In this document: positions 1 to 64,000 of the stretch, one piece after another
How positions within the stretch are numbered: the first letter of the stretch is position 1
Layout of the letters: every line of letters begins with the position of its first letter
NCBI GenBank assembly: GCA_947177165.1
Contig: CAMWTP010000028.1
Coordinates: forward strand, 1-64,000
Length of the DNA stretch: 64,000 nt
Reading direction: 5' to 3'
DNA from: an uncultured Lachnospiraceae bacterium
Lineage (GTDB): Bacteria > Bacillota > Clostridia > Lachnospirales > Lachnospiraceae
Position numbers and translations under genes: made by a program
Notes under the pieces: generated by a model
Told to the model about the DNA's origin: nothing
Databases searched by the model: none
The model's input: the letters and a program-made list of their open reading frames with translations, nothing else

Positions 1-2
1 TA

Positions 3-98
3 GGCGGAGATGTGGAAAATATTGAAATTCTATTGGATAAAGAAGGACGGACAATGAGATTGATTGATTTGATGCCCGAATATCCACGACATAAATAG
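3..98 (+). CDS. 3' end of an unidentified gene
   Basis: An open frame enters from the left edge and ends in TAG at 96-98. It encodes 31 residues ending LMPEYPRHK. A terminator hairpin follows directly, which supports a real gene end. I do not recognise the family from this fragment. Confidence 0.55.
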   Translation, partial: GGDVENIEILLDKEGRTMRLIDLMPEYPRHK

Positions 99-103
99 AG
101 AGT

Positions 104-129
104 GGGCGGTCTTAGGACTGCCCTTTATT
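104..129 (+). terminator. Rho-independent terminator
   Basis: Arms GGGCGGTC and GACTGCCC (one G-U pair) enclose the loop TTAG and are followed by TTTATT. It closes the transcript of the partial gene at the left edge. Confidence 0.75.
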
Positions 130-141
130 AAAATCTGCATC

Positions 142-170
142 TTGACAGAATAAGTTCTATATAGTACTAT
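142..170 (+). promoter_or_regulatory. Promoter with palindromic operator for the marR operon
   Basis: TTGACA (142-147), a 17-nt spacer and TACTAT (165-170) form a near-consensus sigma-A promoter. The -10 box lies inside the perfect 10-bp palindrome ATAGTACTAT (161-170). A palindrome covering the -10 is the usual place for a MarR-family autorepressor to bind. The autoregulation is inference. Confidence 0.7.
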
Positions 171-258
171 TAAGACTATGAAAAGGAGACGTCCTTTTTA
201 ATGCTGTACAGCAAAACTACCGCTTCTATCCTTGCGAAGCGGTGGAGCAAGGAAAGGT

Positions 259-756
259 GTGATATCACTGGAAACACGAACAGGTTTTTTGATTTCTCAT
301 ATTAAGCAGGTTCAAGGGAGAGTTTTTGATCGGCTTTTGCAGACATGTGGTGTAGATGAATTTAATGGACCACAAGGGCATATTCTTTATGTGTTATGGA
401 AAAGTGAAGGCATTCCCATTGTGGAACTTGCACAAAAGACGGGATTGGCAAAAAATACACTTACTGCAATGCTTTGTAGAATGGAAGAAAATGGCTTAAT
501 CTGTCGGGAAATTTCAGCTACTGACCGACGTCAAAGCCTAATCAGCCTGACACCCCAGGCCCGCGCATTGGAGAAGCGTTACAATCAAGTCTCCCAGCAA
601 ATGAATAGCTTGTTTTTTAAGGATTTTGAAAAGGTGGAAATCAAGGAATTAGAACAGTATCTTGACCGTATTGTTTCCAACCTGGAGCGAGCGGAACAAG
701 CATTAAAAAAAGGAAAGGATATACATGATGGCAAAGATAAAAACGAAGATCGGTAA
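259..756 (+). CDS. MarR-family transcriptional regulator
   Basis: A 165-residue MarR-type winged-helix DNA-binding protein. Visible features are the core segment IPIVELAQKTGLAKNTLTAM (helix-turn-helix) and the wing containing ATDRRQSLISLTPQ, where the DRR motif is typical of the family; a helical C-terminus should form the dimer interface. I chose GTG at 259 because an AAGGA lies 5 nt upstream; an in-frame TTG at 232 also exists. The gene overlaps the following flavin reductase by 32 nt, so the two are co-transcribed and the regulator probably responds to a redox-active or phenolic compound. The ligand cannot be read from the sequence. Confidence 0.85.
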   Translation: MISLETRTGFLISHIKQVQGRVFDRLLQTCGVDEFNGPQGHILYVLWKSEGIPIVELAQKTGLAKNTLTAMLCRMEENGLICREISATDRRQSLISLTPQARALEKRYNQVSQQMNSLFFKDFEKVEIKELEQYLDRIVSNLERAEQALKKGKDIHDGKDKNEDR

Positions 757-1324
757 TGATTACTGTCCGCAAACGTTATTTCTTTATGGCACAAAACAGG
801 AAGACGGACAGCCCCATTTTGGTCTTTTCTGTTGGTTTGGATATTATCATTCTTCAGAGGGACTCGGGGTAATGGCTTGTATAGGTGAGGAAAAACAGAC
901 CAAGGATTTGATACGCAAAAATGGTGTATTTTCAGCTAACCTCGTATCTGAACAGCTGCTCCCTTTGGCAGATTATTATGGCTGTACCTATGGCAGAACC
1001 ACACCTGATAAGATGAAGTGCCTGCCTACTGTAGAGTGGGGACAAGTGCTGGATGTGCCAACCATTGCAGAAAGCCCTGTTAGTTTTGAACTGGAAGTGA
1101 AAAAAGTAATCCCCATGGGAGATGGCTCAGATATTTTTCTCTGTTTAATCCGTAATGTAACCCAGGATGAACAACTGCTGGATACAACGATTCCCTTTAC
1201 AGAAAGATTGATGAAGGCTGCTCCGGTATTAGCTCCGGGCGAAGATACATATTCTTCCATTGATGGAAGATATCTCGGAAAATGGGGAGAACCGATGAAA
1301 AATCTGACTGATATCAAAGAATAA
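725..1324 (+). CDS. Flavin reductase-like (flavoredoxin) FMN-binding protein
   Basis: A 199-residue cytoplasmic protein of the flavin reductase-like split-barrel family. The segment LGVMACIGEEKQTKDLIRKN followed by GVFSANLVSEQLLPLADYYG matches the flavoredoxin pattern in which backbone and Ser/Asn contacts hold FMN. Such proteins reduce flavin or pass electrons to partner enzymes. Start codons ATG 725 and 728 are both preceded by AAGGAAAGG. It overlaps the marR-type gene, so it is probably the main regulated target. Substrate unknown. Confidence 0.8.
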   Translation: MMAKIKTKIGNDYCPQTLFLYGTKQEDGQPHFGLFCWFGYYHSSEGLGVMACIGEEKQTKDLIRKNGVFSANLVSEQLLPLADYYGCTYGRTTPDKMKCLPTVEWGQVLDVPTIAESPVSFELEVKKVIPMGDGSDIFLCLIRNVTQDEQLLDTTIPFTERLMKAAPVLAPGEDTYSSIDGRYLGKWGEPMKNLTDIKE

Positions 1325-1353
1325 GCAGCATACAAGGGTCTTAATGAGGTTCT

Positions 1354-1635
1354 GTGTCATATGCGGAAAAATACAAAGCATATGAACTTGGTTATAACTT
1401 GAAAAGACTGTATTGGGGCATGGGTTACGCAACGGAAGCTTCAAAAGCAATGATTCAATGGGCATATAAAAATTTAGGTGCACATGATTTTTTTGCTCGT
1501 CATGCGAATGAAAACCACGCTTCGAGAAACGTAATTATAAAATGCGGATTTCAATTTGATAATTATGGAAAGCTTGAAAAATATGACGGGAGTGAAATTT
1601 TTGAAGCATCATGTTACAGGTTACATATTGAGTGA
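1354..1635 (+). pseudogene. 5'-truncated GNAT (RimJ/RimL-type) acetyltransferase remnant
   Basis: The frame encodes the C-terminal half of a GNAT fold. LGYNLKRLYWGMGYATEASK is the acetyl-CoA-binding beta4/alpha3 region, and NENHASRNVIIKCGFQF is the typical N..S..v..k.GF motif near the end. The N-terminal ~80 residues expected for the family are missing, and no good Shine-Dalgarno precedes the first possible start. It lies between the flavin reductase and another broken gene, so this interval looks like a decayed insertion junction. Confidence 0.7.
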
Positions 1636-1667
1636 AAAACTTGAATATGAAAACTACGATTGTATAA

Positions 1668-1919
1668 GTGGTTATCGCCCCTGAACATAAAAGAGCAACC
1701 TATACTACTCTGCTCACAAGCGGCAAGTTGAACAGCTATCTTGCCGATATTGACGAGCAGGCAGAGGAACGCTTTGAACGGCTCATAGAGGATATGAAGC
1801 TGGCGCAGGGTATCTCAGAACAGCTAAAGGCGGAAAATACCTTAGAATGGGTAGGAAGAATGAGTAACATACAGGCAAGCGCAGTTGAAATCATAAATAG
1901 CGAGCTGATTTTCAAATAG
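1668..1919 (+). pseudogene. TnpV transposon-encoded protein, N-terminally truncated
   Basis: From EHKRATYTTLLTSGKLNSYL onward the reading frame matches the C-terminal two thirds of TnpV, a small protein carried by Firmicute transposons. It keeps the late motif EWVGRMSNIQASAVEIINSE. The N-terminal part is absent, and the sequence upstream of 1680 is unrelated to the family. It is a scar of a mobile element at the left border of the restriction-modification operon. Confidence 0.72.
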
Positions 1920-1932
1920 CAACATTTTTTTC

Positions 1933-1966
1933 AAAGCCGTCTACAAATTAGTGGGCGGCTTTTTTG
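1933..1966 (+). terminator. Terminator after the tnpV remnant
   Basis: AAAGCCG (1933-1939) pairs perfectly with CGGCTTT (1956-1962), with two further pairs inside, followed by a T run. Confidence 0.75.
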
Positions 1967-2112
1967 CAAAGCTTTTTTGCAAAATTACGCTGTATATCTT
2001 GAAAACAAAAAGAGCCTATGATAAAATGCAATTAAATTCAGCGTTTGCTGAAATTATTTCTTTGATCTATGATTTTTGAAGTGATTACATATTCAGTGTT
2101 GAGGTGTAGACA

Positions 2113-2325
2113 ATGGCGGTAAGTTATAAGAAATTGTGGAAGATCTTAATTGATCGTGATATGAAGAAAAAGGATTTGTGTGTTGCTGCTGGTATCAGTC
2201 ATGCTTCAATGGCAAAGTTAGGAAAAAACGAGAATGTCACTACGGATGTGTTGGTTAAAATCTGCACGGCGTTACAGTGCGACATTGGCGATATCATGGA
2301 ATTAACCCAGGACACAATTAATTGA
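2113..2325 (+). CDS. Small XRE/Cro-type regulator (controller-like protein)
   Basis: A 70-residue single-domain helix-turn-helix protein: MKKKDLCVAAGISHASMAKL is the HTH, followed by VLVKICTALQCDIGDIMEL, the usual XRE end helices. The ATG at 2113 has GAGGTG 6 nt upstream. It lies 16 nt before the methylase gene in the same direction. Small XRE proteins in this position often act as controller (C) proteins that time restriction after methylation. That role is inferred from context. Confidence 0.85.
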   Translation: MAVSYKKLWKILIDRDMKKKDLCVAAGISHASMAKLGKNENVTTDVLVKICTALQCDIGDIMELTQDTIN

Positions 2326-2341
2326 AAGGGGGGAGAGTACA

Positions 2342-4237
2342 TTGGCAGAGCAAGCGGTTAGAAAAGTAGAAGTTGCTCAAGCAAAGCCTATTTTGAAATG
2401 GGCTGGTGGCAAAACACAGATGTTAGGTAATCTTTTGCCGAAAGTACCGGGCTCCTTTGGTCGATATATTGAGCCGTTTTTTGGCGGTGGAGCAATGTTC
2501 TTTGCGTTGCAACCGGAAAATGCAGTCATTGCAGACAGCAATCCCGAGCTGATCAATATGTATCAGGAAGTGGCAGGTCATGTAGAGGATGTTATTCAAT
2601 GCTTAAAACGCTACGAAAACACTTCTGAGATGTTTTATGCTGTTCGTAGCCAGGAATGGACAACACTACCTAAAGCGGAAGCGGCGGCAAGAACGATTTT
2701 CTTGAATAGAACTTGCTTTAATGGACTCTATCGTGTCAATAAGCAGGGACAGTTTAATGTTCCCTATGGCAAATACAAAAATCCTAAAATTTGCGATGGA
2801 GATGGCTTGAGAGCAGCGTCCGAAGCATTGAAAAAAGCAGATATACTATGTGGTGACTATCTGCTGGTTTTGGAGCATTACGCTCAGCCAGGAGACTTTG
2901 TTTTTCTTGATCCTCCGTATTTACCTATCTCCGAGTATGCTGATTTTAAGCGGTATACCAAAGAACAATTTTACGAAGAAGATCACATTGAGCTCGCGAA
3001 GATGATTATGACTTTGCATGAACGGGGTTGCCATATCATTTTAACAAATTCCAATCATCCGTTGGTACATGAATTATATGCTCCATTCAATATTGATGTC
3101 ATTCAAACTAATCGTCATATTTCTTGTAATGGAAGTACTCGTAAGGGTGAGGATGTTATTGTCACTATTCCTCCGAAGCAGCGCTTCTTAATTAAATTGC
3201 TTTCACAGCCCTTGCCGGAACAGGTATCCGCTTATCCGTCTACTCGTTTTATGGGCTCAAAAAGCAAACTATTATCTGAGATATGGTCTGTTGCTTCGCA
3301 ATTTAAGGTCAATACCGTTGTTGACTTGTTCTCTGGCTCCGGTATTGTTGGATATATGTTCAAGGCACAGGGTAAAGCAGTAGTCAGTAATGACTATATG
3401 GCAATGTCAGCGACTTTCACCAAGGCAATGGTAGAGAATAATTCCGTTACCTTACCATTAGAAGAAGCAAAAAAACTGCTGATTGAACACAAAGAATCAG
3501 ATCATTTTGTCGCATCAACTTTTAAAGACCTTTACTATACCGATGAAGAAAACGAATTGATTGATACGCTGCGTACTAATATTGCGAAGATTAAAGATCA
3601 ATATAAGCACGCCATAGCAATGTCTGCACTGATTCGTGCTTGCACAAAAAAGCGTCCTCGTGGCATATTCACTTACACAGGGCAAAGGTACAATGACGGG
3701 CGTAAGGATTTGCAAAAAACACTTGCACAGCAGTTTTTAGAAGCTGTTGAAGCGATTAATAAGGCAGTATTTGATAATGGTCAGATCAATCGTTCAAAAC
3801 AGGGCGATGCTATGGATTTGAAAGTTGAGCAGGCGGATTTGGTTTATATTGACCCACCGTATTATTCGCCGTTGTCAGATAATGAATATGTGCGAAGATA
3901 CCATTTTGTTGAAGGTCTTGCCCGTGATTGGAAGGGCGTTGAGATTCAGCAACATACGCAGACAAAGAAATTCAAGTCATATCCCACTCCGTTTGCCACT
4001 CGCAAAGGGGCGGTAGACGCTTTTGACCACCTTTTCAAAAAATTTGCTAATAGCATTTTGATCGTGTCCTATTCCTCTAACAGTCTACCTACGCAAGATG
4101 AAATGGTAGCAATTATGGCAAAATATAAGCAGCATGTAGAGGTTATCCCTGTTGACTACAAGTATTCGTTTGGGAATCAAAACGATGCAAAAACACACAG
4201 GAATTCCGTACAGGAATATCTTTTCGTTGGATATTGA
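2342..4237 (+). CDS. Two-domain D12-class DNA adenine N6-methyltransferase
   Basis: A 631-residue fusion of two Dam/DpnM-like (D12) methyltransferases. Domain 1 has the SAM-binding WAGGK at 20-24, FFGGG near 47 and catalytic DPPY at 190-193. Domain 2 starts near 303 with MGSKSKLL, has DLFSGSG at 328 and DPPY at 504. Tandem fusions of this kind (as in M.FokI) protect both strands of an asymmetric type IIS site, one domain per strand. The TTG start at 2342 follows GGGGGGAG. The stop lies 15 nt before the endonuclease start. Recognition sequence is not readable from the protein; the partner enzyme suggests a GGATC- or GAGTC-like site. Confidence 0.9.
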   Translation: MAEQAVRKVEVAQAKPILKWAGGKTQMLGNLLPKVPGSFGRYIEPFFGGGAMFFALQPENAVIADSNPELINMYQEVAGHVEDVIQCLKRYENTSEMFYAVRSQEWTTLPKAEAAARTIFLNRTCFNGLYRVNKQGQFNVPYGKYKNPKICDGDGLRAASEALKKADILCGDYLLVLEHYAQPGDFVFLDPPYLPISEYADFKRYTKEQFYEEDHIELAKMIMTLHERGCHIILTNSNHPLVHELYAPFNIDVIQTNRHISCNGSTRKGEDVIVTIPPKQRFLIKLLSQPLPEQVSAYPSTRFMGSKSKLLSEIWSVASQFKVNTVVDLFSGSGIVGYMFKAQGKAVVSNDYMAMSATFTKAMVENNSVTLPLEEAKKLLIEHKESDHFVASTFKDLYYTDEENELIDTLRTNIAKIKDQYKHAIAMSALIRACTKKRPRGIFTYTGQRYNDGRKDLQKTLAQQFLEAVEAINKAVFDNGQINRSKQGDAMDLKVEQADLVYIDPPYYSPLSDNEYVRRYHFVEGLARDWKGVEIQQHTQTKKFKSYPTPFATRKGAVDAFDHLFKKFANSILIVSYSSNSLPTQDEMVAIMAKYKQHVEVIPVDYKYSFGNQNDAKTHRNSVQEYLFVGY

Positions 4238-4251
4238 TTGGAGGTTACAGC

Positions 4252-6264
4252 ATGAACGAGCAAATAAAAATATGGCTGGTAGGCAATACAGGCCTGCGTA
4301 ACCCTAATCGCATCCAAGAAGGCTTCTCCATTTTTGCAAGCTCTGCTTTTGTCGGTAATCTTCATGGTCGTGAAAACGAGCTTGGTTTTATGAATTTGCT
4401 TGACGAAAAAGGCATTATTCAGAATGAAGAAGGTAAAGACAGTTCTGGTAGCCACGCACGCAAATGGCGTTTAATGTTCTCCAAAAACGGATTGATTTAC
4501 CCACAAATACAGAAAAAGGACGGGAAACAAGAGGCTCTTGGTGCGTTGGACGATATTACACCGTTCGGTAGAGTTTTTCTTAAAACAGATACATATCCTG
4601 CGATGCAGGAATGTTATCTTCGGGCGATGAGTGTAGAACAGTTCCCAATGCCAGATGGTACGCACTATTTCTCCCCACTAAGGTGGCTATTAGCAATTAT
4701 GCTGGAGCTTGAAAAGCGCACAGGCTCCTCTGAACTGAGCAGGATTGAATTTGCTCTGTGGGGACATACCACCAATCCCAGCTATAATTTGGAAGAAGTA
4801 GTTGATAACATTCTGGATTTGAGACAGCGTAGAGCCGCTGCTCCGGCAAAGCGTCCCTTCGACAAGAAAGAGATTGCAAAAAGAGGCGAAAGCTACGATA
4901 AAAAGGCTGATAACTTCTTAGATTACAGCGACATGAATATGCGATACCTCCGCATTTCCGGTGTTCTTCAACGCAAAGGCAGAGGCCTGATTATCGTACC
5001 AACAAAGCATGTCCTAGCGGAAAAACTTGCCAAAATTACTGCGAGTGCAGCTCCTATTATGGAGCAGTATAAGCTGCTATGCACAGGGGCACCCCTGCCT
5101 ACTGATGATATAGATGTTGCAAAGGCATTGCTGGACGATCTGATCAAGCAGATGAAAGAACGTCATATCCTGTTTGATATATCTGATCTTCCTCTTGATA
5201 CTCCTGCCGAAATCAACATTGCAAGACAGAGACTTGAAAATATCCTTGCTCAGACCGACGAAATTCAGTATGCCAATGATCAGCGCAATCATTGGGAAGA
5301 AATCAGAGATTACATGACGCTATTGATCAAAGGTGGCGGCAAACTGGTCTATGACGAAGATAATGCCATTGAAGTACCCAAGGATGAAACACCTGCGTAT
5401 CTTGAATGGACACTCTGGCGTGCAGCATTGGCAATTGATCACATGGTCAATAAACCCTATGAAGTCCGTGGCTTTAAGCTGGATTCTGATTTTATGCCAG
5501 TTTCTGCCGCTGGCGGCGGTAAGGGTGATCTATATTGCGAGTTTCGTGATTTCACCATTCTGACTGAAGTTACTATGTCCACATCCTCCCGTCAAGAAGC
5601 AATGGAGGGCGAACCTGTCAGACGGCATGTTTCCGATGCCGTTCTGAAATATAACAAGCCTGTCTATGGCATGTTTATTGCTGTTCGTATCGACACCAAT
5701 ACGGCAGAAACATTCAGACATGGTATTTGGTATGCAAAAGGCGATGTGAAGCAGCGGCTGGATATTATTCCGCTGACATTAGGGCAATTCCAGAAATACT
5801 TTATAGCAATGTTTGAGGCGAATAAGGCAAATCCTGAAGAACTCAGAGAATTGATTGTTAAGTGTGAATCCCGTAGAGATATTCTGGAAGCTCCTGCCTG
5901 GAAGCAATATATTAATACTATTGTGTCTGAAAAGGCATCTGAGCTTGTAGGAAAAGCTGTTGCTTGCAAAGATTCAGAAGAGCTTTTAATACCAGCAGGA
6001 GCCGTTGTAAAGCATGAAGTTTTTGGAGAAGGACAAGTTGTTGCACTTGAAGCAAGTTTTCCTGATTGTCCAACAAAAACCATTGAATTACCGTATTTAA
6101 AGTCGCTACCGGATGAGGTTAGTTTCTGTCCCGATGGTAAAAGTCTGTTGCATGATCGCTTTGGTAAAGGAACGGTATATGCTTATGTTATTGTGTTTCG
6201 AAAAGTTATTATGAGGCTATCTTATCCAACGGCTTTTAAGGATAGCCTTCTTACTATAGAATAG
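4252..6264 (+). CDS. AlwI-family type IIS restriction endonuclease with C-terminal Tudor-like repeats
   Basis: A 670-residue protein resembling the AlwI/N.BstNBI/PleI group, which cuts a fixed distance from a short asymmetric site. The nuclease core is GKGDLYCEF...LTEVT...E: D426, E439 and E452 are spaced 13 and 13, the spacing I recall for the catalytic acids of N.BstNBI-type enzymes, and E385 in YLEW could be the upstream acid. After about residue 580 two UvrD/PcrA-tail-like motifs follow, H588-FGEG and H634-FGKG. The start is ATG 4252 with GGAGG 7 nt upstream; a TTG at 4234 has no such site. Operon with its methylase. Confidence 0.85.
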   Translation: MNEQIKIWLVGNTGLRNPNRIQEGFSIFASSAFVGNLHGRENELGFMNLLDEKGIIQNEEGKDSSGSHARKWRLMFSKNGLIYPQIQKKDGKQEALGALDDITPFGRVFLKTDTYPAMQECYLRAMSVEQFPMPDGTHYFSPLRWLLAIMLELEKRTGSSELSRIEFALWGHTTNPSYNLEEVVDNILDLRQRRAAAPAKRPFDKKEIAKRGESYDKKADNFLDYSDMNMRYLRISGVLQRKGRGLIIVPTKHVLAEKLAKITASAAPIMEQYKLLCTGAPLPTDDIDVAKALLDDLIKQMKERHILFDISDLPLDTPAEINIARQRLENILAQTDEIQYANDQRNHWEEIRDYMTLLIKGGGKLVYDEDNAIEVPKDETPAYLEWTLWRAALAIDHMVNKPYEVRGFKLDSDFMPVSAAGGGKGDLYCEFRDFTILTEVTMSTSSRQEAMEGEPVRRHVSDAVLKYNKPVYGMFIAVRIDTNTAETFRHGIWYAKGDVKQRLDIIPLTLGQFQKYFIAMFEANKANPEELRELIVKCESRRDILEAPAWKQYINTIVSEKASELVGKAVACKDSEELLIPAGAVVKHEVFGEGQVVALEASFPDCPTKTIELPYLKSLPDEVSFCPDGKSLLHDRFGKGTVYAYVIVFRKVIMRLSYPTAFKDSLLTIE

Positions 6265-6297
6265 AGCTTATATTTAATGAAGAATGAGGCGACAACA

Positions 6298-6381
6298 ATG
6301 GCAAAGAGTATTCCAGCAATCGTAACACCCGAAGTGCTTCGGTGGGCAGAACGAACCACATACATTCTTATTCGCTATTAG
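6298..6381 (+). pseudogene. N-terminal stub of an ImmA/IrrE- or XRE-type gene
   Basis: ATG 6298 opens a 27-residue frame beginning MAKSIPAIVTPEVLRWA, which resembles the start of HTH-ImmA/IrrE metallopeptidase proteins often found beside restriction systems. The frame then diverges and stops at 6381. It marks the right-hand breakpoint of the restriction-modification island. Confidence 0.55.
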
Positions 6382-6429
6382 TATTCTGCAAAAACAAAAA
6401 TCTATCAACCCCAAAAATAGGCACAACAG

Positions 6430-6990
6430 CTACATCGGTTTTAGATTTTTATTGAGCCGGTCGACCATCCATGCAATTCTCTTTTCCCGTCCTGCATCTG
6501 TCTTTGCGTCAAGATACGCCTTTGTGTAAGTTTTTTTAACAGATAAAGACATCGCTTTAAAATTTGTACAGGCAGGTTCATAATTTTCCAGCAGTGCGGT
6601 AAGCTGGGCAATTTGTTCTTCCGTAACCGCGGCGGGTTTGGGAGCGTCCCACTGTCCATTTTTTTGTGCTTCCTCTATTTTCTTTCTGCCATAATCAGTC
6701 ATTAGTCCTCTTTCTTCAAGGCTTTTGGCCAATTTTTTGTTTTTCTCTGACCATTTGCTCTTATTCCTTCGCAGGGAAAAATATTTCCTGTAAGATTTAT
6801 CATCAAGACTCTGCATCTGTCCGTCAATCCATCCAAAACAGAGTGCTTCTTCCAGTGCCTCTTCTGCTTTTAATGTCCTGGGTCCACCGGCTTTGCCGAA
6901 TAAAAGCCAGACGCCGTCATTTGACAGACAATTGTCATAAAGCCATTTTCTGAAATCTTCCCGAGTGGCAAATTCTAAAATATCACTCAT
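6430..6990 (-). CDS. YdeI/OmdA-family protein
   Basis: A 186-residue soluble protein. The N-terminal part (FRKWLYDNCLSNDGVWLLFGK, then EALEEALCFGWIDGQ) and the central FSLRRNKSKWSEKN match the YdeI/OmpD-associated family. The C-terminal alpha-helical part is the bacteriocin-protection-like segment seen in the family. Its biochemical role is not settled. It stands alone, reads leftward and is convergent with the restriction operon. Confidence 0.8.
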   Translation of the reverse strand: MSDILEFATREDFRKWLYDNCLSNDGVWLLFGKAGGPRTLKAEEALEEALCFGWIDGQMQSLDDKSYRKYFSLRRNKSKWSEKNKKLAKSLEERGLMTDYGRKKIEEAQKNGQWDAPKPAAVTEEQIAQLTALLENYEPACTNFKAMSLSVKKTYTKAYLDAKTDAGREKRIAWMVDRLNKNLKPM

Positions 6991-7044
6991 TCATGCACCC
7001 TTCCTTTCGCGTTTTTCATTCCTCCAGGAATCCAGTTCAAGGTT

Positions 7045-7449
7045 TCAGTTAAAGTTTTTTAATTCCATGGCAGAATAATTTTCGTATTGTTTAAACCCAT
7101 AACGCTCATAAAATGGAATTGTCTTTGGGTCAGAAGGCATAATTTTCACATAGAGCAGCTTATCCAAATATTTCAGTAAATGTTTCATCAACATATCTCC
7201 AATATGTAGTCCATGATACTCCGGATCTACCAGAAGATAATGGATAAATGCGACCGTTTCCCCATCATCCAGTGCGCGAACCAGCCCAACCAGGCGGTCA
7301 TGATCCCATGCAGAGATAACGTGTGTAGAATTCTGCATCGCTCTGACAAGTCTGTCCGGATATTTACCGGACTCCCAATTTACAGACAGAAAAAGCCGCT
7401 GCAAATCTTCCTCATTAAAGTTCTTTGTATCTTTATATTCTATTTCCAT
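7045..7449 (-). CDS. GNAT-family N-acetyltransferase
   Basis: A 134-residue single GNAT domain. FIHYLLVDPEYHGLHIGDML is the beta4 strand plus the pyrophosphate-binding loop (degenerate Q/RxxGxG/A as HGLHIG), and FYERYGFKQY is the C-terminal signature. The substrate is not predictable. The start ATG has AGGAAAAG directly upstream, overlapping the stop of a short upstream ORF (7456-7530). Confidence 0.85.
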   Translation of the reverse strand: MEIEYKDTKNFNEEDLQRLFLSVNWESGKYPDRLVRAMQNSTHVISAWDHDRLVGLVRALDDGETVAFIHYLLVDPEYHGLHIGDMLMKHLLKYLDKLLYVKIMPSDPKTIPFYERYGFKQYENYSAMELKNFN

Positions 7450-7455
7450 CTTTTC

Positions 7456-7530
7456 CTACCTCAAAACATAATTTTCATCGAGGACATTCTGACTTTCATC
7501 ATCAAATACTGATTTCACAGCATAATTCAT
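7456..7530 (-). CDS. Possible 24-residue small protein upstream of the GNAT gene
   Basis: ATG at 7528-7530 has GGAG about 8 nt upstream and opens a 24-codon frame starting MNYAVKSVFDDES, ending TAG at 7456-7458 within the ribosome binding region of the GNAT gene. The arrangement suits translational coupling. No family is recognised and so short a frame could be chance. Confidence 0.3.
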   Translation of the reverse strand: MNYAVKSVFDDESQNVLDENYVLR

Positions 7531-7571
7531 CGAATCACTCCTTCATGGTACACGTTCTCAAAAACACAGGT

Positions 7572-8288
7572 CTATTCATCCAAAATCGGCAGATGATTCA
7601 GACAGGGCGGCAGATGCATCATATGATGATCTGTCATGGGAGTTAAAATCATACCTCCCCTTGTCAGCCTTCCCCAATATACTAACAACCAGACAGAGCG
7701 GAAATCTGTGGTCACTCCGCCTTCTTCCAGTATTCTCATTACCCATTCTTCCGGTACCATAGACTGTATCTGCTCCAGTGTCAAATTCTCTAATATGCAG
7801 CGTGTATTTTTCCCTACTGTAATCATATAATCGCGAAGTGCAGAGACATCGATCCCTTTTCCAAACGCCACTGCTTCATCAAATTCCAGTGCATTTCCAG
7901 TGTCTGTAATAGAAGCCCCGATTTTTCTCTGCCACTCAGCATTGAATATCTGGTTCTGATTGACCATTAAAATATTGCTTACCAAATCTTCAATGCGATA
8001 TGTATGCCAAAATTGCCAGCACATAGGAACTTTTCTCGTTCCTGCATAATGCAGATCCACATCATAGTCCTCTCTTGGTACGATTGCGTTCTGATTTCCC
8101 AATAGCATATATTCCAGCACATAATCTGCAATCGTTTTTTCGCTTCTTCCGGATATTTCAGCGGGGTGTACCATGGCATGAACTTCCAATGTCAATTTTC
8201 TTATCTGCTCTATGTCTGTTCCCTTTAAAGCTGTTTTTAGTTCACCATATTTTTCCATAATCGGTGCAAATAAATCTTCTTTTTTCAT
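7572..8288 (-). CDS. DinB-like four-helix protein
   Basis: A 238-residue protein that looks like a DinB/YfiT-type helical bundle. It has spaced histidines (EVHAMVH near 36-40, FWHTYRIEDLV near 93, and the late cluster TDHHMMHLPP) in positions where this superfamily binds a metal. Such proteins are often thiol-dependent transferases, but nothing shows a substrate here. The family assignment is moderate. Confidence 0.55.
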   Translation of the reverse strand: MKKEDLFAPIMEKYGELKTALKGTDIEQIRKLTLEVHAMVHPAEISGRSEKTIADYVLEYMLLGNQNAIVPREDYDVDLHYAGTRKVPMCWQFWHTYRIEDLVSNILMVNQNQIFNAEWQRKIGASITDTGNALEFDEAVAFGKGIDVSALRDYMITVGKNTRCILENLTLEQIQSMVPEEWVMRILEEGGVTTDFRSVWLLVYWGRLTRGGMILTPMTDHHMMHLPPCLNHLPILDE

Positions 8289-8320
8289 AAGATATCATAC
8301 CTTCCTTTTTCTTTATCATA

Positions 8321-9700
8321 TCATTTTCCCATACAGAACTTAGAGAAAATCTCATCGACAAGATCCTCCCCGACCTCCTCCCCGATGATTCTGCCGAGCG
8401 AAGCATAGGCACTCATCAAATCAATCGAATAAAAATCTTCCGGCATCCGGTCAGCTAAACTTTTCAGCACCATCTCCATACTCTCATATGCCTCCATCAA
8501 TGCCTCTTTGTGCCGCTGGTTCGTGATATAGATTTCATCATTGACCACAATCTCACCATCAAAAAATAATTGTCTTATCATTTCCTCAAATTCATCGATT
8601 CCCGTATTTTCTTTCGTGGAGGTTTTAATAACTGACACATGTGTTATTTTTCTTATGATATCATCCTCGCTGACAATCTGCTCCAGATCTGTTTTATTCA
8701 GAAGCACGATCACTTTCTTATCCTCTATCAGCTTCATGATCGCATCGTCATTCTCATCCAGCGCGCGCGAGGCGTCCACCACATAGACGATCAGATCGGC
8801 ATTCCCCGCATACTTTCTCGCCTTCTCGACACCGATCTTCTCAACTTCATCTTCCGTGTTCCGTATCCCAGCCGTATCAATAATATTCAGCCCCACGCCA
8901 TGCAGTCTGATGGATTCCTCCAACACATCCCGCGTCGTCCCGGCAACACAAGTGACAATCGCCTTCTCCTCGCCGACAAGTAAATTCAATAGAGAAGACT
9001 TCCCGGCATTCGGTTTTCCGACAATGACTGTATTGATTCCATCCCTCAGCATTTTCCCGTTATCTGCACTGTCAATCAGCTTTTTCAGCGCTCCCTGAAT
9101 CTTTGCCGCTTTTTCCCCCAATCTGTCCGGATATCCGTCCAGACTGATATGCTCCGGATCGTCAAGCGCCGACTCAATAAACGCAATCTCATACAAAAGT
9201 TCCTCACGCAGGGAGCGCACCTTATCTGACACACAACCCCTTAACTGATTGACAGAAGATCGCAGTGCAAACTCATTTTTGGAATGAATGATATCCATGA
9301 CAGCCTCCGCTTTCGACAAGTCAATCCTTCCATTTAAAAAAGCCCGCTTTGTGAATTCTCCTGGCTCGGCAAGCCTGCATCCATTTCTAAGGACTACTTC
9401 TAGGATCTGATTCATCACAAGAATTCCACCGTGGCAGTCAATCTCAACGACATCCTCTTTGGTGTAAGTGTTGGGAGCACGCATCACTGCAACCATCACT
9501 TCATCAACCAGCAGATCACCGTCATAAATATAACCGTAATGAATCGTATGGCTCTTGACATCGACAAGCCGCTTTCGATTATTTTTCGAGCGATATATCC
9601 GATTGGCTGTATCTATGGCATCGTCGCCGCTGATCCTGATAATGCCTATTCCCGAATCGCTGACCGCCGTTGCTATCGCCGCGATGGTATCTGTCTTCAT
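8321..9700 (-). CDS. mnmE: tRNA modification GTPase MnmE
   Basis: A 459-residue GTPase which, with MnmG, modifies the wobble uridine of certain tRNAs at C5. It has the N-terminal tetrahydrofolate-binding domain (DTIAAIATA, IGIIRISG), an inserted G domain with GKPNAGKSS, TTRD, DTAG and NKTDL, and the C-terminal FCMGK, the family's catalytic CxGK motif. Full length. SD AAGGAG precedes the ATG. It is the last conserved gene of the leftward origin cluster; mnmG and rsmG, which usually follow, are not in the window. Confidence 0.98.
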   Translation of the reverse strand: MKTDTIAAIATAVSDSGIGIIRISGDDAIDTANRIYRSKNNRKRLVDVKSHTIHYGYIYDGDLLVDEVMVAVMRAPNTYTKEDVVEIDCHGGILVMNQILEVVLRNGCRLAEPGEFTKRAFLNGRIDLSKAEAVMDIIHSKNEFALRSSVNQLRGCVSDKVRSLREELLYEIAFIESALDDPEHISLDGYPDRLGEKAAKIQGALKKLIDSADNGKMLRDGINTVIVGKPNAGKSSLLNLLVGEEKAIVTCVAGTTRDVLEESIRLHGVGLNIIDTAGIRNTEDEVEKIGVEKARKYAGNADLIVYVVDASRALDENDDAIMKLIEDKKVIVLLNKTDLEQIVSEDDIIRKITHVSVIKTSTKENTGIDEFEEMIRQLFFDGEIVVNDEIYITNQRHKEALMEAYESMEMVLKSLADRMPEDFYSIDLMSAYASLGRIIGEEVGEDLVDEIFSKFCMGK

Positions 9701-9943
9701 CTGTTATTTCTCCTTCCTGAGAATCGATACAGTTCATTCCTGCCGAAACTGTATCTCATCTGCCATACAAATAGATTATATGTAACAGTTGAGCTTTCGT
9801 CTTCCTGTTACGGCATCAAGCCATGCAAAACTGCTTCATGGCGGTTTGATTCATCTCAACACTCACACTTTCTCACATAGCCTGTAAATCCATAATTCGC
9901 AGCGTAGTGCGCAGTCCTGGATTGAACTATAATGATTACATCC
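9701..9943 (-). other. Leader and promoter region of mnmE
   Basis: No gene is seen. On the minus strand a TATAAT lies about 80 nt upstream of mnmE with a poor -35. A 9-bp inverted repeat (GATACAGTT 9726-9734, AACTGTATC 9747-9755) lies in the presumed leader just before the mnmE ribosome binding site. mnmE therefore probably has its own promoter, separate from jag. Confidence 0.4.
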
Positions 9944-9989
9944 GTATAATAAAATGAACCTTGGAATATCAAGGTTCATTTTATTATAC
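9944..9989 (-). terminator. Perfect 20-bp inverted repeat, terminator after jag
   Basis: Arms 9944-9963 and 9970-9989 are perfectly complementary over 20 bp around the 6-nt loop GAATAT. The 3' arm on the minus strand ends TTTTATTATAC. This is very long for an ordinary terminator but sits where the jag transcript should end. Confidence 0.7.
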
Positions 9990-10017
9990 GCCTGCGAGAT
10001 ACAATTTATTGTATCAT
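9990..10017. repeat. Single copy of the 30-bp palindromic repeat
   Basis: Nearly identical to the unit of the tandem array at 53631-53840. Core GATACAAT-TT-ATTGTATC occupies 9998-10015. It lies between the jag stop codon and the 20-bp inverted repeat, about 43 kb from the array. Confidence 0.75.
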
Positions 10018-10023
10018 AGTCTG

Positions 10024-10899
10024 TCACTCCTGTTCAACTGTTTCCGCACTGCTTTCCGCGTTATCCCGGTTCAAATTTTTATTTGCGTCCCGGCTGTACT
10101 CCCTGTTATTTTTGTTATATCCTTTATTATAATTTTTATTATATCCCTTGCTTCCCCGATAACCTTTGTTATCGCCATAATTATTGTCCCGTTTCGGTGT
10201 AACCACAACACGGCGGAACGGCTCGTCGCCTTCACTGTGCGTCGTCACGTATCTGTCATTCTGCAGCGCGGAATGAATAATTCTTCTCTCATAAGGATTC
10301 ATAGGCTCCAGTGATACCGGCCTTCTAGTCCTCTTCACCTTATAGGCGATATTTTTTGCCAGATTTTCCAGTGTATCCCTGCGTCTCTGTCTATAGTTCT
10401 CTGTGTCAACCTTCACTCTGATATACTCACTTGTCCCTTTGTTGACAACAAGCGATATCAGATACTGCAGAGAATCCAGCGTCTGTCCTCTCTTGCCGAT
10501 CAGTACACCCATCTCATCACCGCTGATATCCACTTCAAGAGATTTCAAGGAATCGTTGTATTTTGTAGTGATCTCTGCCTTGATTCCCATGGCAGCAAAC
10601 ACATCGGACAAAAATTTCTTAGAGACAGCTTCCACATCAACATCCGCAATCGTTTCAACCGCAGCCGCAACACTTGCAATGATTGGTGTCTCAGAAAGCT
10701 TCACAGGCTCGATTACCTCCTCGTTTTCCTCTTTCACTCTTGCCCTCACAATAGCCGGCCTTGCTCCCATTCCGAGGAATCCTGCTTTCCCCTCGTCTAT
10801 CACTTCATAATCAAGCTTATCACTTGGTATCGAAAAATGTCTACATGCCTCAGTAATGGCATCATTTTTGGTTTTACCTTTAAACTCCATGTATTCCAT
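10024..10899 (-). CDS. jag: Jag/KhpB RNA-binding protein
   Basis: A 291-residue cytoplasmic RNA-binding protein, partner of YidC/SpoIIIJ in the conserved origin cluster. It has an N-terminal Jag_N domain (MEFKGKTKNDAITEA, ending FLGMGARPA), a central KH-like domain (MGVLIGKRGQTLDSLQYL) and an R3H domain (YERRIIHSALQ...THSEGDEPFRRVVV). A low-complexity Asn/Lys/Tyr/Gly-rich tail of about 55 residues follows, probably a flexible nucleic-acid-contacting segment. I chose the inner ATG at 10899 because GGGGGA precedes it; the ATG 15 nt upstream has no ribosome binding site. Confidence 0.95.
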   Translation of the reverse strand: MEYMEFKGKTKNDAITEACRHFSIPSDKLDYEVIDEGKAGFLGMGARPAIVRARVKEENEEVIEPVKLSETPIIASVAAAVETIADVDVEAVSKKFLSDVFAAMGIKAEITTKYNDSLKSLEVDISGDEMGVLIGKRGQTLDSLQYLISLVVNKGTSEYIRVKVDTENYRQRRRDTLENLAKNIAYKVKRTRRPVSLEPMNPYERRIIHSALQNDRYVTTHSEGDEPFRRVVVTPKRDNNYGDNKGYRGSKGYNKNYNKGYNKNNREYSRDANKNLNRDNAESSAETVEQE

Positions 10900-10952
10900 T
10901 TCATTTTCCCCCATAAAATAATTACAATATCACTTATTCCGGCGTCAACATA

Positions 10953-12293
10953 CTATTTCTTTTCATTATACTGCTTTACCATGTTTGCTTTCGCAGCGAG
11001 GCTTCCCGGTTTCGCATTCTTATTGTAATATTCCGTTGCCTTTCTTACATCTTCCGCCTTCTCTTCCTCGGTCTTTGCAGGACGCTTTGCTGCAGTATTT
11101 TGATAAGAAGTCTGTGATGAGATATTTTTTGTATTGATTCTGGCAGCCGCCTGAAGTTTTGTCGGATCAATCCCCTGCTTTTTCAATTTCTCTTTATACT
11201 TCTCTACATTTTTCTCAATCTCTGCATCAATATCCATGTTGTCGATATGCTTGTTGATCGCCACCTGTTGAATACTCCTGACCACAGCACCGATTACCCA
11301 GTACAGACCCATACCGGCGGGAAGCGTGAGACAGAACCACGCTGACATGATGGGCATCACCGTATTCATCATCTTCATGGACTGCTGCATTGCCTCCGCT
11401 GTGTCATTGGAAGGCTGTTGTTTTTTCTTATTGTCATCATTTGTCGCTGCCTGCGGCATTAACTTATAATTTATCCACTGCGTAACTGCAGCAAGGACAG
11501 GAATCGCAATCGCACCAGCGAGAAGCAGATAATTTCCCGCCGCAAAAGCAGTCTTCATCGTATCCATCGGAGAGTTGCCGATATTCAATCCAAGGAAATT
11601 ATTGTAAATATCGATCAGGCCCTTCTCAGAACCGTTCGTGAGAATCAGACTGCCAGCTTCAGAAGTCAACTCTGCCAGACCGAATTTCTCAGAAAGAGCA
11701 GCCATATCAAGTGTAGATGTCTTGTTGAGCGTGTCTATGATCGCATTTCTTGTGTTGCCCGCAATGTCAAAATTCTTTGTAAAATATGCGGCGGAGGACA
11801 AAGCCCTGACTTCCTCCACACCGTTTGGCGCCTGCATGATCTTGTCCGCAAGGATACCAAACGCTTCACCGATTTTTGTCACATAAGCCGGCATCGCATA
11901 GATGACGCGGTAGAGTGCGAACAAAATAGGCATCTGGATCAACAGCTGAACACAGCTGCCTGAAGGAGACACGCCATACTTTGCGTACACCGCTTTCGTT
12001 TCCTGATTCATCGCCATCATGGACGCCTGATCCTGTTTTCCCTTGTACTTTGCCTGTACTGCCTGTATCTCAGGATTCATCCTCGCTGAGAGCTTCGAAA
12101 ACCGCTGCTGCTTAACGGTAAGCGGCATCAATAGTAAATAAATAACAATTGTAAATAAAATAATAGATAAACCGATATTTGGAATGCCAATCAAATTCAG
12201 AAACTCGAAAATGCCATTCATGATTAAGCCCAAAAGCTTAACAATGTACTTAAATATCGGAGTTGAATTTTGCGTTAACAGCATGAAATCCAT
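10953..12293 (-). CDS. yidC: Membrane protein insertase YidC (OxaA/SpoIIIJ type)
   Basis: A 446-residue integral membrane insertase that helps proteins enter the cytoplasmic membrane with or without SecYEG. Visible are the first membrane segment near LSIILFTIVIYLLLMPLTVK, the cytoplasmic hairpin with MNPEIQAVQAKYKG, and VQLLIQMPILFALYRVIYAM with further C-terminal membrane helices. No lipobox is obvious. The start is set at ATG 12293 with AGGAGG 5-6 nt upstream; a TTG 18 nt earlier overlaps that site. The Lys/Ala-rich tail is cytoplasmic. Confidence 0.96.
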   Translation of the reverse strand: MDFMLLTQNSTPIFKYIVKLLGLIMNGIFEFLNLIGIPNIGLSIILFTIVIYLLLMPLTVKQQRFSKLSARMNPEIQAVQAKYKGKQDQASMMAMNQETKAVYAKYGVSPSGSCVQLLIQMPILFALYRVIYAMPAYVTKIGEAFGILADKIMQAPNGVEEVRALSSAAYFTKNFDIAGNTRNAIIDTLNKTSTLDMAALSEKFGLAELTSEAGSLILTNGSEKGLIDIYNNFLGLNIGNSPMDTMKTAFAAGNYLLLAGAIAIPVLAAVTQWINYKLMPQAATNDDNKKKQQPSNDTAEAMQQSMKMMNTVMPIMSAWFCLTLPAGMGLYWVIGAVVRSIQQVAINKHIDNMDIDAEIEKNVEKYKEKLKKQGIDPTKLQAAARINTKNISSQTSYQNTAAKRPAKTEEEKAEDVRKATEYYNKNAKPGSLAAKANMVKQYNEKK

Positions 12294-12311
12294 TTTACTC
12301 CTCCTGATCAA

Positions 12312-12569
12312 CTAAAACCGATAAAAGGTTTTCAATTTCTTTTCTTTCCTATTATTAATAGAAGGAACGGGATCGTATCCTCCTTTTGAAAAAGGATTGC
12401 ACCGAAGAATTCTCCATATACAGAGCAACCCGCCTCTCAAGGCACCATATTGTCTGACCGCCTCGAGCCCATACTGGGAACATGACGGGAAATACGGGCA
12501 TTTTGTGGATTTTAACGGTGAAAGATATTTCTGGTAAAATAAAATGAGCCAAATGAAAAGTTTTTTCAT
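12312..12569 (-). CDS. yidD: Membrane protein insertion efficiency factor YidD
   Basis: An 85-residue YidD with the diagnostic run FYQKYLSPLK, then CPYFPSCSQYGLEAV and RILRCNPFSKGGYDPVP. Its conserved cysteines are present. It assists YidC-dependent insertion. The ATG at 12569 is preceded by AGGTG; the open frame extends further upstream but only as a shadow of rnpA. Confidence 0.95.
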   Translation of the reverse strand: MKKLFIWLILFYQKYLSPLKSTKCPYFPSCSQYGLEAVRQYGALRGGLLCIWRILRCNPFSKGGYDPVPSINNRKEKKLKTFYRF

Positions 12570-12600
12570 AAAACACCTGTTTCTATCACGATATGAATAT

Positions 12601-12939
12601 TTATACCAATATATTTTTATGAAGTCTCGATACATGGAGCAATGCACTCTCGATCTCTGCAAACCTTGCATCTTTTGCACTGACCCTCGCAACGACTACA
12701 ATGTCAAAGCCACTGTAAAACAAATCCTCGTGCAGCCGGTAACTCTCTCTGATCAATCTGGTGACACGATGCCTGACAACACTGTTCCCTACTTTTTTGC
12801 TAACTGAAATCCCAAGTCTGTTTTTATCTAATCTATTTTCTGATACATACATCACTAAATACCTGTTGGCGTAACTCTTCCTTCGACTATAAACATTCTT
12901 AAAATCCCTGTTGCTTTTCAACGATTCCGAAAATTTCAT
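12601..12939 (-). CDS. rnpA: Ribonuclease P protein component
   Basis: A 112-residue basic protein that assists the RNase P RNA in removing 5' leaders from pre-tRNAs. The family signature (RLGISVSKKVGNSVVRHRVT, then RLIRESYR) is intact, and F5..S..L...R.F..VY at the start is typical. It lies 31 nt upstream of yidD in the same operon. Confidence 0.97.
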   Translation of the reverse strand: MKFSESLKSNRDFKNVYSRRKSYANRYLVMYVSENRLDKNRLGISVSKKVGNSVVRHRVTRLIRESYRLHEDLFYSGFDIVVVARVSAKDARFAEIESALLHVSRLHKNILV

Positions 12940-13070
12940 TTTTATCCTCGTTCATCTATAACCACATACATAAAATACAATCGAGCAGGGAAAATCCCCT
13001 CCTCCCTACTCGCGCGCCGGACACCCGTCAGCTCCGTTGACATGCTTCCCTGGGATGCCCGTGTGCATAG

Positions 13071-13095
13071 AAAAAAAGGTCACATACTGTGACCT
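13071..13095 (-). terminator. Terminator/attenuator between rpmH and rnpA
   Basis: AGGTCACA (77-84) and TGTGACCT (88-95) form a perfect 8-bp stem; on the minus strand it is followed by seven Ts. It lies 5 nt after the rpmH stop and so would trim rpmH-only transcripts, letting rnpA be made at a lower level than L34. Confidence 0.85.
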
Positions 13096-13100
13096 GTAAA

Positions 13101-13235
13101 CTATGCAGATAATCTCTTTCTTCCCTTAGCACGTCTGGCAGCTAAAACTTTTCTTCCGCCCGGTGTGCTCATTCTGGCTCTGAAACCATGCACTTTACTT
13201 CTCTGTCTTTTTTTTGGCTGAAATGTCATTTTCAT
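13101..13235 (-). CDS. rpmH: Ribosomal protein L34
   Basis: A 44-residue basic protein with [19 protein letters not shown] and [20 protein letters not shown], complete for L34. I chose the first ATG (MKMTFQ) because AAGGAGGTG lies 10 nt upstream. It is the promoter-proximal gene of the leftward origin operon. Confidence 0.98.
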
Positions 13236-13481
13236 ATTCAAAACACCTCCTTCTCAACTTTCCAATCAGATCTTGATCCAGGCAAATACCATTTCCATTC
13301 ATATAGATTTACCACTAAAATCCCACAGCCGGCATTTGCACTAACTGGCAAGATACTTCACATAAATTACTTCATGATCGTTTCTTTACAATACATAACG
13401 ATACATAATCATGTAATCAAATGATATCATCATGCAGCACACAAGCGATATCGATGTCAAGTACCAGAAAATATCATGATG

Positions 13482-13510
13482 ATTATATACCATAAAAATA
13501 TTGAAGTCAA
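13482..13510 (-). promoter_or_regulatory. Promoter of the rpmH operon
   Basis: Read on the minus strand: TTGACT (13510-13505), 17-nt spacer, TATAAT (13487-13482). It lies about 245 nt upstream of rpmH, giving a long leader. Confidence 0.8.
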
Positions 13511-13604
13511 GAAAAATAATATAAATTTACCGATATCTAAGCCACTAAAACCATAACCACATACTTTCCACAGAAAAAGGTATGAAATCCACAGAATAGC
13601 AAAG

Positions 13605-13840
13605 ATATCCACAAATTGTGGGTAACTTGTGGATATCTCGTTGAAAAAATGTAGAAAACTATATGACGCAGAGTTGGAATATTACGAAATACCGCTGTGG
13701 ATGTTGTATATAACTATTCACAATTTTATCCACAATAATGTGGATTTCTGGTTTATAAAGGTGTAAAAAATCAAATTTCCACATATTTTGGATAAAGTTA
13801 TCCACAATATCAACAATTGATTGGGGATTTCGTGAATAAC
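13605..13840. other. oriC: Replication origin: DnaA-box cluster upstream of dnaA
   Basis: Perfect DnaA boxes TTATCCACA lie at 13726-13734 and 13798-13806. Near-consensus copies are ATATCCACA (13605-13613 on plus; 13628-13636 on minus), TTACCCACA (minus, 13617-13625), CTATTCACA (13714-13722) and TTATTCACG (minus, 13831-13839). This density in the rpmH-dnaA gap (13236-13958, otherwise gene-free) is that of the upstream subregion of a bipartite Firmicute oriC. Confidence 0.9.
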
Positions 13841-13862
13841 TGCAAAAATTTTTCACATTTAT

Positions 13863-13891
13863 TTGCTTTTTTTCCTCATTTGGGTTACTAT
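13863..13891 (+). promoter_or_regulatory. Promoter of dnaA
   Basis: TTGCTT (13863-13868), 17-nt spacer, TACTAT (13886-13891). It lies about 70 nt before dnaA and next to DnaA boxes, so autoregulation by DnaA is likely. Confidence 0.65.
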
Positions 13892-13958
13892 TAAAGTGTA
13901 TGAGTATTTTCATTAAAGGCGTGAACAGTAAACACATTTGTAGAGTCAGAGGTATCGC

Positions 13959-15329
13959 ATGAACGAAATAAAAGACAGATGGGATGAAATAAAAGAAATA
14001 ATCAGAGACGAGTACGACCTTACAGCTATTTCATTCAATAACTGGGTGGAACCCTTACAATTCTATAAGGTGGAGGATGATATCGTTACAATCCTGATTC
14101 CTTCAGCCCAGGCACGTTTGCTAAAATATATTCAGAAAAATTATTACTTCTGTTTTAAGGCAACGATATCAGAAGTTATGAACCATGAATATGATGTTGT
14201 CTTTATCGCGGAGGAGGATGCCATCGCAGAAAAAAAAGAGGCATCTGCCGAATCAGACAAACCGAAAAAAAGAGTGAGCAGTCTCAAACACGAAAATGCA
14301 AATTTGAATAACAAATACAAATTCGATACCTTTGTCGTGGGAAGCAACAATAAATTTGCCCACTCTGCCGCACTGGCCGTGGCCGAATCCCCAGGGGAAG
14401 CGTACAATCCATTGTATCTGTACGGAGGTGCCGGACTGGGCAAAACGCATCTGATGCACTCCATCGGTCATTTCGTGTTAGAACAGAATCAGGACAAAAA
14501 GGTCTTATATGTAACCTCAGAGCAGTTCACCAACGAGGTAATCGAGTCGATCCGAAGCGGTAATGCCGCCGCCATGACAAAATTGCGCGACAAATACAGG
14601 ACAGTCGATGTACTTCTCATCGATGATGTACAATTTATAATAGGAAAGGAATCAACTCAGGAAGAGTTCTTCCACACGTTCAATGTCCTGCATTCTGCCG
14701 GAAAACAGATCATTATTTCCTCCGACAAGCCGCCGAAAGAAATGGAAACACTGGAGGAACGCTTTCGATCCCGCTTTGAGTGGGGGCTGATCGCCGACAT
14801 CCAGCCGCCGGACTATGAGACACGTATGGCTATTCTGCGCAAAAACGCAGAGATGTACGACAAGGAAGTCGACGACGAGATTATCCAGTACATCGCCACC
14901 AACATAAAATCTAATATCCGTGAGCTTGAGGGTGCCCTGAATAAAGTTATGGCAAACGCACGCCTGAACAAGCAGGAATTGAACCTCTCCCTCGCTGAGG
15001 ACGCACTGAAGGATGTCATTTACCCTGATCAGAAACGCGAAGTGTCTCCGTCCCTGATTATCGACATCGTCGCAGAACATTTTAATATCTCAAAGGAAGA
15101 TATTACTTCCAAAAAACGCAATTCCGAGTATGTGCTTCCCAGGCAGATTATCATGTACCTGTGCCGTCATATGACAGAGTCCTCTCTTCAGATGATTGCG
15201 GCATATCTCGGAAAAAAGGACCACACTACAGTCATTCACGGTGTGGAAAAGATTGAGGAAAAAATCCAGACAGATGAGGATTTGAGAAATAAAATCGAGA
15301 CTATTCAGAAAAAACTGTCACCCTCATAA
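13959..15329 (+). CDS. dnaA: Chromosomal replication initiator DnaA
   Basis: A 456-residue AAA+ initiator that binds DnaA boxes and opens the origin. Domain I (WDEIKEIIRDEYDLTAISFN), a charged linker, then the ATPase with GGAGLGKTH (Walker A) and LLIDDVQFI (Walker B), the FRSRFEWGL sensor region, and domain IV with the DnaA-box recognition segment containing KKDHTTVIHGVEKI. Full length. AGAGG upstream of the ATG at 13959. Confidence 0.99.
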   Translation: MNEIKDRWDEIKEIIRDEYDLTAISFNNWVEPLQFYKVEDDIVTILIPSAQARLLKYIQKNYYFCFKATISEVMNHEYDVVFIAEEDAIAEKKEASAESDKPKKRVSSLKHENANLNNKYKFDTFVVGSNNKFAHSAALAVAESPGEAYNPLYLYGGAGLGKTHLMHSIGHFVLEQNQDKKVLYVTSEQFTNEVIESIRSGNAAAMTKLRDKYRTVDVLLIDDVQFIIGKESTQEEFFHTFNVLHSAGKQIIISSDKPPKEMETLEERFRSRFEWGLIADIQPPDYETRMAILRKNAEMYDKEVDDEIIQYIATNIKSNIRELEGALNKVMANARLNKQELNLSLAEDALKDVIYPDQKREVSPSLIIDIVAEHFNISKEDITSKKRNSEYVLPRQIIMYLCRHMTESSLQMIAAYLGKKDHTTVIHGVEKIEEKIQTDEDLRNKIETIQKKLSPS

Positions 15330-15369
15330 AATATGGAGTGTTCATCTCCATTGTAAAATTGTGAATGAT

Positions 15370-15515
15370 TGTGAATAACTTCATAATTTTTGTGAAGGTT
15401 ATCCACAGGATATATCTGACGATTTTCTTGTATTTTAGGCTAAAAACGGGATTGTTCACATTTCCACGGCCATTACTATGAATGCTACGGATTTATATAT
15501 AATTATATATATTTT
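15370..15515. other. Downstream origin subregion with DnaA boxes and AT-rich stretch
   Basis: Between dnaA and dnaN lie a perfect minus-strand box TTATTCACA (15370-15378) and a perfect plus-strand TTATCCACA (15399-15407). About 85 nt on is an almost pure A/T segment (15491-15515) containing a 16-bp AT palindrome, a good candidate unwinding element. In Bacillus the opening site likewise lies downstream of dnaA. Confidence 0.75.
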
Positions 15516-15543
15516 CTGCACCGGCTGCTCTGCCGACAATAAA

Positions 15544-15563
15544 AAATGGTGTTAATACCATTT
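15544..15563. promoter_or_regulatory. Palindromic site upstream of dnaN, repeated inside the gene
   Basis: AAATGGTGTTAATACCATTT is an imperfect palindrome just before the dnaN ribosome binding site. An 18/20 identical copy with perfect inner palindrome GGTGTTAACACC lies at 15625-15644, inside dnaN codons 11-18. The first could also form a small hairpin in the dnaN leader. Confidence 0.4.
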
Positions 15564-15592
15564 TTACAAATACAGCGAAGGGAGTTATACAC

Positions 15593-16702
15593 ATGAAAAT
15601 TATATGTTCAAAGTCGAACCTCTTAAATGGTGTTAACACCGTTTCCAAGGCTGTGCCGAGTAAAACTACGATGTCAATACTTGAGTGTATCCTTATTGAC
15701 GCTACAAAAGGTGAGATTAAACTTACAGCAAACGATATGGAACTTGGAATCGAGACAATCATAGAGGGCGAAATCATAGAAAAGGGAATCATCGCACTGG
15801 ACGCAAAGATTTTTCTGGAAATGGTGCGAAAGCTTCCAGACAATGATGTGACGATTGTGACAGATCCTTCTTATAAAGCTACGATCACCTGTGAAAAGGC
15901 AAAATTTAATATTGTAGGAAAATCAGGAGAAGATTTCTCTTATCTGCCGCAGATTGACCGGTCGGAATCGATCTGTGTGTCACAGTTTACTTTGAAGGAA
16001 GTTATCAGGCAGACAATTTTTTCCATCGCAGACAATTTTACAAATAAAATACTTACAGGTGAACTGTTTGAAATCAATGAAGATATCTTAAAAGTGGTAT
16101 CATCAGACGGACTGCGCATCTCGCTGCGGCGAATTCATCTAAAAAATTCTTATCCGGCAAAAAAAGTGATCGTGCCGGGTAAAACATTGAGTGAGATCAG
16201 CAAGATTCTGCCGGGGGATCTGGATAAGGATGTCAATATTTTCTTTACCAGCAAACATATTCTGTTCGAATTTGACAGCACAACTGTCGTGTCGAGACTG
16301 ATTGAGGGCGATTACCTCAAGATTGACAATATCTTATCCGCGGATTATGAGACAAAAGTTACGATAAATAAAAAGGAATTTCAAAGTTGTATCGACCGCT
16401 CTACCCTGCTTGTGAAGGAAGGCGACAAGAAGCCGATCATTCTGAATATACTTGATGATGTGATGGAGCTCAAGATGAATTCCGTGATTGGAAGCCTTAA
16501 TGAGGAGATCGATATTACCAAGACGGGCAAAGACCTCATGATTGGTTTCGATCCGAAATTCCTGATCGATGCGCTGAAAGTAATCGAGGACGAGAACATA
16601 GAGATCAAGCTTCTTAACTCAAAGGCTCCATGCTTTATCAAGGATGACGAGGAGAATTATACGTATCTGATTCTGCCTGTGACGTTTAGCTCTGCGAATT
16701 GA
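15593..16702 (+). CDS. dnaN: DNA polymerase III beta sliding clamp
   Basis: A 369-residue clamp made of three repeated clamp domains that tethers the replicative polymerase to DNA. MKIICSKSNLLNGVNTVSKA at the start, the central DGLRISLRR and the C-terminal DPKFLIDALKVIED...YLILPVTF are typical. AAGGGAG precedes the ATG. Position directly after dnaA confirms it. Confidence 0.98.
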   Translation: MKIICSKSNLLNGVNTVSKAVPSKTTMSILECILIDATKGEIKLTANDMELGIETIIEGEIIEKGIIALDAKIFLEMVRKLPDNDVTIVTDPSYKATITCEKAKFNIVGKSGEDFSYLPQIDRSESICVSQFTLKEVIRQTIFSIADNFTNKILTGELFEINEDILKVVSSDGLRISLRRIHLKNSYPAKKVIVPGKTLSEISKILPGDLDKDVNIFFTSKHILFEFDSTTVVSRLIEGDYLKIDNILSADYETKVTINKKEFQSCIDRSTLLVKEGDKKPIILNILDDVMELKMNSVIGSLNEEIDITKTGKDLMIGFDPKFLIDALKVIEDENIEIKLLNSKAPCFIKDDEENYTYLILPVTFSSAN

Positions 16703-16767
16703 TGTGTGTGGTTATCATATAAAAAATATAGGCAGCTTATTAATGTAGAAAGGTATGGTTTTGTTTT

Positions 16768-16989
16768 GTGATGGAAGAGGTAAGAATCAGGGATGATTAC
16801 ATTAAACTCGGGCAGGCATTGAAGCTTGCCGGTCTTGTGGAATCCGGCGTTGATGCCAAGGCCGTGATTCAGGACGGTCAGGTGAAGGTGAACGGACGTG
16901 TGGAGACACAGCGCGGGAAAAAACTTGTTGACAATGACGAAGTGAGCTTTGAGGGAAATTCTTTTGTGATCAAATCAAAGGCTCTGTAG
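16768..16989 (+). CDS. S4-domain RNA-binding protein (YaaA/RlbA)
   Basis: A 73-residue S4 domain protein (IKLGQALKLAGLVESGVDAK, then VKVNGRVETQRGKKLVDND), always found between dnaN and recF in Firmicutes. It binds RNA and is probably ribosome-associated. Start is GTG 16768 or ATG 16771. Confidence 0.93.
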   Translation: MMEEVRIRDDYIKLGQALKLAGLVESGVDAKAVIQDGQVKVNGRVETQRGKKLVDNDEVSFEGNSFVIKSKAL

Positions 16990-17007
16990 AGAAGTGAGCG
17001 TTGCAGA

Positions 17008-18117
17008 ATGATTATTAAATCATTGGAACTTGAAAATTTTAGAAATTATGAGACACTTTCCATAAATTTTGACAGCGGAACAAATATCCTCTATGGCGAC
17101 AACGCACAGGGAAAGACTAACATATTGGAGGCGATATTCCTGTCTGCCACGACAAAATCCCACAAGGGAAGCAAGGACAGGGATATCATCAATTTTGCCG
17201 CGGACGAGGCACATATCCGCACTTATGTGGTGAAGGACGGGCTTGAGAACCGCGTTGACATGCATCTTCGGAAGAACAAATCGAAGGGAATCGCGATCAA
17301 CGGACAAAAGATCAAGAAAGCTGCAGACCTGTTGGGATTGCTGAACGTTGTCTTTTTTTCACCGGAAGATTTGTCAATCATCAAGAACGGTCCGGCAGAG
17401 AGACGGCGCTTTGTGGATATGGAGCTGTGCCAGCTTGACAGCTTTTATCTGTATCATCTGAATAATTATAACAAGATTGTGAATCAGAGAAATAAGCTTC
17501 TGAAAGAGTTGTATTTCAACCCGGGATTGAAGGACACGCTGTCCATCTGGGATTCACAGCTTGTGTCCTACGGAAGTAAGATCATTGAGCGCAGAAATGC
17601 GTTTGTCAGCCAGTTAAATGAGATTATATGTGAGATTCATCAAAAGCTTTCCGGCGGGAAGGAAGTGCTTAAGATTGTGTATGAACCCGATGTTTTATCG
17701 GACGATTTTGAAAAAAAGCTTGGGGCTTGTCAGGAGAAGGATATCAGGCTGAAGCAGACTTCCATCGGACCGCATCGGGATGATTTTTCTTTTGTGACAG
17801 GCGGTGTCGATATCCGGAAGTTCGGTTCACAGGGGCAGCAGAGGACGGCTGCATTGTCATTAAAACTGTCGGAGATCGAGCTTGTCAAAAAAGTAACGAA
17901 GGATGTTCCTCTGCTGCTGCTGGATGATGTGTTGTCAGAGCTTGACAGCAGCAGGCAGAATTATCTGCTGAACAGTATCGGCGATATTCAGACGATCATC
18001 ACCTGTACGGGCTTGGAGGAATTTGTAAATAACCGGTTTGAGATCAACAAAGTCTTTGAGGTCTCAAATGCCGTAGTAAAAAACGTGGACAGAACTTCGG
18101 ATCATGTATCGCTGTAA
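17008..18117 (+). CDS. recF: DNA replication and repair protein RecF
   Basis: A 369-residue SMC-like ATPase that loads RecA at gaps with RecOR. Walker A GDNAQGKTN is near residue 30, the ABC-like signature FGSQGQQRTAALSLKLSE and Walker B LLLDDVLSELD are near the C-terminus. The gene sits in its canonical place and is 19 nt after the S4 gene. Confidence 0.98.
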   Translation: MIIKSLELENFRNYETLSINFDSGTNILYGDNAQGKTNILEAIFLSATTKSHKGSKDRDIINFAADEAHIRTYVVKDGLENRVDMHLRKNKSKGIAINGQKIKKAADLLGLLNVVFFSPEDLSIIKNGPAERRRFVDMELCQLDSFYLYHLNNYNKIVNQRNKLLKELYFNPGLKDTLSIWDSQLVSYGSKIIERRNAFVSQLNEIICEIHQKLSGGKEVLKIVYEPDVLSDDFEKKLGACQEKDIRLKQTSIGPHRDDFSFVTGGVDIRKFGSQGQQRTAALSLKLSEIELVKKVTKDVPLLLLDDVLSELDSSRQNYLLNSIGDIQTIITCTGLEEFVNNRFEINKVFEVSNAVVKNVDRTSDHVSL

Positions 18118-20094
<1,977 letters not shown>

Positions 20095-20168
20095 CGAAAA
20101 CCTGCATTGCGGGTCAGCGGCAGCATGAAGCGTGCGTGAAATCATTTTGTGCTGACTGAGGAAGGAGT

Positions 20169-22802
20169 ATGTCTATTAGTATGGATGACACAATATTTGA
20201 CAAAATAGAGGAAGTGGATCTTCAGAAAACCATGGAGAAATCGTACATAGAGTACGCTATGAGTGTGATTGCTTCCCGCGCACTTCCTGATGTGCGGGAC
20301 GGATTAAAACCGGTGCAGAGACGTGTGCTTTACTCTATGATTGAACTGAACAATGGTCCCGACAAACCGCACAGAAAGAGCGCGCGTATTGTCGGTGATA
20401 CGATGGGTAAATATCACCCTCACGGTGACAGCTCGATCTATGGCGCTCTGGTCAATATGGCGCAGGAGTGGTCCACGCGGTATCCGCTTGTCGACGGACA
20501 CGGCAATTTCGGTTCTGTCGACGGTGACGGCGCGGCTGCCATGCGATATACAGAGGCGAGACTGAGCAGGATTTCCATGGAACTTCTGGCTGATATCAAT
20601 AAAAATACAGTCAATTTCGAACCGAACTTTGACGAGACGGAGAAAGAGCCTGTCGTGCTGCCGAGCCGTTATCCGAATCTGCTTGTCAACGGCACGCAGG
20701 GTATCGCTGTAGGTATGGCGACCAATATTCCTCCGCATAATCTCAGAGAGGTTATCGCGGCTGTTGTCAAAATGATCGACAATCGTGTTCTGGAGGACAG
20801 GGATACGGAGATTGAGGAACTACTGCCCATCGTGAAAGGACCGGATTTTCCTACAGGCGGTATCATTCTGGGCATGCGCGGCGTGGAGGAAGCTTACCGC
20901 ACCGGGCGCGGTAAGATCAGGGTCCGCAGTGTGACCAATATTGAGACAATGGCAAACGGAAAGAACCGCATTATTGTGACAGAGCTTCCATATATGGTAA
21001 ATAAGGCGCGTTTAATTGAAAAGATCGCGGAGCTTGTAAAGGACAAAAAGATTGACGGCATCACGGATCTGCGTGACGAGTCAAACAGAGAGGGTATGCG
21101 AATCTGCATTGAGCTTCGCAAGGATGTCAATGCCAATGTGATCATGAATCAGCTCTACAAGCATACACAGCTTCAGGACAGTTTTGGCGTGATTATGCTG
21201 GCTCTCGTGAACAATCAGCCAAAGGTTATGAACCTCAAGGATGTATTGGTGCACTACATCAAACATCAGGAAGAGGTCGTCACCAGAAGGACACAGTATG
21301 ATCTGAATAAGGCTGAGGAGAGAGACCACATTTTGCAGGGCTTGCTGATCGCGCTCGACAATATTGATGAAGTGATCCGCATCATCAGAGGCAGCGCCAA
21401 TGCGCAGGCGGCGAAAGAAGGCCTAATCGAAAGATTCGCTCTCACAGACGCGCAGGCACAGGCAATTGTCGATATGAGACTGCGTGCACTGACAGGTCTG
21501 GAGCGGGAAAAGCTCGAGCAGGAGCATGCGGAGCTTTTGAAGAAAATTGAGGAGTATAAGGCAATCTTGTCTGACAGAAAGTTATTACTCGGTGTGATTA
21601 AGACGGAGATCATGCTGATCTCTGATAAGTATGGTGACGACAGGCGCACGAAGTTTGGTTATGACGAATCCGAGATCAATGTGGAGGATTTGATTCCGCG
21701 CGGTAACACAGTGATTGCCATGACAAGTCTGGGGTATATCAAGCGCATGACGGTTGATAATTTCAAGACGCAGCGCAGGGGCGGACGCGGCATCAAGGGA
21801 ATGTCCACGATCGAGGATGATTATATCGAAGATCTGCTGATGACATCGACGCACAATTATCTCATGTTCTTCACAAATTTCGGGCGTGTGTACCGGCTGA
21901 AGGCGTATGAAATCCCGGAGGCGGGAAGGACTGCAAGAGGCACAGCGATCGTCAATCTGCTGCAGCTGAATCCCGGTGAAAAGATATCTGCAATGATTCC
22001 GATTGAGGAGTTCGAGGAGGGCAAGCATCTTTTCATGGTGACGAAAAAAGGTATCACGAAAAAGACGCCGATCATGGAATTTTCAAATGTCAGAAAAAAT
22101 GGTCTGGTCGCGATTTCTCTTCGGGACGATGACGAATTGATTGAAGTCAAGACCACAGATGACAATTCTGAGATTTTTCTGATCACGAAATATGGCATGT
22201 GCATTCGTTTCAGGGAGACGGATGTGCGTGCGATGGGACGCAATGCGATGGGTGTGATCGGCATGAATCTCGATGACGGCGACGAGATCATCGGAATGCA
22301 GCTCAACACGCAGGGAAGTGCGCTCCTGATTGTCTCTGAGATGGGTATGGGCAAGCGGACCCTGCTGGATGAATTTACAGTGCAGAAGCGCGGCGGCAAG
22401 GGCGTAAAGTGTTACCGTATCACGGAAAAGACGGGAAATGTGGTCGGCATCAAGGCTGTCAATGATGACCATGAGATTATGATGATCACGACAGAAGGCG
22501 TTATTATCCAGATTCCTGTGGGTGATATCTCCATTTACAGCAGAAATACTTCGGGTGTCAAATTAATCAATCTGGACAGTGACAATGTGAGGGTTGCCAA
22601 GATTGCAAAGGTGAGGGAAAAACTCTCTGACGGAACACAGGAGTTCGATGACGTTGATGAGGCACTTGACAAGATTTCCGACGAGTCACTGGAAGGTCCG
22701 GAGACGACAGAATCTGTGGATGCGGTTATGGATGAGCTGATCGGGCGTGCGATGGCGGATGCGGAGACTGAGGACGATTCCGGGGAAGAGGACAGTGAGT
22801 AA
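20169..22802 (+). CDS. gyrA: DNA gyrase subunit A
   Basis: An 877-residue subunit carrying the DNA-cleaving tyrosine (Y127 in AAMRYTEAR). The GyrA-box [10 protein letters not shown] is present, which distinguishes it from ParC and allows DNA wrapping. The quinolone-determining region reads [11 protein letters not shown]88 matches E. coli S83 and G92 stands where E. coli has D87. A very acidic tail of about 60 residues ends the protein. It is followed by a strong terminator. Confidence 0.99.
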
Positions 22803-22859
22803 ATGAAGGGGCTGTGCAGGATTAATAAGTGCAGTTTGCGGTTCCTGATATAGACAATA

Positions 22860-22920
22860 AAAACTACAATCCGTTTCTTGGTGCAGTTATAAAGCATCAG
22901 GAAACGGATTGTAGTTTTTA
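22860..22920. terminator. Bidirectional terminator after gyrA
   Basis: About 19-bp arms (22860-22878 and 22902-22920), AAAAACTACAATCCGTTTC on the left, flanked by A and T runs. It separates gyrA from the convergent nuclease-like gene. Confidence 0.9.
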
Positions 22921-22940
22921 TATTGATATGCGATGGAGAA

Positions 22941-23687
22941 CTATATTTTTTGATATAAATAGCTGTTTCCGGTTTTTCCGACCCGGTTTATGATCCCGGT
23001 CTCGAGCAGTACATTTAGGAGGGTGCCGGCGCTGCCCTGTGAAATCTTTGCCGTCTTTGCAAGATCCTTCGAAGTGAAGCGTTCGGGGAGTGTGTCGGGG
23101 AGAAAGACCATGTAATCGGAAAAAGTGTCGATCCGTATTTCGTCAAAAATGGCGACTGGTATTCCGTCCATGCGCGAGGAGCCTCTCTTCTTGTTGCGTC
23201 CCCATCCGTTCAGATAGCGGGTCTCCTCCACGTCGATCAGGCTGATGATAAAATGCAGTTTTGGGTTATCGATAAACATCTTGATCCTGTACAGTTCGGG
23301 GATAATCTGATAAAAAGTGCCTGTTTTGGGCGATTTCCGCTTTGGCGAAAGTTCCCCGGTCTCCATATCAAGCCATGACAGCCACTTGGTGTGCGCGACA
23401 GGATAGATGATGGTGACATCGTGTTCCTGCAGGAAAAAGTCGAGTTTGCCGCGCATCGTGTTAAAATTCCGGGTCTGGACTTCGTAGATTTCTCCGTCCA
23501 CGCAGATATCCGCTACATAAGAGCCGATTTTGACTTCATGATAAGCGGGATCCGGGGCATAATAATATTTTAATACACTGTGTATCGTCTTTTCGCGGAG
23601 TGTGCCGATTCCATTCTGTCCCTGCAGTGCGCCGACCATTTTATCGCACGCCTCGGAGAAAAGATTTTGATCGATTGTATTTTGCAT
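22941..23687 (-). CDS. PD-(D/E)XK nuclease-like protein with C-terminal winged helix
   Basis: A 248-residue cytoplasmic protein of unknown function. Around residues 49-90 the pattern HEVKIGSYVADICVDGEIYE, V, QTRNF looks like a PD-(D/E)XK core with D60, E69 and Q71 (ExQ in place of ExK), followed by IIYPV. From about residue 205 a winged helix is seen: FTSKDLAKTAKISQGSAGTL. No partner gene is adjacent. I start at ATG 23687, 9 nt after GAGG; a TTG 15 nt upstream is the alternative. Its leader can form a pseudoknot that includes this GAGG. Confidence 0.6.
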   Translation of the reverse strand: MQNTIDQNLFSEACDKMVGALQGQNGIGTLREKTIHSVLKYYYAPDPAYHEVKIGSYVADICVDGEIYEVQTRNFNTMRGKLDFFLQEHDVTIIYPVAHTKWLSWLDMETGELSPKRKSPKTGTFYQIIPELYRIKMFIDNPKLHFIISLIDVEETRYLNGWGRNKKRGSSRMDGIPVAIFDEIRIDTFSDYMVFLPDTLPERFTSKDLAKTAKISQGSAGTLLNVLLETGIINRVGKTGNSYLYQKI

Positions 23688-23691
23688 AGGA

Positions 23692-23762
23692 GTGTTCCTC
23701 AAATCAAGTATTACTGTTTTACGCTTCCGGTACTATGAGGAGGAACACGGTAAGACCGGAAG
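23692..23762 (-). promoter_or_regulatory. Possible pseudoknot leader sequestering the ribosome binding site
   Basis: Two interleaved inverted repeats. Stem A: CTTCCGGT (23724-23731) with ACCGGAAG (23755-23762). Stem B: GTGTTCCTC (23692-23700) with GAGGAACAC (23740-23748). On the minus-strand mRNA the order is A, B, A', B', which is the H-type pseudoknot topology, and B' contains the GAGG Shine-Dalgarno of the downstream gene. A TATAAT at 23783-23778 would start the transcript just before stem A. Confidence 0.5.
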
Positions 23763-23818
23763 TGTAAACAGTTCTTTATTATAGTTTATCAGATAATTCA
23801 TATTTTAGATAGATTTTC

Positions 23819-23846
23819 TTGAAAATAAATGGAATCGTGATACAAT
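23819..23846 (+). promoter_or_regulatory. Promoter of the cardiolipin synthase gene
   Basis: TTGAAA (23819-23824), 16-nt spacer, TACAAT (23841-23846). The -10 region overlaps CGTGATACAAT (23836-23846), a half-site of the 30-bp palindromic repeat. Confidence 0.6.
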
Positions 23847-23923
23847 ATATTTTTAGAAATATTTGGATATGGTGATTATTGCAATGTTTGTACCTGCCAG
23901 TTTTGAATATGTACGGAAAGGAT

Positions 23924-25462
23924 ATGACGGCTATGGGAATTGTGCGAAGTAAATATTATGGCTTCATGCGGGGTATCACGGTAGGAATTTCATTTTTTCT
24001 GCAGATTGGCCTGATGATCTTTCTGGGAATGTATCTGATGCGGTATTCGATTATAGCGTATTTTATCCTGGAGATTGTGAGTGTGATCACGGTATTTGCG
24101 CTGGTAAACAATGCGGAGTCCTACAAGATGAGCTGGATTGTCATTATTCTGGTTCTGCCAGTGTCGGGGCTTTTTCTGTATTTTATGTGGGGGCGCAAGC
24201 GGGTGAATTCCAGATATTTCAGGAGTCTGAGAGACAATGACAGCCATATGATGCGGAGCTTAAAGCAGGATGACAGTATCGTGCAGGACCTGGAACGGCA
24301 GCACCCGAATAAAGTGCAGATCAGCCGCTATCTGAGAAAAGAAGGATTTCCAATCTACAATAATACGCAGGCAACCTACTATAAGGTTGGCGAGGACGTG
24401 ATTGCTGCGATGCTGGAGGATATCAAAAAGGCAGAGAAATTTATTTTTATGGAATATTTTATCGTGTCTGACGGGAAGGTCTGGAGCGATATTCTGGAGG
24501 TGCTCACGCAGAAGGTGAAAATGGGCGTTGAGGTCAGGCTGCTGTTTGACGATTTTGGGACGCTGCGCATCAACACGCAGGCATTTCGCAGAGACATCAA
24601 AAGCCGCGGGATTGAGATGAGTATCTTCAATCCGATTCATCGCGGTGTGACAAAGATGTCCTTCAATTACAGAAATCATAAGAAGATAACGGTTATCGAC
24701 GGAAATATCGCATATACCGGCGGGTTCAATCTGGCGGACGAGTATGCGAATTATATTGAGCGATTTGGACACTGGAAAGATTCGGGGATTCGGCTGTACG
24801 GGGACGGCGTTTACAGTTTTACCTGTTTCTTTCTCAATATGTGGCGTGTTGCCAACAGGGATGCGAAAATCAATGATGAGGACTATAAGCCAAAGGTGCA
24901 CATCTATGAGGAAGGTTATGTCCAGCCGTTTATGGGAGGACCGCACAGAAATCCGCATAACCCCACAGAGGGCGCTTACACCAGGATGATCAACAAGGCG
25001 AGGGACTACATCTATATCACGACGCCCTATCTTGTCCTTGACCAGAGCATGCGCGAGGATCTGACCAGCGCGGCGCTCAGCGGTGTAGATGTATGTATTA
25101 TCGTCCCGAAGATCTATGATAAGTGGTATGTCTATATGGTGAATGTCTCGAATTACGGAAAGCTCATGGAGGCGGGGGTTCACATCTATGAATACCAGCC
25201 TGGTTTTATCCATGCCAAGAATGTGATCGCAGACGACGAGTGTGCCATCTGCGGGACAATCAATACGGATTACCGCAGCTTTTATCTGCACTATGAGTGC
25301 GGGGTGTTTCTGAGTGAGATGGATGCCATTAAGGATATGAAAGCGGATTTTCTAAAGACACTGGAGCAGTGCGAGGAGATGAATCTGATCAGCTGGTCAA
25401 GAAGACCGATTGGAAATAAGATCATGCAGGCGGCGCTGAAAGTGCTGTCGCCGCTGCTGTAG
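23924..25462 (+). CDS. cls: Cardiolipin synthase (phospholipase D superfamily)
   Basis: A 512-residue membrane enzyme that joins two phosphatidylglycerols into cardiolipin. Two N-terminal membrane helices (GISFFLQIGLMIFLGMYL and the segment ending LVLPVSGLFLYFMW) are followed by two HKD motifs: HKKITVIDGNIAYTGG and HAKNVIADDECAICGT, each with the catalytic His, Lys and Asp. Start ATG 23924 follows GGAAAGG; the in-frame ATG at 23933 is an alternative. Confidence 0.93.
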   Translation: MTAMGIVRSKYYGFMRGITVGISFFLQIGLMIFLGMYLMRYSIIAYFILEIVSVITVFALVNNAESYKMSWIVIILVLPVSGLFLYFMWGRKRVNSRYFRSLRDNDSHMMRSLKQDDSIVQDLERQHPNKVQISRYLRKEGFPIYNNTQATYYKVGEDVIAAMLEDIKKAEKFIFMEYFIVSDGKVWSDILEVLTQKVKMGVEVRLLFDDFGTLRINTQAFRRDIKSRGIEMSIFNPIHRGVTKMSFNYRNHKKITVIDGNIAYTGGFNLADEYANYIERFGHWKDSGIRLYGDGVYSFTCFFLNMWRVANRDAKINDEDYKPKVHIYEEGYVQPFMGGPHRNPHNPTEGAYTRMINKARDYIYITTPYLVLDQSMREDLTSAALSGVDVCIIVPKIYDKWYVYMVNVSNYGKLMEAGVHIYEYQPGFIHAKNVIADDECAICGTINTDYRSFYLHYECGVFLSEMDAIKDMKADFLKTLEQCEEMNLISWSRRPIGNKIMQAALKVLSPLL

Positions 25463-25472
25463 GGATTTTATG

Positions 25473-25527
25473 TGCGCTGCAGCGCATGTACACTGCACTG
25501 CGACCGATTGCGGCAGTGCAGTGTACA
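25473..25527. repeat. Nested palindromes between convergent genes
   Basis: A perfect 14-bp palindrome TGCGCTGCAGCGCA (25473-25486) abuts a perfect 15-bp inverted repeat, TGTACACTGCACTGC (25487-25501) with its complement at 25513-25527. No T run follows on either strand, so this is not a standard terminator. It lies between cls and the convergent membrane protein gene and may be a REP-like element or a transcription barrier. Confidence 0.6.
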
Positions 25528-25547
25528 AGGAAGGAATGAAAGAACAA

Positions 25548-26963
25548 TTATTTACTCGTGATCGCTATGTTGTCACCTGCGCGTTTCCGCACGAGTGTGA
25601 TGAAGAACCCTAATTTGTCCTCCACATTAAAAGTGACACATTTGTCAGGTTTGCGCCTGGGCATATCGTTCTGATAATAAAAATTTGCCACATACGTCAC
25701 ATAGCTGACTTTGACTGTTCCGTTGTTCACAGATCCGGACACAGATTCTGTCTCGACCTCTTTCAGCTGCGACACATCCACAATCGTCACCCGCCCGGTC
25801 CATAAAAAGATACTCCAATACCGTTCTCCTACTTTGCCCCACAGCATCCCTTCTTTTGTTTTCTCACAGAATGTCCATTTTGATTCTGTATTAACATATT
25901 CTTCGATAAATTCATTGCGCACCGAATCGTCCGGAAGTTCTTTCGCCAGATATTTCTGGAAGTGATTCAGGATCTTATCCGGTTTGGACTGGCTCTTCTG
26001 GCTCCACCAGAGTATGAGCGCCATGATTTCCCCGATGAGCAGTCCCAGAGGTAAATACAGTGACATAATTCTGTCCGCAGCTTTCGCTAAAAATGCGATT
26101 GCCAATAAAATAACGAGAGGAATCGCCACACTCAGTGCAGAGAGGCGGTATGCCCGGTTCAGATTGAATGTGCACCAGTCTGCTGCGTACACCCTCTGTT
26201 CTGCCAGAAAACGGTCCATAATGCTTGCGGATACATCAGATTGCGCTGTCTGCGGTTTGCTGCCCCGGAGCAGTCCCGCCAGGCTAAAGAGGAATATCAG
26301 AACATTTAAGCATGCCGTCACAATGCAGATCCAGATCTCTCCCGTGCCCATATTGTTGATGCTTCCCTGTTTCAGGACATACCATTCTGTCTGACTGTTG
26401 CCGTCAAGCAGTTTCCGGCAGATACCTGCAAGTGTTCTGCCGTATTCATCGTCTTCAAAGTACACTTTCCTGTACGCGTCAGAATCCGTAAAGTCAATGT
26501 ACTGCTCTAATACTTTACTCTCTTCCAGCGCTTTCATCGCACGTTCTGCCTGTTCCGGGGTTGCGCGTTCCAGGGAACCGGCCACGGTTATGGGCGACAT
26601 GTCCCTGTCAGCCCGCATATCTGCCGAAAGTTCCATACCCCGCAGGAGGCTGCTGAATCCAGGGTCTTTCTCCTCCGGGATGATAGTGCAGATGAACGCG
26701 TCGCGGCTCACGTCATAGATAACATATCCGGTGGTGCGCACCCGGTCAGGATCTCCGGAATAGTATTCTTCTACCCAGGAGGCAAACGGGTACGCCGCCT
26801 CATAAGAGAGATATGTTCCTGCCGCATCTGCGAGGTTTACTTCCGGTTTGAGAGGTTCTGGATCTGACTGCATCTTTGTGAATTGAGATCCCGCGAGCAG
26901 CCAGAATACAACTGCGATGGCAGCAGAACACAGTGTAATGCCAATATGTATCATTTTTTTCAT
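25548..26963 (-). CDS. Membrane protein of unknown function
   Basis: A 471-residue protein. An N-terminal membrane segment (IGITLCSAAIAVVFWLLAG) precedes an extracytoplasmic domain of about 190 residues rich in acidic groups, then a second membrane segment (IWICIVTACLNVLIFLFSLAG), a short cytoplasmic piece, a membrane hairpin (ALSVAIPLVILLAIAFLA, then PLGLLIGEIMALILWW) and a cytoplasmic C-terminal domain. No catalytic motif is recognised. Monocistronic and convergent with cls. Confidence 0.65.
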   Translation of the reverse strand: MKKMIHIGITLCSAAIAVVFWLLAGSQFTKMQSDPEPLKPEVNLADAAGTYLSYEAAYPFASWVEEYYSGDPDRVRTTGYVIYDVSRDAFICTIIPEEKDPGFSSLLRGMELSADMRADRDMSPITVAGSLERATPEQAERAMKALEESKVLEQYIDFTDSDAYRKVYFEDDEYGRTLAGICRKLLDGNSQTEWYVLKQGSINNMGTGEIWICIVTACLNVLIFLFSLAGLLRGSKPQTAQSDVSASIMDRFLAEQRVYAADWCTFNLNRAYRLSALSVAIPLVILLAIAFLAKAADRIMSLYLPLGLLIGEIMALILWWSQKSQSKPDKILNHFQKYLAKELPDDSVRNEFIEEYVNTESKWTFCEKTKEGMLWGKVGERYWSIFLWTGRVTIVDVSQLKEVETESVSGSVNNGTVKVSYVTYVANFYYQNDMPRRKPDKCVTFNVEDKLGFFITLVRKRAGDNIAITSK

Positions 26964-27081
26964 GGTAGTGCATCTCCTTTTTCTTTGTCAAATATTGTAT
27001 TTCTATTTTATCATTGTTTGACAGAAATGATTATGACGTTTTAAGAAAATATAAACTTTTAATGAGGAATGTTTATTTTAT

Positions 27082-27110
27082 TTGCCTGGAATGCCCGAAT
27101 CGTGTATACT
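27082..27110 (+). promoter_or_regulatory. Promoter of the fucosidase gene
   Basis: TTGCCT (27082-27087), 17-nt spacer, TATACT (27105-27110), about 75 nt before the ATG. Confidence 0.65.
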
Positions 27111-27186
27111 GATATCAACAGATTACAGTCATATGTTTGCTATATAGAGCACGTAAAGTAATTTCCGGATAGTGGAGGGATAATCA

Positions 27187-28656
27187 ATGTTAAAGGAATA
27201 TTTGAGAAAGATTGATGAAGTGATAGCGGACGGAAAATATAAGGATACATGGGAGTCGCTTGCCAGATACAGGGTTCCTGACTGGTATGCGGACAGTAAA
27301 TTCGGAATATTTATACACTGGGGCGTGTACAGTGTTCCCGCGTTCGGCAGTGAATGGTACTCACGCAATATGTACATACGCGGCTCGGAGGAATACAAAC
27401 ATCATATCGAAACGTATGGCGCGCACAAGGATTTTGGATATAAAGATTTCATTCCGATGTTCAGGGCTGAAAAATTCTGTGCCGATGAATGGCTTGACTT
27501 GTTCCAAAGCGCGGGTGCACAGTATATCGTTCCTGTCGCGGAGCATCACGACGGTTTTCAGATGTACAAGAGCAGTATCTCCAAATGGAATGCCTATGAA
27601 ATGGGGCCTAAGAGAGATATCATCGGTGAGCTGTCAGATGCAGCGAGAAAGCGGGGCATCATAAACGGCGCATCCTCGCACAGAGTCGAGCACTGGTTTT
27701 TTATGGGACATGGAAAGGAATTTGAGAGCGATATAACCGAGGATGAAAAGTACGGTGATTTTTATTTTCCTGCAATGCTGGAGCCGTCGGATCACCATGA
27801 TCTATTTTCAAAACCGGAACCGTCACAGGAGTATCTCGAGGACTGGCTGGTGCGCTGCTGTGAGATTGTGGACCGGTTCCATCCAGGGATTCTTTATTTT
27901 GACTGGTGGATTGAGCACAGTGCGGTGAAACCGTATCTGAAAAAATTTGCGGCGTATTACTATAACTGTGCTGAGGAATGGGGCGGAGGCGTAATCAATT
28001 ACAAGCATGACGCGTTTTCGTTCGGGACGGCTGTGGTTGATATTGAGCGCGGACAGTTTGCGGACGCGAAACCGTTTATCTGGCAGACAGACACGGCGGT
28101 CGCAAGAAATTCGTGGTGTTATACCGAAAATAACGATTACAAAACACCGGGTGAGATCCTCTGCGATCTTGTCGACATCGTGAGCAAGAACGGCAGGCTG
28201 CTGTTAAATATCGGACCAAAAGCCGATGGTACGATTCCAGATGAGGACAAAAATATACTTTTGGAAATCGGCAGATGGCTTCAGACAAACAGAGAGGCAA
28301 TTTATGGTTCAAAGGTCTGGAGGTATGCTGCAGAGGGACCGACAAAAATTCAGGAAGGACAGTTTGCAGACGGCACGGAAAAGAAATATACATCAAAGGA
28401 TATCCGTTTTACCGTGAACAATGGATACCTGTATGCCGCTGTGCTGAAGTATCCTGAGAATGGCAGCATTACGATCGGGAGTTTGAGGGAGGCTGACGCA
28501 AGCCATCTGCCGTTGTTCCACGGGATCATCAGGGATGTGGATGTGCTGGGATTTGACGAAAAACCAAGATTCAGCCGCGATAACAAGGGGCTGCATATTC
28601 AGACGGAGAATGTATGCTCAAAGTATCCGGTTGTGTTCCGGATCGCAATGGATTGA
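27187..28656 (+). CDS. GH29 alpha-L-fucosidase
   Basis: A 489-residue glycoside hydrolase family 29 enzyme that removes terminal L-fucose from glycans. KFGIFIHWGVYSVPAFGSEW is the family's N-terminal signature, EHHDGFQMY lines the active site, and LYFDWW carries the expected nucleophile aspartate. KNGRLLLNIGPKADGTIPD is another hallmark. There is no signal peptide, so it acts in the cytoplasm on imported oligosaccharides, a habit consistent with gut mucin or milk-glycan use. GGAGG precedes the ATG. No transporter is adjacent. Confidence 0.93.
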   Translation: MLKEYLRKIDEVIADGKYKDTWESLARYRVPDWYADSKFGIFIHWGVYSVPAFGSEWYSRNMYIRGSEEYKHHIETYGAHKDFGYKDFIPMFRAEKFCADEWLDLFQSAGAQYIVPVAEHHDGFQMYKSSISKWNAYEMGPKRDIIGELSDAARKRGIINGASSHRVEHWFFMGHGKEFESDITEDEKYGDFYFPAMLEPSDHHDLFSKPEPSQEYLEDWLVRCCEIVDRFHPGILYFDWWIEHSAVKPYLKKFAAYYYNCAEEWGGGVINYKHDAFSFGTAVVDIERGQFADAKPFIWQTDTAVARNSWCYTENNDYKTPGEILCDLVDIVSKNGRLLLNIGPKADGTIPDEDKNILLEIGRWLQTNREAIYGSKVWRYAAEGPTKIQEGQFADGTEKKYTSKDIRFTVNNGYLYAAVLKYPENGSITIGSLREADASHLPLFHGIIRDVDVLGFDEKPRFSRDNKGLHIQTENVCSKYPVVFRIAMD

Positions 28657-28826
28657 TCATGAATAAATATCATATAGGAAGAGGTAAGGAACTGTCAATA
28701 AATAACTTGTTAATTTGACAATTCCTAATCGATTGAAAAATTGAAAATATTGAGTGGGGAATGGATCGGAATTTCAAAAATTACTAACAGAAGTTTAAAA
28801 AGGCTGCAATGAAAAAAATATAACAA

Positions 28827-28867
28827 GGATACAAAAATGCGGATTACCATGATTTTTGTATCCTTTT
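28827..28867 (+). terminator. Terminator after the fucosidase gene
   Basis: GGATACAAAAAT (28827-28838) pairs with ATTTTTGTATCC (28852-28863), followed by TTTT. Confidence 0.8.
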
Positions 28868-28902
28868 ATCAGATTACAAGATTACAGATTACAATTTATT
28901 CA

Positions 28903-30603
28903 TTATTCAGAAATAACCCTGCAGCGCTTTTTGTAACATGCGATGCCGTAGCGATAGATCGTTTTCATACCATCATCAAGCAAGACTTCCTCATAATTTC
29001 TGTCCCTGATCTGATGCATGGCCTCCTGGCATGCAGTATCGAACGCAGCATTTTCGGCGTATTTTAATTCGATGACAATGCCTATTTCGCGGTCTTCGTT
29101 TTCTATGGTAATATCGCAGTATCCTTCACCGGACTCGGCGTTTGACTGAATATCCCAGCCATCCATATTTCCAAAGATACCTAGCAGAATACCATGATAA
29201 AAATTCTCTTTCATAGCTTTCCTGACATTAATGTCGCGGATGCTGATTGTCCTTTTGAGGTATGCGTTAAAGCCTTCCTCGATGGCGGTGATATCATTTT
29301 CTTCAAATGCTCTGCAGAAGTTTTTCAGCTTTTCACTGTCTTTTACTATTTCTTCATTGAACCATTCACGTACTTGTTCCACATAGATCCAAAGGATTTC
29401 CTTATTTGGAATGACAAGCTCTGTTATGTCATTTTCATCAGGTCCGCACTGTGTCAGATAGCCGGTGGTATAAAGCAGGCTCCATAAATTGTCAATTTTT
29501 GAGTCCAGATCTCTGTAGGTTAATTCCTGATGTATCTTTTTTTTGATACTTTTACCTTCAATTAATTGTTCAATCTCATTTCTGGTGGAATGTTTTGCCA
29601 TGCCCACAAATCTTCTGATGATGTCGTTACTGCTTGTGTTTACCCAGTAACTTTGCGGGTTTACAGCTGGGTTCATTCTCAGTTCATGACAGTAACTCAC
29701 GACATCCCACGGACAGTATATTTCCAGATTCCCGAAATGATAACCATCATACCATTCTTTTATTGCAACATATTTTTCCATTTTGTCATAATATGTGAGC
29801 ATTTGTCTGATTTCTGTGTCCGTAAAGCCGAAATATTCATTGTATTGTACGTCCTTTATCGTATATACCCTGAAATTATTCAGTCCTGTGAAAATACTTT
29901 CCTTTGAGATCCTAAGGCATCCAGTTAATATTGCAAATTGCAAACTGTCATTTGTCTTGAGTACTTTTCCAAACATCCGTCGGATAAAATCTACCATCTC
30001 ATCATAATATTCTGCCTGATACGCTTTGTCCAGCGGCACATCGTATTCATCAATTAACAGGATTGTATTTACTCCATAGTGCTTCTGCAGCAGATGTGAC
30101 AATGTGGAAAGACTGTTTTCCAGGGTCTGGTCTGACATAGCATATTCCTTTTTGTCATCCAGTTCGATTAATGCCCTGTATTGGCTGCGTTCGATGTCTG
30201 ACAGAGCATCACTCTGTGTCAAGAATTGGAATCGAAGGGCTTCATTGCCGATCACATAGCGCAGATTGCTTTTTGCCTGCTCAAAATTTCTTCCAGTCGC
30301 ATCCTTCAGAGTAATCGAAATCACAGGAAATTTTCCCATATATTCATCACAGAGCTTTTTTTCTTTTGAAATTTCGAGTCCATCGAAAAGAGAAGCATCA
30401 CTTCCTGTTTCAAAAAAGTATTTGAGCATACTCATTGCCAGGGTTTTTCCAAAACGCCGCGGGCGTGTGAACAGATTTACGTAAGCCATGTTTTCCAGAA
30501 AATCCCGGATCAGTCCTGTTTTGTCAATATAGTAAAAATTGTCAGTGCGTACTCTCTTAAAATTCTCAATCCCCATCGGAAGTTTTTTGATCTCCATCGG
30601 CAT
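28903..30603 (-). CDS. AAA-ATPase-like protein with PD-(D/E)XK domain (PDDEXK_9)
   Basis: A 566-residue protein of the AAA-ATPase_like/PDDEXK_9 family, widespread in gut anaerobes. At the N-terminus, DNFYYIDKTGLIRDFLE and TRPRRFGKTLAMSML form a Walker A variant; TILLIDEYDVPLDKAY is Walker B. The C-terminal domain has the nuclease core GYCDITIE...GIVIELKYAE (D, E-x-K). The function is unproven; proposals for the family include mobile-element maintenance or defence. It stands alone. GGAGG lies 8 nt before ATG 30603. Confidence 0.88.
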   Translation of the reverse strand: MPMEIKKLPMGIENFKRVRTDNFYYIDKTGLIRDFLENMAYVNLFTRPRRFGKTLAMSMLKYFFETGSDASLFDGLEISKEKKLCDEYMGKFPVISITLKDATGRNFEQAKSNLRYVIGNEALRFQFLTQSDALSDIERSQYRALIELDDKKEYAMSDQTLENSLSTLSHLLQKHYGVNTILLIDEYDVPLDKAYQAEYYDEMVDFIRRMFGKVLKTNDSLQFAILTGCLRISKESIFTGLNNFRVYTIKDVQYNEYFGFTDTEIRQMLTYYDKMEKYVAIKEWYDGYHFGNLEIYCPWDVVSYCHELRMNPAVNPQSYWVNTSSNDIIRRFVGMAKHSTRNEIEQLIEGKSIKKKIHQELTYRDLDSKIDNLWSLLYTTGYLTQCGPDENDITELVIPNKEILWIYVEQVREWFNEEIVKDSEKLKNFCRAFEENDITAIEEGFNAYLKRTISIRDINVRKAMKENFYHGILLGIFGNMDGWDIQSNAESGEGYCDITIENEDREIGIVIELKYAENAAFDTACQEAMHQIRDRNYEEVLLDDGMKTIYRYGIACYKKRCRVISE

Positions 30604-30870
30604 AAGTTATCCTCCCTGATTTTGATGCTTTCATAGTAACATAAGGCAATATATTTTTCTACTGTTCTTTTTATTTTTTCATGATATGCAGTATTGTATT
30701 TTACTTTTCACACGCTCTAGGAATCATGTGTCAAAATGTCTGCCTTTTAGAATTTTAAAGACATCGAATGAAGCCTTTCGTTCCAATATGAGTATTTTTT
30801 ATCAATATTTTCATGTACCGTTCCGATATAAAGGCTATAGAAACAAAAATAAGATAAAGGGGGAACATAC

Positions 30871-31599
30871 ATGGATATCAACCAGATTGCAGGAATGCAG
30901 CGCCAGGAGCTCATGGACTGTATCAGCGAGAGAAAGAAAGAGATTGAGAGAAAGATCGAAAACGGGGAGACGGAACCATCCTTTTCTATAGGCGCTTCAA
31001 GCTTTACAGTGAAAGAATGGGACAAACTGCTTGCCAAAGTAGATAAAAATAACGAGGCAGTCCGCAAAGAGCAGGAGCAGCGCAAGGAGGCTCAGGAGAA
31101 GGAAGCTCTGGAGGAGAAGAAAACTGGAAATACCAGTTTTTTGAGCATTCTCGAGGCCAGTGACACAAAGCGCAATTATTATATGGAGAAGATCAAAGGC
31201 ACTTACAAACCCCCTTTTCCATATGCGGCTTATGCAGATGGTGATACGATCACGTACAACGGTGTGGTGTTTATCTGTGACAGTGAAAAGAATGCAATAT
31301 GTCTCGGTGATATGTCTAACAGAGGAAATGTGCTGACAATTCCTCTCGAGGGCGGAGGCAGCCTGATGGTAAACAGGGATTCAATCGGTATGCTGGCTGG
31401 CGCGATGTCGATGTTTTCCCCGGAGGATGCCAACCGGATCATGCGCGCTATCGCGGAAGACAAGAAGGCGCAGGAGACAATGCAGGAGATTGAGGACGAC
31501 AAGAACAGTCTCGGTGATGATGCGGATGAAAAAGTAATCGACGAGATGGTAATGGAATTATTGGTTTCTGACAATGATGTGGAAGATTCTATTCTGTAA
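30871..31599 (+). CDS. Uncharacterised soluble protein
   Basis: A 242-residue hydrophilic protein I cannot assign. The N-terminal half is helical (QRQELMDCISERKKEIERKI, then a Lys/Glu/Gln-rich coiled coil at about 65-95). The segment FSIGASSFTVKEWDKLL recurs in Lachnospiraceae proteins of unknown role. The central part is beta-rich (TITYNGVVFICDSEKNAICL) and the tail is acidic. AAGGGGG precedes the ATG. It is monogenic with a strong terminator. Confidence 0.7.
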   Translation: MDINQIAGMQRQELMDCISERKKEIERKIENGETEPSFSIGASSFTVKEWDKLLAKVDKNNEAVRKEQEQRKEAQEKEALEEKKTGNTSFLSILEASDTKRNYYMEKIKGTYKPPFPYAAYADGDTITYNGVVFICDSEKNAICLGDMSNRGNVLTIPLEGGGSLMVNRDSIGMLAGAMSMFSPEDANRIMRAIAEDKKAQETMQEIEDDKNSLGDDADEKVIDEMVMELLVSDNDVEDSIL

Positions 31600-31622
31600 A
31601 AATTTGTAAAAGTTTGTAAAGG

Positions 31623-31657
31623 AAAAAACGGCCTGGTGAAATTCCAGACCGTTTTTT
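31623..31657. terminator. Bidirectional terminator
   Basis: AAAAAACGGCCTGG and CCAGACCGTTTTTT form a stem with one mismatch and A/T tracts on both sides, between convergent genes. Confidence 0.9.
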
Positions 31658-31671
31658 ATTCTTATCTTCTG

Positions 31672-32034
31672 TTATCCGATTACTTTTTTGACTGCTTCGA
31701 GCACGCGTTCCGCCTGGAATGGTTTTACGATAAAATCCTTCGCGCCTGACTGAATCGCCTCAATAACCATCGCCTGCTGTCCCATTGCGGAGCACATGAT
31801 CACGGATGCGCCGGAATCAATTGCCTTGATGCCTTTTAGGGCCTGTATGCCGTCCATCTCCGGCATGGTGATGTCCATAAGTACAAGATCTGGTTTTGTC
31901 TCATTGTACTTGTCAATTGCTATCTTTCCATTCTCTGCCTCGGCAGCGATGTTATATCCGTTTTTTGTCAAGATATCCTTGATCATCATCCTCATGAAAG
32001 CTGCATCGTCTACAATTAAAACATTTTTTGCCAT
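31672..32034 (-). CDS. cheY: CheY-like single-domain response regulator
   Basis: A 120-residue receiver domain with no output domain. LIVDDAAFMRMMI supplies the acidic pair, LVLMDITMPEMDG the phospho-acceptor Asp, CSAMG the conserved Ser/Thr position and DFIVKPF the conserved Lys. In chemotaxis, phosphorylated CheY acts on the flagellar motor. The gene lies 3 nt downstream of a CheC/FliY-type phosphatase gene, its likely partner. Confidence 0.92.
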   Translation of the reverse strand: MAKNVLIVDDAAFMRMMIKDILTKNGYNIAAEAENGKIAIDKYNETKPDLVLMDITMPEMDGIQALKGIKAIDSGASVIMCSAMGQQAMVIEAIQSGAKDFIVKPFQAERVLEAVKKVIG

Positions 32035-32037
32035 TAG

Positions 32038-32631
32038 TTAGTTCCTCCTCTGAAATAATTTGTAAATGGAATGTGCAAGATCAAACGGGTACAATTGCAT
32101 AATCGTACTATCAATCAGCTTTCCGATTCTCATTTTAAAGTTAATCTTGACAAAAAGGTCATCCCGAATGTCGTCCGGGAACACATAATCTTCGACAATA
32201 ATCTGCTGAACGGAAGGCGGAGAGATGTCAATTTTCTTCTGAAACATCTTACTCATCGCCGTAGCAGAGCTTGCCGTCATCTGATTCATGGCTTCTGAAA
32301 CGGCACTGATATGCAGGGGGGTGATATCACCCTGAGAGTATTCTCCGGTTCCGCCATTTCCCATCATAAGATCGGTGATGATCTTGGCATCATCATCCTT
32401 GAGGACGAGCATATTCGTACCAAACAATCCCTCTGTGTATTGTACACGTACCAGAATACAGGAATTTTCATAATCCTCTAAAATATCATTTTTGTGTGTA
32501 AGAGTGACGTGTGGCGTCGTAATGGTGATGGGCTGTCCCAACATCAGATTCATCGCTGTGGCTGAGGATCCAATGGAGATGTTGGAGATTTCACCGATTA
32601 CATCTGCCTCTTCTTTTGAAAAAAAATCCAT
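32038..32631 (-). CDS. CheC/FliY-type CheY-P phosphatase domain protein
   Basis: A 197-residue protein carrying both CheC-type active-site motifs, ExxN in GEISNISIGSSATAM near residue 17 and SEAMNQMTASSATAM near 113. The surrounding text (ITITTPHVTL, DAKIITDLMMG, KKIDISPPSVQQI) is closest to the N-terminal half of FliY, but the SpoA/FliN domain that completes FliY is absent. It should dephosphorylate CheY-P. Full frame with its own start, so this is a stand-alone phosphatase rather than a broken FliY. Confidence 0.82.
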   Translation of the reverse strand: MDFFSKEEADVIGEISNISIGSSATAMNLMLGQPITITTPHVTLTHKNDILEDYENSCILVRVQYTEGLFGTNMLVLKDDDAKIITDLMMGNGGTGEYSQGDITPLHISAVSEAMNQMTASSATAMSKMFQKKIDISPPSVQQIIVEDYVFPDDIRDDLFVKINFKMRIGKLIDSTIMQLYPFDLAHSIYKLFQRRN

Positions 32632-32881
32632 CGCAGACTCCTTCTTCGTTTGAAACGTATGTTGAACAATCTTATTTTACAAAATTTTTTTATCTTTGTC
32701 TATAAGAGTTGTTCATTTTCGTAAAAAAATCACAACGGCATTGTCCTATAGAAATCCGGTCAGTAATTGACAGGAAATTAAATAAATGATAAAAATATAT
32801 TAAATTTATATAAAGTCATATATTTTTGCTTTTTTTGATTTATTATAAGAATACGTGGGCAGGAAGTGGAGTGTGGGAACA

Positions 32882-34246
32882 GTGAGTCAAAGAAAAAAAG
32901 GAAATAAAAAAATATTGTTTGTTGTTTTTATTTTTACGGTTGCTGTAGCAGGTGCCATAGTATATGCAGCAGCAAACAGACAGATAAAAATGCGACATAC
33001 AGAGGAGGCAAAGCTGAATCACCCTGATAGTGGCGATGACAACGGTATACAGCACAGACCTCTGACAGTGGAATCAGACGAAAATAGCGGAGAAGAAGAG
33101 AATAAGGAATTCGTGTCAGATGCAGAAAGCGCAGTGTTGGGAGAAGAATCTGAAGTGATGGAAACGCAACAGATAACAGATGAGGATCTGGAAAAACAGC
33201 GCACGGGGGTAATACTGAGTCAGATGACCTTGGAGGAAAAAGTCGCGCAGATGTTTTTCGTCACACCAGAACAGCTGACGGGAGAAGAAAACATTACTGC
33301 CGCAGGGGATGAAATAAAGGCAGCACTTGACAGGTATCCTGTGGGTGGTGTCGTATTTTTTGCAAAAAATTTGCAGACACCGGATCAGACAAGAAGTATG
33401 TTGCAAAGTATGCAGGATTATGTGCTGCATACACAGTCACTGCCTATTTTTATGGGAGTGGATGAGGAAGGAGGCAGAGTGCTCAGAGTTGGCTCTAACA
33501 GTGCATTTGGGGTGGAGAAGATCAAAGCTATGGGTGTGCTCGCCGGACAGCAGGATCCGAAGGTGATTTATAATGCAGCCAGCATCATTGGCGGATATCT
33601 CTACGACCTTGGTTTTAATGTGAATTTTGCGCCCGATGCGGATGTGATTACAAATAACGTCAACCAGGTGATCGGCGACCGTTCTTTTGGCAGTGATCCA
33701 AATGTTGTAGCCGAAATGGCATGGGCGTACAGTGAAGGTCTGTATGAACATGGGATATTGGCATGCTACAAACATTTTCCAGGACACGGAGGAACAGTCG
33801 AGGACTCTCATAATGGGTATGCCTATACTTACAAGACACTGGACGAATTGAGGGAAGTGGAACTGGTTCCGTTTTGGAGCGGATGCGAAAAGGGGGTCGA
33901 TTTTATCATGGTTTCCCATGTATCAGCTCCAAATGTGACAGGAAGCGATATTCCAGCCACTCTGTCGAGGGAACTTGTCACAGATCTGCTTCGGAATGAA
34001 ATGAGTTATCAGGGAATTATTATAACGGATTCGATGAATATGGGTGCTGTCAGTGAACATTACAGTCCGCAGGATGCGGCGGTTATGGCGGTCGGGGCAG
34101 GATGCGACATGTTGTTGATGTCAGATTTTTTTGAGACGTCCTACCATGCAGTATTGGATGCGGTTATGGAGGGAAAAATCAGTGAGGAAGATATTGACGC
34201 GTCTGTATCGAGAATTATAGAAGCAAAGCTTCAGTTAATGAAATAA
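32882..34246 (+). CDS. GH3 beta-N-acetylhexosaminidase (NagZ-like), membrane-anchored
   Basis: About 454 residues: a basic N-terminus, one membrane anchor (ILFVVFIFTVAVAGAIVYAA), a disordered acidic linker of about 90 residues, then a GH3 catalytic domain. KHFPGHGGTVEDSHNGY is the NagZ-type signature with the catalytic His/Asp, and IIITDSMNMGAV carries the nucleophile Asp. It probably trims GlcNAc from cell wall fragments outside the cell. I chose GTG 32882 (SQRKKGNKK) as start because the GTG at 32855 lacks a ribosome binding site. Confidence 0.88.
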   Translation: MSQRKKGNKKILFVVFIFTVAVAGAIVYAAANRQIKMRHTEEAKLNHPDSGDDNGIQHRPLTVESDENSGEEENKEFVSDAESAVLGEESEVMETQQITDEDLEKQRTGVILSQMTLEEKVAQMFFVTPEQLTGEENITAAGDEIKAALDRYPVGGVVFFAKNLQTPDQTRSMLQSMQDYVLHTQSLPIFMGVDEEGGRVLRVGSNSAFGVEKIKAMGVLAGQQDPKVIYNAASIIGGYLYDLGFNVNFAPDADVITNNVNQVIGDRSFGSDPNVVAEMAWAYSEGLYEHGILACYKHFPGHGGTVEDSHNGYAYTYKTLDELREVELVPFWSGCEKGVDFIMVSHVSAPNVTGSDIPATLSRELVTDLLRNEMSYQGIIITDSMNMGAVSEHYSPQDAAVMAVGAGCDMLLMSDFFETSYHAVLDAVMEGKISEEDIDASVSRIIEAKLQLMK

Positions 34247-34359
34247 ATACTTATTTTCAGCAAACCAAATTGTATCACGGAAATCAGACAAAGACTTTTG
34301 ACGAGTCTGACCGTACAGTATGGATCATAAACCAGAGAGAAACAGGTTAGGGATAAACT

Positions 34360-36018
34360 ATGTCAAAGAAAAAAATATATTATGTATTAACGGTACTTAT
34401 CATACTTGTCATTACTATTGCTGTGCTGTGCGTTTTTTTGAAACTGCGAAGCAGGAATAACGATGAGGGACAAAATAAAACAGAACAGGAAAGCACACAG
34501 ATCCCACTGGAGGAGCCTGATACAGAACACCTATCGGAGATTGATACAGTTCCGGTTATAATTGATGATTCGGTCACTGAACTGTATGACGCATTGGAGC
34601 TTGCTCTGTCAGACACATCAGAAAATATGGAGGATGTTGTTATTTCCCTGTCAAAATCCGCTGATCTGGGAAACAGCGATGCCATGTATTTTCTGGGAGA
34701 GCTTTATTTTCAGGGAATTGGCGTGGAGGCTGATTTGGAGAAGGCAGGGGTATATTTTAAGCAGGCATGTGACAGCGGAAACAGTAAGGCAATGTCAATC
34801 TATGGAAAAATGCTCTTTATGGGTGACGGTGTAGAGCAGAATTATGATGAGAGTGCCTCCTGTTTCTTTACATTAGCGGGAGATGATGGTGAGGCATCCT
34901 ATATCTTAGGTGTCATGTCAAATCTTGGAATGGGCGTTCCGCGCAATGCTGACCAGGCTAATAACTATATTGATCAGGCCTCGGAAGCAGGGTACGGGAA
35001 AGCAGAGTCCTATCGCGCGATGATCAGGGATTTTGGCAAGGCGGTTGATGGAACCAAAGCGTTTGCACTGCAGGCAAAAAAAGTACAGAAGCTTGATTAT
35101 GGGGCGGAATATCAAGATTTGCAGGAGCGCATTGACGCGTATCAGAGTGTATTGAAAGCGACAGAAAATTACAGTGCATTTGAAGATGAGATGACAGCGC
35201 TGCTCGGCGTCGATATCAATGGTATCAGCAATTTCACACTTTTTGGGAATAATAATTACCTGTTTCACCAGAATGAAAATGATGGAACATCGTTGCACGA
35301 TTATATCGGTGACAACCATTTTACCCAGGAAGAGCTGAAGGCAATCGCATCGCATCTGGAAAAAGAGAAAAAATGGATAGAGCAGAACGGTTCGCAGTTT
35401 GTGTTGCTGCTGATTCCAAATAAAGAGACGATGTATCCTGAGTGGATGCCTTCTTACATTAGCCGCGTGGACACAATGACAAGGGAAGATTTGCTGGTGG
35501 AGTATCTGGTGGAAAACACAGATATCGATGTAATCTATGTCAAAGAAACGCTGGCACAGAATAAGGAGCAGTTTCCTCTGTACTATCAGACGGATACGCA
35601 TGCGAACATGGTCGGAAGTCTGTTTATGGTGTCCGATTTGCTGAAGATCTGCTGTGGAGTGGAGATTACTCCGGATCTCGACAAATTTGAAATTCATCTG
35701 CAGGATTATGTGGGCGATCTCGGTGTGGCGGCAAAATGTACAGACAGGTATGCTGACACAGTTTATTTTTATCCCGGACAGGCTGTGGATGAGACGGAGA
35801 AAATAGAAACTTCCATGATGCTTGTGGGTGATTCCTTTAGTGAGTTTATCAATATTGAGGCTGCTTACTATTTGAGAGGTGGTGTTGATCACAGAATGAT
35901 TACAGAGTATGATTTTGACTATCACAGTGCGACACAGGCGGGATTTGCTTCCGAATCCGTAAAACCGGACTATGTAGTCTGGGAATGTGTGGAACGATAT
36001 CTGGACAGATTGAAATAG
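34360..36018 (+). CDS. Sel1-repeat protein fused to an AlgX/AlgJ (SGNH-like) domain
   Basis: A 552-residue extracytoplasmic protein with an N-terminal anchor (YVLTVLIILVITIAVLCVFL). Residues about 95-220 hold Sel1-like repeats (SDAMYFLGELYFQGIGVEAD style). The C-terminal half resembles ALGX/ALGJ polysaccharide O-acetyl transferases: LFGNNNYLFHQ, IPNKETMYPEWMP, YYQTDTHANMVGS (catalytic TDTH-type motif) and MMLVGDSFSEFIN (GDSF block). It probably acetylates a surface glycan, but no MBOAT donor protein is nearby. Confidence 0.75.
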   Translation: MSKKKIYYVLTVLIILVITIAVLCVFLKLRSRNNDEGQNKTEQESTQIPLEEPDTEHLSEIDTVPVIIDDSVTELYDALELALSDTSENMEDVVISLSKSADLGNSDAMYFLGELYFQGIGVEADLEKAGVYFKQACDSGNSKAMSIYGKMLFMGDGVEQNYDESASCFFTLAGDDGEASYILGVMSNLGMGVPRNADQANNYIDQASEAGYGKAESYRAMIRDFGKAVDGTKAFALQAKKVQKLDYGAEYQDLQERIDAYQSVLKATENYSAFEDEMTALLGVDINGISNFTLFGNNNYLFHQNENDGTSLHDYIGDNHFTQEELKAIASHLEKEKKWIEQNGSQFVLLLIPNKETMYPEWMPSYISRVDTMTREDLLVEYLVENTDIDVIYVKETLAQNKEQFPLYYQTDTHANMVGSLFMVSDLLKICCGVEITPDLDKFEIHLQDYVGDLGVAAKCTDRYADTVYFYPGQAVDETEKIETSMMLVGDSFSEFINIEAAYYLRGGVDHRMITEYDFDYHSATQAGFASESVKPDYVVWECVERYLDRLK

Positions 36019-36196
36019 AAGTGAACAATACACGCTGCGGTTAGAAATTAATGGAAATAAGTATTTACAAGAAAATACGATATGTAGTATTGTAATATAA
36101 TAAGGTGACATGACTTGATGCCTGTAACTATGTGGGTACTGAACAGTTGCCAGTTGTTTTAGATTAATTCGTTACAAAGAAAGGAAATAGTTAGCA

Positions 36197-37423
36197 ATGA
36201 GGGAAGATGAACTTATTAATGTATTAAAAGAGAACGGACAGGGGCATATAGTTGAGGCATACAAAAAGCTTGATGCGGCAGGGAAGGAAAGGCTCGCCGC
36301 GCAGGTGGAAAAGATTGACTGGTCGATAGTATCCATGGCAGGACATGAAGAGCTTGCGCAGGAGAGAGGAAAGCTCGAACCGCTGTCAGCGCTTGAAGTG
36401 TCTGAGATTGAGAAAAATAGGGCAAAATACGAAGAAACCGGTCTGGATGCGATCAAGGCTGGAAAAGTCGGTGCTGTGCTCCTTGCGGGCGGTCAGGGAA
36501 CCCGTCTTGGATCAGACGGACCAAAGGGAAAGTACAATATTGGACTTACAAAAGAGGTCTATATATTTGAGCGGTTAATCCGCAATCTGCTCGATGTCAC
36601 GGACAAGGCTGGATGCTTTGTGCCGCTGTATGTCATGACGAGTGATAAAAATAACGATGAGACAATCGCATTTTTTGAGGAAAAGGACTATTTTGGCTAT
36701 CCAAAAGAGTTTGTCAAGTTCTTTAAACAGGAGATGGCACCCTCCGTTGATTTCAATGGAAAACTCTACATGGAAGCAGCGGATTCCTTGTCACTGTCGC
36801 CCAACGGAAACGGCGGATGGTTCTATTCTATGGCTGTGACAGGCGTGTTGAAGGATGTCAAGGCAAGAGGTGTTGAGTGGCTGAATATTTTTGCAGTCGA
36901 CAATGTGCTGCAGAGAATTGCGGATCCGGTGTTTGTCGGCGCGACGCTTGATTCAGGCTGTGTCAGCGGTGCAAAGGTGGTCAGAAAGGCTGAGCCAATG
37001 GAAAAAATCGGCGTTCTCTGCCTGGAGGATGGAAGACCGTCGATAGTTGAGTATTATGAAATGACAGAGGAAATCATCAATTCAAGGGAGGCAAACGGCG
37101 ATCTTTCCTACAATTTCGGCGTAATTCTCAACTATTTATTCCGTGTGGATAAGCTCGAGGAGATTCTAAGTCAGAAAATGCCAGTGCATGTTGTCGAGAA
37201 AAAAATTCCGTATATCGATGAAAACGGTGCGCTGGTCAAACCGGAGACGCCAAACGGCTACAAGTTTGAGCTGCTTGTGCTTGACATGATTCACTTATTT
37301 GAGAATTGCCTGTCCTACGAGGTTGTCAGGGATTATGAGTTTGCGCCGATCAAGAATAAGACCGGAGTCGATTCCGTGGAGAGTGCGCGGGCGCTGTTAC
37401 AGAAGAATGGTGTGGAATTATGA
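36197..37423 (+). CDS. UDP-sugar pyrophosphorylase (UDPGP type 1 family)
   Basis: A 408-residue nucleotidyltransferase that makes UDP-GlcNAc or a related UDP-sugar from UTP and a sugar 1-phosphate. LLAGGQGTRLGSDGPKGKYN is the nucleotide-binding loop of the UAP1/UDPGP family, distinct from GalU and GlmU. FAVDNVLQRIADPVF and the C-terminal PNGYKFELLVLDMIH are also typical. The exact sugar is not fixed by the sequence. Its stop codon overlaps the start of the HAD gene by 4 nt. Confidence 0.88.
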   Translation: MREDELINVLKENGQGHIVEAYKKLDAAGKERLAAQVEKIDWSIVSMAGHEELAQERGKLEPLSALEVSEIEKNRAKYEETGLDAIKAGKVGAVLLAGGQGTRLGSDGPKGKYNIGLTKEVYIFERLIRNLLDVTDKAGCFVPLYVMTSDKNNDETIAFFEEKDYFGYPKEFVKFFKQEMAPSVDFNGKLYMEAADSLSLSPNGNGGWFYSMAVTGVLKDVKARGVEWLNIFAVDNVLQRIADPVFVGATLDSGCVSGAKVVRKAEPMEKIGVLCLEDGRPSIVEYYEMTEEIINSREANGDLSYNFGVILNYLFRVDKLEEILSQKMPVHVVEKKIPYIDENGALVKPETPNGYKFELLVLDMIHLFENCLSYEVVRDYEFAPIKNKTGVDSVESARALLQKNGVEL

Positions 37424-38031
37424 TAAAAAATGTGATATTTGACATTGGAAATGTGCTTGTGGATTTCCGCTGGCGCATGCTGATGGAGGATTTGAAACTT
37501 CCCAAAGAGACACAGGTGATCTTTGAGAAGACCGTGTTTGGCAGCCGCTGGTGGGGAGAGCTCGACCACGGTATTTACGAGGAGTCCGAGATACTGAAAA
37601 ATTTCCGCGAGGATAACAGGGATCATCTTGATGAGTTTAACCTGGTGTGGGACAACCGCGACAAGCTTGTGGAATCATATGCTTATGCGGTGCAGTGGAT
37701 TGAACAGCTGAAGGCTTCAGGGCTGAAAGTATATCTGCTGTCAAATTATCCCAAAGATATCTTCACGCTCCATGCGGAGTGCGGATGTTTTCCGTTTCTT
37801 GATCTGGTGGATGGAAAGGTGGTCTCAGGGTTTGTCAGGATGATTAAGCCCAATGCGGATATCTATGAATATTTACTGTCAGAATATGGTCTGGAAGCCT
37901 CTGAGAGTGTCTTTATTGACGACAGGGAAGAGAATATCGAGACTGCAAGGAAGCTTGGCATGAAGGGGATTGTGTTCCAGAGTTATGAACAGGCGTGCGG
38001 TGAGCTCGATGGTCTGATTGCAGGAGAATAA
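37420..38031 (+). CDS. HAD-superfamily phosphatase (YihX-like)
   Basis: A 203-residue HAD subfamily IA hydrolase. Motif I is FDIGNVLVDFRW (nucleophile D, with a G-N pattern as in YihX sugar-phosphate phosphatases), motif II LLSNYPK, motif III K855-like KPNADIY and motif IV FIDDREENIETA. Translationally coupled to the UDP-sugar pyrophosphorylase, which suggests action on sugar 1-phosphates. Confidence 0.88.
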   Translation: MIKNVIFDIGNVLVDFRWRMLMEDLKLPKETQVIFEKTVFGSRWWGELDHGIYEESEILKNFREDNRDHLDEFNLVWDNRDKLVESYAYAVQWIEQLKASGLKVYLLSNYPKDIFTLHAECGCFPFLDLVDGKVVSGFVRMIKPNADIYEYLLSEYGLEASESVFIDDREENIETARKLGMKGIVFQSYEQACGELDGLIAGE

Positions 38032-38087
38032 ATTTCGAAAATAATTAAATTATCTCGCCACAGTTCCTTGTGGCGGAAAATGAAAGG

Positions 38088-38125
38088 GGACATTTTACAG
38101 CGGGTACACTGGAAAATGTCCTTTT
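38088..38125. terminator. Terminator between the HAD and merR-type genes
   Basis: GGACATTTT (38088-38096) pairs with AAAATGTCC (38113-38121), then TTTTG. A smaller hairpin CGCCACA/TTGTGGCG lies just before it. Confidence 0.7.
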
Positions 38126-38162
38126 GTTTGTGTCAGAATTTACAATCGGAGAAATAGACAAG

Positions 38163-38987
38163 TCAGGATTGTGCAAGCAGGGGGATTTCAATCTGTACGA
38201 TATAGTCCTCCACCCGGTCAATGACTGTCTCATTGATTCCTTTTTCATAGGAATATCCGCACAGTGTCAGCCCTTCTCTGTGGGCATATGTCAGGATTTC
38301 CTGATAGCGCAGGGGAATGGTATCCCAGCTTCCTTTGTGGAAAGCCTTCAGATATTTTCCTTTTGGCTGTATGTGCAGACCGCTCTTATGGTCGGGAAGA
38401 GGGATTTCGATAAATAATTTGGTATAGTCGTCAAATTTTCCGCTCAGGATGCTTTCGACGGGTATCATGGAGCCGTAGGAGGCATCGTGCAGCCGTCCGA
38501 GCTGATATTTGGATGTCTGGGCGGTGATTAGCTCCACTTCTTTTTCAAATGTGACATTCTGATCGATGTCCACTGTCACCAGACAGCGTTTTTCCTTTTC
38601 TACGATGCTGATTTCAGACAGGTCCATTGTCAGGAGGGTGTTCATGTTCTGCCGGTGGTTGGATACGGTCTTTCTGACGGCCTGTAGATGCATGATCTGC
38701 AGGTCAAGCTCCGCAATCTTTTCATCCAGAAGACATTTCAGATTTTCGGCGGATCGGTTTATCATGAAATTCTGGATTTCTGTGATGGATACATCCAGTT
38801 CCCGCAGGAGGAGAATTGTCTCCAGTATGGGACTCTGGTAATAATTATAGCATCGGTATCCGCTATCGGGGTTGATGGCAGCAGGCTTGAACAGACCGAT
38901 TTCATCGTACCACATCAATGTTTTTTTGTTTATGCCGTGAAGTGCGGCAAATTGTCCGATAGTAAGCAGCTTGTCTTTTTCATTCAT
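38163..38987 (-). CDS. MerR-family regulator with GyrI-like effector domain
   Basis: A 274-residue activator: a MerR winged helix (LTIGQFAALHGINKKTLMWY, then DEIGLFKP), a coiled-coil dimer helix and a C-terminal effector-binding domain of the BmrR/GyrI type. Such proteins bind hydrophobic or cationic drugs and twist a long-spacer promoter to activate it. It is divergent from a MATE exporter whose promoter has the matching 19-nt spacer. Confidence 0.88.
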   Translation of the reverse strand: MNEKDKLLTIGQFAALHGINKKTLMWYDEIGLFKPAAINPDSGYRCYNYYQSPILETILLLRELDVSITEIQNFMINRSAENLKCLLDEKIAELDLQIMHLQAVRKTVSNHRQNMNTLLTMDLSEISIVEKEKRCLVTVDIDQNVTFEKEVELITAQTSKYQLGRLHDASYGSMIPVESILSGKFDDYTKLFIEIPLPDHKSGLHIQPKGKYLKAFHKGSWDTIPLRYQEILTYAHREGLTLCGYSYEKGINETVIDRVEDYIVQIEIPLLAQS

Positions 38988-39025
38988 TCTTTGATTCCTT
39001 TTTTATCATTTTTTCTATATTTCTA

Positions 39026-39056
39026 TTGACCGTCCTGTTACTGTATGGTTTATGAT
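39026..39056 (+). promoter_or_regulatory. MerR-type promoter of the MATE gene (19-nt spacer)
   Basis: TTGACC (39026-39031) and TATGAT (39051-39056) are separated by 19 nt rather than 17. The spacer contains a dyad, ACCGT ... ATGGT. An over-long spacer with a central dyad is the hallmark of promoters activated by MerR-family proteins. Confidence 0.75.
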
Positions 39057-39100
39057 ACGCCACACAGGAAGAAAATGCAAGGAGATTGGAGGAAAAAATT

Positions 39101-40432
39101 ATGGAGAACCAAAATGTATATGAAAAACCTGTAACACTCAGAAATATCATGAAATTTGCCGTTCCGACGATTGCCATGACCGTATTTATGTCTTTTTATA
39201 CGATGGTTGACGGTCTGTTTGTGTCGAATCTGATCGGCACAAATGCGCTTTCGGCGATCAATCTGACAGCGCCTGTTATCCAGCTTGTCACAGCGATTTC
39301 TACCATGCTTGCAACCGGGGGAAGCGCGGTCGTCATGAAAAAGATGGGAGAACAGAAAACGGACGAGGCAAGGGAAGATTTTACATTTTTAATCTTAGTG
39401 AATGTCGCTGTGGGGATTGTCATGTGTATAGCCGGATATCTGGCGATAGACCACATCTTTGCCGGAATGAATCTTTCCGCAGATGTAGAAGGGTACTGTA
39501 CAGAGTATCTGAGTCGTTATCTGATTTTTACAGTGCCGATTCTTCTAATGAATAACTTTACGCTATATATGATTGCCAGTGAGAAGGCAAATCTTTCCCT
39601 GATCTGTTCTGTGGCGGGCGGTATCCTGAACATGGTGCTCGATTATGTGTTTATCGCCGGGTTTGACATGGGGATCAGCGGTGCAGCAGTTGCGACGGGA
39701 CTTGGTTATTCCGTGACAGCGGTGGTGGGAATGTTTGTTTTTAGCCGGAAAAAGAGTCTGCTGCATTTCAGGAAACCAGTATTTCGCTTCAGGATTCTTG
39801 CGGGCGCGGCAACAAACGGATGTTCCGAAATGGCGACTGCCCTTGTAACTGGGATCATTACGATGATGTTCAACTGGACAATGCTTCATTATGTCGGGGA
39901 GGATGGGATTGCAGCGGTCACGATCATCATGTATGTGCTGATGTTTGCAAGTTCTTTGTATATAGGATATTCTTATGGTGTCGCGCCCATGCTGAGTTTT
40001 TATTATGGGGAACAGAATCATGACAAATTGAAAAAACTGATCGCATTGAGTTTGAAAGTAATTGCAGCGATCTCTGCGGTCACGGTTGCAGTTTCCCTGA
40101 TTCTGACAAGACCGTTGGTGTCTGTGTTTGCCCGGCCGGATAATCCGGTCTACGATCTGGCGGTAACGGGAAACAGAATATGCACAGTCGCATTGTTTTT
40201 CGTAGGATTTAATATTTTTGCCAGCGGGTTGTTCACTGCGTTATCCAACGGAATTGTCTCGGCAGTTCTTGCATTTTCCAGGTCGTTTGTGTTTATGCTG
40301 GTCATGATGCTCGTACTTCCTTTGATTCTCGGCGTGAATGGTATCTGGCTTGCAACGCCGGCAGCGGAACTGATGGCGCTCGCGATGTCTGTTTTCATGC
40401 TGCTGAAATATCGAAAGCGGTATGGATACTGA
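39101..40432 (+). CDS. MATE-family efflux transporter
   Basis: A 443-residue transporter with twelve predicted membrane helices that exports drugs or cations using a Na+ or H+ gradient. The N-terminal half has FAVPTIAMTVFMSFYTMVDG and VSNLIGTNALSAINL, typical of DinF/NorM-type MATE proteins. Start ATG 39101 follows GGAGG; a TTG 15 nt upstream overlaps that site. Probably induced by the divergent MerR protein. Confidence 0.92.
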   Translation: MENQNVYEKPVTLRNIMKFAVPTIAMTVFMSFYTMVDGLFVSNLIGTNALSAINLTAPVIQLVTAISTMLATGGSAVVMKKMGEQKTDEAREDFTFLILVNVAVGIVMCIAGYLAIDHIFAGMNLSADVEGYCTEYLSRYLIFTVPILLMNNFTLYMIASEKANLSLICSVAGGILNMVLDYVFIAGFDMGISGAAVATGLGYSVTAVVGMFVFSRKKSLLHFRKPVFRFRILAGAATNGCSEMATALVTGIITMMFNWTMLHYVGEDGIAAVTIIMYVLMFASSLYIGYSYGVAPMLSFYYGEQNHDKLKKLIALSLKVIAAISAVTVAVSLILTRPLVSVFARPDNPVYDLAVTGNRICTVALFFVGFNIFASGLFTALSNGIVSAVLAFSRSFVFMLVMMLVLPLILGVNGIWLATPAAELMALAMSVFMLLKYRKRYGY

Positions 40433-40506
40433 TGCAGTGCAATGTGGGACATCCTTAGGATGAATTGCAGTTCCTTACTTCATAGATGAAAAATTACAAA
40501 TACAAC

Positions 40507-40535
40507 TTGAAAGCTAAGAATATAAGCTCTATACT
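40507..40535 (+). promoter_or_regulatory. Promoter upstream of dtd
   Basis: TTGAAA (40507-40512), 17-nt spacer, TATACT (40530-40535). It leaves a leader of about 125 nt before dtd in which I see no clear structure. Confidence 0.65.
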
Positions 40536-40668
40536 ATATTATTAAGAAAGAGAAAGCTATGCAGAGCGTGTAAGATCTATTGTTCACAGGACTTTTAGAC
40601 ATGATGTTGCCGCAAAATATGACAGGGGATTTTCGAAGCATAGGTTAATAGAGCGTGGGAGGCGGAGT

Positions 40669-41121
40669 ATGAGATTTATAATACAACGGGTATGTGAGGC
40701 GGATGTCGCTGTGGATGGTCAGGTAATCGGACAGATTGGCCGCGGTCTTCTGGTGTTTGTGGGTGTGGCTGACAGTGACGACAGGCAGATCGCGGATAAG
40801 ATGGTCGACAAGCTGACGAAGCTGCGCATTTTTGATGATGCGGACGGAAAGACAAATCTGTCCATCGCAGATGTGGGCGGCGAATTTCTGATTATTTCAC
40901 AGTTTACACTGTATGCGGACTGCAGAAAGGGCAACAGGCCTTCCTTTATATTGGCTGGCAAACCTGACTGGGCCAATGAATTGTATGAATATGTTATCAG
41001 TGCGATCGAAAAAAGGGGATTTCATGCGGAGCATGGTTCGTTTGGGGCGGAGATGAAGGTATCGCTCTTAAATGATGGTCCTTTCACGATTTTGCTGGAT
41101 TCGGACGAGATTGTGAAGTAA
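40669..41121 (+). CDS. dtd: D-aminoacyl-tRNA deacylase
   Basis: A 150-residue DTD that hydrolyses D-amino acids (and glycine mischarged on tRNA-Ala) from tRNA. The active-site motifs [17 protein letters not shown] and [11 protein letters not shown] are intact. GGGAGGCGG precedes the ATG. Confidence 0.97.
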
Positions 41122-41172
41122 GGTATCTTTTATCGGAACAACTCCTAATTTAGAAAGGCGTGATCGGCAAGT

Positions 41173-41853
41173 ATGTTTACGACAAGGTTCTCTGACTGGA
41201 CATGGCAGAATCTTTTCATCAGAATAATCGCTTCTTTGGTAATTGGCATTGTGATTGGTATTGACAGGGGCGCGAAGCGGCGCGGGGGCGGTGCACGGAC
41301 AACGATTACCGTCTGTCTTGGCGCGACAATGGTAATGCTGTTGGAGCAGTACCTTGAGGAACTTTATCCAGGGCGGCTTGACATTTCAAGAATTGCCGCG
41401 CAGGTAATCAGCGGCGTCGGTTTTCTGGGAGCAGGCTCAATACTGGTGTCTGGGCATCAGATTAAGGGACTGACGTCCGCGGCAAGCATATGGACCTGCG
41501 CCTGCATCGGGCTTGCGGTGGGGATTGGATTTGTTGACGGCGCAGTGTTCCTCACGGTGATGTGGCTTGCAGGTGTCCATCTGGTGCCATATATTGAAGA
41601 CAAGGTGTATAAGCACTCGCGCTATATGACACTCTATGTGGAGGTCGAGGACGGGAAGGCGATTACCAATGTGTCCAGGCAGTTAAAAGATAGTAAATGT
41701 CTCGTGGACAGCTTTTATGTGGATAAGCCCAAGGCGAAGGGACAGCATTTTCAGATTGTTGTCACTCTGCGGATACAGCGGAAAAAGAACAGAGAAGAGT
41801 TTCTTCATACGCTGCAGAGATTGAAGGGGGTTGTGTCTGTGGATGAGATTTAA
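41173..41853 (+). CDS. MgtC/SapB-family membrane protein
   Basis: A 226-residue protein with about five membrane helices followed by a cytoplasmic ACT-like domain. RIIASLVIGIVIGIDRGAKR and the segment RTTITVCLGATMVML are typical of MgtC/SapB; GVGFLGAGSI is the hallmark. In other bacteria MgtC tunes growth at low Mg2+ and affects ATP synthase. It lies 51 nt after dtd and may be co-transcribed. Confidence 0.88.
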   Translation: MFTTRFSDWTWQNLFIRIIASLVIGIVIGIDRGAKRRGGGARTTITVCLGATMVMLLEQYLEELYPGRLDISRIAAQVISGVGFLGAGSILVSGHQIKGLTSAASIWTCACIGLAVGIGFVDGAVFLTVMWLAGVHLVPYIEDKVYKHSRYMTLYVEVEDGKAITNVSRQLKDSKCLVDSFYVDKPKAKGQHFQIVVTLRIQRKKNREEFLHTLQRLKGVVSVDEI

Positions 41854-41951
41854 AAAGAGCTTTTATTTAACTGGATATATGATATAATCATAAATAGCCG
41901 TGGATTTAAAAATGGTTGCAGAAATGATAATGGAATCGAGGAGGTAGGAAC

Positions 41952-42716
41952 ATGGGCAGACTTGATGGAAAGGTAGCAGTGATAACGGGAGGAAACTCAG
42001 GAATTGGTGCCTGTGCAGCAGAGCTTTTTGCAAAAGAGGGTGCAAAAGTGGTCATATCAGCGCGAAGAGTAGAGCAGCTGGAGGCTGTGGCAGAAAAAAT
42101 CAGGGCAGCAGGTGGAGAAGCGCTTGCAGTCCCCTGCGATATTTCCGATAAGGACCAGTGCAAAGCTGTTATCGCTAAGACGGTGGAAGCATATGGTACG
42201 ATTGATATTCTGGTGAACAATGCCGGAGTGGTTGATAATGGAATAGAATCGATTGAAAAAGTGACGGACAAGACTATTGACACCCTGATTGATATCAATA
42301 CAAAAGGAACCCTTTATATCACAAGAGATGCGGCGAAGATTATGATTGAGAAAAAAGCAGGTTCCATTGTGAATGTGTCGAGTGTGGCAGGTTATACGGG
42401 CGGCGGCGGAGTTGCCTATGTTGCGAGCAAGGCAGCCATAATCGGCATGACAAAGAATATTGCTATGCGCTGTGCCAGTGCAAATGTGCGCTGTAACGCA
42501 CTTTGTCCGGGCAGTGTCGCAACGCCGATGACAATGGGTATGAAAAAAGAAGAACTCGATCCGGATATGATGGGGGTTATGGCAAAGCATGCTGATTTGT
42601 CATTGCCGGTCTGTATGCCGCAGGAAGTTGCAAATGCAATTCTGTTCCTTGCAGGCGATGAGTCCTCCGCCATTACAGGTCAGGTTATTGTCATTGACCA
42701 TGGTGCAGATCTGTAG
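41952..42716 (+). CDS. Short-chain dehydrogenase/reductase
   Basis: A 254-residue classical SDR. The Rossmann motif GGNSGIG is near residue 13; NNAG, the catalytic Ser in NVSSVAGY and the YVASK pair (Y and K four apart) are present. SARR after beta2 suggests NADP(H) preference. It resembles the BaiA/7-alpha-hydroxysteroid dehydrogenase group of gut Clostridia only in a general way; the substrate is open. GAGGAGG precedes the ATG. Confidence 0.88.
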   Translation: MGRLDGKVAVITGGNSGIGACAAELFAKEGAKVVISARRVEQLEAVAEKIRAAGGEALAVPCDISDKDQCKAVIAKTVEAYGTIDILVNNAGVVDNGIESIEKVTDKTIDTLIDINTKGTLYITRDAAKIMIEKKAGSIVNVSSVAGYTGGGGVAYVASKAAIIGMTKNIAMRCASANVRCNALCPGSVATPMTMGMKKEELDPDMMGVMAKHADLSLPVCMPQEVANAILFLAGDESSAITGQVIVIDHGADL

Positions 42717-42804
42717 ATGGTTATTGATAACAATAGGAGTGCGATCAGATAACGGGAGCCACGAGTGGCTCCCTGTTGTATATTGTCACGAGGGAAAAGA
42801 AATT

Positions 42805-42999
42805 ATGGAAGAGATGAATCATGGTTATTTTGAAGAGGCACTGTCGAATTTCACAAAGGATTTTGCGTACGGCGGTGCCATCAGACATTTGGTGGATCAT
42901 GGCTACACGGTGGACCGAATCATAAAAGAGTTTGACTATCCGATATCGCGGGAGTCCATTGAGAAGATTGTTAATCAGTATCTGGCTCAGAAAAAATGA
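42805..42999 (+). CDS. Small uncharacterised protein
   Basis: A 64-residue frame starting at ATG 42805 with ACGAGGG upstream. The content is coherent and amphipathic (HGYFEEALSNFTKDFAYGGA, VDRIIKEFDYPISRESIEKI), which looks like a real alpha-helical protein, perhaps DNA- or protein-binding. No family recognised. A GGGAGCCA/TGGCTCCC hairpin (42754-42773) separates it from the SDR gene. Confidence 0.6.
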   Translation: MEEMNHGYFEEALSNFTKDFAYGGAIRHLVDHGYTVDRIIKEFDYPISRESIEKIVNQYLAQKK

Positions 43000-43132
43000 G
43001 GAACTGTGCGCAAAGAATATTTTATAATGTAAGCCTAAGATTGAACTGTTGTTACTTTTCATACCCACGTCAAAGTAGTGAGAATGATGCGCCAAAATCT
43101 GTTATAATGAAAGATGAAAAAAGATTTTTAGG

Positions 43133-43162
43133 TTGTGGATATCGTTCACTCTATGCTATACT
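43133..43162 (+). promoter_or_regulatory. Promoter of the first Rpn-type nuclease gene
   Basis: TTGTGG (43133-43138), 18-nt spacer, TATACT (43157-43162); the ATG follows at 43185, giving a very short leader. Confidence 0.55.
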
Positions 43163-43184
43163 ATGATCAACAAGGAGCAAACAC

Positions 43185-44114
43185 ATGGAAGATATAAAAG
43201 TACAATGGCATTTAGGATTCGCCTCTGCCATGAATCTGGAGCTGGCAAAAAACAGGCCGGATTTGACATACCACAGGGAATATAATCTGAACAAACAGGC
43301 ATTGGAGGTTGACTTATTAGTCATTAAGAAGGACAACAATATAGTAATTGACAATGAAATCGGAAAGTTGTTCCGCAAATATAATATTGTGGAGTACAAA
43401 TCGCCAAACGACCATCTAAGCATTGACACGTTTTATAAAGCAGGTGCATATGCGAGTCTGTATAAGAGCTATGGAGATGCTGTTGATGAGCGTAAAGCGG
43501 ATGAAATTACAGTATCTATCGTCCGGGAAATCGAACCTGTAAAGCTGTTTCAATATTTTAAGGAGCATGAAATTCATTATACGAATCCGTATTGTGGGAT
43601 ATATTATGTGACAGATCAGGTTTTATTCCCAACACAGATCATTGTTACAAAGAAACTGAATCCTGCTGAACATATATGGCTTACGGCCTTGTCAGCAGGA
43701 CTTGGAAAGCAGCAATTGAAAAAGCTGCTTGAAAAAATCGAGACATTTGATTCAAAGCTTGACAGGGAACTTGCCGATTCAGTACTTGAAGTAACAGTAA
43801 ATGCAAACTGGCAGATTGTGGAAGAATTGAGAGGAGATGGACATATGTGCCAAGCATTATTGGAGATTATGGAGCCGGAGATTAATAAAATCAAAGAAAC
43901 GGTTAAAGAGCAGGTAACAAGAGAAGTAACAAAGGAAGTAACAGAGTCAGTAACAAAGGAAGTAACAGAGTCAGTGACAAAACAGGAAAGGCAGAAGGGA
44001 ATTCGATCACTGGTCACATTTCTTAGGAGCAGCGGTCAGGAGGATACAGAAATTATGAATGCGATTATTAAAGTTTATGATGTTTCTGCTATAGAAGCAG
44101 AGGGTTATTTATAA
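43185..44114 (+). CDS. Rpn-like PD-(D/E)XK nuclease with intragenic start
   Basis: A 309-residue protein. The nuclease core is LEVDLLVIKKDNN...NIVEYKS, giving catalytic D43 and E70-x-K72. Residues 221-309 form a separate C-terminal region with a heptad-like run (VTKEVTESVTKEVTESVTKQ) and a helical end (GIRSLVTFLRSSGQEDTEIM). Rpn proteins of E. coli are DNA endonucleases that can be toxic and act in phage defence. An AGAGGAGA at 43830-43837 stands 7 nt before the in-frame ATG at 43845, so a C-terminal protein can be made separately. AAGGAG precedes the main start. Confidence 0.75.
   Translation: MEDIKVQWHLGFASAMNLELAKNRPDLTYHREYNLNKQALEVDLLVIKKDNNIVIDNEIGKLFRKYNIVEYKSPNDHLSIDTFYKAGAYASLYKSYGDAVDERKADEITVSIVREIEPVKLFQYFKEHEIHYTNPYCGIYYVTDQVLFPTQIIVTKKLNPAEHIWLTALSAGLGKQQLKKLLEKIETFDSKLDRELADSVLEVTVNANWQIVEELRGDGHMCQALLEIMEPEINKIKETVKEQVTREVTKEVTESVTKEVTESVTKQERQKGIRSLVTFLRSSGQEDTEIMNAIIKVYDVSAIEAEGYL
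43845..44114 (+). CDS. Candidate intragenic C-terminal protein (RpnS-like)
   Basis: In-frame ATG 43845 (Met221 of the Rpn-like protein) has AGAGGAGA ending 7 nt upstream. It would yield an 89-residue protein starting MCQALLEIMEPEINKI, made of the coiled-coil and C-terminal helices without the nuclease core. In E. coli, rpn genes make a short C-terminal product from an internal start that blocks the long toxic form. Same role here is inference. Confidence 0.45.
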   Translation: MCQALLEIMEPEINKIKETVKEQVTREVTKEVTESVTKEVTESVTKQERQKGIRSLVTFLRSSGQEDTEIMNAIIKVYDVSAIEAEGYL

Positions 44115-44152
44115 GCTTTTTTTACATGGTAAAAAGTATGTATCTTTTTTAT

Positions 44153-44245
44153 AGAATCATCTTTCGTATGAATGCCTGCAGGGGAATTTCATTCCCAATG
44201 GACTGGTATATGGATACCGCATCTGCGAATAAGATGATTCTTTTT
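44153..44245 (+). ncRNA. Branched structured RNA element or MITE-like repeat
   Basis: Outer stem AGAATCATCTT (44153-44163) with AAGATGATTCT (44231-44241), extended inward by TCG/CGA, encloses a 4-bp stem (ATGC/GCAT) and two small hairpins: GGGAAT-TTC-ATTCCC (44182-44196) and GGTAT-ATGG-ATACC (44205-44218). TTTTT follows. It may be an elaborate terminator of the Rpn gene, a leader element of the next gene, or a miniature element with 11-bp terminal inverted repeats. Confidence 0.5.
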
Positions 44246-44306
44246 CAGTTTGGCTGCAGTATTGACGCGCACAATAAAGTATAATAAAAACAGGAGGGGT
44301 AACAGA

Positions 44307-44951
44307 ATGGCATTGACACAGCTGCAGAAACTTGAATTGAACAAACGGGTGGATAAAATTTTTCATGCACCCTCCAATGCACCGGCAAAGGGGCATCAAC
44401 CTGAGATTGCATTTGTGGCGGATGTGTCGGGGAATATTGACGCGGTGCACAGTTCTGTGCGTGATGCCGTGGCATCGCTCAAGGCGCACGACAGGATGTT
44501 TCAGAATATGCGCAGTAATATGGTGTACTGGAGCAGCGGCAGGATAACTTCAAAAGTGACACCAATGTCATTTATCCTGATGGGAAAAGCATTTGAAAGT
44601 GAGGAACAGCCAGACGAATCGGAAAAGGGGTTCATAGACATAAATGACAACGAAATCGCGGACGGTTTTGCGGGAGACAGTAAAGTCGTGGGTAAGTCAG
44701 ACGATAATGTGGATAAGTCTCTGAATTTCGAGGATCTTTGTGAATATCTAAAGCTGTATCATGCCAGATGCCGGTGTATTCTTGTCTTTGTGAACTGCAG
44801 TTATGAAGAGTTGGAAATGCAGGAGTTTTATATCACCGATAAAGACAGGGCAAAGCAGCAGCTCAACCCGTTTTTGAAATATAGATTGTTAATCATTACA
44901 AAAGATAAGATGTTGACGGGAAGCGAACTGATGATGAAATTAATTTCCTGA
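44307..44951 (+). CDS. Uncharacterised protein with a vWA-like start
   Basis: A 214-residue soluble protein. PEIAFVADVSGNIDAVHSSV looks like a degenerate von Willebrand A metal site (DxSxx), and VRDAVASLKAHDRMFQNMRS the following helix. ILVFVNCSYEELEMQE and YRLLIITKDKML would be later strands of the same fold. Start ATG 44307 has AGGAGGGG upstream. No partner gene points to a role; the vWA reading is tentative. Confidence 0.5.
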   Translation: MALTQLQKLELNKRVDKIFHAPSNAPAKGHQPEIAFVADVSGNIDAVHSSVRDAVASLKAHDRMFQNMRSNMVYWSSGRITSKVTPMSFILMGKAFESEEQPDESEKGFIDINDNEIADGFAGDSKVVGKSDDNVDKSLNFEDLCEYLKLYHARCRCILVFVNCSYEELEMQEFYITDKDRAKQQLNPFLKYRLLIITKDKMLTGSELMMKLIS

Positions 44952-45051
44952 TTTAATGGAATTACTTGTATCGTGCGGTAAGGCAGCTTTATATAAATTT
45001 TCAGAAAGTTTATGAGAGCATACCAGAAATTTGGGGAGGCAAAGTATAAGT

Positions 45052-45579
45052 ATGATATATTTTACATCAGACCTGCATTTCTATCATGAAAAAATAATCA
45101 AGCATACGCATCGGCCTTTTCATACGGTAGAGGAGATGAATAAAGCATTGATAAAAAAATGGAATGACAAAATATCATCTGCTGATGAGGTCTATATTCT
45201 TGGAGATTTTACGATGAAAGGTGCCGATATCGCATCTGCGCTCCTATATTCCCTGAAGGGCAAAAAGTATCTTGTGCGGGGAAATCATGATAACTTTGTG
45301 GACAGCGCTGGATTTGACCAGTCGTTGTTTGCATCGATCCAGGATTATATGGAAATCACTTATCTGAACACAAATTTTGTATTGTTTCATTATCCGATTG
45401 CCGAGTGGCACGGATATGGAAGAGGGGAAATCGCACTGCATGGACATCAGCATAACCATGAGGAATACAATATCAAAAATCGGAAGGATGGCCTTTTGCG
45501 GTATGATGTTGGGGTTGATGCAAATGATATGGCACCGGTCAGCGCGGAGGAGATTATTGATTTCTTTTATTGTCGGTAA
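45052..45579 (+). CDS. Calcineurin-like metallophosphoesterase
   Basis: A 175-residue single-domain phosphoesterase. Metal-binding motifs are FTSDLHFYHEKII (D-x-H), LGDFTMKG (GD), VRGNHDNF (GNHD), FHYPIAEW and HGHQHNH (GHxH). This short type is common in Firmicutes and phages; substrate unknown. The ATG 45052 follows GGGGAGG with a somewhat long gap. Confidence 0.9.
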   Translation: MIYFTSDLHFYHEKIIKHTHRPFHTVEEMNKALIKKWNDKISSADEVYILGDFTMKGADIASALLYSLKGKKYLVRGNHDNFVDSAGFDQSLFASIQDYMEITYLNTNFVLFHYPIAEWHGYGRGEIALHGHQHNHEEYNIKNRKDGLLRYDVGVDANDMAPVSAEEIIDFFYCR

Positions 45580-45580
45580 A

Positions 45581-46042
45581 TCATAAAAGCTCCATATTAA
45601 TGGATTTGTGGGTGAATCCATAATTGGCATACATTTTGTGGGCAGCTTCATTTCTGGCGTTCACCTGCAGTTCAATTCCATCATATCCCTTTTGTTCTCT
45701 CAATTCTTTCAGAAAGTCAAAAAATGCATGTCCGATTCCTTTTCCGCGGTATTGCTCGTCCACTGCCATCGAATCGATAAAAATGACATCTCTTGTCACT
45801 TGATTCTGACTTTCTATGTGACGATATTGGATGAACAAAATCCCTGCCACATGTCCCTCATATTCCGCAGCAAAAAAAGTTTCATCGCGTACAGCCTGTT
45901 CATATACTTCTATGGGAAGTACAGTTTCGCAGTATTTGTAGATATCCGGCCGCCAGTCGATATGCATTTGCTGTACTTGCCGCATGATCGCCTCCACGGT
46001 CTGATAATCGTCAATGTTTGCATTTCTGATGTGAATGTTCAT
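45581..46042 (-). CDS. GNAT-family N-acetyltransferase
   Basis: A 153-residue GNAT domain: FIDSMAVDEQYRGKGIGHAF is the acetyl-CoA-binding R-G-K-G-I-G loop, and ELQVNARNEAAHKMYANYGF is the C-terminal signature. Convergent and almost abutting the metallophosphoesterase gene (1 nt apart), so no separate terminator fits between them. Confidence 0.9.
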   Translation of the reverse strand: MNIHIRNANIDDYQTVEAIMRQVQQMHIDWRPDIYKYCETVLPIEVYEQAVRDETFFAAEYEGHVAGILFIQYRHIESQNQVTRDVIFIDSMAVDEQYRGKGIGHAFFDFLKELREQKGYDGIELQVNARNEAAHKMYANYGFTHKSINMELL

Positions 46043-46169
46043 AATTAATTTCCTTCCTGGTTTGCGAATTTGATGATCATAACTTACTATCTACAACGAT
46101 GAAATTATAGCACACAACAAACTGGATTACAATGACATCACTCTCGTGTTCCAAACAAAATGACAAAGG

Positions 46170-46207
46170 AAAAACCGCAAAGGCAAGTCACACCTTCACG
46201 GCTTTTT
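46170..46207 (-). terminator. Terminator after purC
   Basis: On the minus strand CCGTGAAGG pairs with CCTTTGCGG (two non-Watson-Crick positions), followed by TTTTT. Confidence 0.6.
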
Positions 46208-46225
46208 GTGATTCGAATGTGCGTG

Positions 46226-47068
46226 TCAACCGACAAGTCTGTTGAGACATTCCTGGTACAATTGTTGTGTTTGAATCAGGATTTTTTCAGGTACTTTGTC
46301 GAACTGAAACTCGCCATCTATTTTGTGAGTTAGGAGCCAGTCACGTAGAAATTGTTTGTCAAAGGAATTGGGAGATGTGCCTGCCTGATACGTGCCCGCA
46401 TCCCAATACCTGCTTGAATCCGGTGTAAAGATCTCGTCGGCCAGAACCAGTTTTCCCTCCTTATTCTGACCAAACTCAAACTTTGCATCTGCAAGGATTA
46501 ATCCTCTCGCGAAAGCATATTTGCTGCATACTTCATAGAGCCTGAAACAGATTTGTGTGATTTGATCTGTCATTTCAGTACCGATTCTGGATGCAGCCTC
46601 TTCTATACTTACATTTTCATCATGTCCGATGTCGTGTTTTAATGCGGGGGTCAGAACTGGCTGTTCCAGTTTTTGGGCCTGTTTGTAATCTTTTGGAAGT
46701 GTAATACCACAAAAAGGCTCTCCGCTGCTGTACGCTTTCCACATACTTCCATACAGGTATCCGCGCACGATAAATTCAAAGGGGAGCATATTCAGTTTTT
46801 CAACCATGACTGTGCGTTCCCTGAAAAATTCGTTCTGAAAAAATGCGGGCATATTTGCGGTATTGTCATCGACAATATGATTCGGTACAATATTTTTCGT
46901 CTGATCGAACCAGAAGTTCGATATTTTGTTCAGAATAATTCCTTTGTCTTTTATGAGTACAGGTAATATGTTGTCAAACGCAGATATTCTGTCGGTTGTC
47001 ACAATCACCAGATTGTTGTCAGAGATATCATAGATCTCTCTGACTTTGCCGCTGTAGATCGGTTTCAT
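46226..47068 (-). CDS. purC: Phosphoribosylaminoimidazole-succinocarboxamide synthase (SAICAR synthase)
   Basis: A 280-residue enzyme of purine synthesis that ligates aspartate to CAIR. YSGKVREIYDI is the N-terminal nucleotide loop, DRISAFDNILP and FEFIVRGYLYGSMWKAY are signature blocks, and LADEIFTPDSSRYW is the C-terminal active-site segment. It is not with other pur genes; its first 41 nt overlap the 3' end of an HTH-methyltransferase gene, with AGGAGG inside that gene. Confidence 0.95.
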   Translation of the reverse strand: MKPIYSGKVREIYDISDNNLVIVTTDRISAFDNILPVLIKDKGIILNKISNFWFDQTKNIVPNHIVDDNTANMPAFFQNEFFRERTVMVEKLNMLPFEFIVRGYLYGSMWKAYSSGEPFCGITLPKDYKQAQKLEQPVLTPALKHDIGHDENVSIEEAASRIGTEMTDQITQICFRLYEVCSKYAFARGLILADAKFEFGQNKEGKLVLADEIFTPDSSRYWDAGTYQAGTSPNSFDKQFLRDWLLTHKIDGEFQFDKVPEKILIQTQQLYQECLNRLVG

Positions 47069-47906
47069 ATGCGCTGCTTCCTCCTTCTGTTTTCTGAGCG
47101 ATCAGGGTATCCATACAATGTTTATGCGGTGTTCCTCCACTGCTGCAGTCAAATATTTCTTCCCTGCAGGTGTGGAACAGCCAGTCGTGGTAATATCCGA
47201 ATAATTCTCCCGAATACCAGGGGTGCCGCTTTTTCTCGTCCCTCCTACGGTCTGGGGCGCGGGTGATAAAAGGTTTTTGGATAAACACATTCAGGGCATT
47301 GATGCCGGTGCCGGCGGTATGTGCTTTCAGGCTCTCACAGAGCTCTTTCCGCTCTGACTGTGGGATAAAGTGAAGGACTCCGCTGCTGAATATAATGTCA
47401 TACTCCGTGTCAGGACGATAGTCAAAAAGATCTGCCTTGAAAAGTTTCAGATTGACTTTATTGTGTTCAGCGAGCCTTTTTGCCTTTTCAATCCCCTGTT
47501 CGGACAGGTCAAATGCAGTCACATCATAGCCGCATTTTGCAAAGAAAACTGCATCCTTACCTTCGCCGCATCCAATATCCAGCACACGGTAGGGTCTGAC
47601 TGGCGGGAGAAGTTTCATGATATCATAACAGATGCAGTTCGGCGTAAGCCCCCAGTAATACTCTTGTGTATTGTACCGTCTGTCATAGTCTGTCACCACA
47701 CTCTCATAGCCGAGCAGTGCATCGATGGTGGTGTGGAGGGCAGCCGCCAGTTTCGGCAGCATTTCTATATCGGGATATGCCGAGCAGTTCTCCCATTTTG
47801 AGACGGCCTGAAACGATATATTGAGTGATTTGGCAAGCTGGTTTTGTGTCAATCCCAGTTCCTTGCGCCTTTTGCAGATGACTTCTCCTGTTTTCAGATT
47901 ATCCAT
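47028..47906 (-). CDS. XRE regulator fused to a SAM-dependent methyltransferase
   Basis: A 292-residue fusion. Residues 1-70 are an XRE helix-turn-helix (ICKRRKELGLTQNQLAKSLN, SFQAVSKWENCSAYPDIEML). From about 95 a class I methyltransferase starts: VLDIGCGEGKDAVFFAKCGY, FDLSEQGIEKA and SSGVLHFIP, close to the TehB group. Start ATG 47906 has AAAGGAGAG upstream; a TTG 27 nt earlier is unlikely. It overlaps purC by 41 nt, so the two are translated together. Confidence 0.87.
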   Translation of the reverse strand: MDNLKTGEVICKRRKELGLTQNQLAKSLNISFQAVSKWENCSAYPDIEMLPKLAAALHTTIDALLGYESVVTDYDRRYNTQEYYWGLTPNCICYDIMKLLPPVRPYRVLDIGCGEGKDAVFFAKCGYDVTAFDLSEQGIEKAKRLAEHNKVNLKLFKADLFDYRPDTEYDIIFSSGVLHFIPQSERKELCESLKAHTAGTGINALNVFIQKPFITRAPDRRRDEKKRHPWYSGELFGYYHDWLFHTCREEIFDCSSGGTPHKHCMDTLIAQKTEGGSSAYETDLQRQSQRDL

Positions 47907-48239
47907 TTTGATGTTCTCTCCTTTGCTGGTCAATAAATATGGGCCTGGCCTGTGTGAATTTATCCTGCATAAAAATGAAAAGTGATTTCATGACAGCTCC
48001 TTATTTTCGTAAAAAGTCGGTTGAGTCGGTGTAGCGGATATGTTGACTTTATTTTAGTATAATTAAAATGGAATCTCAATAACGCAGTAGGGGAATGTAG
48101 CGCGGAAATTCGCCTGATGGTTGAGTAATTGTAAAATAAAATAGTAGTACTATATAGCAAAACATCTCTAAAACTGTTTCATCTCCTCTCTTTTTTTGAT
48201 ATAATAGGAAAAATAAGCAAAAGCGAAGGGAGTATCGAT
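47907..48239. other. Divergent intergenic region
   Basis: No gene seen. It separates the leftward HTH-methyltransferase/purC operon from the rightward ABC exporter. A TATAAT at about 48200 could serve the exporter, but its -35 is poor. TAGTACTATATAG (48145-48157) is the reverse complement of 13 nt in the marR-type promoter at 157-169. Confidence 0.4.
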
Positions 48240-50018
48240 ATGGGACAAAACGGGAAAGACGGGTATAAGGAGTATTCGACGGATGTCTTGATCAGGCGGT
48301 TTCTTCCATATTTTAAGCCATACCGGAGAACATTGTGCGCAGATTTGTTCTGTGCGGCGCTGACCACAGTGTGCGAGATTGTGCTTCCGCTGATTATCCG
48401 GAAGATTACGAACACTGCGCTCGAGGACGTGGCGCTGCTGACAGTGCGCATGGTGATTGGGCTGGCGCTGGTGTATTTTGTGCTGCGGATTATCGATGCG
48501 CTGGCCAATTACTATATGGCGGATACGGGGCATGTGATGGGCGCGAAGATTGAGACGGATATGCGACGTGATGCCTATGCGCATCTGCAGCTGCTGTCCA
48601 ACACGTATTTTAACAATACGAAGGTCGGTCAGATTATGGGACGAATCACGAACGACTTGTTCGAAGTGACGGAGTTTGCGCATCACTGCCCGGAGGAATT
48701 TTTTATTGCGGCGATTAAGATTGTGATATCGTTTATCATATTGGCGCAGGTCAATCTGCCGCTGACGCTGATGATCTTTGTGTTTGTGCCTGTTATGACG
48801 ATTGTGTGCCGCATCATCAACAAGAAAATGCGCAGGACATTTAGTGAGCAGCGGCATCAGATTGGCGAGCTGAATGCGAAGATAGAGGATAGTTTATTAG
48901 GACAAAAGGTTGTGAAAGCATTTACAAATGAGGCGCTCGAATCAGAGAAATTCGAGGAGGGCAATCAGGAATTTTTGCGGGTAAAGACACATGCGTATAT
49001 GTTGATGGGATTGTTCAGCACTTCCACGAGAGTGTTTGACGGACTGATGTATCTCACCATCATTATCGGCGGCGGCTTTTTCCTGATGGATGGAAGGATT
49101 CTGCCTGGTGACATGGTTGCGTATGTCATGTACGTGTCCACATTGATCGCGACAATCCGCAGGATTATAGAGTTTGCGGAGCAGTTCCAGCGCGGTATCA
49201 CAGGCATCGAGCGTTTCCTGCAGATTATGGACGCAGATATAGAGATTTTTGATGAGGAGGACGCGGTGGTTATCGTCAATCCAAAGGGTGAGATTGCGTT
49301 CCACAATGTCAGCTTTGAGTATCCGGATGACCACAACAAAGTGTTTGCAAACCTCAACCTCGAGATTCACGCTGGCGAGAAGCTTGCCATTGTGGGACCT
49401 TCCGGCGGCGGAAAGACGACGCTGTGCAATCTGATACCGCGTTTTTATGATGTGTCCTGCGGGGAGATTACACTGGACGGTAAAAATATCAGGAAGCTGA
49501 CTTTGAAGAGTCTGCGCCAGAGTATCGGAGTAGTCCAGCAGGAGGTTTATCTTTTTTCGGGAACGGTGTATGACAATATCGCATACGGAAAGCCGGGTGC
49601 GGCCTATGAGGAGGTCATGGAAGCTGCAAAGCGCGCCGGTGCGGACGAGTTTATCCAGAACTTGAAGGACAAATATGACACGTATGTCGGTGAGCGCGGT
49701 GTGAAGCTTTCCGGCGGACAGAAGCAGCGCATCAGCATTGCAAGAGTATTTTTGAAGAATCCGCCGATACTGATTCTTGATGAGGCGACCTCTGCATTGG
49801 ATAATGAGAGTGAATACGCAGTTGCAAAGTCTTTGAATGAGCTGGCGAAGGGGCGCACGACGCTCACGATCGCCCACAGGCTTTCCAGTATCAGAAATTC
49901 GGACAGAATCCTGGTGCTGACAGATGAGGGAATCGTGGAAGAGGGAAATCATGAAGAACTGATGGAGCTTGGCGGGATTTATCATCATTTTTATGTGATG
50001 GCGAATGAGATTAAATAG
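48240..50018 (+). CDS. ABC exporter, fused permease and ATPase
   Basis: A 592-residue half-transporter of the MsbA/LmrA type that works as a dimer. Six membrane helices occupy about 35-315; the ATPase has GPSGGGKTT (Walker A), the ABC signature KLSGGQKQR, Walker B ILILDEATSAL and the H-loop TIAHRL. Such exporters move lipids, drugs or peptides; there is no peptidase domain and no adjacent precursor gene. AGGGAG precedes the ATG. Confidence 0.93.
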   Translation: MGQNGKDGYKEYSTDVLIRRFLPYFKPYRRTLCADLFCAALTTVCEIVLPLIIRKITNTALEDVALLTVRMVIGLALVYFVLRIIDALANYYMADTGHVMGAKIETDMRRDAYAHLQLLSNTYFNNTKVGQIMGRITNDLFEVTEFAHHCPEEFFIAAIKIVISFIILAQVNLPLTLMIFVFVPVMTIVCRIINKKMRRTFSEQRHQIGELNAKIEDSLLGQKVVKAFTNEALESEKFEEGNQEFLRVKTHAYMLMGLFSTSTRVFDGLMYLTIIIGGGFFLMDGRILPGDMVAYVMYVSTLIATIRRIIEFAEQFQRGITGIERFLQIMDADIEIFDEEDAVVIVNPKGEIAFHNVSFEYPDDHNKVFANLNLEIHAGEKLAIVGPSGGGKTTLCNLIPRFYDVSCGEITLDGKNIRKLTLKSLRQSIGVVQQEVYLFSGTVYDNIAYGKPGAAYEEVMEAAKRAGADEFIQNLKDKYDTYVGERGVKLSGGQKQRISIARVFLKNPPILILDEATSALDNESEYAVAKSLNELAKGRTTLTIAHRLSSIRNSDRILVLTDEGIVEEGNHEELMELGGIYHHFYVMANEIK

Positions 50019-50115
50019 ACATTAGATTATATAACTTGAATCCGCGTGTAGAAAATGATACGATGAAATTATATCACTTGGACATAGTTGTTTTAGAAAA
50101 AGGAGATCATACACA

Positions 50116-51117
50116 ATGCAGCAGAAAGACACGCAGGAGAAGGCGCAGGAAACGATGCCCGTGAACAGAAAGGCGAAGGATACCTTTTTCAAGACGGTGT
50201 ACGCATCGGAGGAGCGCCGGAGAAAACTGGCTTCCTTTTTGTTGGGAATAGAGGGAAAGCAGATCACCACAGCCAATGTGCGCCCGGTGCTGTTTGGAAA
50301 TAAAGAAAATGATTTAGCATTTGTCTGCGATGCGATTTTTTATGTGATGACGGAGAGCCAGGCGACGATATGTCCCAACATTTCATATCGTTTGTTGGAG
50401 TACATCACCGCGGGTCTGCGCTCAACGGTGGACAGTGAGCAGTTGCTGTACAGCAGAAAGCGTGTGTATTTTCCGATACCCAAGCTGTATTTGCTGCAGA
50501 CAGGACTGGAAATGAAAGCGGAAAATTTACCAGAGAGGGTGCAGTATGATGTTCGCCTGAGTGATTCCTATGTAGCAGTGGATGAGAAATACAGAGAGGA
50601 AGCGGCGGAACCGGACTTGGAGGTTGTCGTACATGTGTATGATTTCCGGATGACGCTGGATGAAATGTTTGATTATATTGAGCAGAATATCATTCCAGCG
50701 CGCTTCGAAGTCTATGCCGGGGACATGAGAGATTATGCATTGACTGCAAACGGCATTACTTATATGCAGCGTGCGGTGAAGGATGAAAAGCAGGAAAAAT
50801 ATCTGATGCCAAAGAATGTATCAACAGTGGCAGAGTATCTGGAACTGCTGATAAACAGGGATATTTTTGTGGATTTGTTGAATGATAAGGAGGTATGTGA
50901 TATGACAATGGCACAGTTTTCAAGAGATGATATACTGATCTATCAGGGTCGAGAAGAAGGTCGAGAGGAAGGGATGGAAGAGGGAGAAATAAAGGGAGTG
51001 ATACAAACTTATAAAAACCTGGGAGTAAGCATGGAAGATGCGAAACGTTATATCATGGATAAATTATATAAGAGTGAGGAAGAGACAGACGGATATATGA
51101 ATAAGTACTGGAAATGA
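50116..51117 (+). CDS. Rpn-family PD-(D/E)XK nuclease with intragenic start
   Basis: A 333-residue member of the Rpn/PDDEXK transposase-like family. The core NDLAFVCDAIFYVMTESQAT followed by NISYRLLEYI has D72, E80 and Q82, matching the family's ExQ-S/A pattern. The C-terminal part is the usual YQGREEGREEGMEEGE charged linker plus a helical end (KNLGVSMEDAKRYIMDKLYK). Inside the gene AAGGAGG (50887-50893) lies 8 nt before in-frame ATG 50902. The nucleotides 50899-51121 are duplicated at 52427-52637. AAAAGGAG precedes the main ATG. Confidence 0.82.
   Translation: MQQKDTQEKAQETMPVNRKAKDTFFKTVYASEERRRKLASFLLGIEGKQITTANVRPVLFGNKENDLAFVCDAIFYVMTESQATICPNISYRLLEYITAGLRSTVDSEQLLYSRKRVYFPIPKLYLLQTGLEMKAENLPERVQYDVRLSDSYVAVDEKYREEAAEPDLEVVVHVYDFRMTLDEMFDYIEQNIIPARFEVYAGDMRDYALTANGITYMQRAVKDEKQEKYLMPKNVSTVAEYLELLINRDIFVDLLNDKEVCDMTMAQFSRDDILIYQGREEGREEGMEEGEIKGVIQTYKNLGVSMEDAKRYIMDKLYKSEEETDGYMNKYWK
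50902..51117 (+). CDS. Candidate intragenic C-terminal protein (RpnS-like)
   Basis: Met263 of the Rpn protein has a perfect AAGGAGG 8 nt upstream, unusual inside a coding region. It would give a 71-residue protein starting MTMAQFSRDDILIYQG. A second ATG (50908) is in frame. The stand-alone paralogue at 52430 starts at exactly this residue, which argues that the short product is a real functional unit. In E. coli Rpn loci such a product neutralises the nuclease. Confidence 0.6.
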   Translation: MTMAQFSRDDILIYQGREEGREEGMEEGEIKGVIQTYKNLGVSMEDAKRYIMDKLYKSEEETDGYMNKYWK

Positions 51118-51166
51118 TATTTACATTCTGCATCGTATCATAATTGAAAAGGGAGAAAGAAAATTA

Positions 51167-52417
51167 ATGGCACAATTACAAAAGCAGTCAGAGACAGAAA
51201 CAGTATCGCAAATGAAAACGGAAAATGATGTGGTATCACAAATGAAAACAGATAATGAAGCGACAGTGGAATCAGAGATGGAAACGTCAGCGGAAGACGT
51301 GGTTGAGCAGCAGTCTGACGACTTGCAGGAGGACAATTCATCTGAGGAGTCTGTGACAGAGCCTGATGCATTTGATATTACCAGGAAATTTAAGCACAGT
51401 CAAAACCAGATATCCAGCCAGAGACAAACGGCAGAGAAAGAACCGCAGCAGGGGCGCGAAATCCCGAAAAAGCGAAAGTTAGTAGGTGTGACAGACAAAA
51501 AAGTTGAGACGAAACGAATCCTGTACTTTTTGGCGTTATGTTTCGGTGTCGCATGGGTTTCGGAGATTTTTGCCATCGTTCCAATGTATCAAAGTGGGAA
51601 TGTCGATGTGGTGAAGGAAGCAGTGGATATGATCTCACAGCTGATGCTCACACCGGCGCTGGCGGCGCTTGTGGTGCGGATCGGGACGAAGGAAGGACTT
51701 GTAAAGTCCGGATTTCAGTTTAATTTTTTTGAGTACAAAGGTTTATTTCTGCTCGGCTGGTTTGGGACGACAGTTCTTACATTCCTGGGCGCAGCGATCT
51801 ATTTCCTGGTTTTCAGAAACAATTTCGATCCGAATATGACAAACTTTGTCGCTTCGTACAGTGAGAGTGCGGCAAACGCGGGTGCACAGATCGATGCGGT
51901 GAATATTGTGGCTGCTTACAAGACGGACTTGCTTATCAAAGTATTTACGGCAGCAGTGCTTGATCTGATCAACAGTTTTGGAGAGGAATGGGGGTTCCGT
52001 GCATATCTGCTTCCAAAGCTTTACCGAAAGTTTGGTGCGGTACCGGCGATGCTGTTAAGCGGTTTTGCTTCTGGTTTGTGGTATGCGCCGCTTGTTGCAG
52101 TCGGATATTACTATGGAAATGGCAATGCGGGATTTCCAGTGGTGAATATCATTGCAATGTGCATTTTTAGCACAGTGACAGGTGTCATATATTCTTATCT
52201 GTGCCTGCGCACGGGGAGTATTTTCCCAGCAGTGTTTGCGCACAGCGCAGTCAATGTATTGATGTCACAGGCGGCATTATTTACCTTTGACGGCGGCAAT
52301 TTCTTTGTGGGACCGTCTCCCACCGGAATCTTGTCAGGTCTGCCGTTTATCGCGGCAGCAGTGGTTTGTCTGGTTCTTATGCACAGGAATCCGGTCAAGG
52401 CGAGTGGTGAACAGTAG
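51167..52417 (+). CDS. CPBP-family intramembrane metalloprotease
   Basis: A 416-residue protein. About 110 polar, acidic residues precede the first membrane helix (ILYFLALCFGVAWVSEIFAI). The CPBP motifs follow: EEWGFRAYLLPKL (EExxxR), FASGLWYAPLVAVGYY and VFAHSAVNVLMSQ (H..N). Motif 2 reads WYAP where many members have FxxxH, so one metal ligand may be missing. Family members process peptides or give self-immunity. It lies between the two copies of the Rpn C-terminal segment. GGGAG precedes the ATG. Confidence 0.82.
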   Translation: MAQLQKQSETETVSQMKTENDVVSQMKTDNEATVESEMETSAEDVVEQQSDDLQEDNSSEESVTEPDAFDITRKFKHSQNQISSQRQTAEKEPQQGREIPKKRKLVGVTDKKVETKRILYFLALCFGVAWVSEIFAIVPMYQSGNVDVVKEAVDMISQLMLTPALAALVVRIGTKEGLVKSGFQFNFFEYKGLFLLGWFGTTVLTFLGAAIYFLVFRNNFDPNMTNFVASYSESAANAGAQIDAVNIVAAYKTDLLIKVFTAAVLDLINSFGEEWGFRAYLLPKLYRKFGAVPAMLLSGFASGLWYAPLVAVGYYYGNGNAGFPVVNIIAMCIFSTVTGVIYSYLCLRTGSIFPAVFAHSAVNVLMSQAALFTFDGGNFFVGPSPTGILSGLPFIAAAVVCLVLMHRNPVKASGEQ

Positions 52418-52426
52418 GGAGTATTT

Positions 52427-52637
52427 GATATGACGATGGCACAGTTTTCAAGAGATGATATACTGATCTATCAGGGTCGTGAGGAAGGAATGGAAGAGGG
52501 AGAAATAAAGGGAGCAATACGAACCTATAAAAAGCTGGGAGTAACCATGGAAGACGCGAAACGCTATCTTATGGATGAATTTTATAAGAGTGAGGAAGAT
52601 GCAGACGGATTTATGAATAAGTATTGGGAATGATATT
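52427..52637 (+). repeat. Direct duplicate of the 3' end of the Rpn gene
   Basis: This segment matches 50899-51121 almost throughout, apart from scattered substitutions and a 12-nt difference (one GREE unit). The two copies bracket the CPBP gene. The homology starts a few bases before the internal ATG and ends just after the stop codon. Confidence 0.88.
52430..52633 (+). CDS. Stand-alone RpnS-like C-terminal protein
   Basis: A 67-residue protein starting MTMAQFSRDDILIYQGREEG and ending GFMNKYWE. It matches residues 263-333 of the Rpn protein at 56 of 67 positions after one 4-residue gap, with its own AGGGAG 8 nt before the ATG. Many of the changes are conservative, and the frame is intact, so it appears to be kept by selection rather than a decaying fragment. 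It could be a dedicated antitoxin or a decoy antitoxin; this is inference. Confidence 0.6.
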   Translation: MTMAQFSRDDILIYQGREEGMEEGEIKGAIRTYKKLGVTMEDAKRYLMDEFYKSEEDADGFMNKYWE

Positions 52638-52647
52638 AAATGCCAGA

Positions 52648-52676
52648 CAAAACGCCTGGGATTAGCAGGCGTTTTG
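52648..52676 (+). terminator. Terminator after the Rpn/CPBP cluster
   Basis: CAAAACGCCTG (52648-52658) and CAGGCGTTTTG (52666-52676) form a perfect 11-bp stem with A/T ends, usable in both directions. Confidence 0.8.
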
Positions 52677-52697
52677 GCTGTATCAGATGGCAGTGTG

Positions 52698-53525
52698 TCA
52701 TGCCATGCAGGGTATCTTTTTGTCTGTATACAGGATATGGTTGATCAGCCAGCCAAGCAGAAATTCCAATAATTCCTGCAGGTATTCCTGGGGGTTTTCG
52801 TCGATCTGGCCGAGATTAATGTTTTCGAGCTTGTCGACAAACGCCTCATGTGCGCGTTTCTGTGCACTCAGACCTTCATAGTGAATCCCTTCCATATACT
52901 CCTCTTCATCTGCGAAATGTTCTTTTGTATATTCCTTCAGTTCATTTAAAATCTGGATAATGCTGTCGTAACCGGAAAGACTGTCAAAGTTCTTGACCAG
53001 CTGGTTTGCCTTGTCGACAATGCGGAAAAGTTCCTTGTGCTCGGCGTCGACAAGCTCAATGCCGGTCAGATATTCGTCGGTGAACTCGCAGGGATTTTCG
53101 CGCACCATCCACTCCTCAAGCGGGGGAAGCTTGCCGATCAGAATATCGCTGCTCAAAATATGACGGTACAGCCACTTTGCCAGGAATTTCACCAGCTCGG
53201 TGAGCAGGCGCTGCTGTTCCTCCTCATTATCGATGTTGACAAATTCATACTCCCGTATCTTGTCGCGGAAAAATGCATGCTGCGTGCGCTGGCGGATCAG
53301 CTCTGGATCACGGATTTGCATCATATATTCTTCCTCGTGGGAAAAATGGGTTTCCGCATATTCATCAAGCTCTGCGAGGATATTTTTCAGATCCTGATAA
53401 TAGTCGCTGTGATATTCCGTGCAGGCCAGAGTATAGGCCTTTGAGAGCAGCGCAAACAGATTTCGGTGCTCATCATCTATCGTTTCGATGCCGGTTATGC
53501 AGTCCTGTGTGAATTCAAATATCAT
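52698..53525 (-). CDS. Tandem bacteriohemerythrin
   Basis: A 275-residue protein made of two hemerythrin domains. Each has the diiron ligand pattern: domain 1 IDDEHRNLF, THFSHEEEYM, H-AFF and RHILSSD; domain 2 VDAEHKELF, EHFADEEEYM, HEAF and NHILYTD. Such proteins bind O2 and are thought to buffer or sense oxygen in anaerobes. I start at the second ATG (53525) because AAAGG lies 9 nt upstream; the first ATG overlaps that site. Confidence 0.92.
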   Translation of the reverse strand: MIFEFTQDCITGIETIDDEHRNLFALLSKAYTLACTEYHSDYYQDLKNILAELDEYAETHFSHEEEYMMQIRDPELIRQRTQHAFFRDKIREYEFVNIDNEEEQQRLLTELVKFLAKWLYRHILSSDILIGKLPPLEEWMVRENPCEFTDEYLTGIELVDAEHKELFRIVDKANQLVKNFDSLSGYDSIIQILNELKEYTKEHFADEEEYMEGIHYEGLSAQKRAHEAFVDKLENINLGQIDENPQEYLQELLEFLLGWLINHILYTDKKIPCMA

Positions 53526-53630
53526 TTTTATCATCCTTTCTTTATTGTTTTCTGTGTTTTATGTACAGTGTATATCGTCATTTGCCGGAGATGTAGGTAT
53601 TCTCCTGGCACTAACGCTCGTTATATTATA

Positions 53631-53840
53631 AGTCTGCGTGATACAATAATTTGTATCATAAGCCTATGGGATAAAAATTATTATATCATAAGCCTGCGTA
53701 ATACAATAATTTGTATCATAAGCTCACGTGATACAATTTATTGTATCATAAGCTTGCGTGATACAATTTATTGTATCATAAGCCTGCGTGATACAATTTA
53801 TTGTATCATAAGCCTGCGTGATACAATTTATTGTATCATA
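53631..53840. repeat. Seven tandem copies of a 30-bp palindromic repeat
   Basis: Units start at 53631, 53661, 53691, 53721, 53751, 53781 and 53811, each exactly 30 bp; the last two are identical. Each holds the palindrome TGATACAAT-TT-ATTGTATCA or a variant. Copies become more degenerate to the left. No unique spacers exist, so this is not CRISPR. It occupies the gap between the hemerythrin gene and the LytTR regulator. The rest of 53526-54065 has no gene; TTGACT at 53983-53988 may be a -35. Confidence 0.95.
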
Positions 53841-54065
53841 TATTTGTGGTTTGTGGTTATATTTTTTCATAGTTCTTCCAATAAGTCTATTCCAAAAAAT
53901 ATTTCACATCAATATGACGCAATTCCGATAAAAAACCAGTAATGCGACTGTCACAATATGCTCAAATATTTTACTTTCAGACTTGACTTTTCATGGTCAG
54001 CCGATAAGATATATGGTAATGACGTTACTGTCCAAATGAATGTGATTGCGGAGGGGAAATAATTG

Positions 54066-54794
54066 ATGTACAGGATCGGGATCTGTGATGATGACAAAGA
54101 ATTCTGTTCGGAATTGGAAGAACAGGTGTATCATATCGCAGAAGAGTTGTCAGTAAAAACGGAAGTGGAAGTGTGGTATTCCGGTGAGCGTATATTGAAT
54201 GACTTGCGGAATGGCGCGCAGTTTGATTTAATTTTTCTGGACATTGAACTGGTTCAGGACAATGGCATAGCGGTGGGCAGATTCATTCGCAATGAGATGG
54301 AGGACATACAGACCCATATTGTATACATATCTGCCAAACAGAGCTATGCAATGCAGCTGTTTAAGGTTCAGCCGCTCGACTTTCTGATAAAACCTGTGTC
54401 AGTTGAACAGATTAAGGAAAATATTGTCAGAAGCATCAGGCAGAAGCAAAGCCTCAGAATTTGTTTCGAGTATCAGAAAGGAAGCTCCATATTCAGAGTC
54501 CTGACAAAGGACATCAGATATTTTATGAGCATGGACAAAAAAATCAGGCTCATGACAAATAACGGCGAAGAAGAATTTTATGGAAAGCTGAAAAACATTC
54601 TAAAAGAGCTTCCCGATGATTTTATGATGATACACCAGTCTTACATTATCAATCAGTTATACGTCAGCGAATACTCCTACGATTCCGTAAAAATGTCTGA
54701 CGGGACTGTTCTGACTATCAGCAAGCCCTACAGAAAGAGTACAAGAGACAGAATCAAACAGTATCGGAGAGCGGAAATCAATGATGAATTATGA
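54066..54794 (+). CDS. LytTR-family response regulator (AgrA-like)
   Basis: A 242-residue regulator: receiver domain (ICDDDKEFC, phospho-acceptor in LIFLDIEL, conserved Lys in LIKPVS) and a C-terminal LytTR DNA-binding domain (IRYFMSMDKKIRLMT, FMMIHQSYIIN). ATG 54066 follows GGAGGGG. It overlaps the kinase gene by 14 nt. It probably controls its own operon, including the ABC genes downstream. Confidence 0.93.
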   Translation: MYRIGICDDDKEFCSELEEQVYHIAEELSVKTEVEVWYSGERILNDLRNGAQFDLIFLDIELVQDNGIAVGRFIRNEMEDIQTHIVYISAKQSYAMQLFKVQPLDFLIKPVSVEQIKENIVRSIRQKQSLRICFEYQKGSSIFRVLTKDIRYFMSMDKKIRLMTNNGEEEFYGKLKNILKELPDDFMMIHQSYIINQLYVSEYSYDSVKMSDGTVLTISKPYRKSTRDRIKQYRRAEINDEL

Positions 54795-56034
54795 TGTGAT
54801 ATCAGAACTGATCATAAATATTCTGCGGGTGCAGCTGATCAGGAAAATGATGGAGCTGTTTCTTCCCGCGGAGGAGGCGGACGACAAAAAAATACAGGCC
54901 GGATTTATCTTCTATTATCTGATGACCACTTTCCTGTACAGTATTTTTGGCTGGTCAGTTGTATGCGAGATTGTCAATTACCTGGGCATCTTAGGACTTA
55001 CGTTTTTTTATCAGGGAGCATGGAAAAAGAGAGTCTGGATATCGGTGGTGATATTCAGTATCAATATGGCGTGTTTCCTTGCGGTGTATTTTGTATCTGT
55101 ACAGAGGGTTATCGTACATCAGCGGGCAATTCAGACGCTCCTGCTCCTAATCTGCGTCACAATCATAAGTCATACCGCTTGCCCGGCAGACAGCAGGGAA
55201 ATCGCCTTTGACAAAGGACAGACCTATATTTTAATTGTCATTCCCGCAGCAAGCGTTTTCATTTTGTGTATGCTGCTGTATGGGAAATCGGAGGGGATCA
55301 CGGCACTGCTGATCTGTGTTTCCACGCTACTGATTAATCTGAGCGTATTTTATCTCTATCATATGATGGCAGAAAATTACAGAAATTTGAGGGAAAATGA
55401 CATTTACCGGCAGCAGACCTATGCATATAAAAACCAGTTGGATGTGATTATGGAATCACAGAGCCGCATTCGGTCCCTAAAGCATGATATGAAAAACCAC
55501 ATGCTGACACTGCAGATGCTTTTGCGGAAAAAAGACTGGGAGGAAGCCGACAGGTATCTGGGCTCCATGCAGGATTTTATGGCGAACCCGGCAGAGTATA
55601 TTACGACAGGAAACGACGCGATGGACAGCTTATTAAACTATAAGCTGCAGCGTGCAAACGAGATTCTGAACACGGTGGAGGCGAAGGTAAGCATACCTGA
55701 AAAACTGATTCTGCATTCTTTTGATATCAATGTGGTATTGGGCAATCTGCTCGACAACGCAATCGAGGCAGCAGTCCAGACGGAAGAAAAGAAGCTGAAA
55801 ATCGCGATAAAACTCGATAAAGGAATGTTGTTTATCAATATCCGCAACAGCTGTCAGGGGATTGCAGGCGGAAAGCTGCGGCATCTGGAAACCACCAAAG
55901 AGGACGCGCCCAATCACGGGATCGGTTTAAATAATGTGCGCAGAATTGTGGAAAAATATCACGGGGATATGGATCTGATCTGTGCAGACGGATGCATGGA
56001 AGTGGATATCATCATGTACATAAAGGAAATGTAA
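54781..56034 (+). CDS. Sensor histidine kinase (AgrC-like, GHKL)
   Basis: A 417-residue kinase. About six membrane helices occupy residues 35-205, followed by a dimerisation helix with the phospho-His in SLKHDMKNHMLTLQ and the GHKL ATPase with GNLLDNAIEA (N box) and HGIGLNNVRRIV (G box). This is the architecture of peptide-sensing AgrC kinases, but no AgrB or AgrD gene is seen in the window. Cognate partner is the overlapping LytTR regulator. Confidence 0.92.
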   Translation: MMNYDVISELIINILRVQLIRKMMELFLPAEEADDKKIQAGFIFYYLMTTFLYSIFGWSVVCEIVNYLGILGLTFFYQGAWKKRVWISVVIFSINMACFLAVYFVSVQRVIVHQRAIQTLLLLICVTIISHTACPADSREIAFDKGQTYILIVIPAASVFILCMLLYGKSEGITALLICVSTLLINLSVFYLYHMMAENYRNLRENDIYRQQTYAYKNQLDVIMESQSRIRSLKHDMKNHMLTLQMLLRKKDWEEADRYLGSMQDFMANPAEYITTGNDAMDSLLNYKLQRANEILNTVEAKVSIPEKLILHSFDINVVLGNLLDNAIEAAVQTEEKKLKIAIKLDKGMLFINIRNSCQGIAGGKLRHLETTKEDAPNHGIGLNNVRRIVEKYHGDMDLICADGCMEVDIIMYIKEM

Positions 56035-56178
56035 CAAGAAACGGTTCACAGGTCAATTTCGTCATCAATATGGTCGTATTTCGCCAAACATCAAAATACC
56101 GCATTTTTTGCTGTATAATGAATCCATCTGCAGGACATGTAAAAGATGTCAGTAAATCAGGAACACAGGAGGCAAGAA

Positions 56179-57369
56179 ATGAGAAAAAGGATTTTATCGA
56201 TGACGGCAGCAGTAATCACATGTGCACTGGCGCTTTCCGGCTGCCAGAAAGCGCCTGAGGCATCGGGCGACAATGAGATTCCCCATGCGCAGAGTGCACT
56301 TGACGGACAGATCGCAGACATTGTGGAAAAAAATACAGAGGAAGTATCTGGGCAGCAGTCAGGCGGCGCCTATGAGGCTACTCTGGGGACAACGGACAAC
56401 AAAATACATATCAGTGCCCAAATACCCGCTGTTCCGGCGAATGCATACCAGATTGTGCTGAAACCAAATGAAGAACTTGACATGGATGCGCTGACTGCAT
56501 TTCTTGACAGCCCGGGCGGCGATATAGAGGATACTTCGCAGGCACTGCTGGATGAAATCGAAAAGGCGGAATATGATAATACACATGGTGACGATGGTGA
56601 AGCAGTTTATTATTCCTTATTCGGCGACCACAGTGCGCTGGAGCTCACCGACGGGGAAAGGGAAGCTTCCTTTTCAAGGCATACAAGCGCATATTACATT
56701 GAATACAATCTGAGGGATACGTATTTGCCAAACGCCCAGACTGTAACGGCTGTTCCCGTCAACCAGCCGGATACAGGGGCAGACTTTTCTGTGGAAGAGG
56801 CAGAACAGATTTTAGCGGACAAGCTTGGCACACTGGGCATTACAGAGACTGCTTTCCGGGAAATCGAGTTTTGTGAAGGCAATGGATACAATTACTATCG
56901 GTTCGATTTTGTCCCCTCCTATGAAGGCATAGCCGTCATTTATGAAATTGGTGGATATAGTCTGGGAGAATTATATCCCTGGGGCCATGCATGCGTTACG
57001 CCGGAAGGTGTCGCAATGCTGACGCTGTCGGACTTTTGCGGAGAGACTGCCGGCAAGGAGCCAGTTGCCATCCTTTCCTTTGAACAGGTCGAAAAGATAC
57101 TGGAGCAGTACCTTGACAGTAATATGATACAGGGGGATGAGCGGCTTACGTTCAACAATATAGCGCTTGAGTACTATCCTGTGCCAAACCTTTCGCACGC
57201 GGAGAGGGAGATAGAGTACAGGCCACAGCTTGATCTGATTCCTGTATGGCATATCTACGTGTCGCTTGACGATTATGTTGAAACGATGGCTCAGTGCGAC
57301 GGACTGGACGGTGTGCATTATAACATCTGCATTAACGCAGTCACAGGCGAAATCGAGAGACTCTCTTAG
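56179..57369 (+). CDS. Lipoprotein of the ABC operon
   Basis: A 396-residue lipoprotein. The N-terminus is basic, then a hydrophobic stretch ending in the lipobox ALSGC, so the mature protein is anchored outside the membrane. The rest is an extracellular domain with no catalytic motif I know; acidic and aromatic residues dominate. CAGGAGG lies before ATG 56179, while an in-frame upstream start lacks one. It may bind the signal or antibiotic that the system senses or exports. Confidence 0.8.
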   Translation: MRKRILSMTAAVITCALALSGCQKAPEASGDNEIPHAQSALDGQIADIVEKNTEEVSGQQSGGAYEATLGTTDNKIHISAQIPAVPANAYQIVLKPNEELDMDALTAFLDSPGGDIEDTSQALLDEIEKAEYDNTHGDDGEAVYYSLFGDHSALELTDGEREASFSRHTSAYYIEYNLRDTYLPNAQTVTAVPVNQPDTGADFSVEEAEQILADKLGTLGITETAFREIEFCEGNGYNYYRFDFVPSYEGIAVIYEIGGYSLGELYPWGHACVTPEGVAMLTLSDFCGETAGKEPVAILSFEQVEKILEQYLDSNMIQGDERLTFNNIALEYYPVPNLSHAEREIEYRPQLDLIPVWHIYVSLDDYVETMAQCDGLDGVHYNICINAVTGEIERLS

Positions 57370-57386
57370 AATAAGGTTGGATAGAA

Positions 57387-58163
57387 ATGAATTGGAGATT
57401 TTTATTACAGGATATCAGAAGGAGCATTATAAATATGGGGTTCGCAGTTGGAATCTGCGGGCTTGGCGCGATACTTGCGTATAATTATGTCACGGAATCG
57501 ATTCATTCGGGGAGTCCCTATTATGCCATTGTAAACATACTGGCTGTATCGGGTTTTACAGCATTTCTGCCTGTTTTTCCGGTGCTTGGGTATGCGTCTG
57601 ATTTCTGCGGGGAATATGAGAGCGGATATTACAGACTGATTCTTGCCCGGATGAAATCGCAGGAATTTGCCCGGGTGCGGATCATCAGTGTAGCGCTGTC
57701 GGGCGGAGCCATCGTTGCGATTCCCTATCTGCTCATATGTCTTGTGGCTGTGTATCTGGAGGCGCCAGGAATCGCTGATGCCAATTCTTTCGGACTGGAC
57801 GCTTCCGGGGTAAATGTTTTCAGGGTAGATACGGATGTTAAAATGGTGGTGATTGGTCAGACTTATGGTATTGGCGCGATGGTGGCGGTCAAGGTATTGC
57901 TGGGCTTTTTGTTTGGGGCGGCGTGGGCATTGTTAGGACTGGCTTTTGCCGTGTGGATGCCAAACAAGTATGTGTCGCTGATTGCGCCCTTTGTCCTGTA
58001 CCAGTCTCTTTATATCCTGGCTCCGAAGATTATAAGCCCCGCCCTGTTGGTGCGCGGGGACGACGTAGGTCATCTGCTGTCTGTTGTGATGGAATGTGTC
58101 TGGATTTTTGCCGCCGCCGCTGCTGCGATGGCGGGATTTAGAAGGAGATGCCGTGATGAGTAA
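57387..58163 (+). CDS. ABC-2-like permease subunit
   Basis: A 258-residue membrane protein with about six helices. The layout, a first helix, a cytoplasmic hairpin with DFCGEYESGYYRLILARMKS and later paired helices, resembles the ABC-2 permeases that lose or gain peptides in lantibiotic-immunity type systems. It starts 17 nt after the lipoprotein gene and overlaps the next permease by 8 nt. Confidence 0.75.
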   Translation: MNWRFLLQDIRRSIINMGFAVGICGLGAILAYNYVTESIHSGSPYYAIVNILAVSGFTAFLPVFPVLGYASDFCGEYESGYYRLILARMKSQEFARVRIISVALSGGAIVAIPYLLICLVAVYLEAPGIADANSFGLDASGVNVFRVDTDVKMVVIGQTYGIGAMVAVKVLLGFLFGAAWALLGLAFAVWMPNKYVSLIAPFVLYQSLYILAPKIISPALLVRGDDVGHLLSVVMECVWIFAAAAAAMAGFRRRCRDE

Positions 58164-58977
58164 GGTCATACTGATTACCAGTGGAATGCTGCGGCAGGAA
58201 GTGCGAAGTGTCAGGGTGATTATGGGATATCTGCTGGGGCTGACGCTTCTGGCGATGGGATTAAACGATTTTTTGGGATATACTATTCAGATCAAAGAGC
58301 CGGTCAACATTTTGGAAGCGTTTATTGTCACAGCGAATCAAAGCATGGCGGGCAGATTCTGGGTCACAGGATATCTGCTGGTCATCGCGGATGCGCCCTT
58401 TGTCAAAGGAAATACCTGTATGATTCTGTACCGCAGCGGCAGACGTGTCTGGAATATGGGTATGGTGTCCTATGTTCTTGTCCAGGCATTTTTGTACACA
58501 GTGAGTTTTGCGGTGTTATCTGTCGCGGTCAGCATTCCCTATGGCTTTTCCGGGCGACTCTGGAGCAGTCCTGTCTATCTGTTGGCGGCGAACACTTCGG
58601 AAGCGATAGCAGAGAAATATCATCTCTATTTTGAAGGCATGGCGATGATGCGGTACATGACAGTTATGCAGGCATTTGGGATTACATGGCTCTATATGTT
58701 TTGTTATCTGGCTTTTATCGGAGTGCTTTTGTATGTCTGCAGTTTTGTGCCTGGTGGTTTTTGGGGACTGGTGGCAGCAGCAGCGGTACATTTGGGAGGG
58801 GTTTTCATTTCTCTTTTTGCAGCCCTGCCCTGGTGTCCGGTACATTACATTGACGGCGCGGGCAGCCATTGGAGATATCCTTGTATCTTTCTGGCGCTCA
58901 TTCTGATAATGACAATCGTGTCATTATCTGCCATAGGGAGCGTGGATATTCCGGCAAGGACGGGAGGCGGCGTATAA
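58156..58977 (+). CDS. Integral membrane protein of the ABC operon (second)
   Basis: A 273-residue protein with six or more predicted helices (VIMGYLLGLTLLAMGLNDFL, MVSYVLVQAFLYTVSFAVLS, LYMFCYLAFIGVLLYVCSFV and others). Start ATG 58156 is preceded by AAGGAG and lies inside the end of the preceding gene. Probably a permease subunit; no specific family recognised. Confidence 0.7.
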   Translation: MSKVILITSGMLRQEVRSVRVIMGYLLGLTLLAMGLNDFLGYTIQIKEPVNILEAFIVTANQSMAGRFWVTGYLLVIADAPFVKGNTCMILYRSGRRVWNMGMVSYVLVQAFLYTVSFAVLSVAVSIPYGFSGRLWSSPVYLLAANTSEAIAEKYHLYFEGMAMMRYMTVMQAFGITWLYMFCYLAFIGVLLYVCSFVPGGFWGLVAAAAVHLGGVFISLFAALPWCPVHYIDGAGSHWRYPCIFLALILIMTIVSLSAIGSVDIPARTGGGV

Positions 58978-59621
58978 TGGAACAAAGCATTTTTTTTAAA
59001 TTATTCGGCGGTGTGTCACAGGACGGATTCAGTTGGATGGTTGATTTTGACGAGGTACTCCTGGAGCTTGCGAGATGGCTTTTGCCGATTGGCATATGTC
59101 TGCTGGCGGAAGGAGTCTGTATAGAAAAGTGGAGGAAAATAGAACCGCTGTCGCGCTGCCGTTATGGGACAGTGAAAATATGGTGGCGGCAGAAGTTTGG
59201 GAGAAGTCTGCTGTATGGTATCCTTGCGGCGGCAATTTTATTGCTATCGGCAATCGTATTTGACATCATAAATGCCGCGGGGATTTCAGGTGAAGTGTGG
59301 AAGGCGTCTCTTTTATGGTCTGCACATATTATGACAATCATGTCATTTTTCCTTGTCCTGGATCTGACGAAGTTAAGAAAGCTTGCGCCCGCTATCGTGC
59401 TGCTGCTGGAAGGCGTTACGTTTCTTGTGGGATTTCAGTCTATGAAAACAGCCCGGTTTATGTACGGAATGTGGGGAATGTATTTTCAGAGCACATGGCA
59501 TTACAGTGAGACGGGAGTTTCTGTGCTGTCTTCCCTGACCGCTGATGGCGTGATGATGGTGCTTGGGTATCTGGCCGGGCGTGTGCTGCTGGAGAGGACG
59601 ACACAGAGTGAGCAGCGATAA
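58977..59621 (+). CDS. Integral membrane protein of the ABC operon (third)
   Basis: A 214-residue protein with about six helices. Start and the previous stop overlap in TAATG; GGGAGGCGG lies upstream. LARWLLPIGICLLAEGVCIE and LLYGILAAAILLLSAIVFDI are membrane segments. Family not recognised; the tight coupling makes it part of the transport complex. Confidence 0.7.
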   Translation: MEQSIFFKLFGGVSQDGFSWMVDFDEVLLELARWLLPIGICLLAEGVCIEKWRKIEPLSRCRYGTVKIWWRQKFGRSLLYGILAAAILLLSAIVFDIINAAGISGEVWKASLLWSAHIMTIMSFFLVLDLTKLRKLAPAIVLLLEGVTFLVGFQSMKTARFMYGMWGMYFQSTWHYSETGVSVLSSLTADGVMMVLGYLAGRVLLERTTQSEQR

Positions 59622-59687
59622 GGATCTGCAGAGATTGTTCAGAAAAGTTATGAGGAGATTGGAATCGGAAAAGGAAGGGTTTTGCGT

Positions 59688-60326
59688 ATGCAGGATGTGA
59701 TCCGTATAGAGAATTTATCGAAAAAATTTGGTGATGTCATGGTACTTGAAAATATTAATTTGAACTTTGAGCGGGGAAAAATCTACGGGATTATCGGTAG
59801 AAACGGTTCCGGGAAAACGGTCTTGTTTAAACTGATGATAGGCTATTTAAAGCCGACCGGCGGAAGGGTTGTCGTGTGCGGAAAAGAGATTGGAAAGGAC
59901 AAGGATTTTGCGGATAATATCGGAATTATCATAGAAAATCCTGGTTTTCTGAACGGATATACAGGATATAAGAATCTCGAATATCTGGCAAGTATACGCC
60001 ATGTGATTGGCAGGGAGGAAATCAGGGAGAGCATGAAAAAGGCCGGGCTTGACCCGGACAGCAGCAAAAAGGTTGGAAAATACTCATTGGGAATGAAGCA
60101 GCGTCTTGGCATCGCGCAGGCGATTATGGAAAATCCAGAGATACTGATTCTGGACGAACCCATGAACGGTCTGGATCATCAGGGCGTGGCAGATGTCAGG
60201 GAGATTCTGATGAGACTGCGGGATGAAGGAAAAACGATTATACTGGCAAGCCATAATAAAGAGGATATCGAGATTTTGTGCGATGCGGTGTACGAGATGG
60301 ACCGGGGGCGGTTAGAGGGGGCATAG
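59688..60326 (+). CDS. ABC transporter ATP-binding subunit
   Basis: A 212-residue ATPase: GRNGSGKTVLFK (Walker A), KYSLGMKQRLGIAQ (ABC signature with the SLGMKQR form of the BcrA/lantibiotic-immunity group), ILILDEPMNGLD (Walker B) and ILASHNKED (switch His). It should power the three membrane proteins upstream. ATG 59688 follows GGAAGGG; a TTG 6 nt earlier is possible. Confidence 0.92.
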   Translation: MQDVIRIENLSKKFGDVMVLENINLNFERGKIYGIIGRNGSGKTVLFKLMIGYLKPTGGRVVVCGKEIGKDKDFADNIGIIIENPGFLNGYTGYKNLEYLASIRHVIGREEIRESMKKAGLDPDSSKKVGKYSLGMKQRLGIAQAIMENPEILILDEPMNGLDHQGVADVREILMRLRDEGKTIILASHNKEDIEILCDAVYEMDRGRLEGA

Positions 60327-60338
60327 GTTAGATTCGGG

Positions 60339-60734
60339 AAAGGAATGTGGAACATACATTCTGCTTACTGGCACTTCCAGACCAGCATCTTCAGAAAAAA
60401 TAAAAGAACTGGAGATGGAAGGTGATCATATTTCGTGGGATGAATTGATATGTACGGGATATGAAGTGACAGATAAGGAGATGAAAAAACTTTGCAGGAA
60501 TATTATGCAACAGAAACATCATTTCTTGCGTCAAATGCCTATGTTCTGCTTGTATCGGAATATTTTCCGTATTCCAAAACACAGTGTGCAGTGTTTAAGG
60601 GAACAGAGAGAACGGTTTTTCTTGATAAGCGGGAATTTACCGGCTCTGTCTATCAACAGATTGAGGAGGCAATAACGTTTGTTTTACGGAATATCCGTCT
60701 GGGCGCAGCAATTGAGGAGTTGGTCGGAAATTAA
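60339..60734 (+). pseudogene. Frameshifted remnant of an AlbA_2/Schlafen-like ATP-binding protein
   Basis: One frame reads GTYILLTGTSRPASSEKIKE...WDELICTGYEVTDKEMKKLC, and a second frame from about 60492 continues with FLASNAYVLLVSEYFPYSKTQCAVFKGTER and FTGSVYQQIEEAITFVLRNI. Both parts match consecutive regions of the AlbA_2 divergent-AAA regulators, so a frameshift near 60490 and large losses at both ends broke the gene. It directly follows the ABC operon. Confidence 0.72.
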
Positions 60735-60793
60735 TGTTTGCTATTGACTGTGACACGATGTCGTACTTTATACTGGATTCAGGAGGTGAGAAA

Positions 60794-61750
60794 ATGAACG
60801 ATATGACAATCGGAGAGGTTTCTTCTGCGTTTCAAATCTCGACCAGAATGCTAAGGTATTATGAAAAAGCAGGACTAATCAAAAGCACACGAAAGGAGGG
60901 TTATGCTTATCGTATATACAGTGCAGATATGGTGAGAACGATACAGCAGATTATTATTTTGCGCAAACTTCAGATACCGTTAAAGCAGATTCAGTCGATG
61001 ATGGACGGAAACAAGGAAGAGACAATTCGCATCCTGGAAACACGGATTCATGAGATGAATGAAACCATAACATCTGTCCAGACGATCAGGAAAGCTTTGG
61101 AGAAACTGTTAGAACTGCTCTGTGAAGATGACTCTGACAAAAATTATATGGACATTGTACAAGAAGATGCGATTGTGGAATTGACGGAATTTCTTCCTCT
61201 GAGAAAACATCATGTGAAAGGAGAGCCCAAAATGAGTAATGCGAGCGTCACAAAGGAAATCATAGAAAAAGATCATTGTGTCCGAATCGTACTTTTGCCG
61301 CCCTGTACCGTAGCTTCCTATCAATTTGTAGGAGATGATCCAGAGGAAAAAGTAGGAGAAGTCATGGACACATTTATTCGCTCCATCAAATTATATGAAA
61401 TTAAACCAGATTCCCGCCTGTTCGGCTTTAACAATCCTGAACCACAGCCGGGCAGTGATTTTCATGGCTATGAGGACTGGGTAACAATCCCGGATGATAT
61501 GGAAGTGCCGCAGCCTCTGGTGAAGAAGCACTTTGACGGCGGTCTTTATGCAGCGTACACCATCAATTTTCCTGATTTTTACGAGTGGAATTTTCTGAAA
61601 GAATGGGTTCATGAGAATGAGAAATACCAGGAAGACCACCGGGATTATCTGGAAGAACATCTAAACTGGGTATACTCGTCCCATATGAACTGGCCGGAAA
61701 ATGGCATCGATGGAAAGATCGATCTGCTTCTGCCGATTAGGACAGGATAA
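60794..61750 (+). CDS. MerR-family regulator with GyrI-like effector domain
   Basis: A 318-residue protein: MerR winged helix (MTIGEVSSAFQISTRMLRYY, EKAGLIKSTRKEGYAYRIYS), coiled coil, and a C-terminal effector domain (CTVASYQFVGDDPEEKVGEV, then KKHFDGGLYAAYTINFP) of the BmrR/GyrI kind that binds small hydrophobic ligands. ATG 60794 has AGGAGGTG upstream. Target genes are not obvious; it is followed by a terminator. Confidence 0.9.
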   Translation: MNDMTIGEVSSAFQISTRMLRYYEKAGLIKSTRKEGYAYRIYSADMVRTIQQIIILRKLQIPLKQIQSMMDGNKEETIRILETRIHEMNETITSVQTIRKALEKLLELLCEDDSDKNYMDIVQEDAIVELTEFLPLRKHHVKGEPKMSNASVTKEIIEKDHCVRIVLLPPCTVASYQFVGDDPEEKVGEVMDTFIRSIKLYEIKPDSRLFGFNNPEPQPGSDFHGYEDWVTIPDDMEVPQPLVKKHFDGGLYAAYTINFPDFYEWNFLKEWVHENEKYQEDHRDYLEEHLNWVYSSHMNWPENGIDGKIDLLLPIRTG

Positions 61751-61776
61751 ATTAGGAAAGAGAATCCTGATGAAAA

Positions 61777-61803
61777 AAGAGGGCTGAATCAACAAGCCCT
61801 CTT
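61777..61803. terminator. Bidirectional terminator
   Basis: AAGAGGGCT (61777-61785) pairs with AGCCCTCTT (61795-61803). Six As on the left give a T run for the minus-strand gene. Confidence 0.8.
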
Positions 61804-61807
61804 ACAA

Positions 61808-62551
61808 CTACAGTTCCCGCAGAGTCTGCATTCTTTCTGCTATATTTTTTTCAAATTCTTCGTCAGAATATTTCGGATCTCTTGTAGCTCTCCAGATATC
61901 ACACGGCGCTTCTTTACATTTGCCGCAGTGTTCCAGATTTTTCTTGTGAACGACACACTGATAAATGGAGCAGCCCTCAGGGGAGTGAAATACGTTTCCC
62001 TCACAGGCATTGCAGCCAGTGCATAGATTTCCGAGACAGCTGCATGTACTGCAGTCTGTGCCGCAGACACTGATTTTGGACTTTCGGTATTCCTCGAACC
62101 ATTTCTGGACAACGTTTAGCGGGTGTTGTGTCAGACTGGCAGTTTCCTCAATGCTTTTGCCCTGCTCAAACTGCCGGCATGCCACAGAATACATGCTTTC
62201 CGATACTTCGATTAAGTGTCCGTCGGGATCATAGATGCGGATTCCGCGCTGCAGCCACGGAAATGTTTTCGGCTCATGAAGGCGCTCCAAATCGGGATAC
62301 TGATCTAAGAGAGCGATAAACGACTCAAAGTCTTCCGTCTCAAAATAGAGCTCCATGGTATTTGCGTGATACATCATGGTGTCCGCCTGAAATCCTGCTA
62401 TCTGGTCAAAATGCTCCTGCAGCGTCAACCCGCAGGTCAGTGTTTTGTTCCAGCCCAAATCAAGTGTGACTTCCTGGTCAAATAAATTTTTATAAAATGA
62501 TAGTGACTGTTCCATGTTCTTTACAGCAATCAACGTGTTGCAATATCTCAT
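61808..62551 (-). CDS. VOC (glyoxalase-like) domain fused to a DUF3795 cysteine-rich domain
   Basis: A 247-residue fusion. Residues 1-120 are a glyoxalase/bleomycin-resistance type fold (CNTLIAVKNMEQSLSFYKNL, IRIYDPDGHLIEVSESM). A short helical linker follows (FEQGKSIEETASLTQHPLNV). Residues 165-230 hold about twelve cysteines in the DUF3795 pattern (CGTDCSTCSCLGNLCTGCNA, HCGKCKEAPC), probably binding zinc. The function of the fusion is unknown. Confidence 0.82.
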   Translation of the reverse strand: MRYCNTLIAVKNMEQSLSFYKNLFDQEVTLDLGWNKTLTCGLTLQEHFDQIAGFQADTMMYHANTMELYFETEDFESFIALLDQYPDLERLHEPKTFPWLQRGIRIYDPDGHLIEVSESMYSVACRQFEQGKSIEETASLTQHPLNVVQKWFEEYRKSKISVCGTDCSTCSCLGNLCTGCNACEGNVFHSPEGCSIYQCVVHKKNLEHCGKCKEAPCDIWRATRDPKYSDEEFEKNIAERMQTLREL

Positions 62552-62596
62552 AAGCTGATCCTCCTCGACAGTATTTTATGTTTTACATGTATGATA

Positions 62597-63481
62597 CTAT
62601 AAACCATTATACCGTGCTTCGGAGGATTTGTATTGTATATTTCCGACATTCTGCATCGCGTGCTTTTTGGCGTCGGATATGTTCATGGAGTGATATTTCT
62701 TGAAATCGTGGCATAAGTGCGCCTGATCGGAATACCCATATTGATAGGCTGCATCTGCAGTGTGAAAGTCCTTGTTATACAGGATTCCGTTCCACAAATA
62801 CTGGTATCGCACCAGCGCAGCCAGACTTTTTGGGGACATGCCGATATATTCCAGAAATAATCGCTCCAGCTGCCGGCTGCCAATGAGAAGCTCCTGTTTC
62901 AAGTCAGTCATTGCCAAATTTCCTCTGGCGCGCAATATCTTAGAAACGGCTTGAAATATAACAGGATTTTGATGCTTTTCCTGAAAGTGGTTCAGCAGTA
63001 TCGTTTCCGCAGTTGGTATGAGCTGACGGATATTTTCGATGTCGAATAACCGTTTTTCAATCTCATTTTTGATTCCTGAGAAGTGATAATCCACATCAAA
63101 AAAAGCATTCTTCGTATTTTTCATGGACTCCTGTGCAAACATGGAAACTCCCCATGGGTAGAATCGGATTGCAAAACGAAAGAATGTTTTCTTTTCTCTA
63201 TGCCGATTCGGATAGAGAAAGGTCCGGTCATCAATTCCGCAAAAGCTGCTGTCAATTACATTCTTCGAAAAATCAGCTGTAAATATAATGTCCATACAGG
63301 TGTCCGGCGTTACGATGTCTACGGTCTCTATAAAGTTTTCCTCCTGCAGGAATGGCTTTTCCGAGCCCCAGAAACACCGGATATAGGGTTTGAGGGCATC
63401 GCACGGCGCAAACTCCATGTAGTCCTTTGTACATTGAAACGGCGTGGCTGTGATCGGATGGTAGATTTTGTGCAAATTCAT
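62597..63481 (-). CDS. AraC-family transcriptional regulator
   Basis: A 294-residue regulator. The C-terminal third has two AraC helix-turn-helix units (MTDLKQELLIGSRQLERLFL and HTADAAYQYGYSDQAHLCHD, FKKYH). The N-terminal domain (LKPYIRCFWGSEKP, PDTCMDIIF) is the type found in AraC proteins with a DUF6597-like sensor. Ligand and targets unknown; divergent from the partial response regulator at the right edge. Confidence 0.88.
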   Translation of the reverse strand: MNLHKIYHPITATPFQCTKDYMEFAPCDALKPYIRCFWGSEKPFLQEENFIETVDIVTPDTCMDIIFTADFSKNVIDSSFCGIDDRTFLYPNRHREKKTFFRFAIRFYPWGVSMFAQESMKNTKNAFFDVDYHFSGIKNEIEKRLFDIENIRQLIPTAETILLNHFQEKHQNPVIFQAVSKILRARGNLAMTDLKQELLIGSRQLERLFLEYIGMSPKSLAALVRYQYLWNGILYNKDFHTADAAYQYGYSDQAHLCHDFKKYHSMNISDAKKHAMQNVGNIQYKSSEARYNGL

Positions 63482-63786
63482 ATAGGTAAGTCTTTCTATG
63501 TGTTGTTGTTTGTGTACTGCGAATCATAAAAGTCATTTTGTTAACAATTCGCTGATATGCTGCCGTTCGACAAAGCAGCGCATCCCGAATTTTAAATAAA
63601 ATTATCACAATTTTGTCAGGGTGTCAATGTCGCTTTTGCGTTGATTTTAGATTTTAACCTCTTTGTTGACGGTTTTTCAGAAAAAGACTATAATTTGATA
63701 TAGCTTTTTTCGACCAGAAAATGGAGACGATTCCTTTTGGATTATAAGGCATTTTTGAGATTTTGTGAAAAGCAGGAGGTTTAGAA
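63482..63786. other. Intergenic region
   Basis: No gene is supported. It separates the AraC gene from the response regulator and holds the latter's promoter and leader. Confidence 0.5.
63666..63694 (+). promoter_or_regulatory. Promoter of the right-edge response regulator
   Basis: TTGACG (63666-63671), 17-nt spacer, TATAAT (63689-63694), about 90 nt upstream of the ATG. Confidence 0.8.
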
Positions 63787-64000
63787 TGGAAAATAATATT
63801 TTGATTATTGATGACGATAAGGATTTGTGTATATTATTACGAGATAGTCTCTTGAAAGAAGATGTTTATGCGGATATTTCTTTTAACGGGTTTGATGGAA
63901 TAAAGGCAATAAAAGAAAAAGAATATCAATTAGTTGTGCTAGATGTAATGCTTCCAGGTATTAGCGGATTTGAGATTCTAGAAAAAATACGTGATACGAG
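63787..64000 (+). CDS. Response regulator, 5' part (runs off the window)
   Basis: ATG 63787 with AGGAGG upstream opens a receiver domain: ILIIDDDKDLCILLRDSLL (acidic pocket) and LVVLDVMLPGISGFEILEKI (phospho-acceptor Asp, GxxG/F pattern). The LDVMLPGISGFE form is typical of OmpR/PhoB regulators. Only 71 codons are inside the window. Confidence 0.9.

Follow-up and report, generated by a model that had tools for sequence, protein, structure and literature searches.

Zhong et al. 2023 reported gene-within-gene toxin-antitoxin loci, formed by RpnL and RpnS, from both E. coli and C. difficile (PMC10327210). The E. coli nuclease is blocked by RpnS, which pairs with the RpnL tail; for RpnC, the addition of one repeat to either partner abolished neutralization, which was restored when the repeat was added to both (PMC10327210). 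A stand-alone rpnS beside a full rpn gene has already been published for E. coli as well, namely ypaA beside rpnE, while the origin of such stand-alone genes is left open in the parts of that paper drawn upon here (PMC10327210).

The locus considered here lies in the window, that is, the whole stretch of 64,000 nucleotides under analysis from an uncultured Lachnospiraceae bacterium (contig CAMWTP010000028.1), and its features are collected in Table 1. It is likely a toxin-antitoxin locus of the published RpnL/RpnS type (copy 1), accompanied by the orphan remnant of a second rpn copy that has been lost (copy 2), with the CPBP protease gene uninvolved.

Table 1. Features of the locus, with positions counted from the first nucleotide of the window.
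Feature	Position	Strand	Basis or remark
ABC transporter gene, left flank of conserved synteny block	48240..50018	+	Named from translation alone
Rpn-like gene, copy 1, RpnL, 333 aa; N-terminal nuclease-type domain, residues 1-262; C-terminal tail, residues 263-333	50116..51117	+	ORF; relatives match PF04754; hhalign with E. coli Rpn
Internal Shine-Dalgarno AAGGAGG	50887..50893	+	8 nt before in-frame ATG 50902
Internal ORF, RpnS-1, 71 aa, from codon 263 of 333	50902..51117	+	In-frame ATG, Shine-Dalgarno, codon constraint
Four-residue repeats GREE GREE GMEE in tail	50947..50982	+	One fewer in stand-alone copy
CPBP (PF02517) protease gene, conserved in genus, bystander	51167..52417	+	Pfam match
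Putative deletion junction	52415..52429	+	Compared with L041 6391-6450 and L044 1-270
Stand-alone RpnS-2, 67 aa, probable remnant of second rpn gene	52430..52633	+	100% aa identity to sibling tail, L044 267-467
Hemerythrin-domain gene, right flank of conserved synteny block	52698..53534	-	Family search, synteny

The family assignment of copy 1 proceeds through its relatives. Searches with the window protein returned no match in Pfam or PADLOC at E ≤ 1, a best NCBIfam match of only E = 0.025, and no match at E ≤ 1 when the PDB sequences were searched with a profile. PF04754 is matched by 6 of the 14 aligned relatives (E ≤ 1; best 9.5e-5), the window protein not being among them; the N-domain of the relative L018 lies above the cut-off of this model (23.0 bits vs 21), four other N-domains of the subfamily match below it, and that of L016 gives no match. 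Profile comparison with E. coli RpnA, RpnB, RpnC, and RpnE by hhalign yielded E = 1e-4 with a probability of 58% over 244 columns, and in that alignment D22, D66, E80, Q82, and R92 of the window protein stand opposite D11, D63, E82, Q84, and R94 of RpnA, the predicted active-site residues that were mutated by Kingston et al. 2017 (PMC5350276); the D66 position is occupied by Glu in 1 of the 14 relatives. The window protein is taken here as a distant Rpn nuclease whose family membership runs through its relatives only, and by that route (L018 and hhalign) the Rpn label given in the first-pass annotation is upheld; the full-length product would be a DNA nuclease of the PD-(D/E)XK type. An AlphaFold model built from three sequences is of low quality (mean pLDDT 41), blocks above 70 being confined to the end of the tail (about residues 291–333), which is helical.

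Several further observations were made on copy 1 and its relatives. The sequence ATGATACGATG at 50055–50065 and its reverse complement at 51131–51141 flank the rpn gene and occur once each in the window; this inverted 11-bp repeat was not seen in the 54 nt preceding copy 2 of the sibling genome G028. A promoter scan gave 8 sites against 5.1 expected, and relatives were encoded by none of 51 candidate stretches in viral contigs. A search of 299 genomes of the family with the 40-residue junction block gave matches in 2, the genome itself and one other at 54%. Residues 280–333 of the window tail (50953–51117) are 52% and 48% identical to the Rpn tails in L024 and L066, and blastp gave no significant match between the window N-domain and the N-domains of these two proteins; nuclease families may have swapped tails, with the repeat region as the point of exchange. 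In addition, an rpn array of about 10 kb in L046 (G001:C12:781800-791821) holds two full and several broken copies, one rpn piece being fused into an open frame of 720 residues.

The internal Shine-Dalgarno sequence and its 71-aa product are located where the first-pass annotation had placed them, and the GREE-type repeats that follow the internal methionine differ in number among relatives. In a codon alignment of 24 genus relatives, some of them partial and some with a damaged N-domain, 19 columns carry Lys or Glu in at least 80% of the rows; both codons are present in 17 of these columns, and the only two invariant ones are the Shine-Dalgarno codons, Lys258 and Glu259. Lys258 is AAG in 23 of the 23 rows with Lys (the 24th row reads Gln) and Glu259 is GAG in 24 of 24, compared with 236 AAG in 430 and 325 GAG in 681 codons for the family as a whole; the simple probabilities of such invariance, 1e-6 and 2e-8, are overstated because the rows are related. 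Dropped before this count were the fragments L005, L056, L074, and L080, the G006 remnant (L100), the orphan of G029, which has a stop at the Lys position and keeps its Shine-Dalgarno, and the orphan of the window; L005, L056, L080, and L100 read AAG GAG as well, and L074 is without the Shine-Dalgarno. Synonymous sites are generally conserved across codons 249–272 (excess 0.46–0.57), and gene conversion, as opposed to the start site, could account for part of this conservation.

Similarly, an in-frame Shine-Dalgarno and start that would give a tail of 40–105 aa is present in all 26 of the more distant Rpn ORFs of the genus when at least 5 Shine-Dalgarno bases are required, where 200 synonymous shuffles averaged 12.7 such ORFs and never exceeded 19; with at least 7 bases required, it is present in 9 of the 26 (shuffle mean 1.6, maximum 4). 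These 26 are the distinct long frames outside the subfamily in the fetched genus loci, less the contig-edge copy L059 and the fused frame of L046. Applied to the rpn genes of E. coli, the same procedure recovered a start in all four, with a mean of 1.5 and a maximum of 4 in shuffles (a set so small that shuffles can reach the full count), including codon 244 of RpnA, a start confirmed by mutation (Zhong et al. 2023, PMC10327210). Codon shuffles within single genes, carried out without regard to position, were mostly not significant individually. Because the Shine-Dalgarno codons never vary and every one of the 26 distant ORFs carries an in-frame start, the start at 50902 is probably used, and the antitoxin-type start first proposed from the letters alone is borne out at the level of sequence, both by synonymous-site constraint and by the distant ORFs. 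Ribosomes would then also initiate at codon 263 and release the 71-residue tail as RpnS-1, which, if the mechanism known from E. coli applies, would pair with the corresponding tail of the full-length protein, keeping the latter inactive.

The gene between the two rpn units reaches 56.2 bits against PF02517 (cut-off 22.4) and had been put forward in the first-pass annotation as a candidate third component. Of 38 genomes of the genus, 29 gave a CPBP match at E ≤ 1e-10, and in 28 of these the identity was at least 53%. Among the best 20 of 33 matches, rpn material occurs at 6 loci and is lacking at 14, where the ABC gene adjoins CPBP, and no co-occurrence of CPBP with rpn beyond the shared position was found in these 20. 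The rpn material between ABC and CPBP belongs to the window, G028, G029, G004, and G017, with a decayed piece in G006, and the flanks in the window are similar to the site in G025 and G020, where rpn is absent. That Rpn, the CPBP protease, and the short copy form a three-part system acting together is exceedingly improbable, and CPBP as a third component was rejected: Rpn does adjoin CPBP in the window, G004, G017, G028, and G029, but the 14 rpn-free loci and the wide distribution of CPBP already largely refute such a system, and G001 has a tandem rpn array with no CPBP match at E ≤ 1e-10. Judged from gene order, CPBP is a bystander to rpn because of those 14 loci, and it would have no part in the mechanism. 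As separate observations, a 30-nt unit is repeated in tandem downstream of the start of the hemerythrin gene (window 53624–53840; 7.2 copies, 83% matches), and in G015 (L099 2668–3112) about 446 nt without rpn separate ABC from CPBP, a longer interval than at the other rpn-free loci compared; G015 may carry some other insertion at this position.

Behind CPBP, the 67-residue ORF repeats the C-terminal unit at the coordinates first reported, and it is intact. Its identity to RpnS-1 is 84% over 67 codons, the changes being synonymous in 10 cases and nonsynonymous in 11; it also lacks one four-residue repeat present in RpnS-1. A search of its own genome with the 71-aa unit retrieved the copy at 52430 at E = 1.1e-32, a repeat far beyond chance; of the 10 matches, the other 8 either were partial or did not exceed 49% identity across the tail, and no other likely partner of RpnS-2 was seen among them.

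The first-pass annotation regarded this ORF as an antitoxin copied out into a separate gene. The sibling genome G028 (CAMWXA01 assembly; contigs CAMWXA010000052 and 289, here L041 and L044) speaks against this. In L041, a second rpn gene starts 54 nt past the CPBP stop and runs through codons 1–39 to the contig end, with 98 of 105 aligned nucleotides equal to window copy 1 and 15 gap positions; L044 opens at codon 175, equals window copy 1 at 256 of 264 nucleotides over codons 175–262, and continues into an rpn tail with an internal Shine-Dalgarno; this tail encodes the same protein as the 67-aa ORF, and the hemerythrin gene comes next, as in the window. Codons 40–174 are absent from the sibling assembly, so that the full second gene is a reconstruction. 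RpnS-2 differs from the sibling tail by three synonymous and no nonsynonymous changes. Because both ends of a second rpn gene stand at the same place in the sibling, the copied-out origin was rejected, and RpnS-2 is probably the tail of a second rpn gene left after an N-terminal deletion. A second rpn gene would formerly have stood between CPBP and the hemerythrin gene, and about 0.8 kb, comprising the leader and nuclease domain of copy 2, would have been lost in the window lineage in one or two deletions.

The junction itself reads TAGGGAG, followed by a stretch that resembles the sequence just before the internal start of sibling copy 2, and it fits either one deletion with a base change or two deletions (GTATTTG recurs further upstream in copy 2). 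The AGGGAG at 52416–52421 lies 8 nt before ATG 52430 and overlaps the CPBP stop TAG (52415–52417); to judge from this spacing, it serves as a new putative Shine-Dalgarno for RpnS-2, and the remaining intact 67 codons would now be translated behind CPBP. An assembly artefact at 52415–52430 is very improbable: copy 1 and sibling copy 2 are 97% identical over codons 175–262, the sibling contigs break at the repeat, and the window genome consists of 247 contigs with 7% estimated contamination, but the junction is no plain read-out of either parent, since it requires either one base that differs from the sibling pre-start sequence or a second small deletion, and the two flanks lie in conserved order inside a 67-kb contig.

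Other genomes of the genus carry further states of the locus. G004 and G017 have one rpn before CPBP and none behind, and the front copy of G029 has independently lost codons 1 to about 235, leaving an orphan in which the Lys codon of the Shine-Dalgarno is now TAG, yet the Shine-Dalgarno, ATG, and frame are kept. The front copy of G028 carries a 120-nt insertion at codon 221 (L041 4664–4783) that interrupts the N-domain and leaves the tail intact; it contains two pairs of 9-nt inverted repeats and may be a small palindromic element.

As to the status of the orphan, a recent neutral pseudogene remnant that is still undecayed has close to an even chance of being the right description of the 67-codon ORF. 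The genus has many broken remnants (G006, G025:C157, and G027:C145 among them), and only 3 nt separate the ORF from the sibling tail; however, all three differences are synonymous, the junction keeps a Shine-Dalgarno at the right distance, and G029 provides a parallel case. A rather less likely alternative is that RpnS-2 is a selected immunity or decoy gene, retained because it neutralizes the neighbor or else incoming rpn alleles that share its specificity. The intact frame, the usable Shine-Dalgarno, and the purely synonymous divergence from the sibling tail are in keeping with selection, as is the survival of the Shine-Dalgarno, ATG, and frame in the independently N-deleted copy of G029, which differs from window copy 1 by 5 synonymous and no nonsynonymous changes and from the front copy of G028 by 5 synonymous and 1 nonsynonymous; moreover, RpnES is made from ypaA in E. 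coli (PMC10327210). When polarized by eye against other tails, the two orphan branches carry 3–5 synonymous and no nonsynonymous changes, a pattern that suggests purifying selection on the orphans, although the substitutions are few and part of them may predate the deletions.

The repeat numbers bear on what such a gene could act upon. Since RpnS-2 has one repeat fewer than RpnS-1, its cognate toxin would most likely be the lost copy 2 and not copy 1; by analogy with RpnC of E. coli (PMC10327210), this mismatch predicts that the orphan most likely does not neutralize the neighboring copy 1, which weakens the first-pass suggestion of an immunity unit for that neighbor. Nor does the distribution of lesions favor the selected gene: single lesions fall in the N-terminal and not the C-terminal part in 8 of 8 subfamily copies, as fits the share of length alone (P = 0.15; 0.056 for 12 of 12 with four copies from other Rpn families included), and an N-over-C excess was rejected as proof of tail retention because length alone explains it. 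Lesions were classed by eye among copies away from contig edges and with at most one part damaged or missing, leaving out L005, L022, L046 at 5053, L055, L060 at 4735, L074, and L080. A broader proposal, in which nuclease-domain loss from duplicated rpn genes would be a recurrent, selected route to stand-alone RpnS, and orphans with out-of-date repeats would act as a memory that protects against re-entry of rpn alleles of that specificity, is unlikely.

Compared with the described systems, the preferred reading, a published type of locus with an orphan remnant, has a counterpart in rpnE and ypaA (rpnES) of E. coli, which likewise combine a full-length rpn with an internal Shine-Dalgarno and start (PMC10327210) and a distinct gene downstream that matches the tail and starts from the same Shine-Dalgarno and ATG. 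The tail and the stand-alone copy differ by one four-residue repeat in both cases; ypaA and the rpnE tail of E. coli K-12 share 84% DNA identity from the Shine-Dalgarno onward, ypaA having an extra 12-nt repeat. The small gene of K-12 follows 12 nt after rpnE, whereas in the window the CPBP gene stands in between. Among 5426 E. coli genomes, a query with the rpnE N-domain hit 5372 places in 5371 genomes and a query with the ypaA region hit 8143 places, likewise in 5371 genomes; at most one of the E. coli genomes thus shows a second rpnE N-domain, in contrast to the present locus, where the sibling shows both ends of the second gene. The rpn locus of C. difficile is also Clostridial and makes RpnS from an internal start, and it differs in that a stand-alone copy goes unmentioned in the parts of that paper used here (PMC10327210). 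With the YhgA-like Transposase_31 nucleases (PF04754; Kingston et al. 2017, PMC5350276), the likeness lies in the aligned active-site residues and the difference in the distant sequence, the window protein falling below detection by the Pfam model. In the open-licence PMC literature, no paper was found that joins recombination-promoting nuclease with Lachnospiraceae. The kind of system is already known; what is added is a visible intermediate together with comparative evidence for the internal start. Within one genus, the site occurs without rpn, with a single rpn, and with rpn flanking CPBP on either side, and two separate N-terminal deletions have each left a readable tail; the constraint at the level of codons extends the comparative evidence for the internal start beyond the species reported as tested by Zhong et al.
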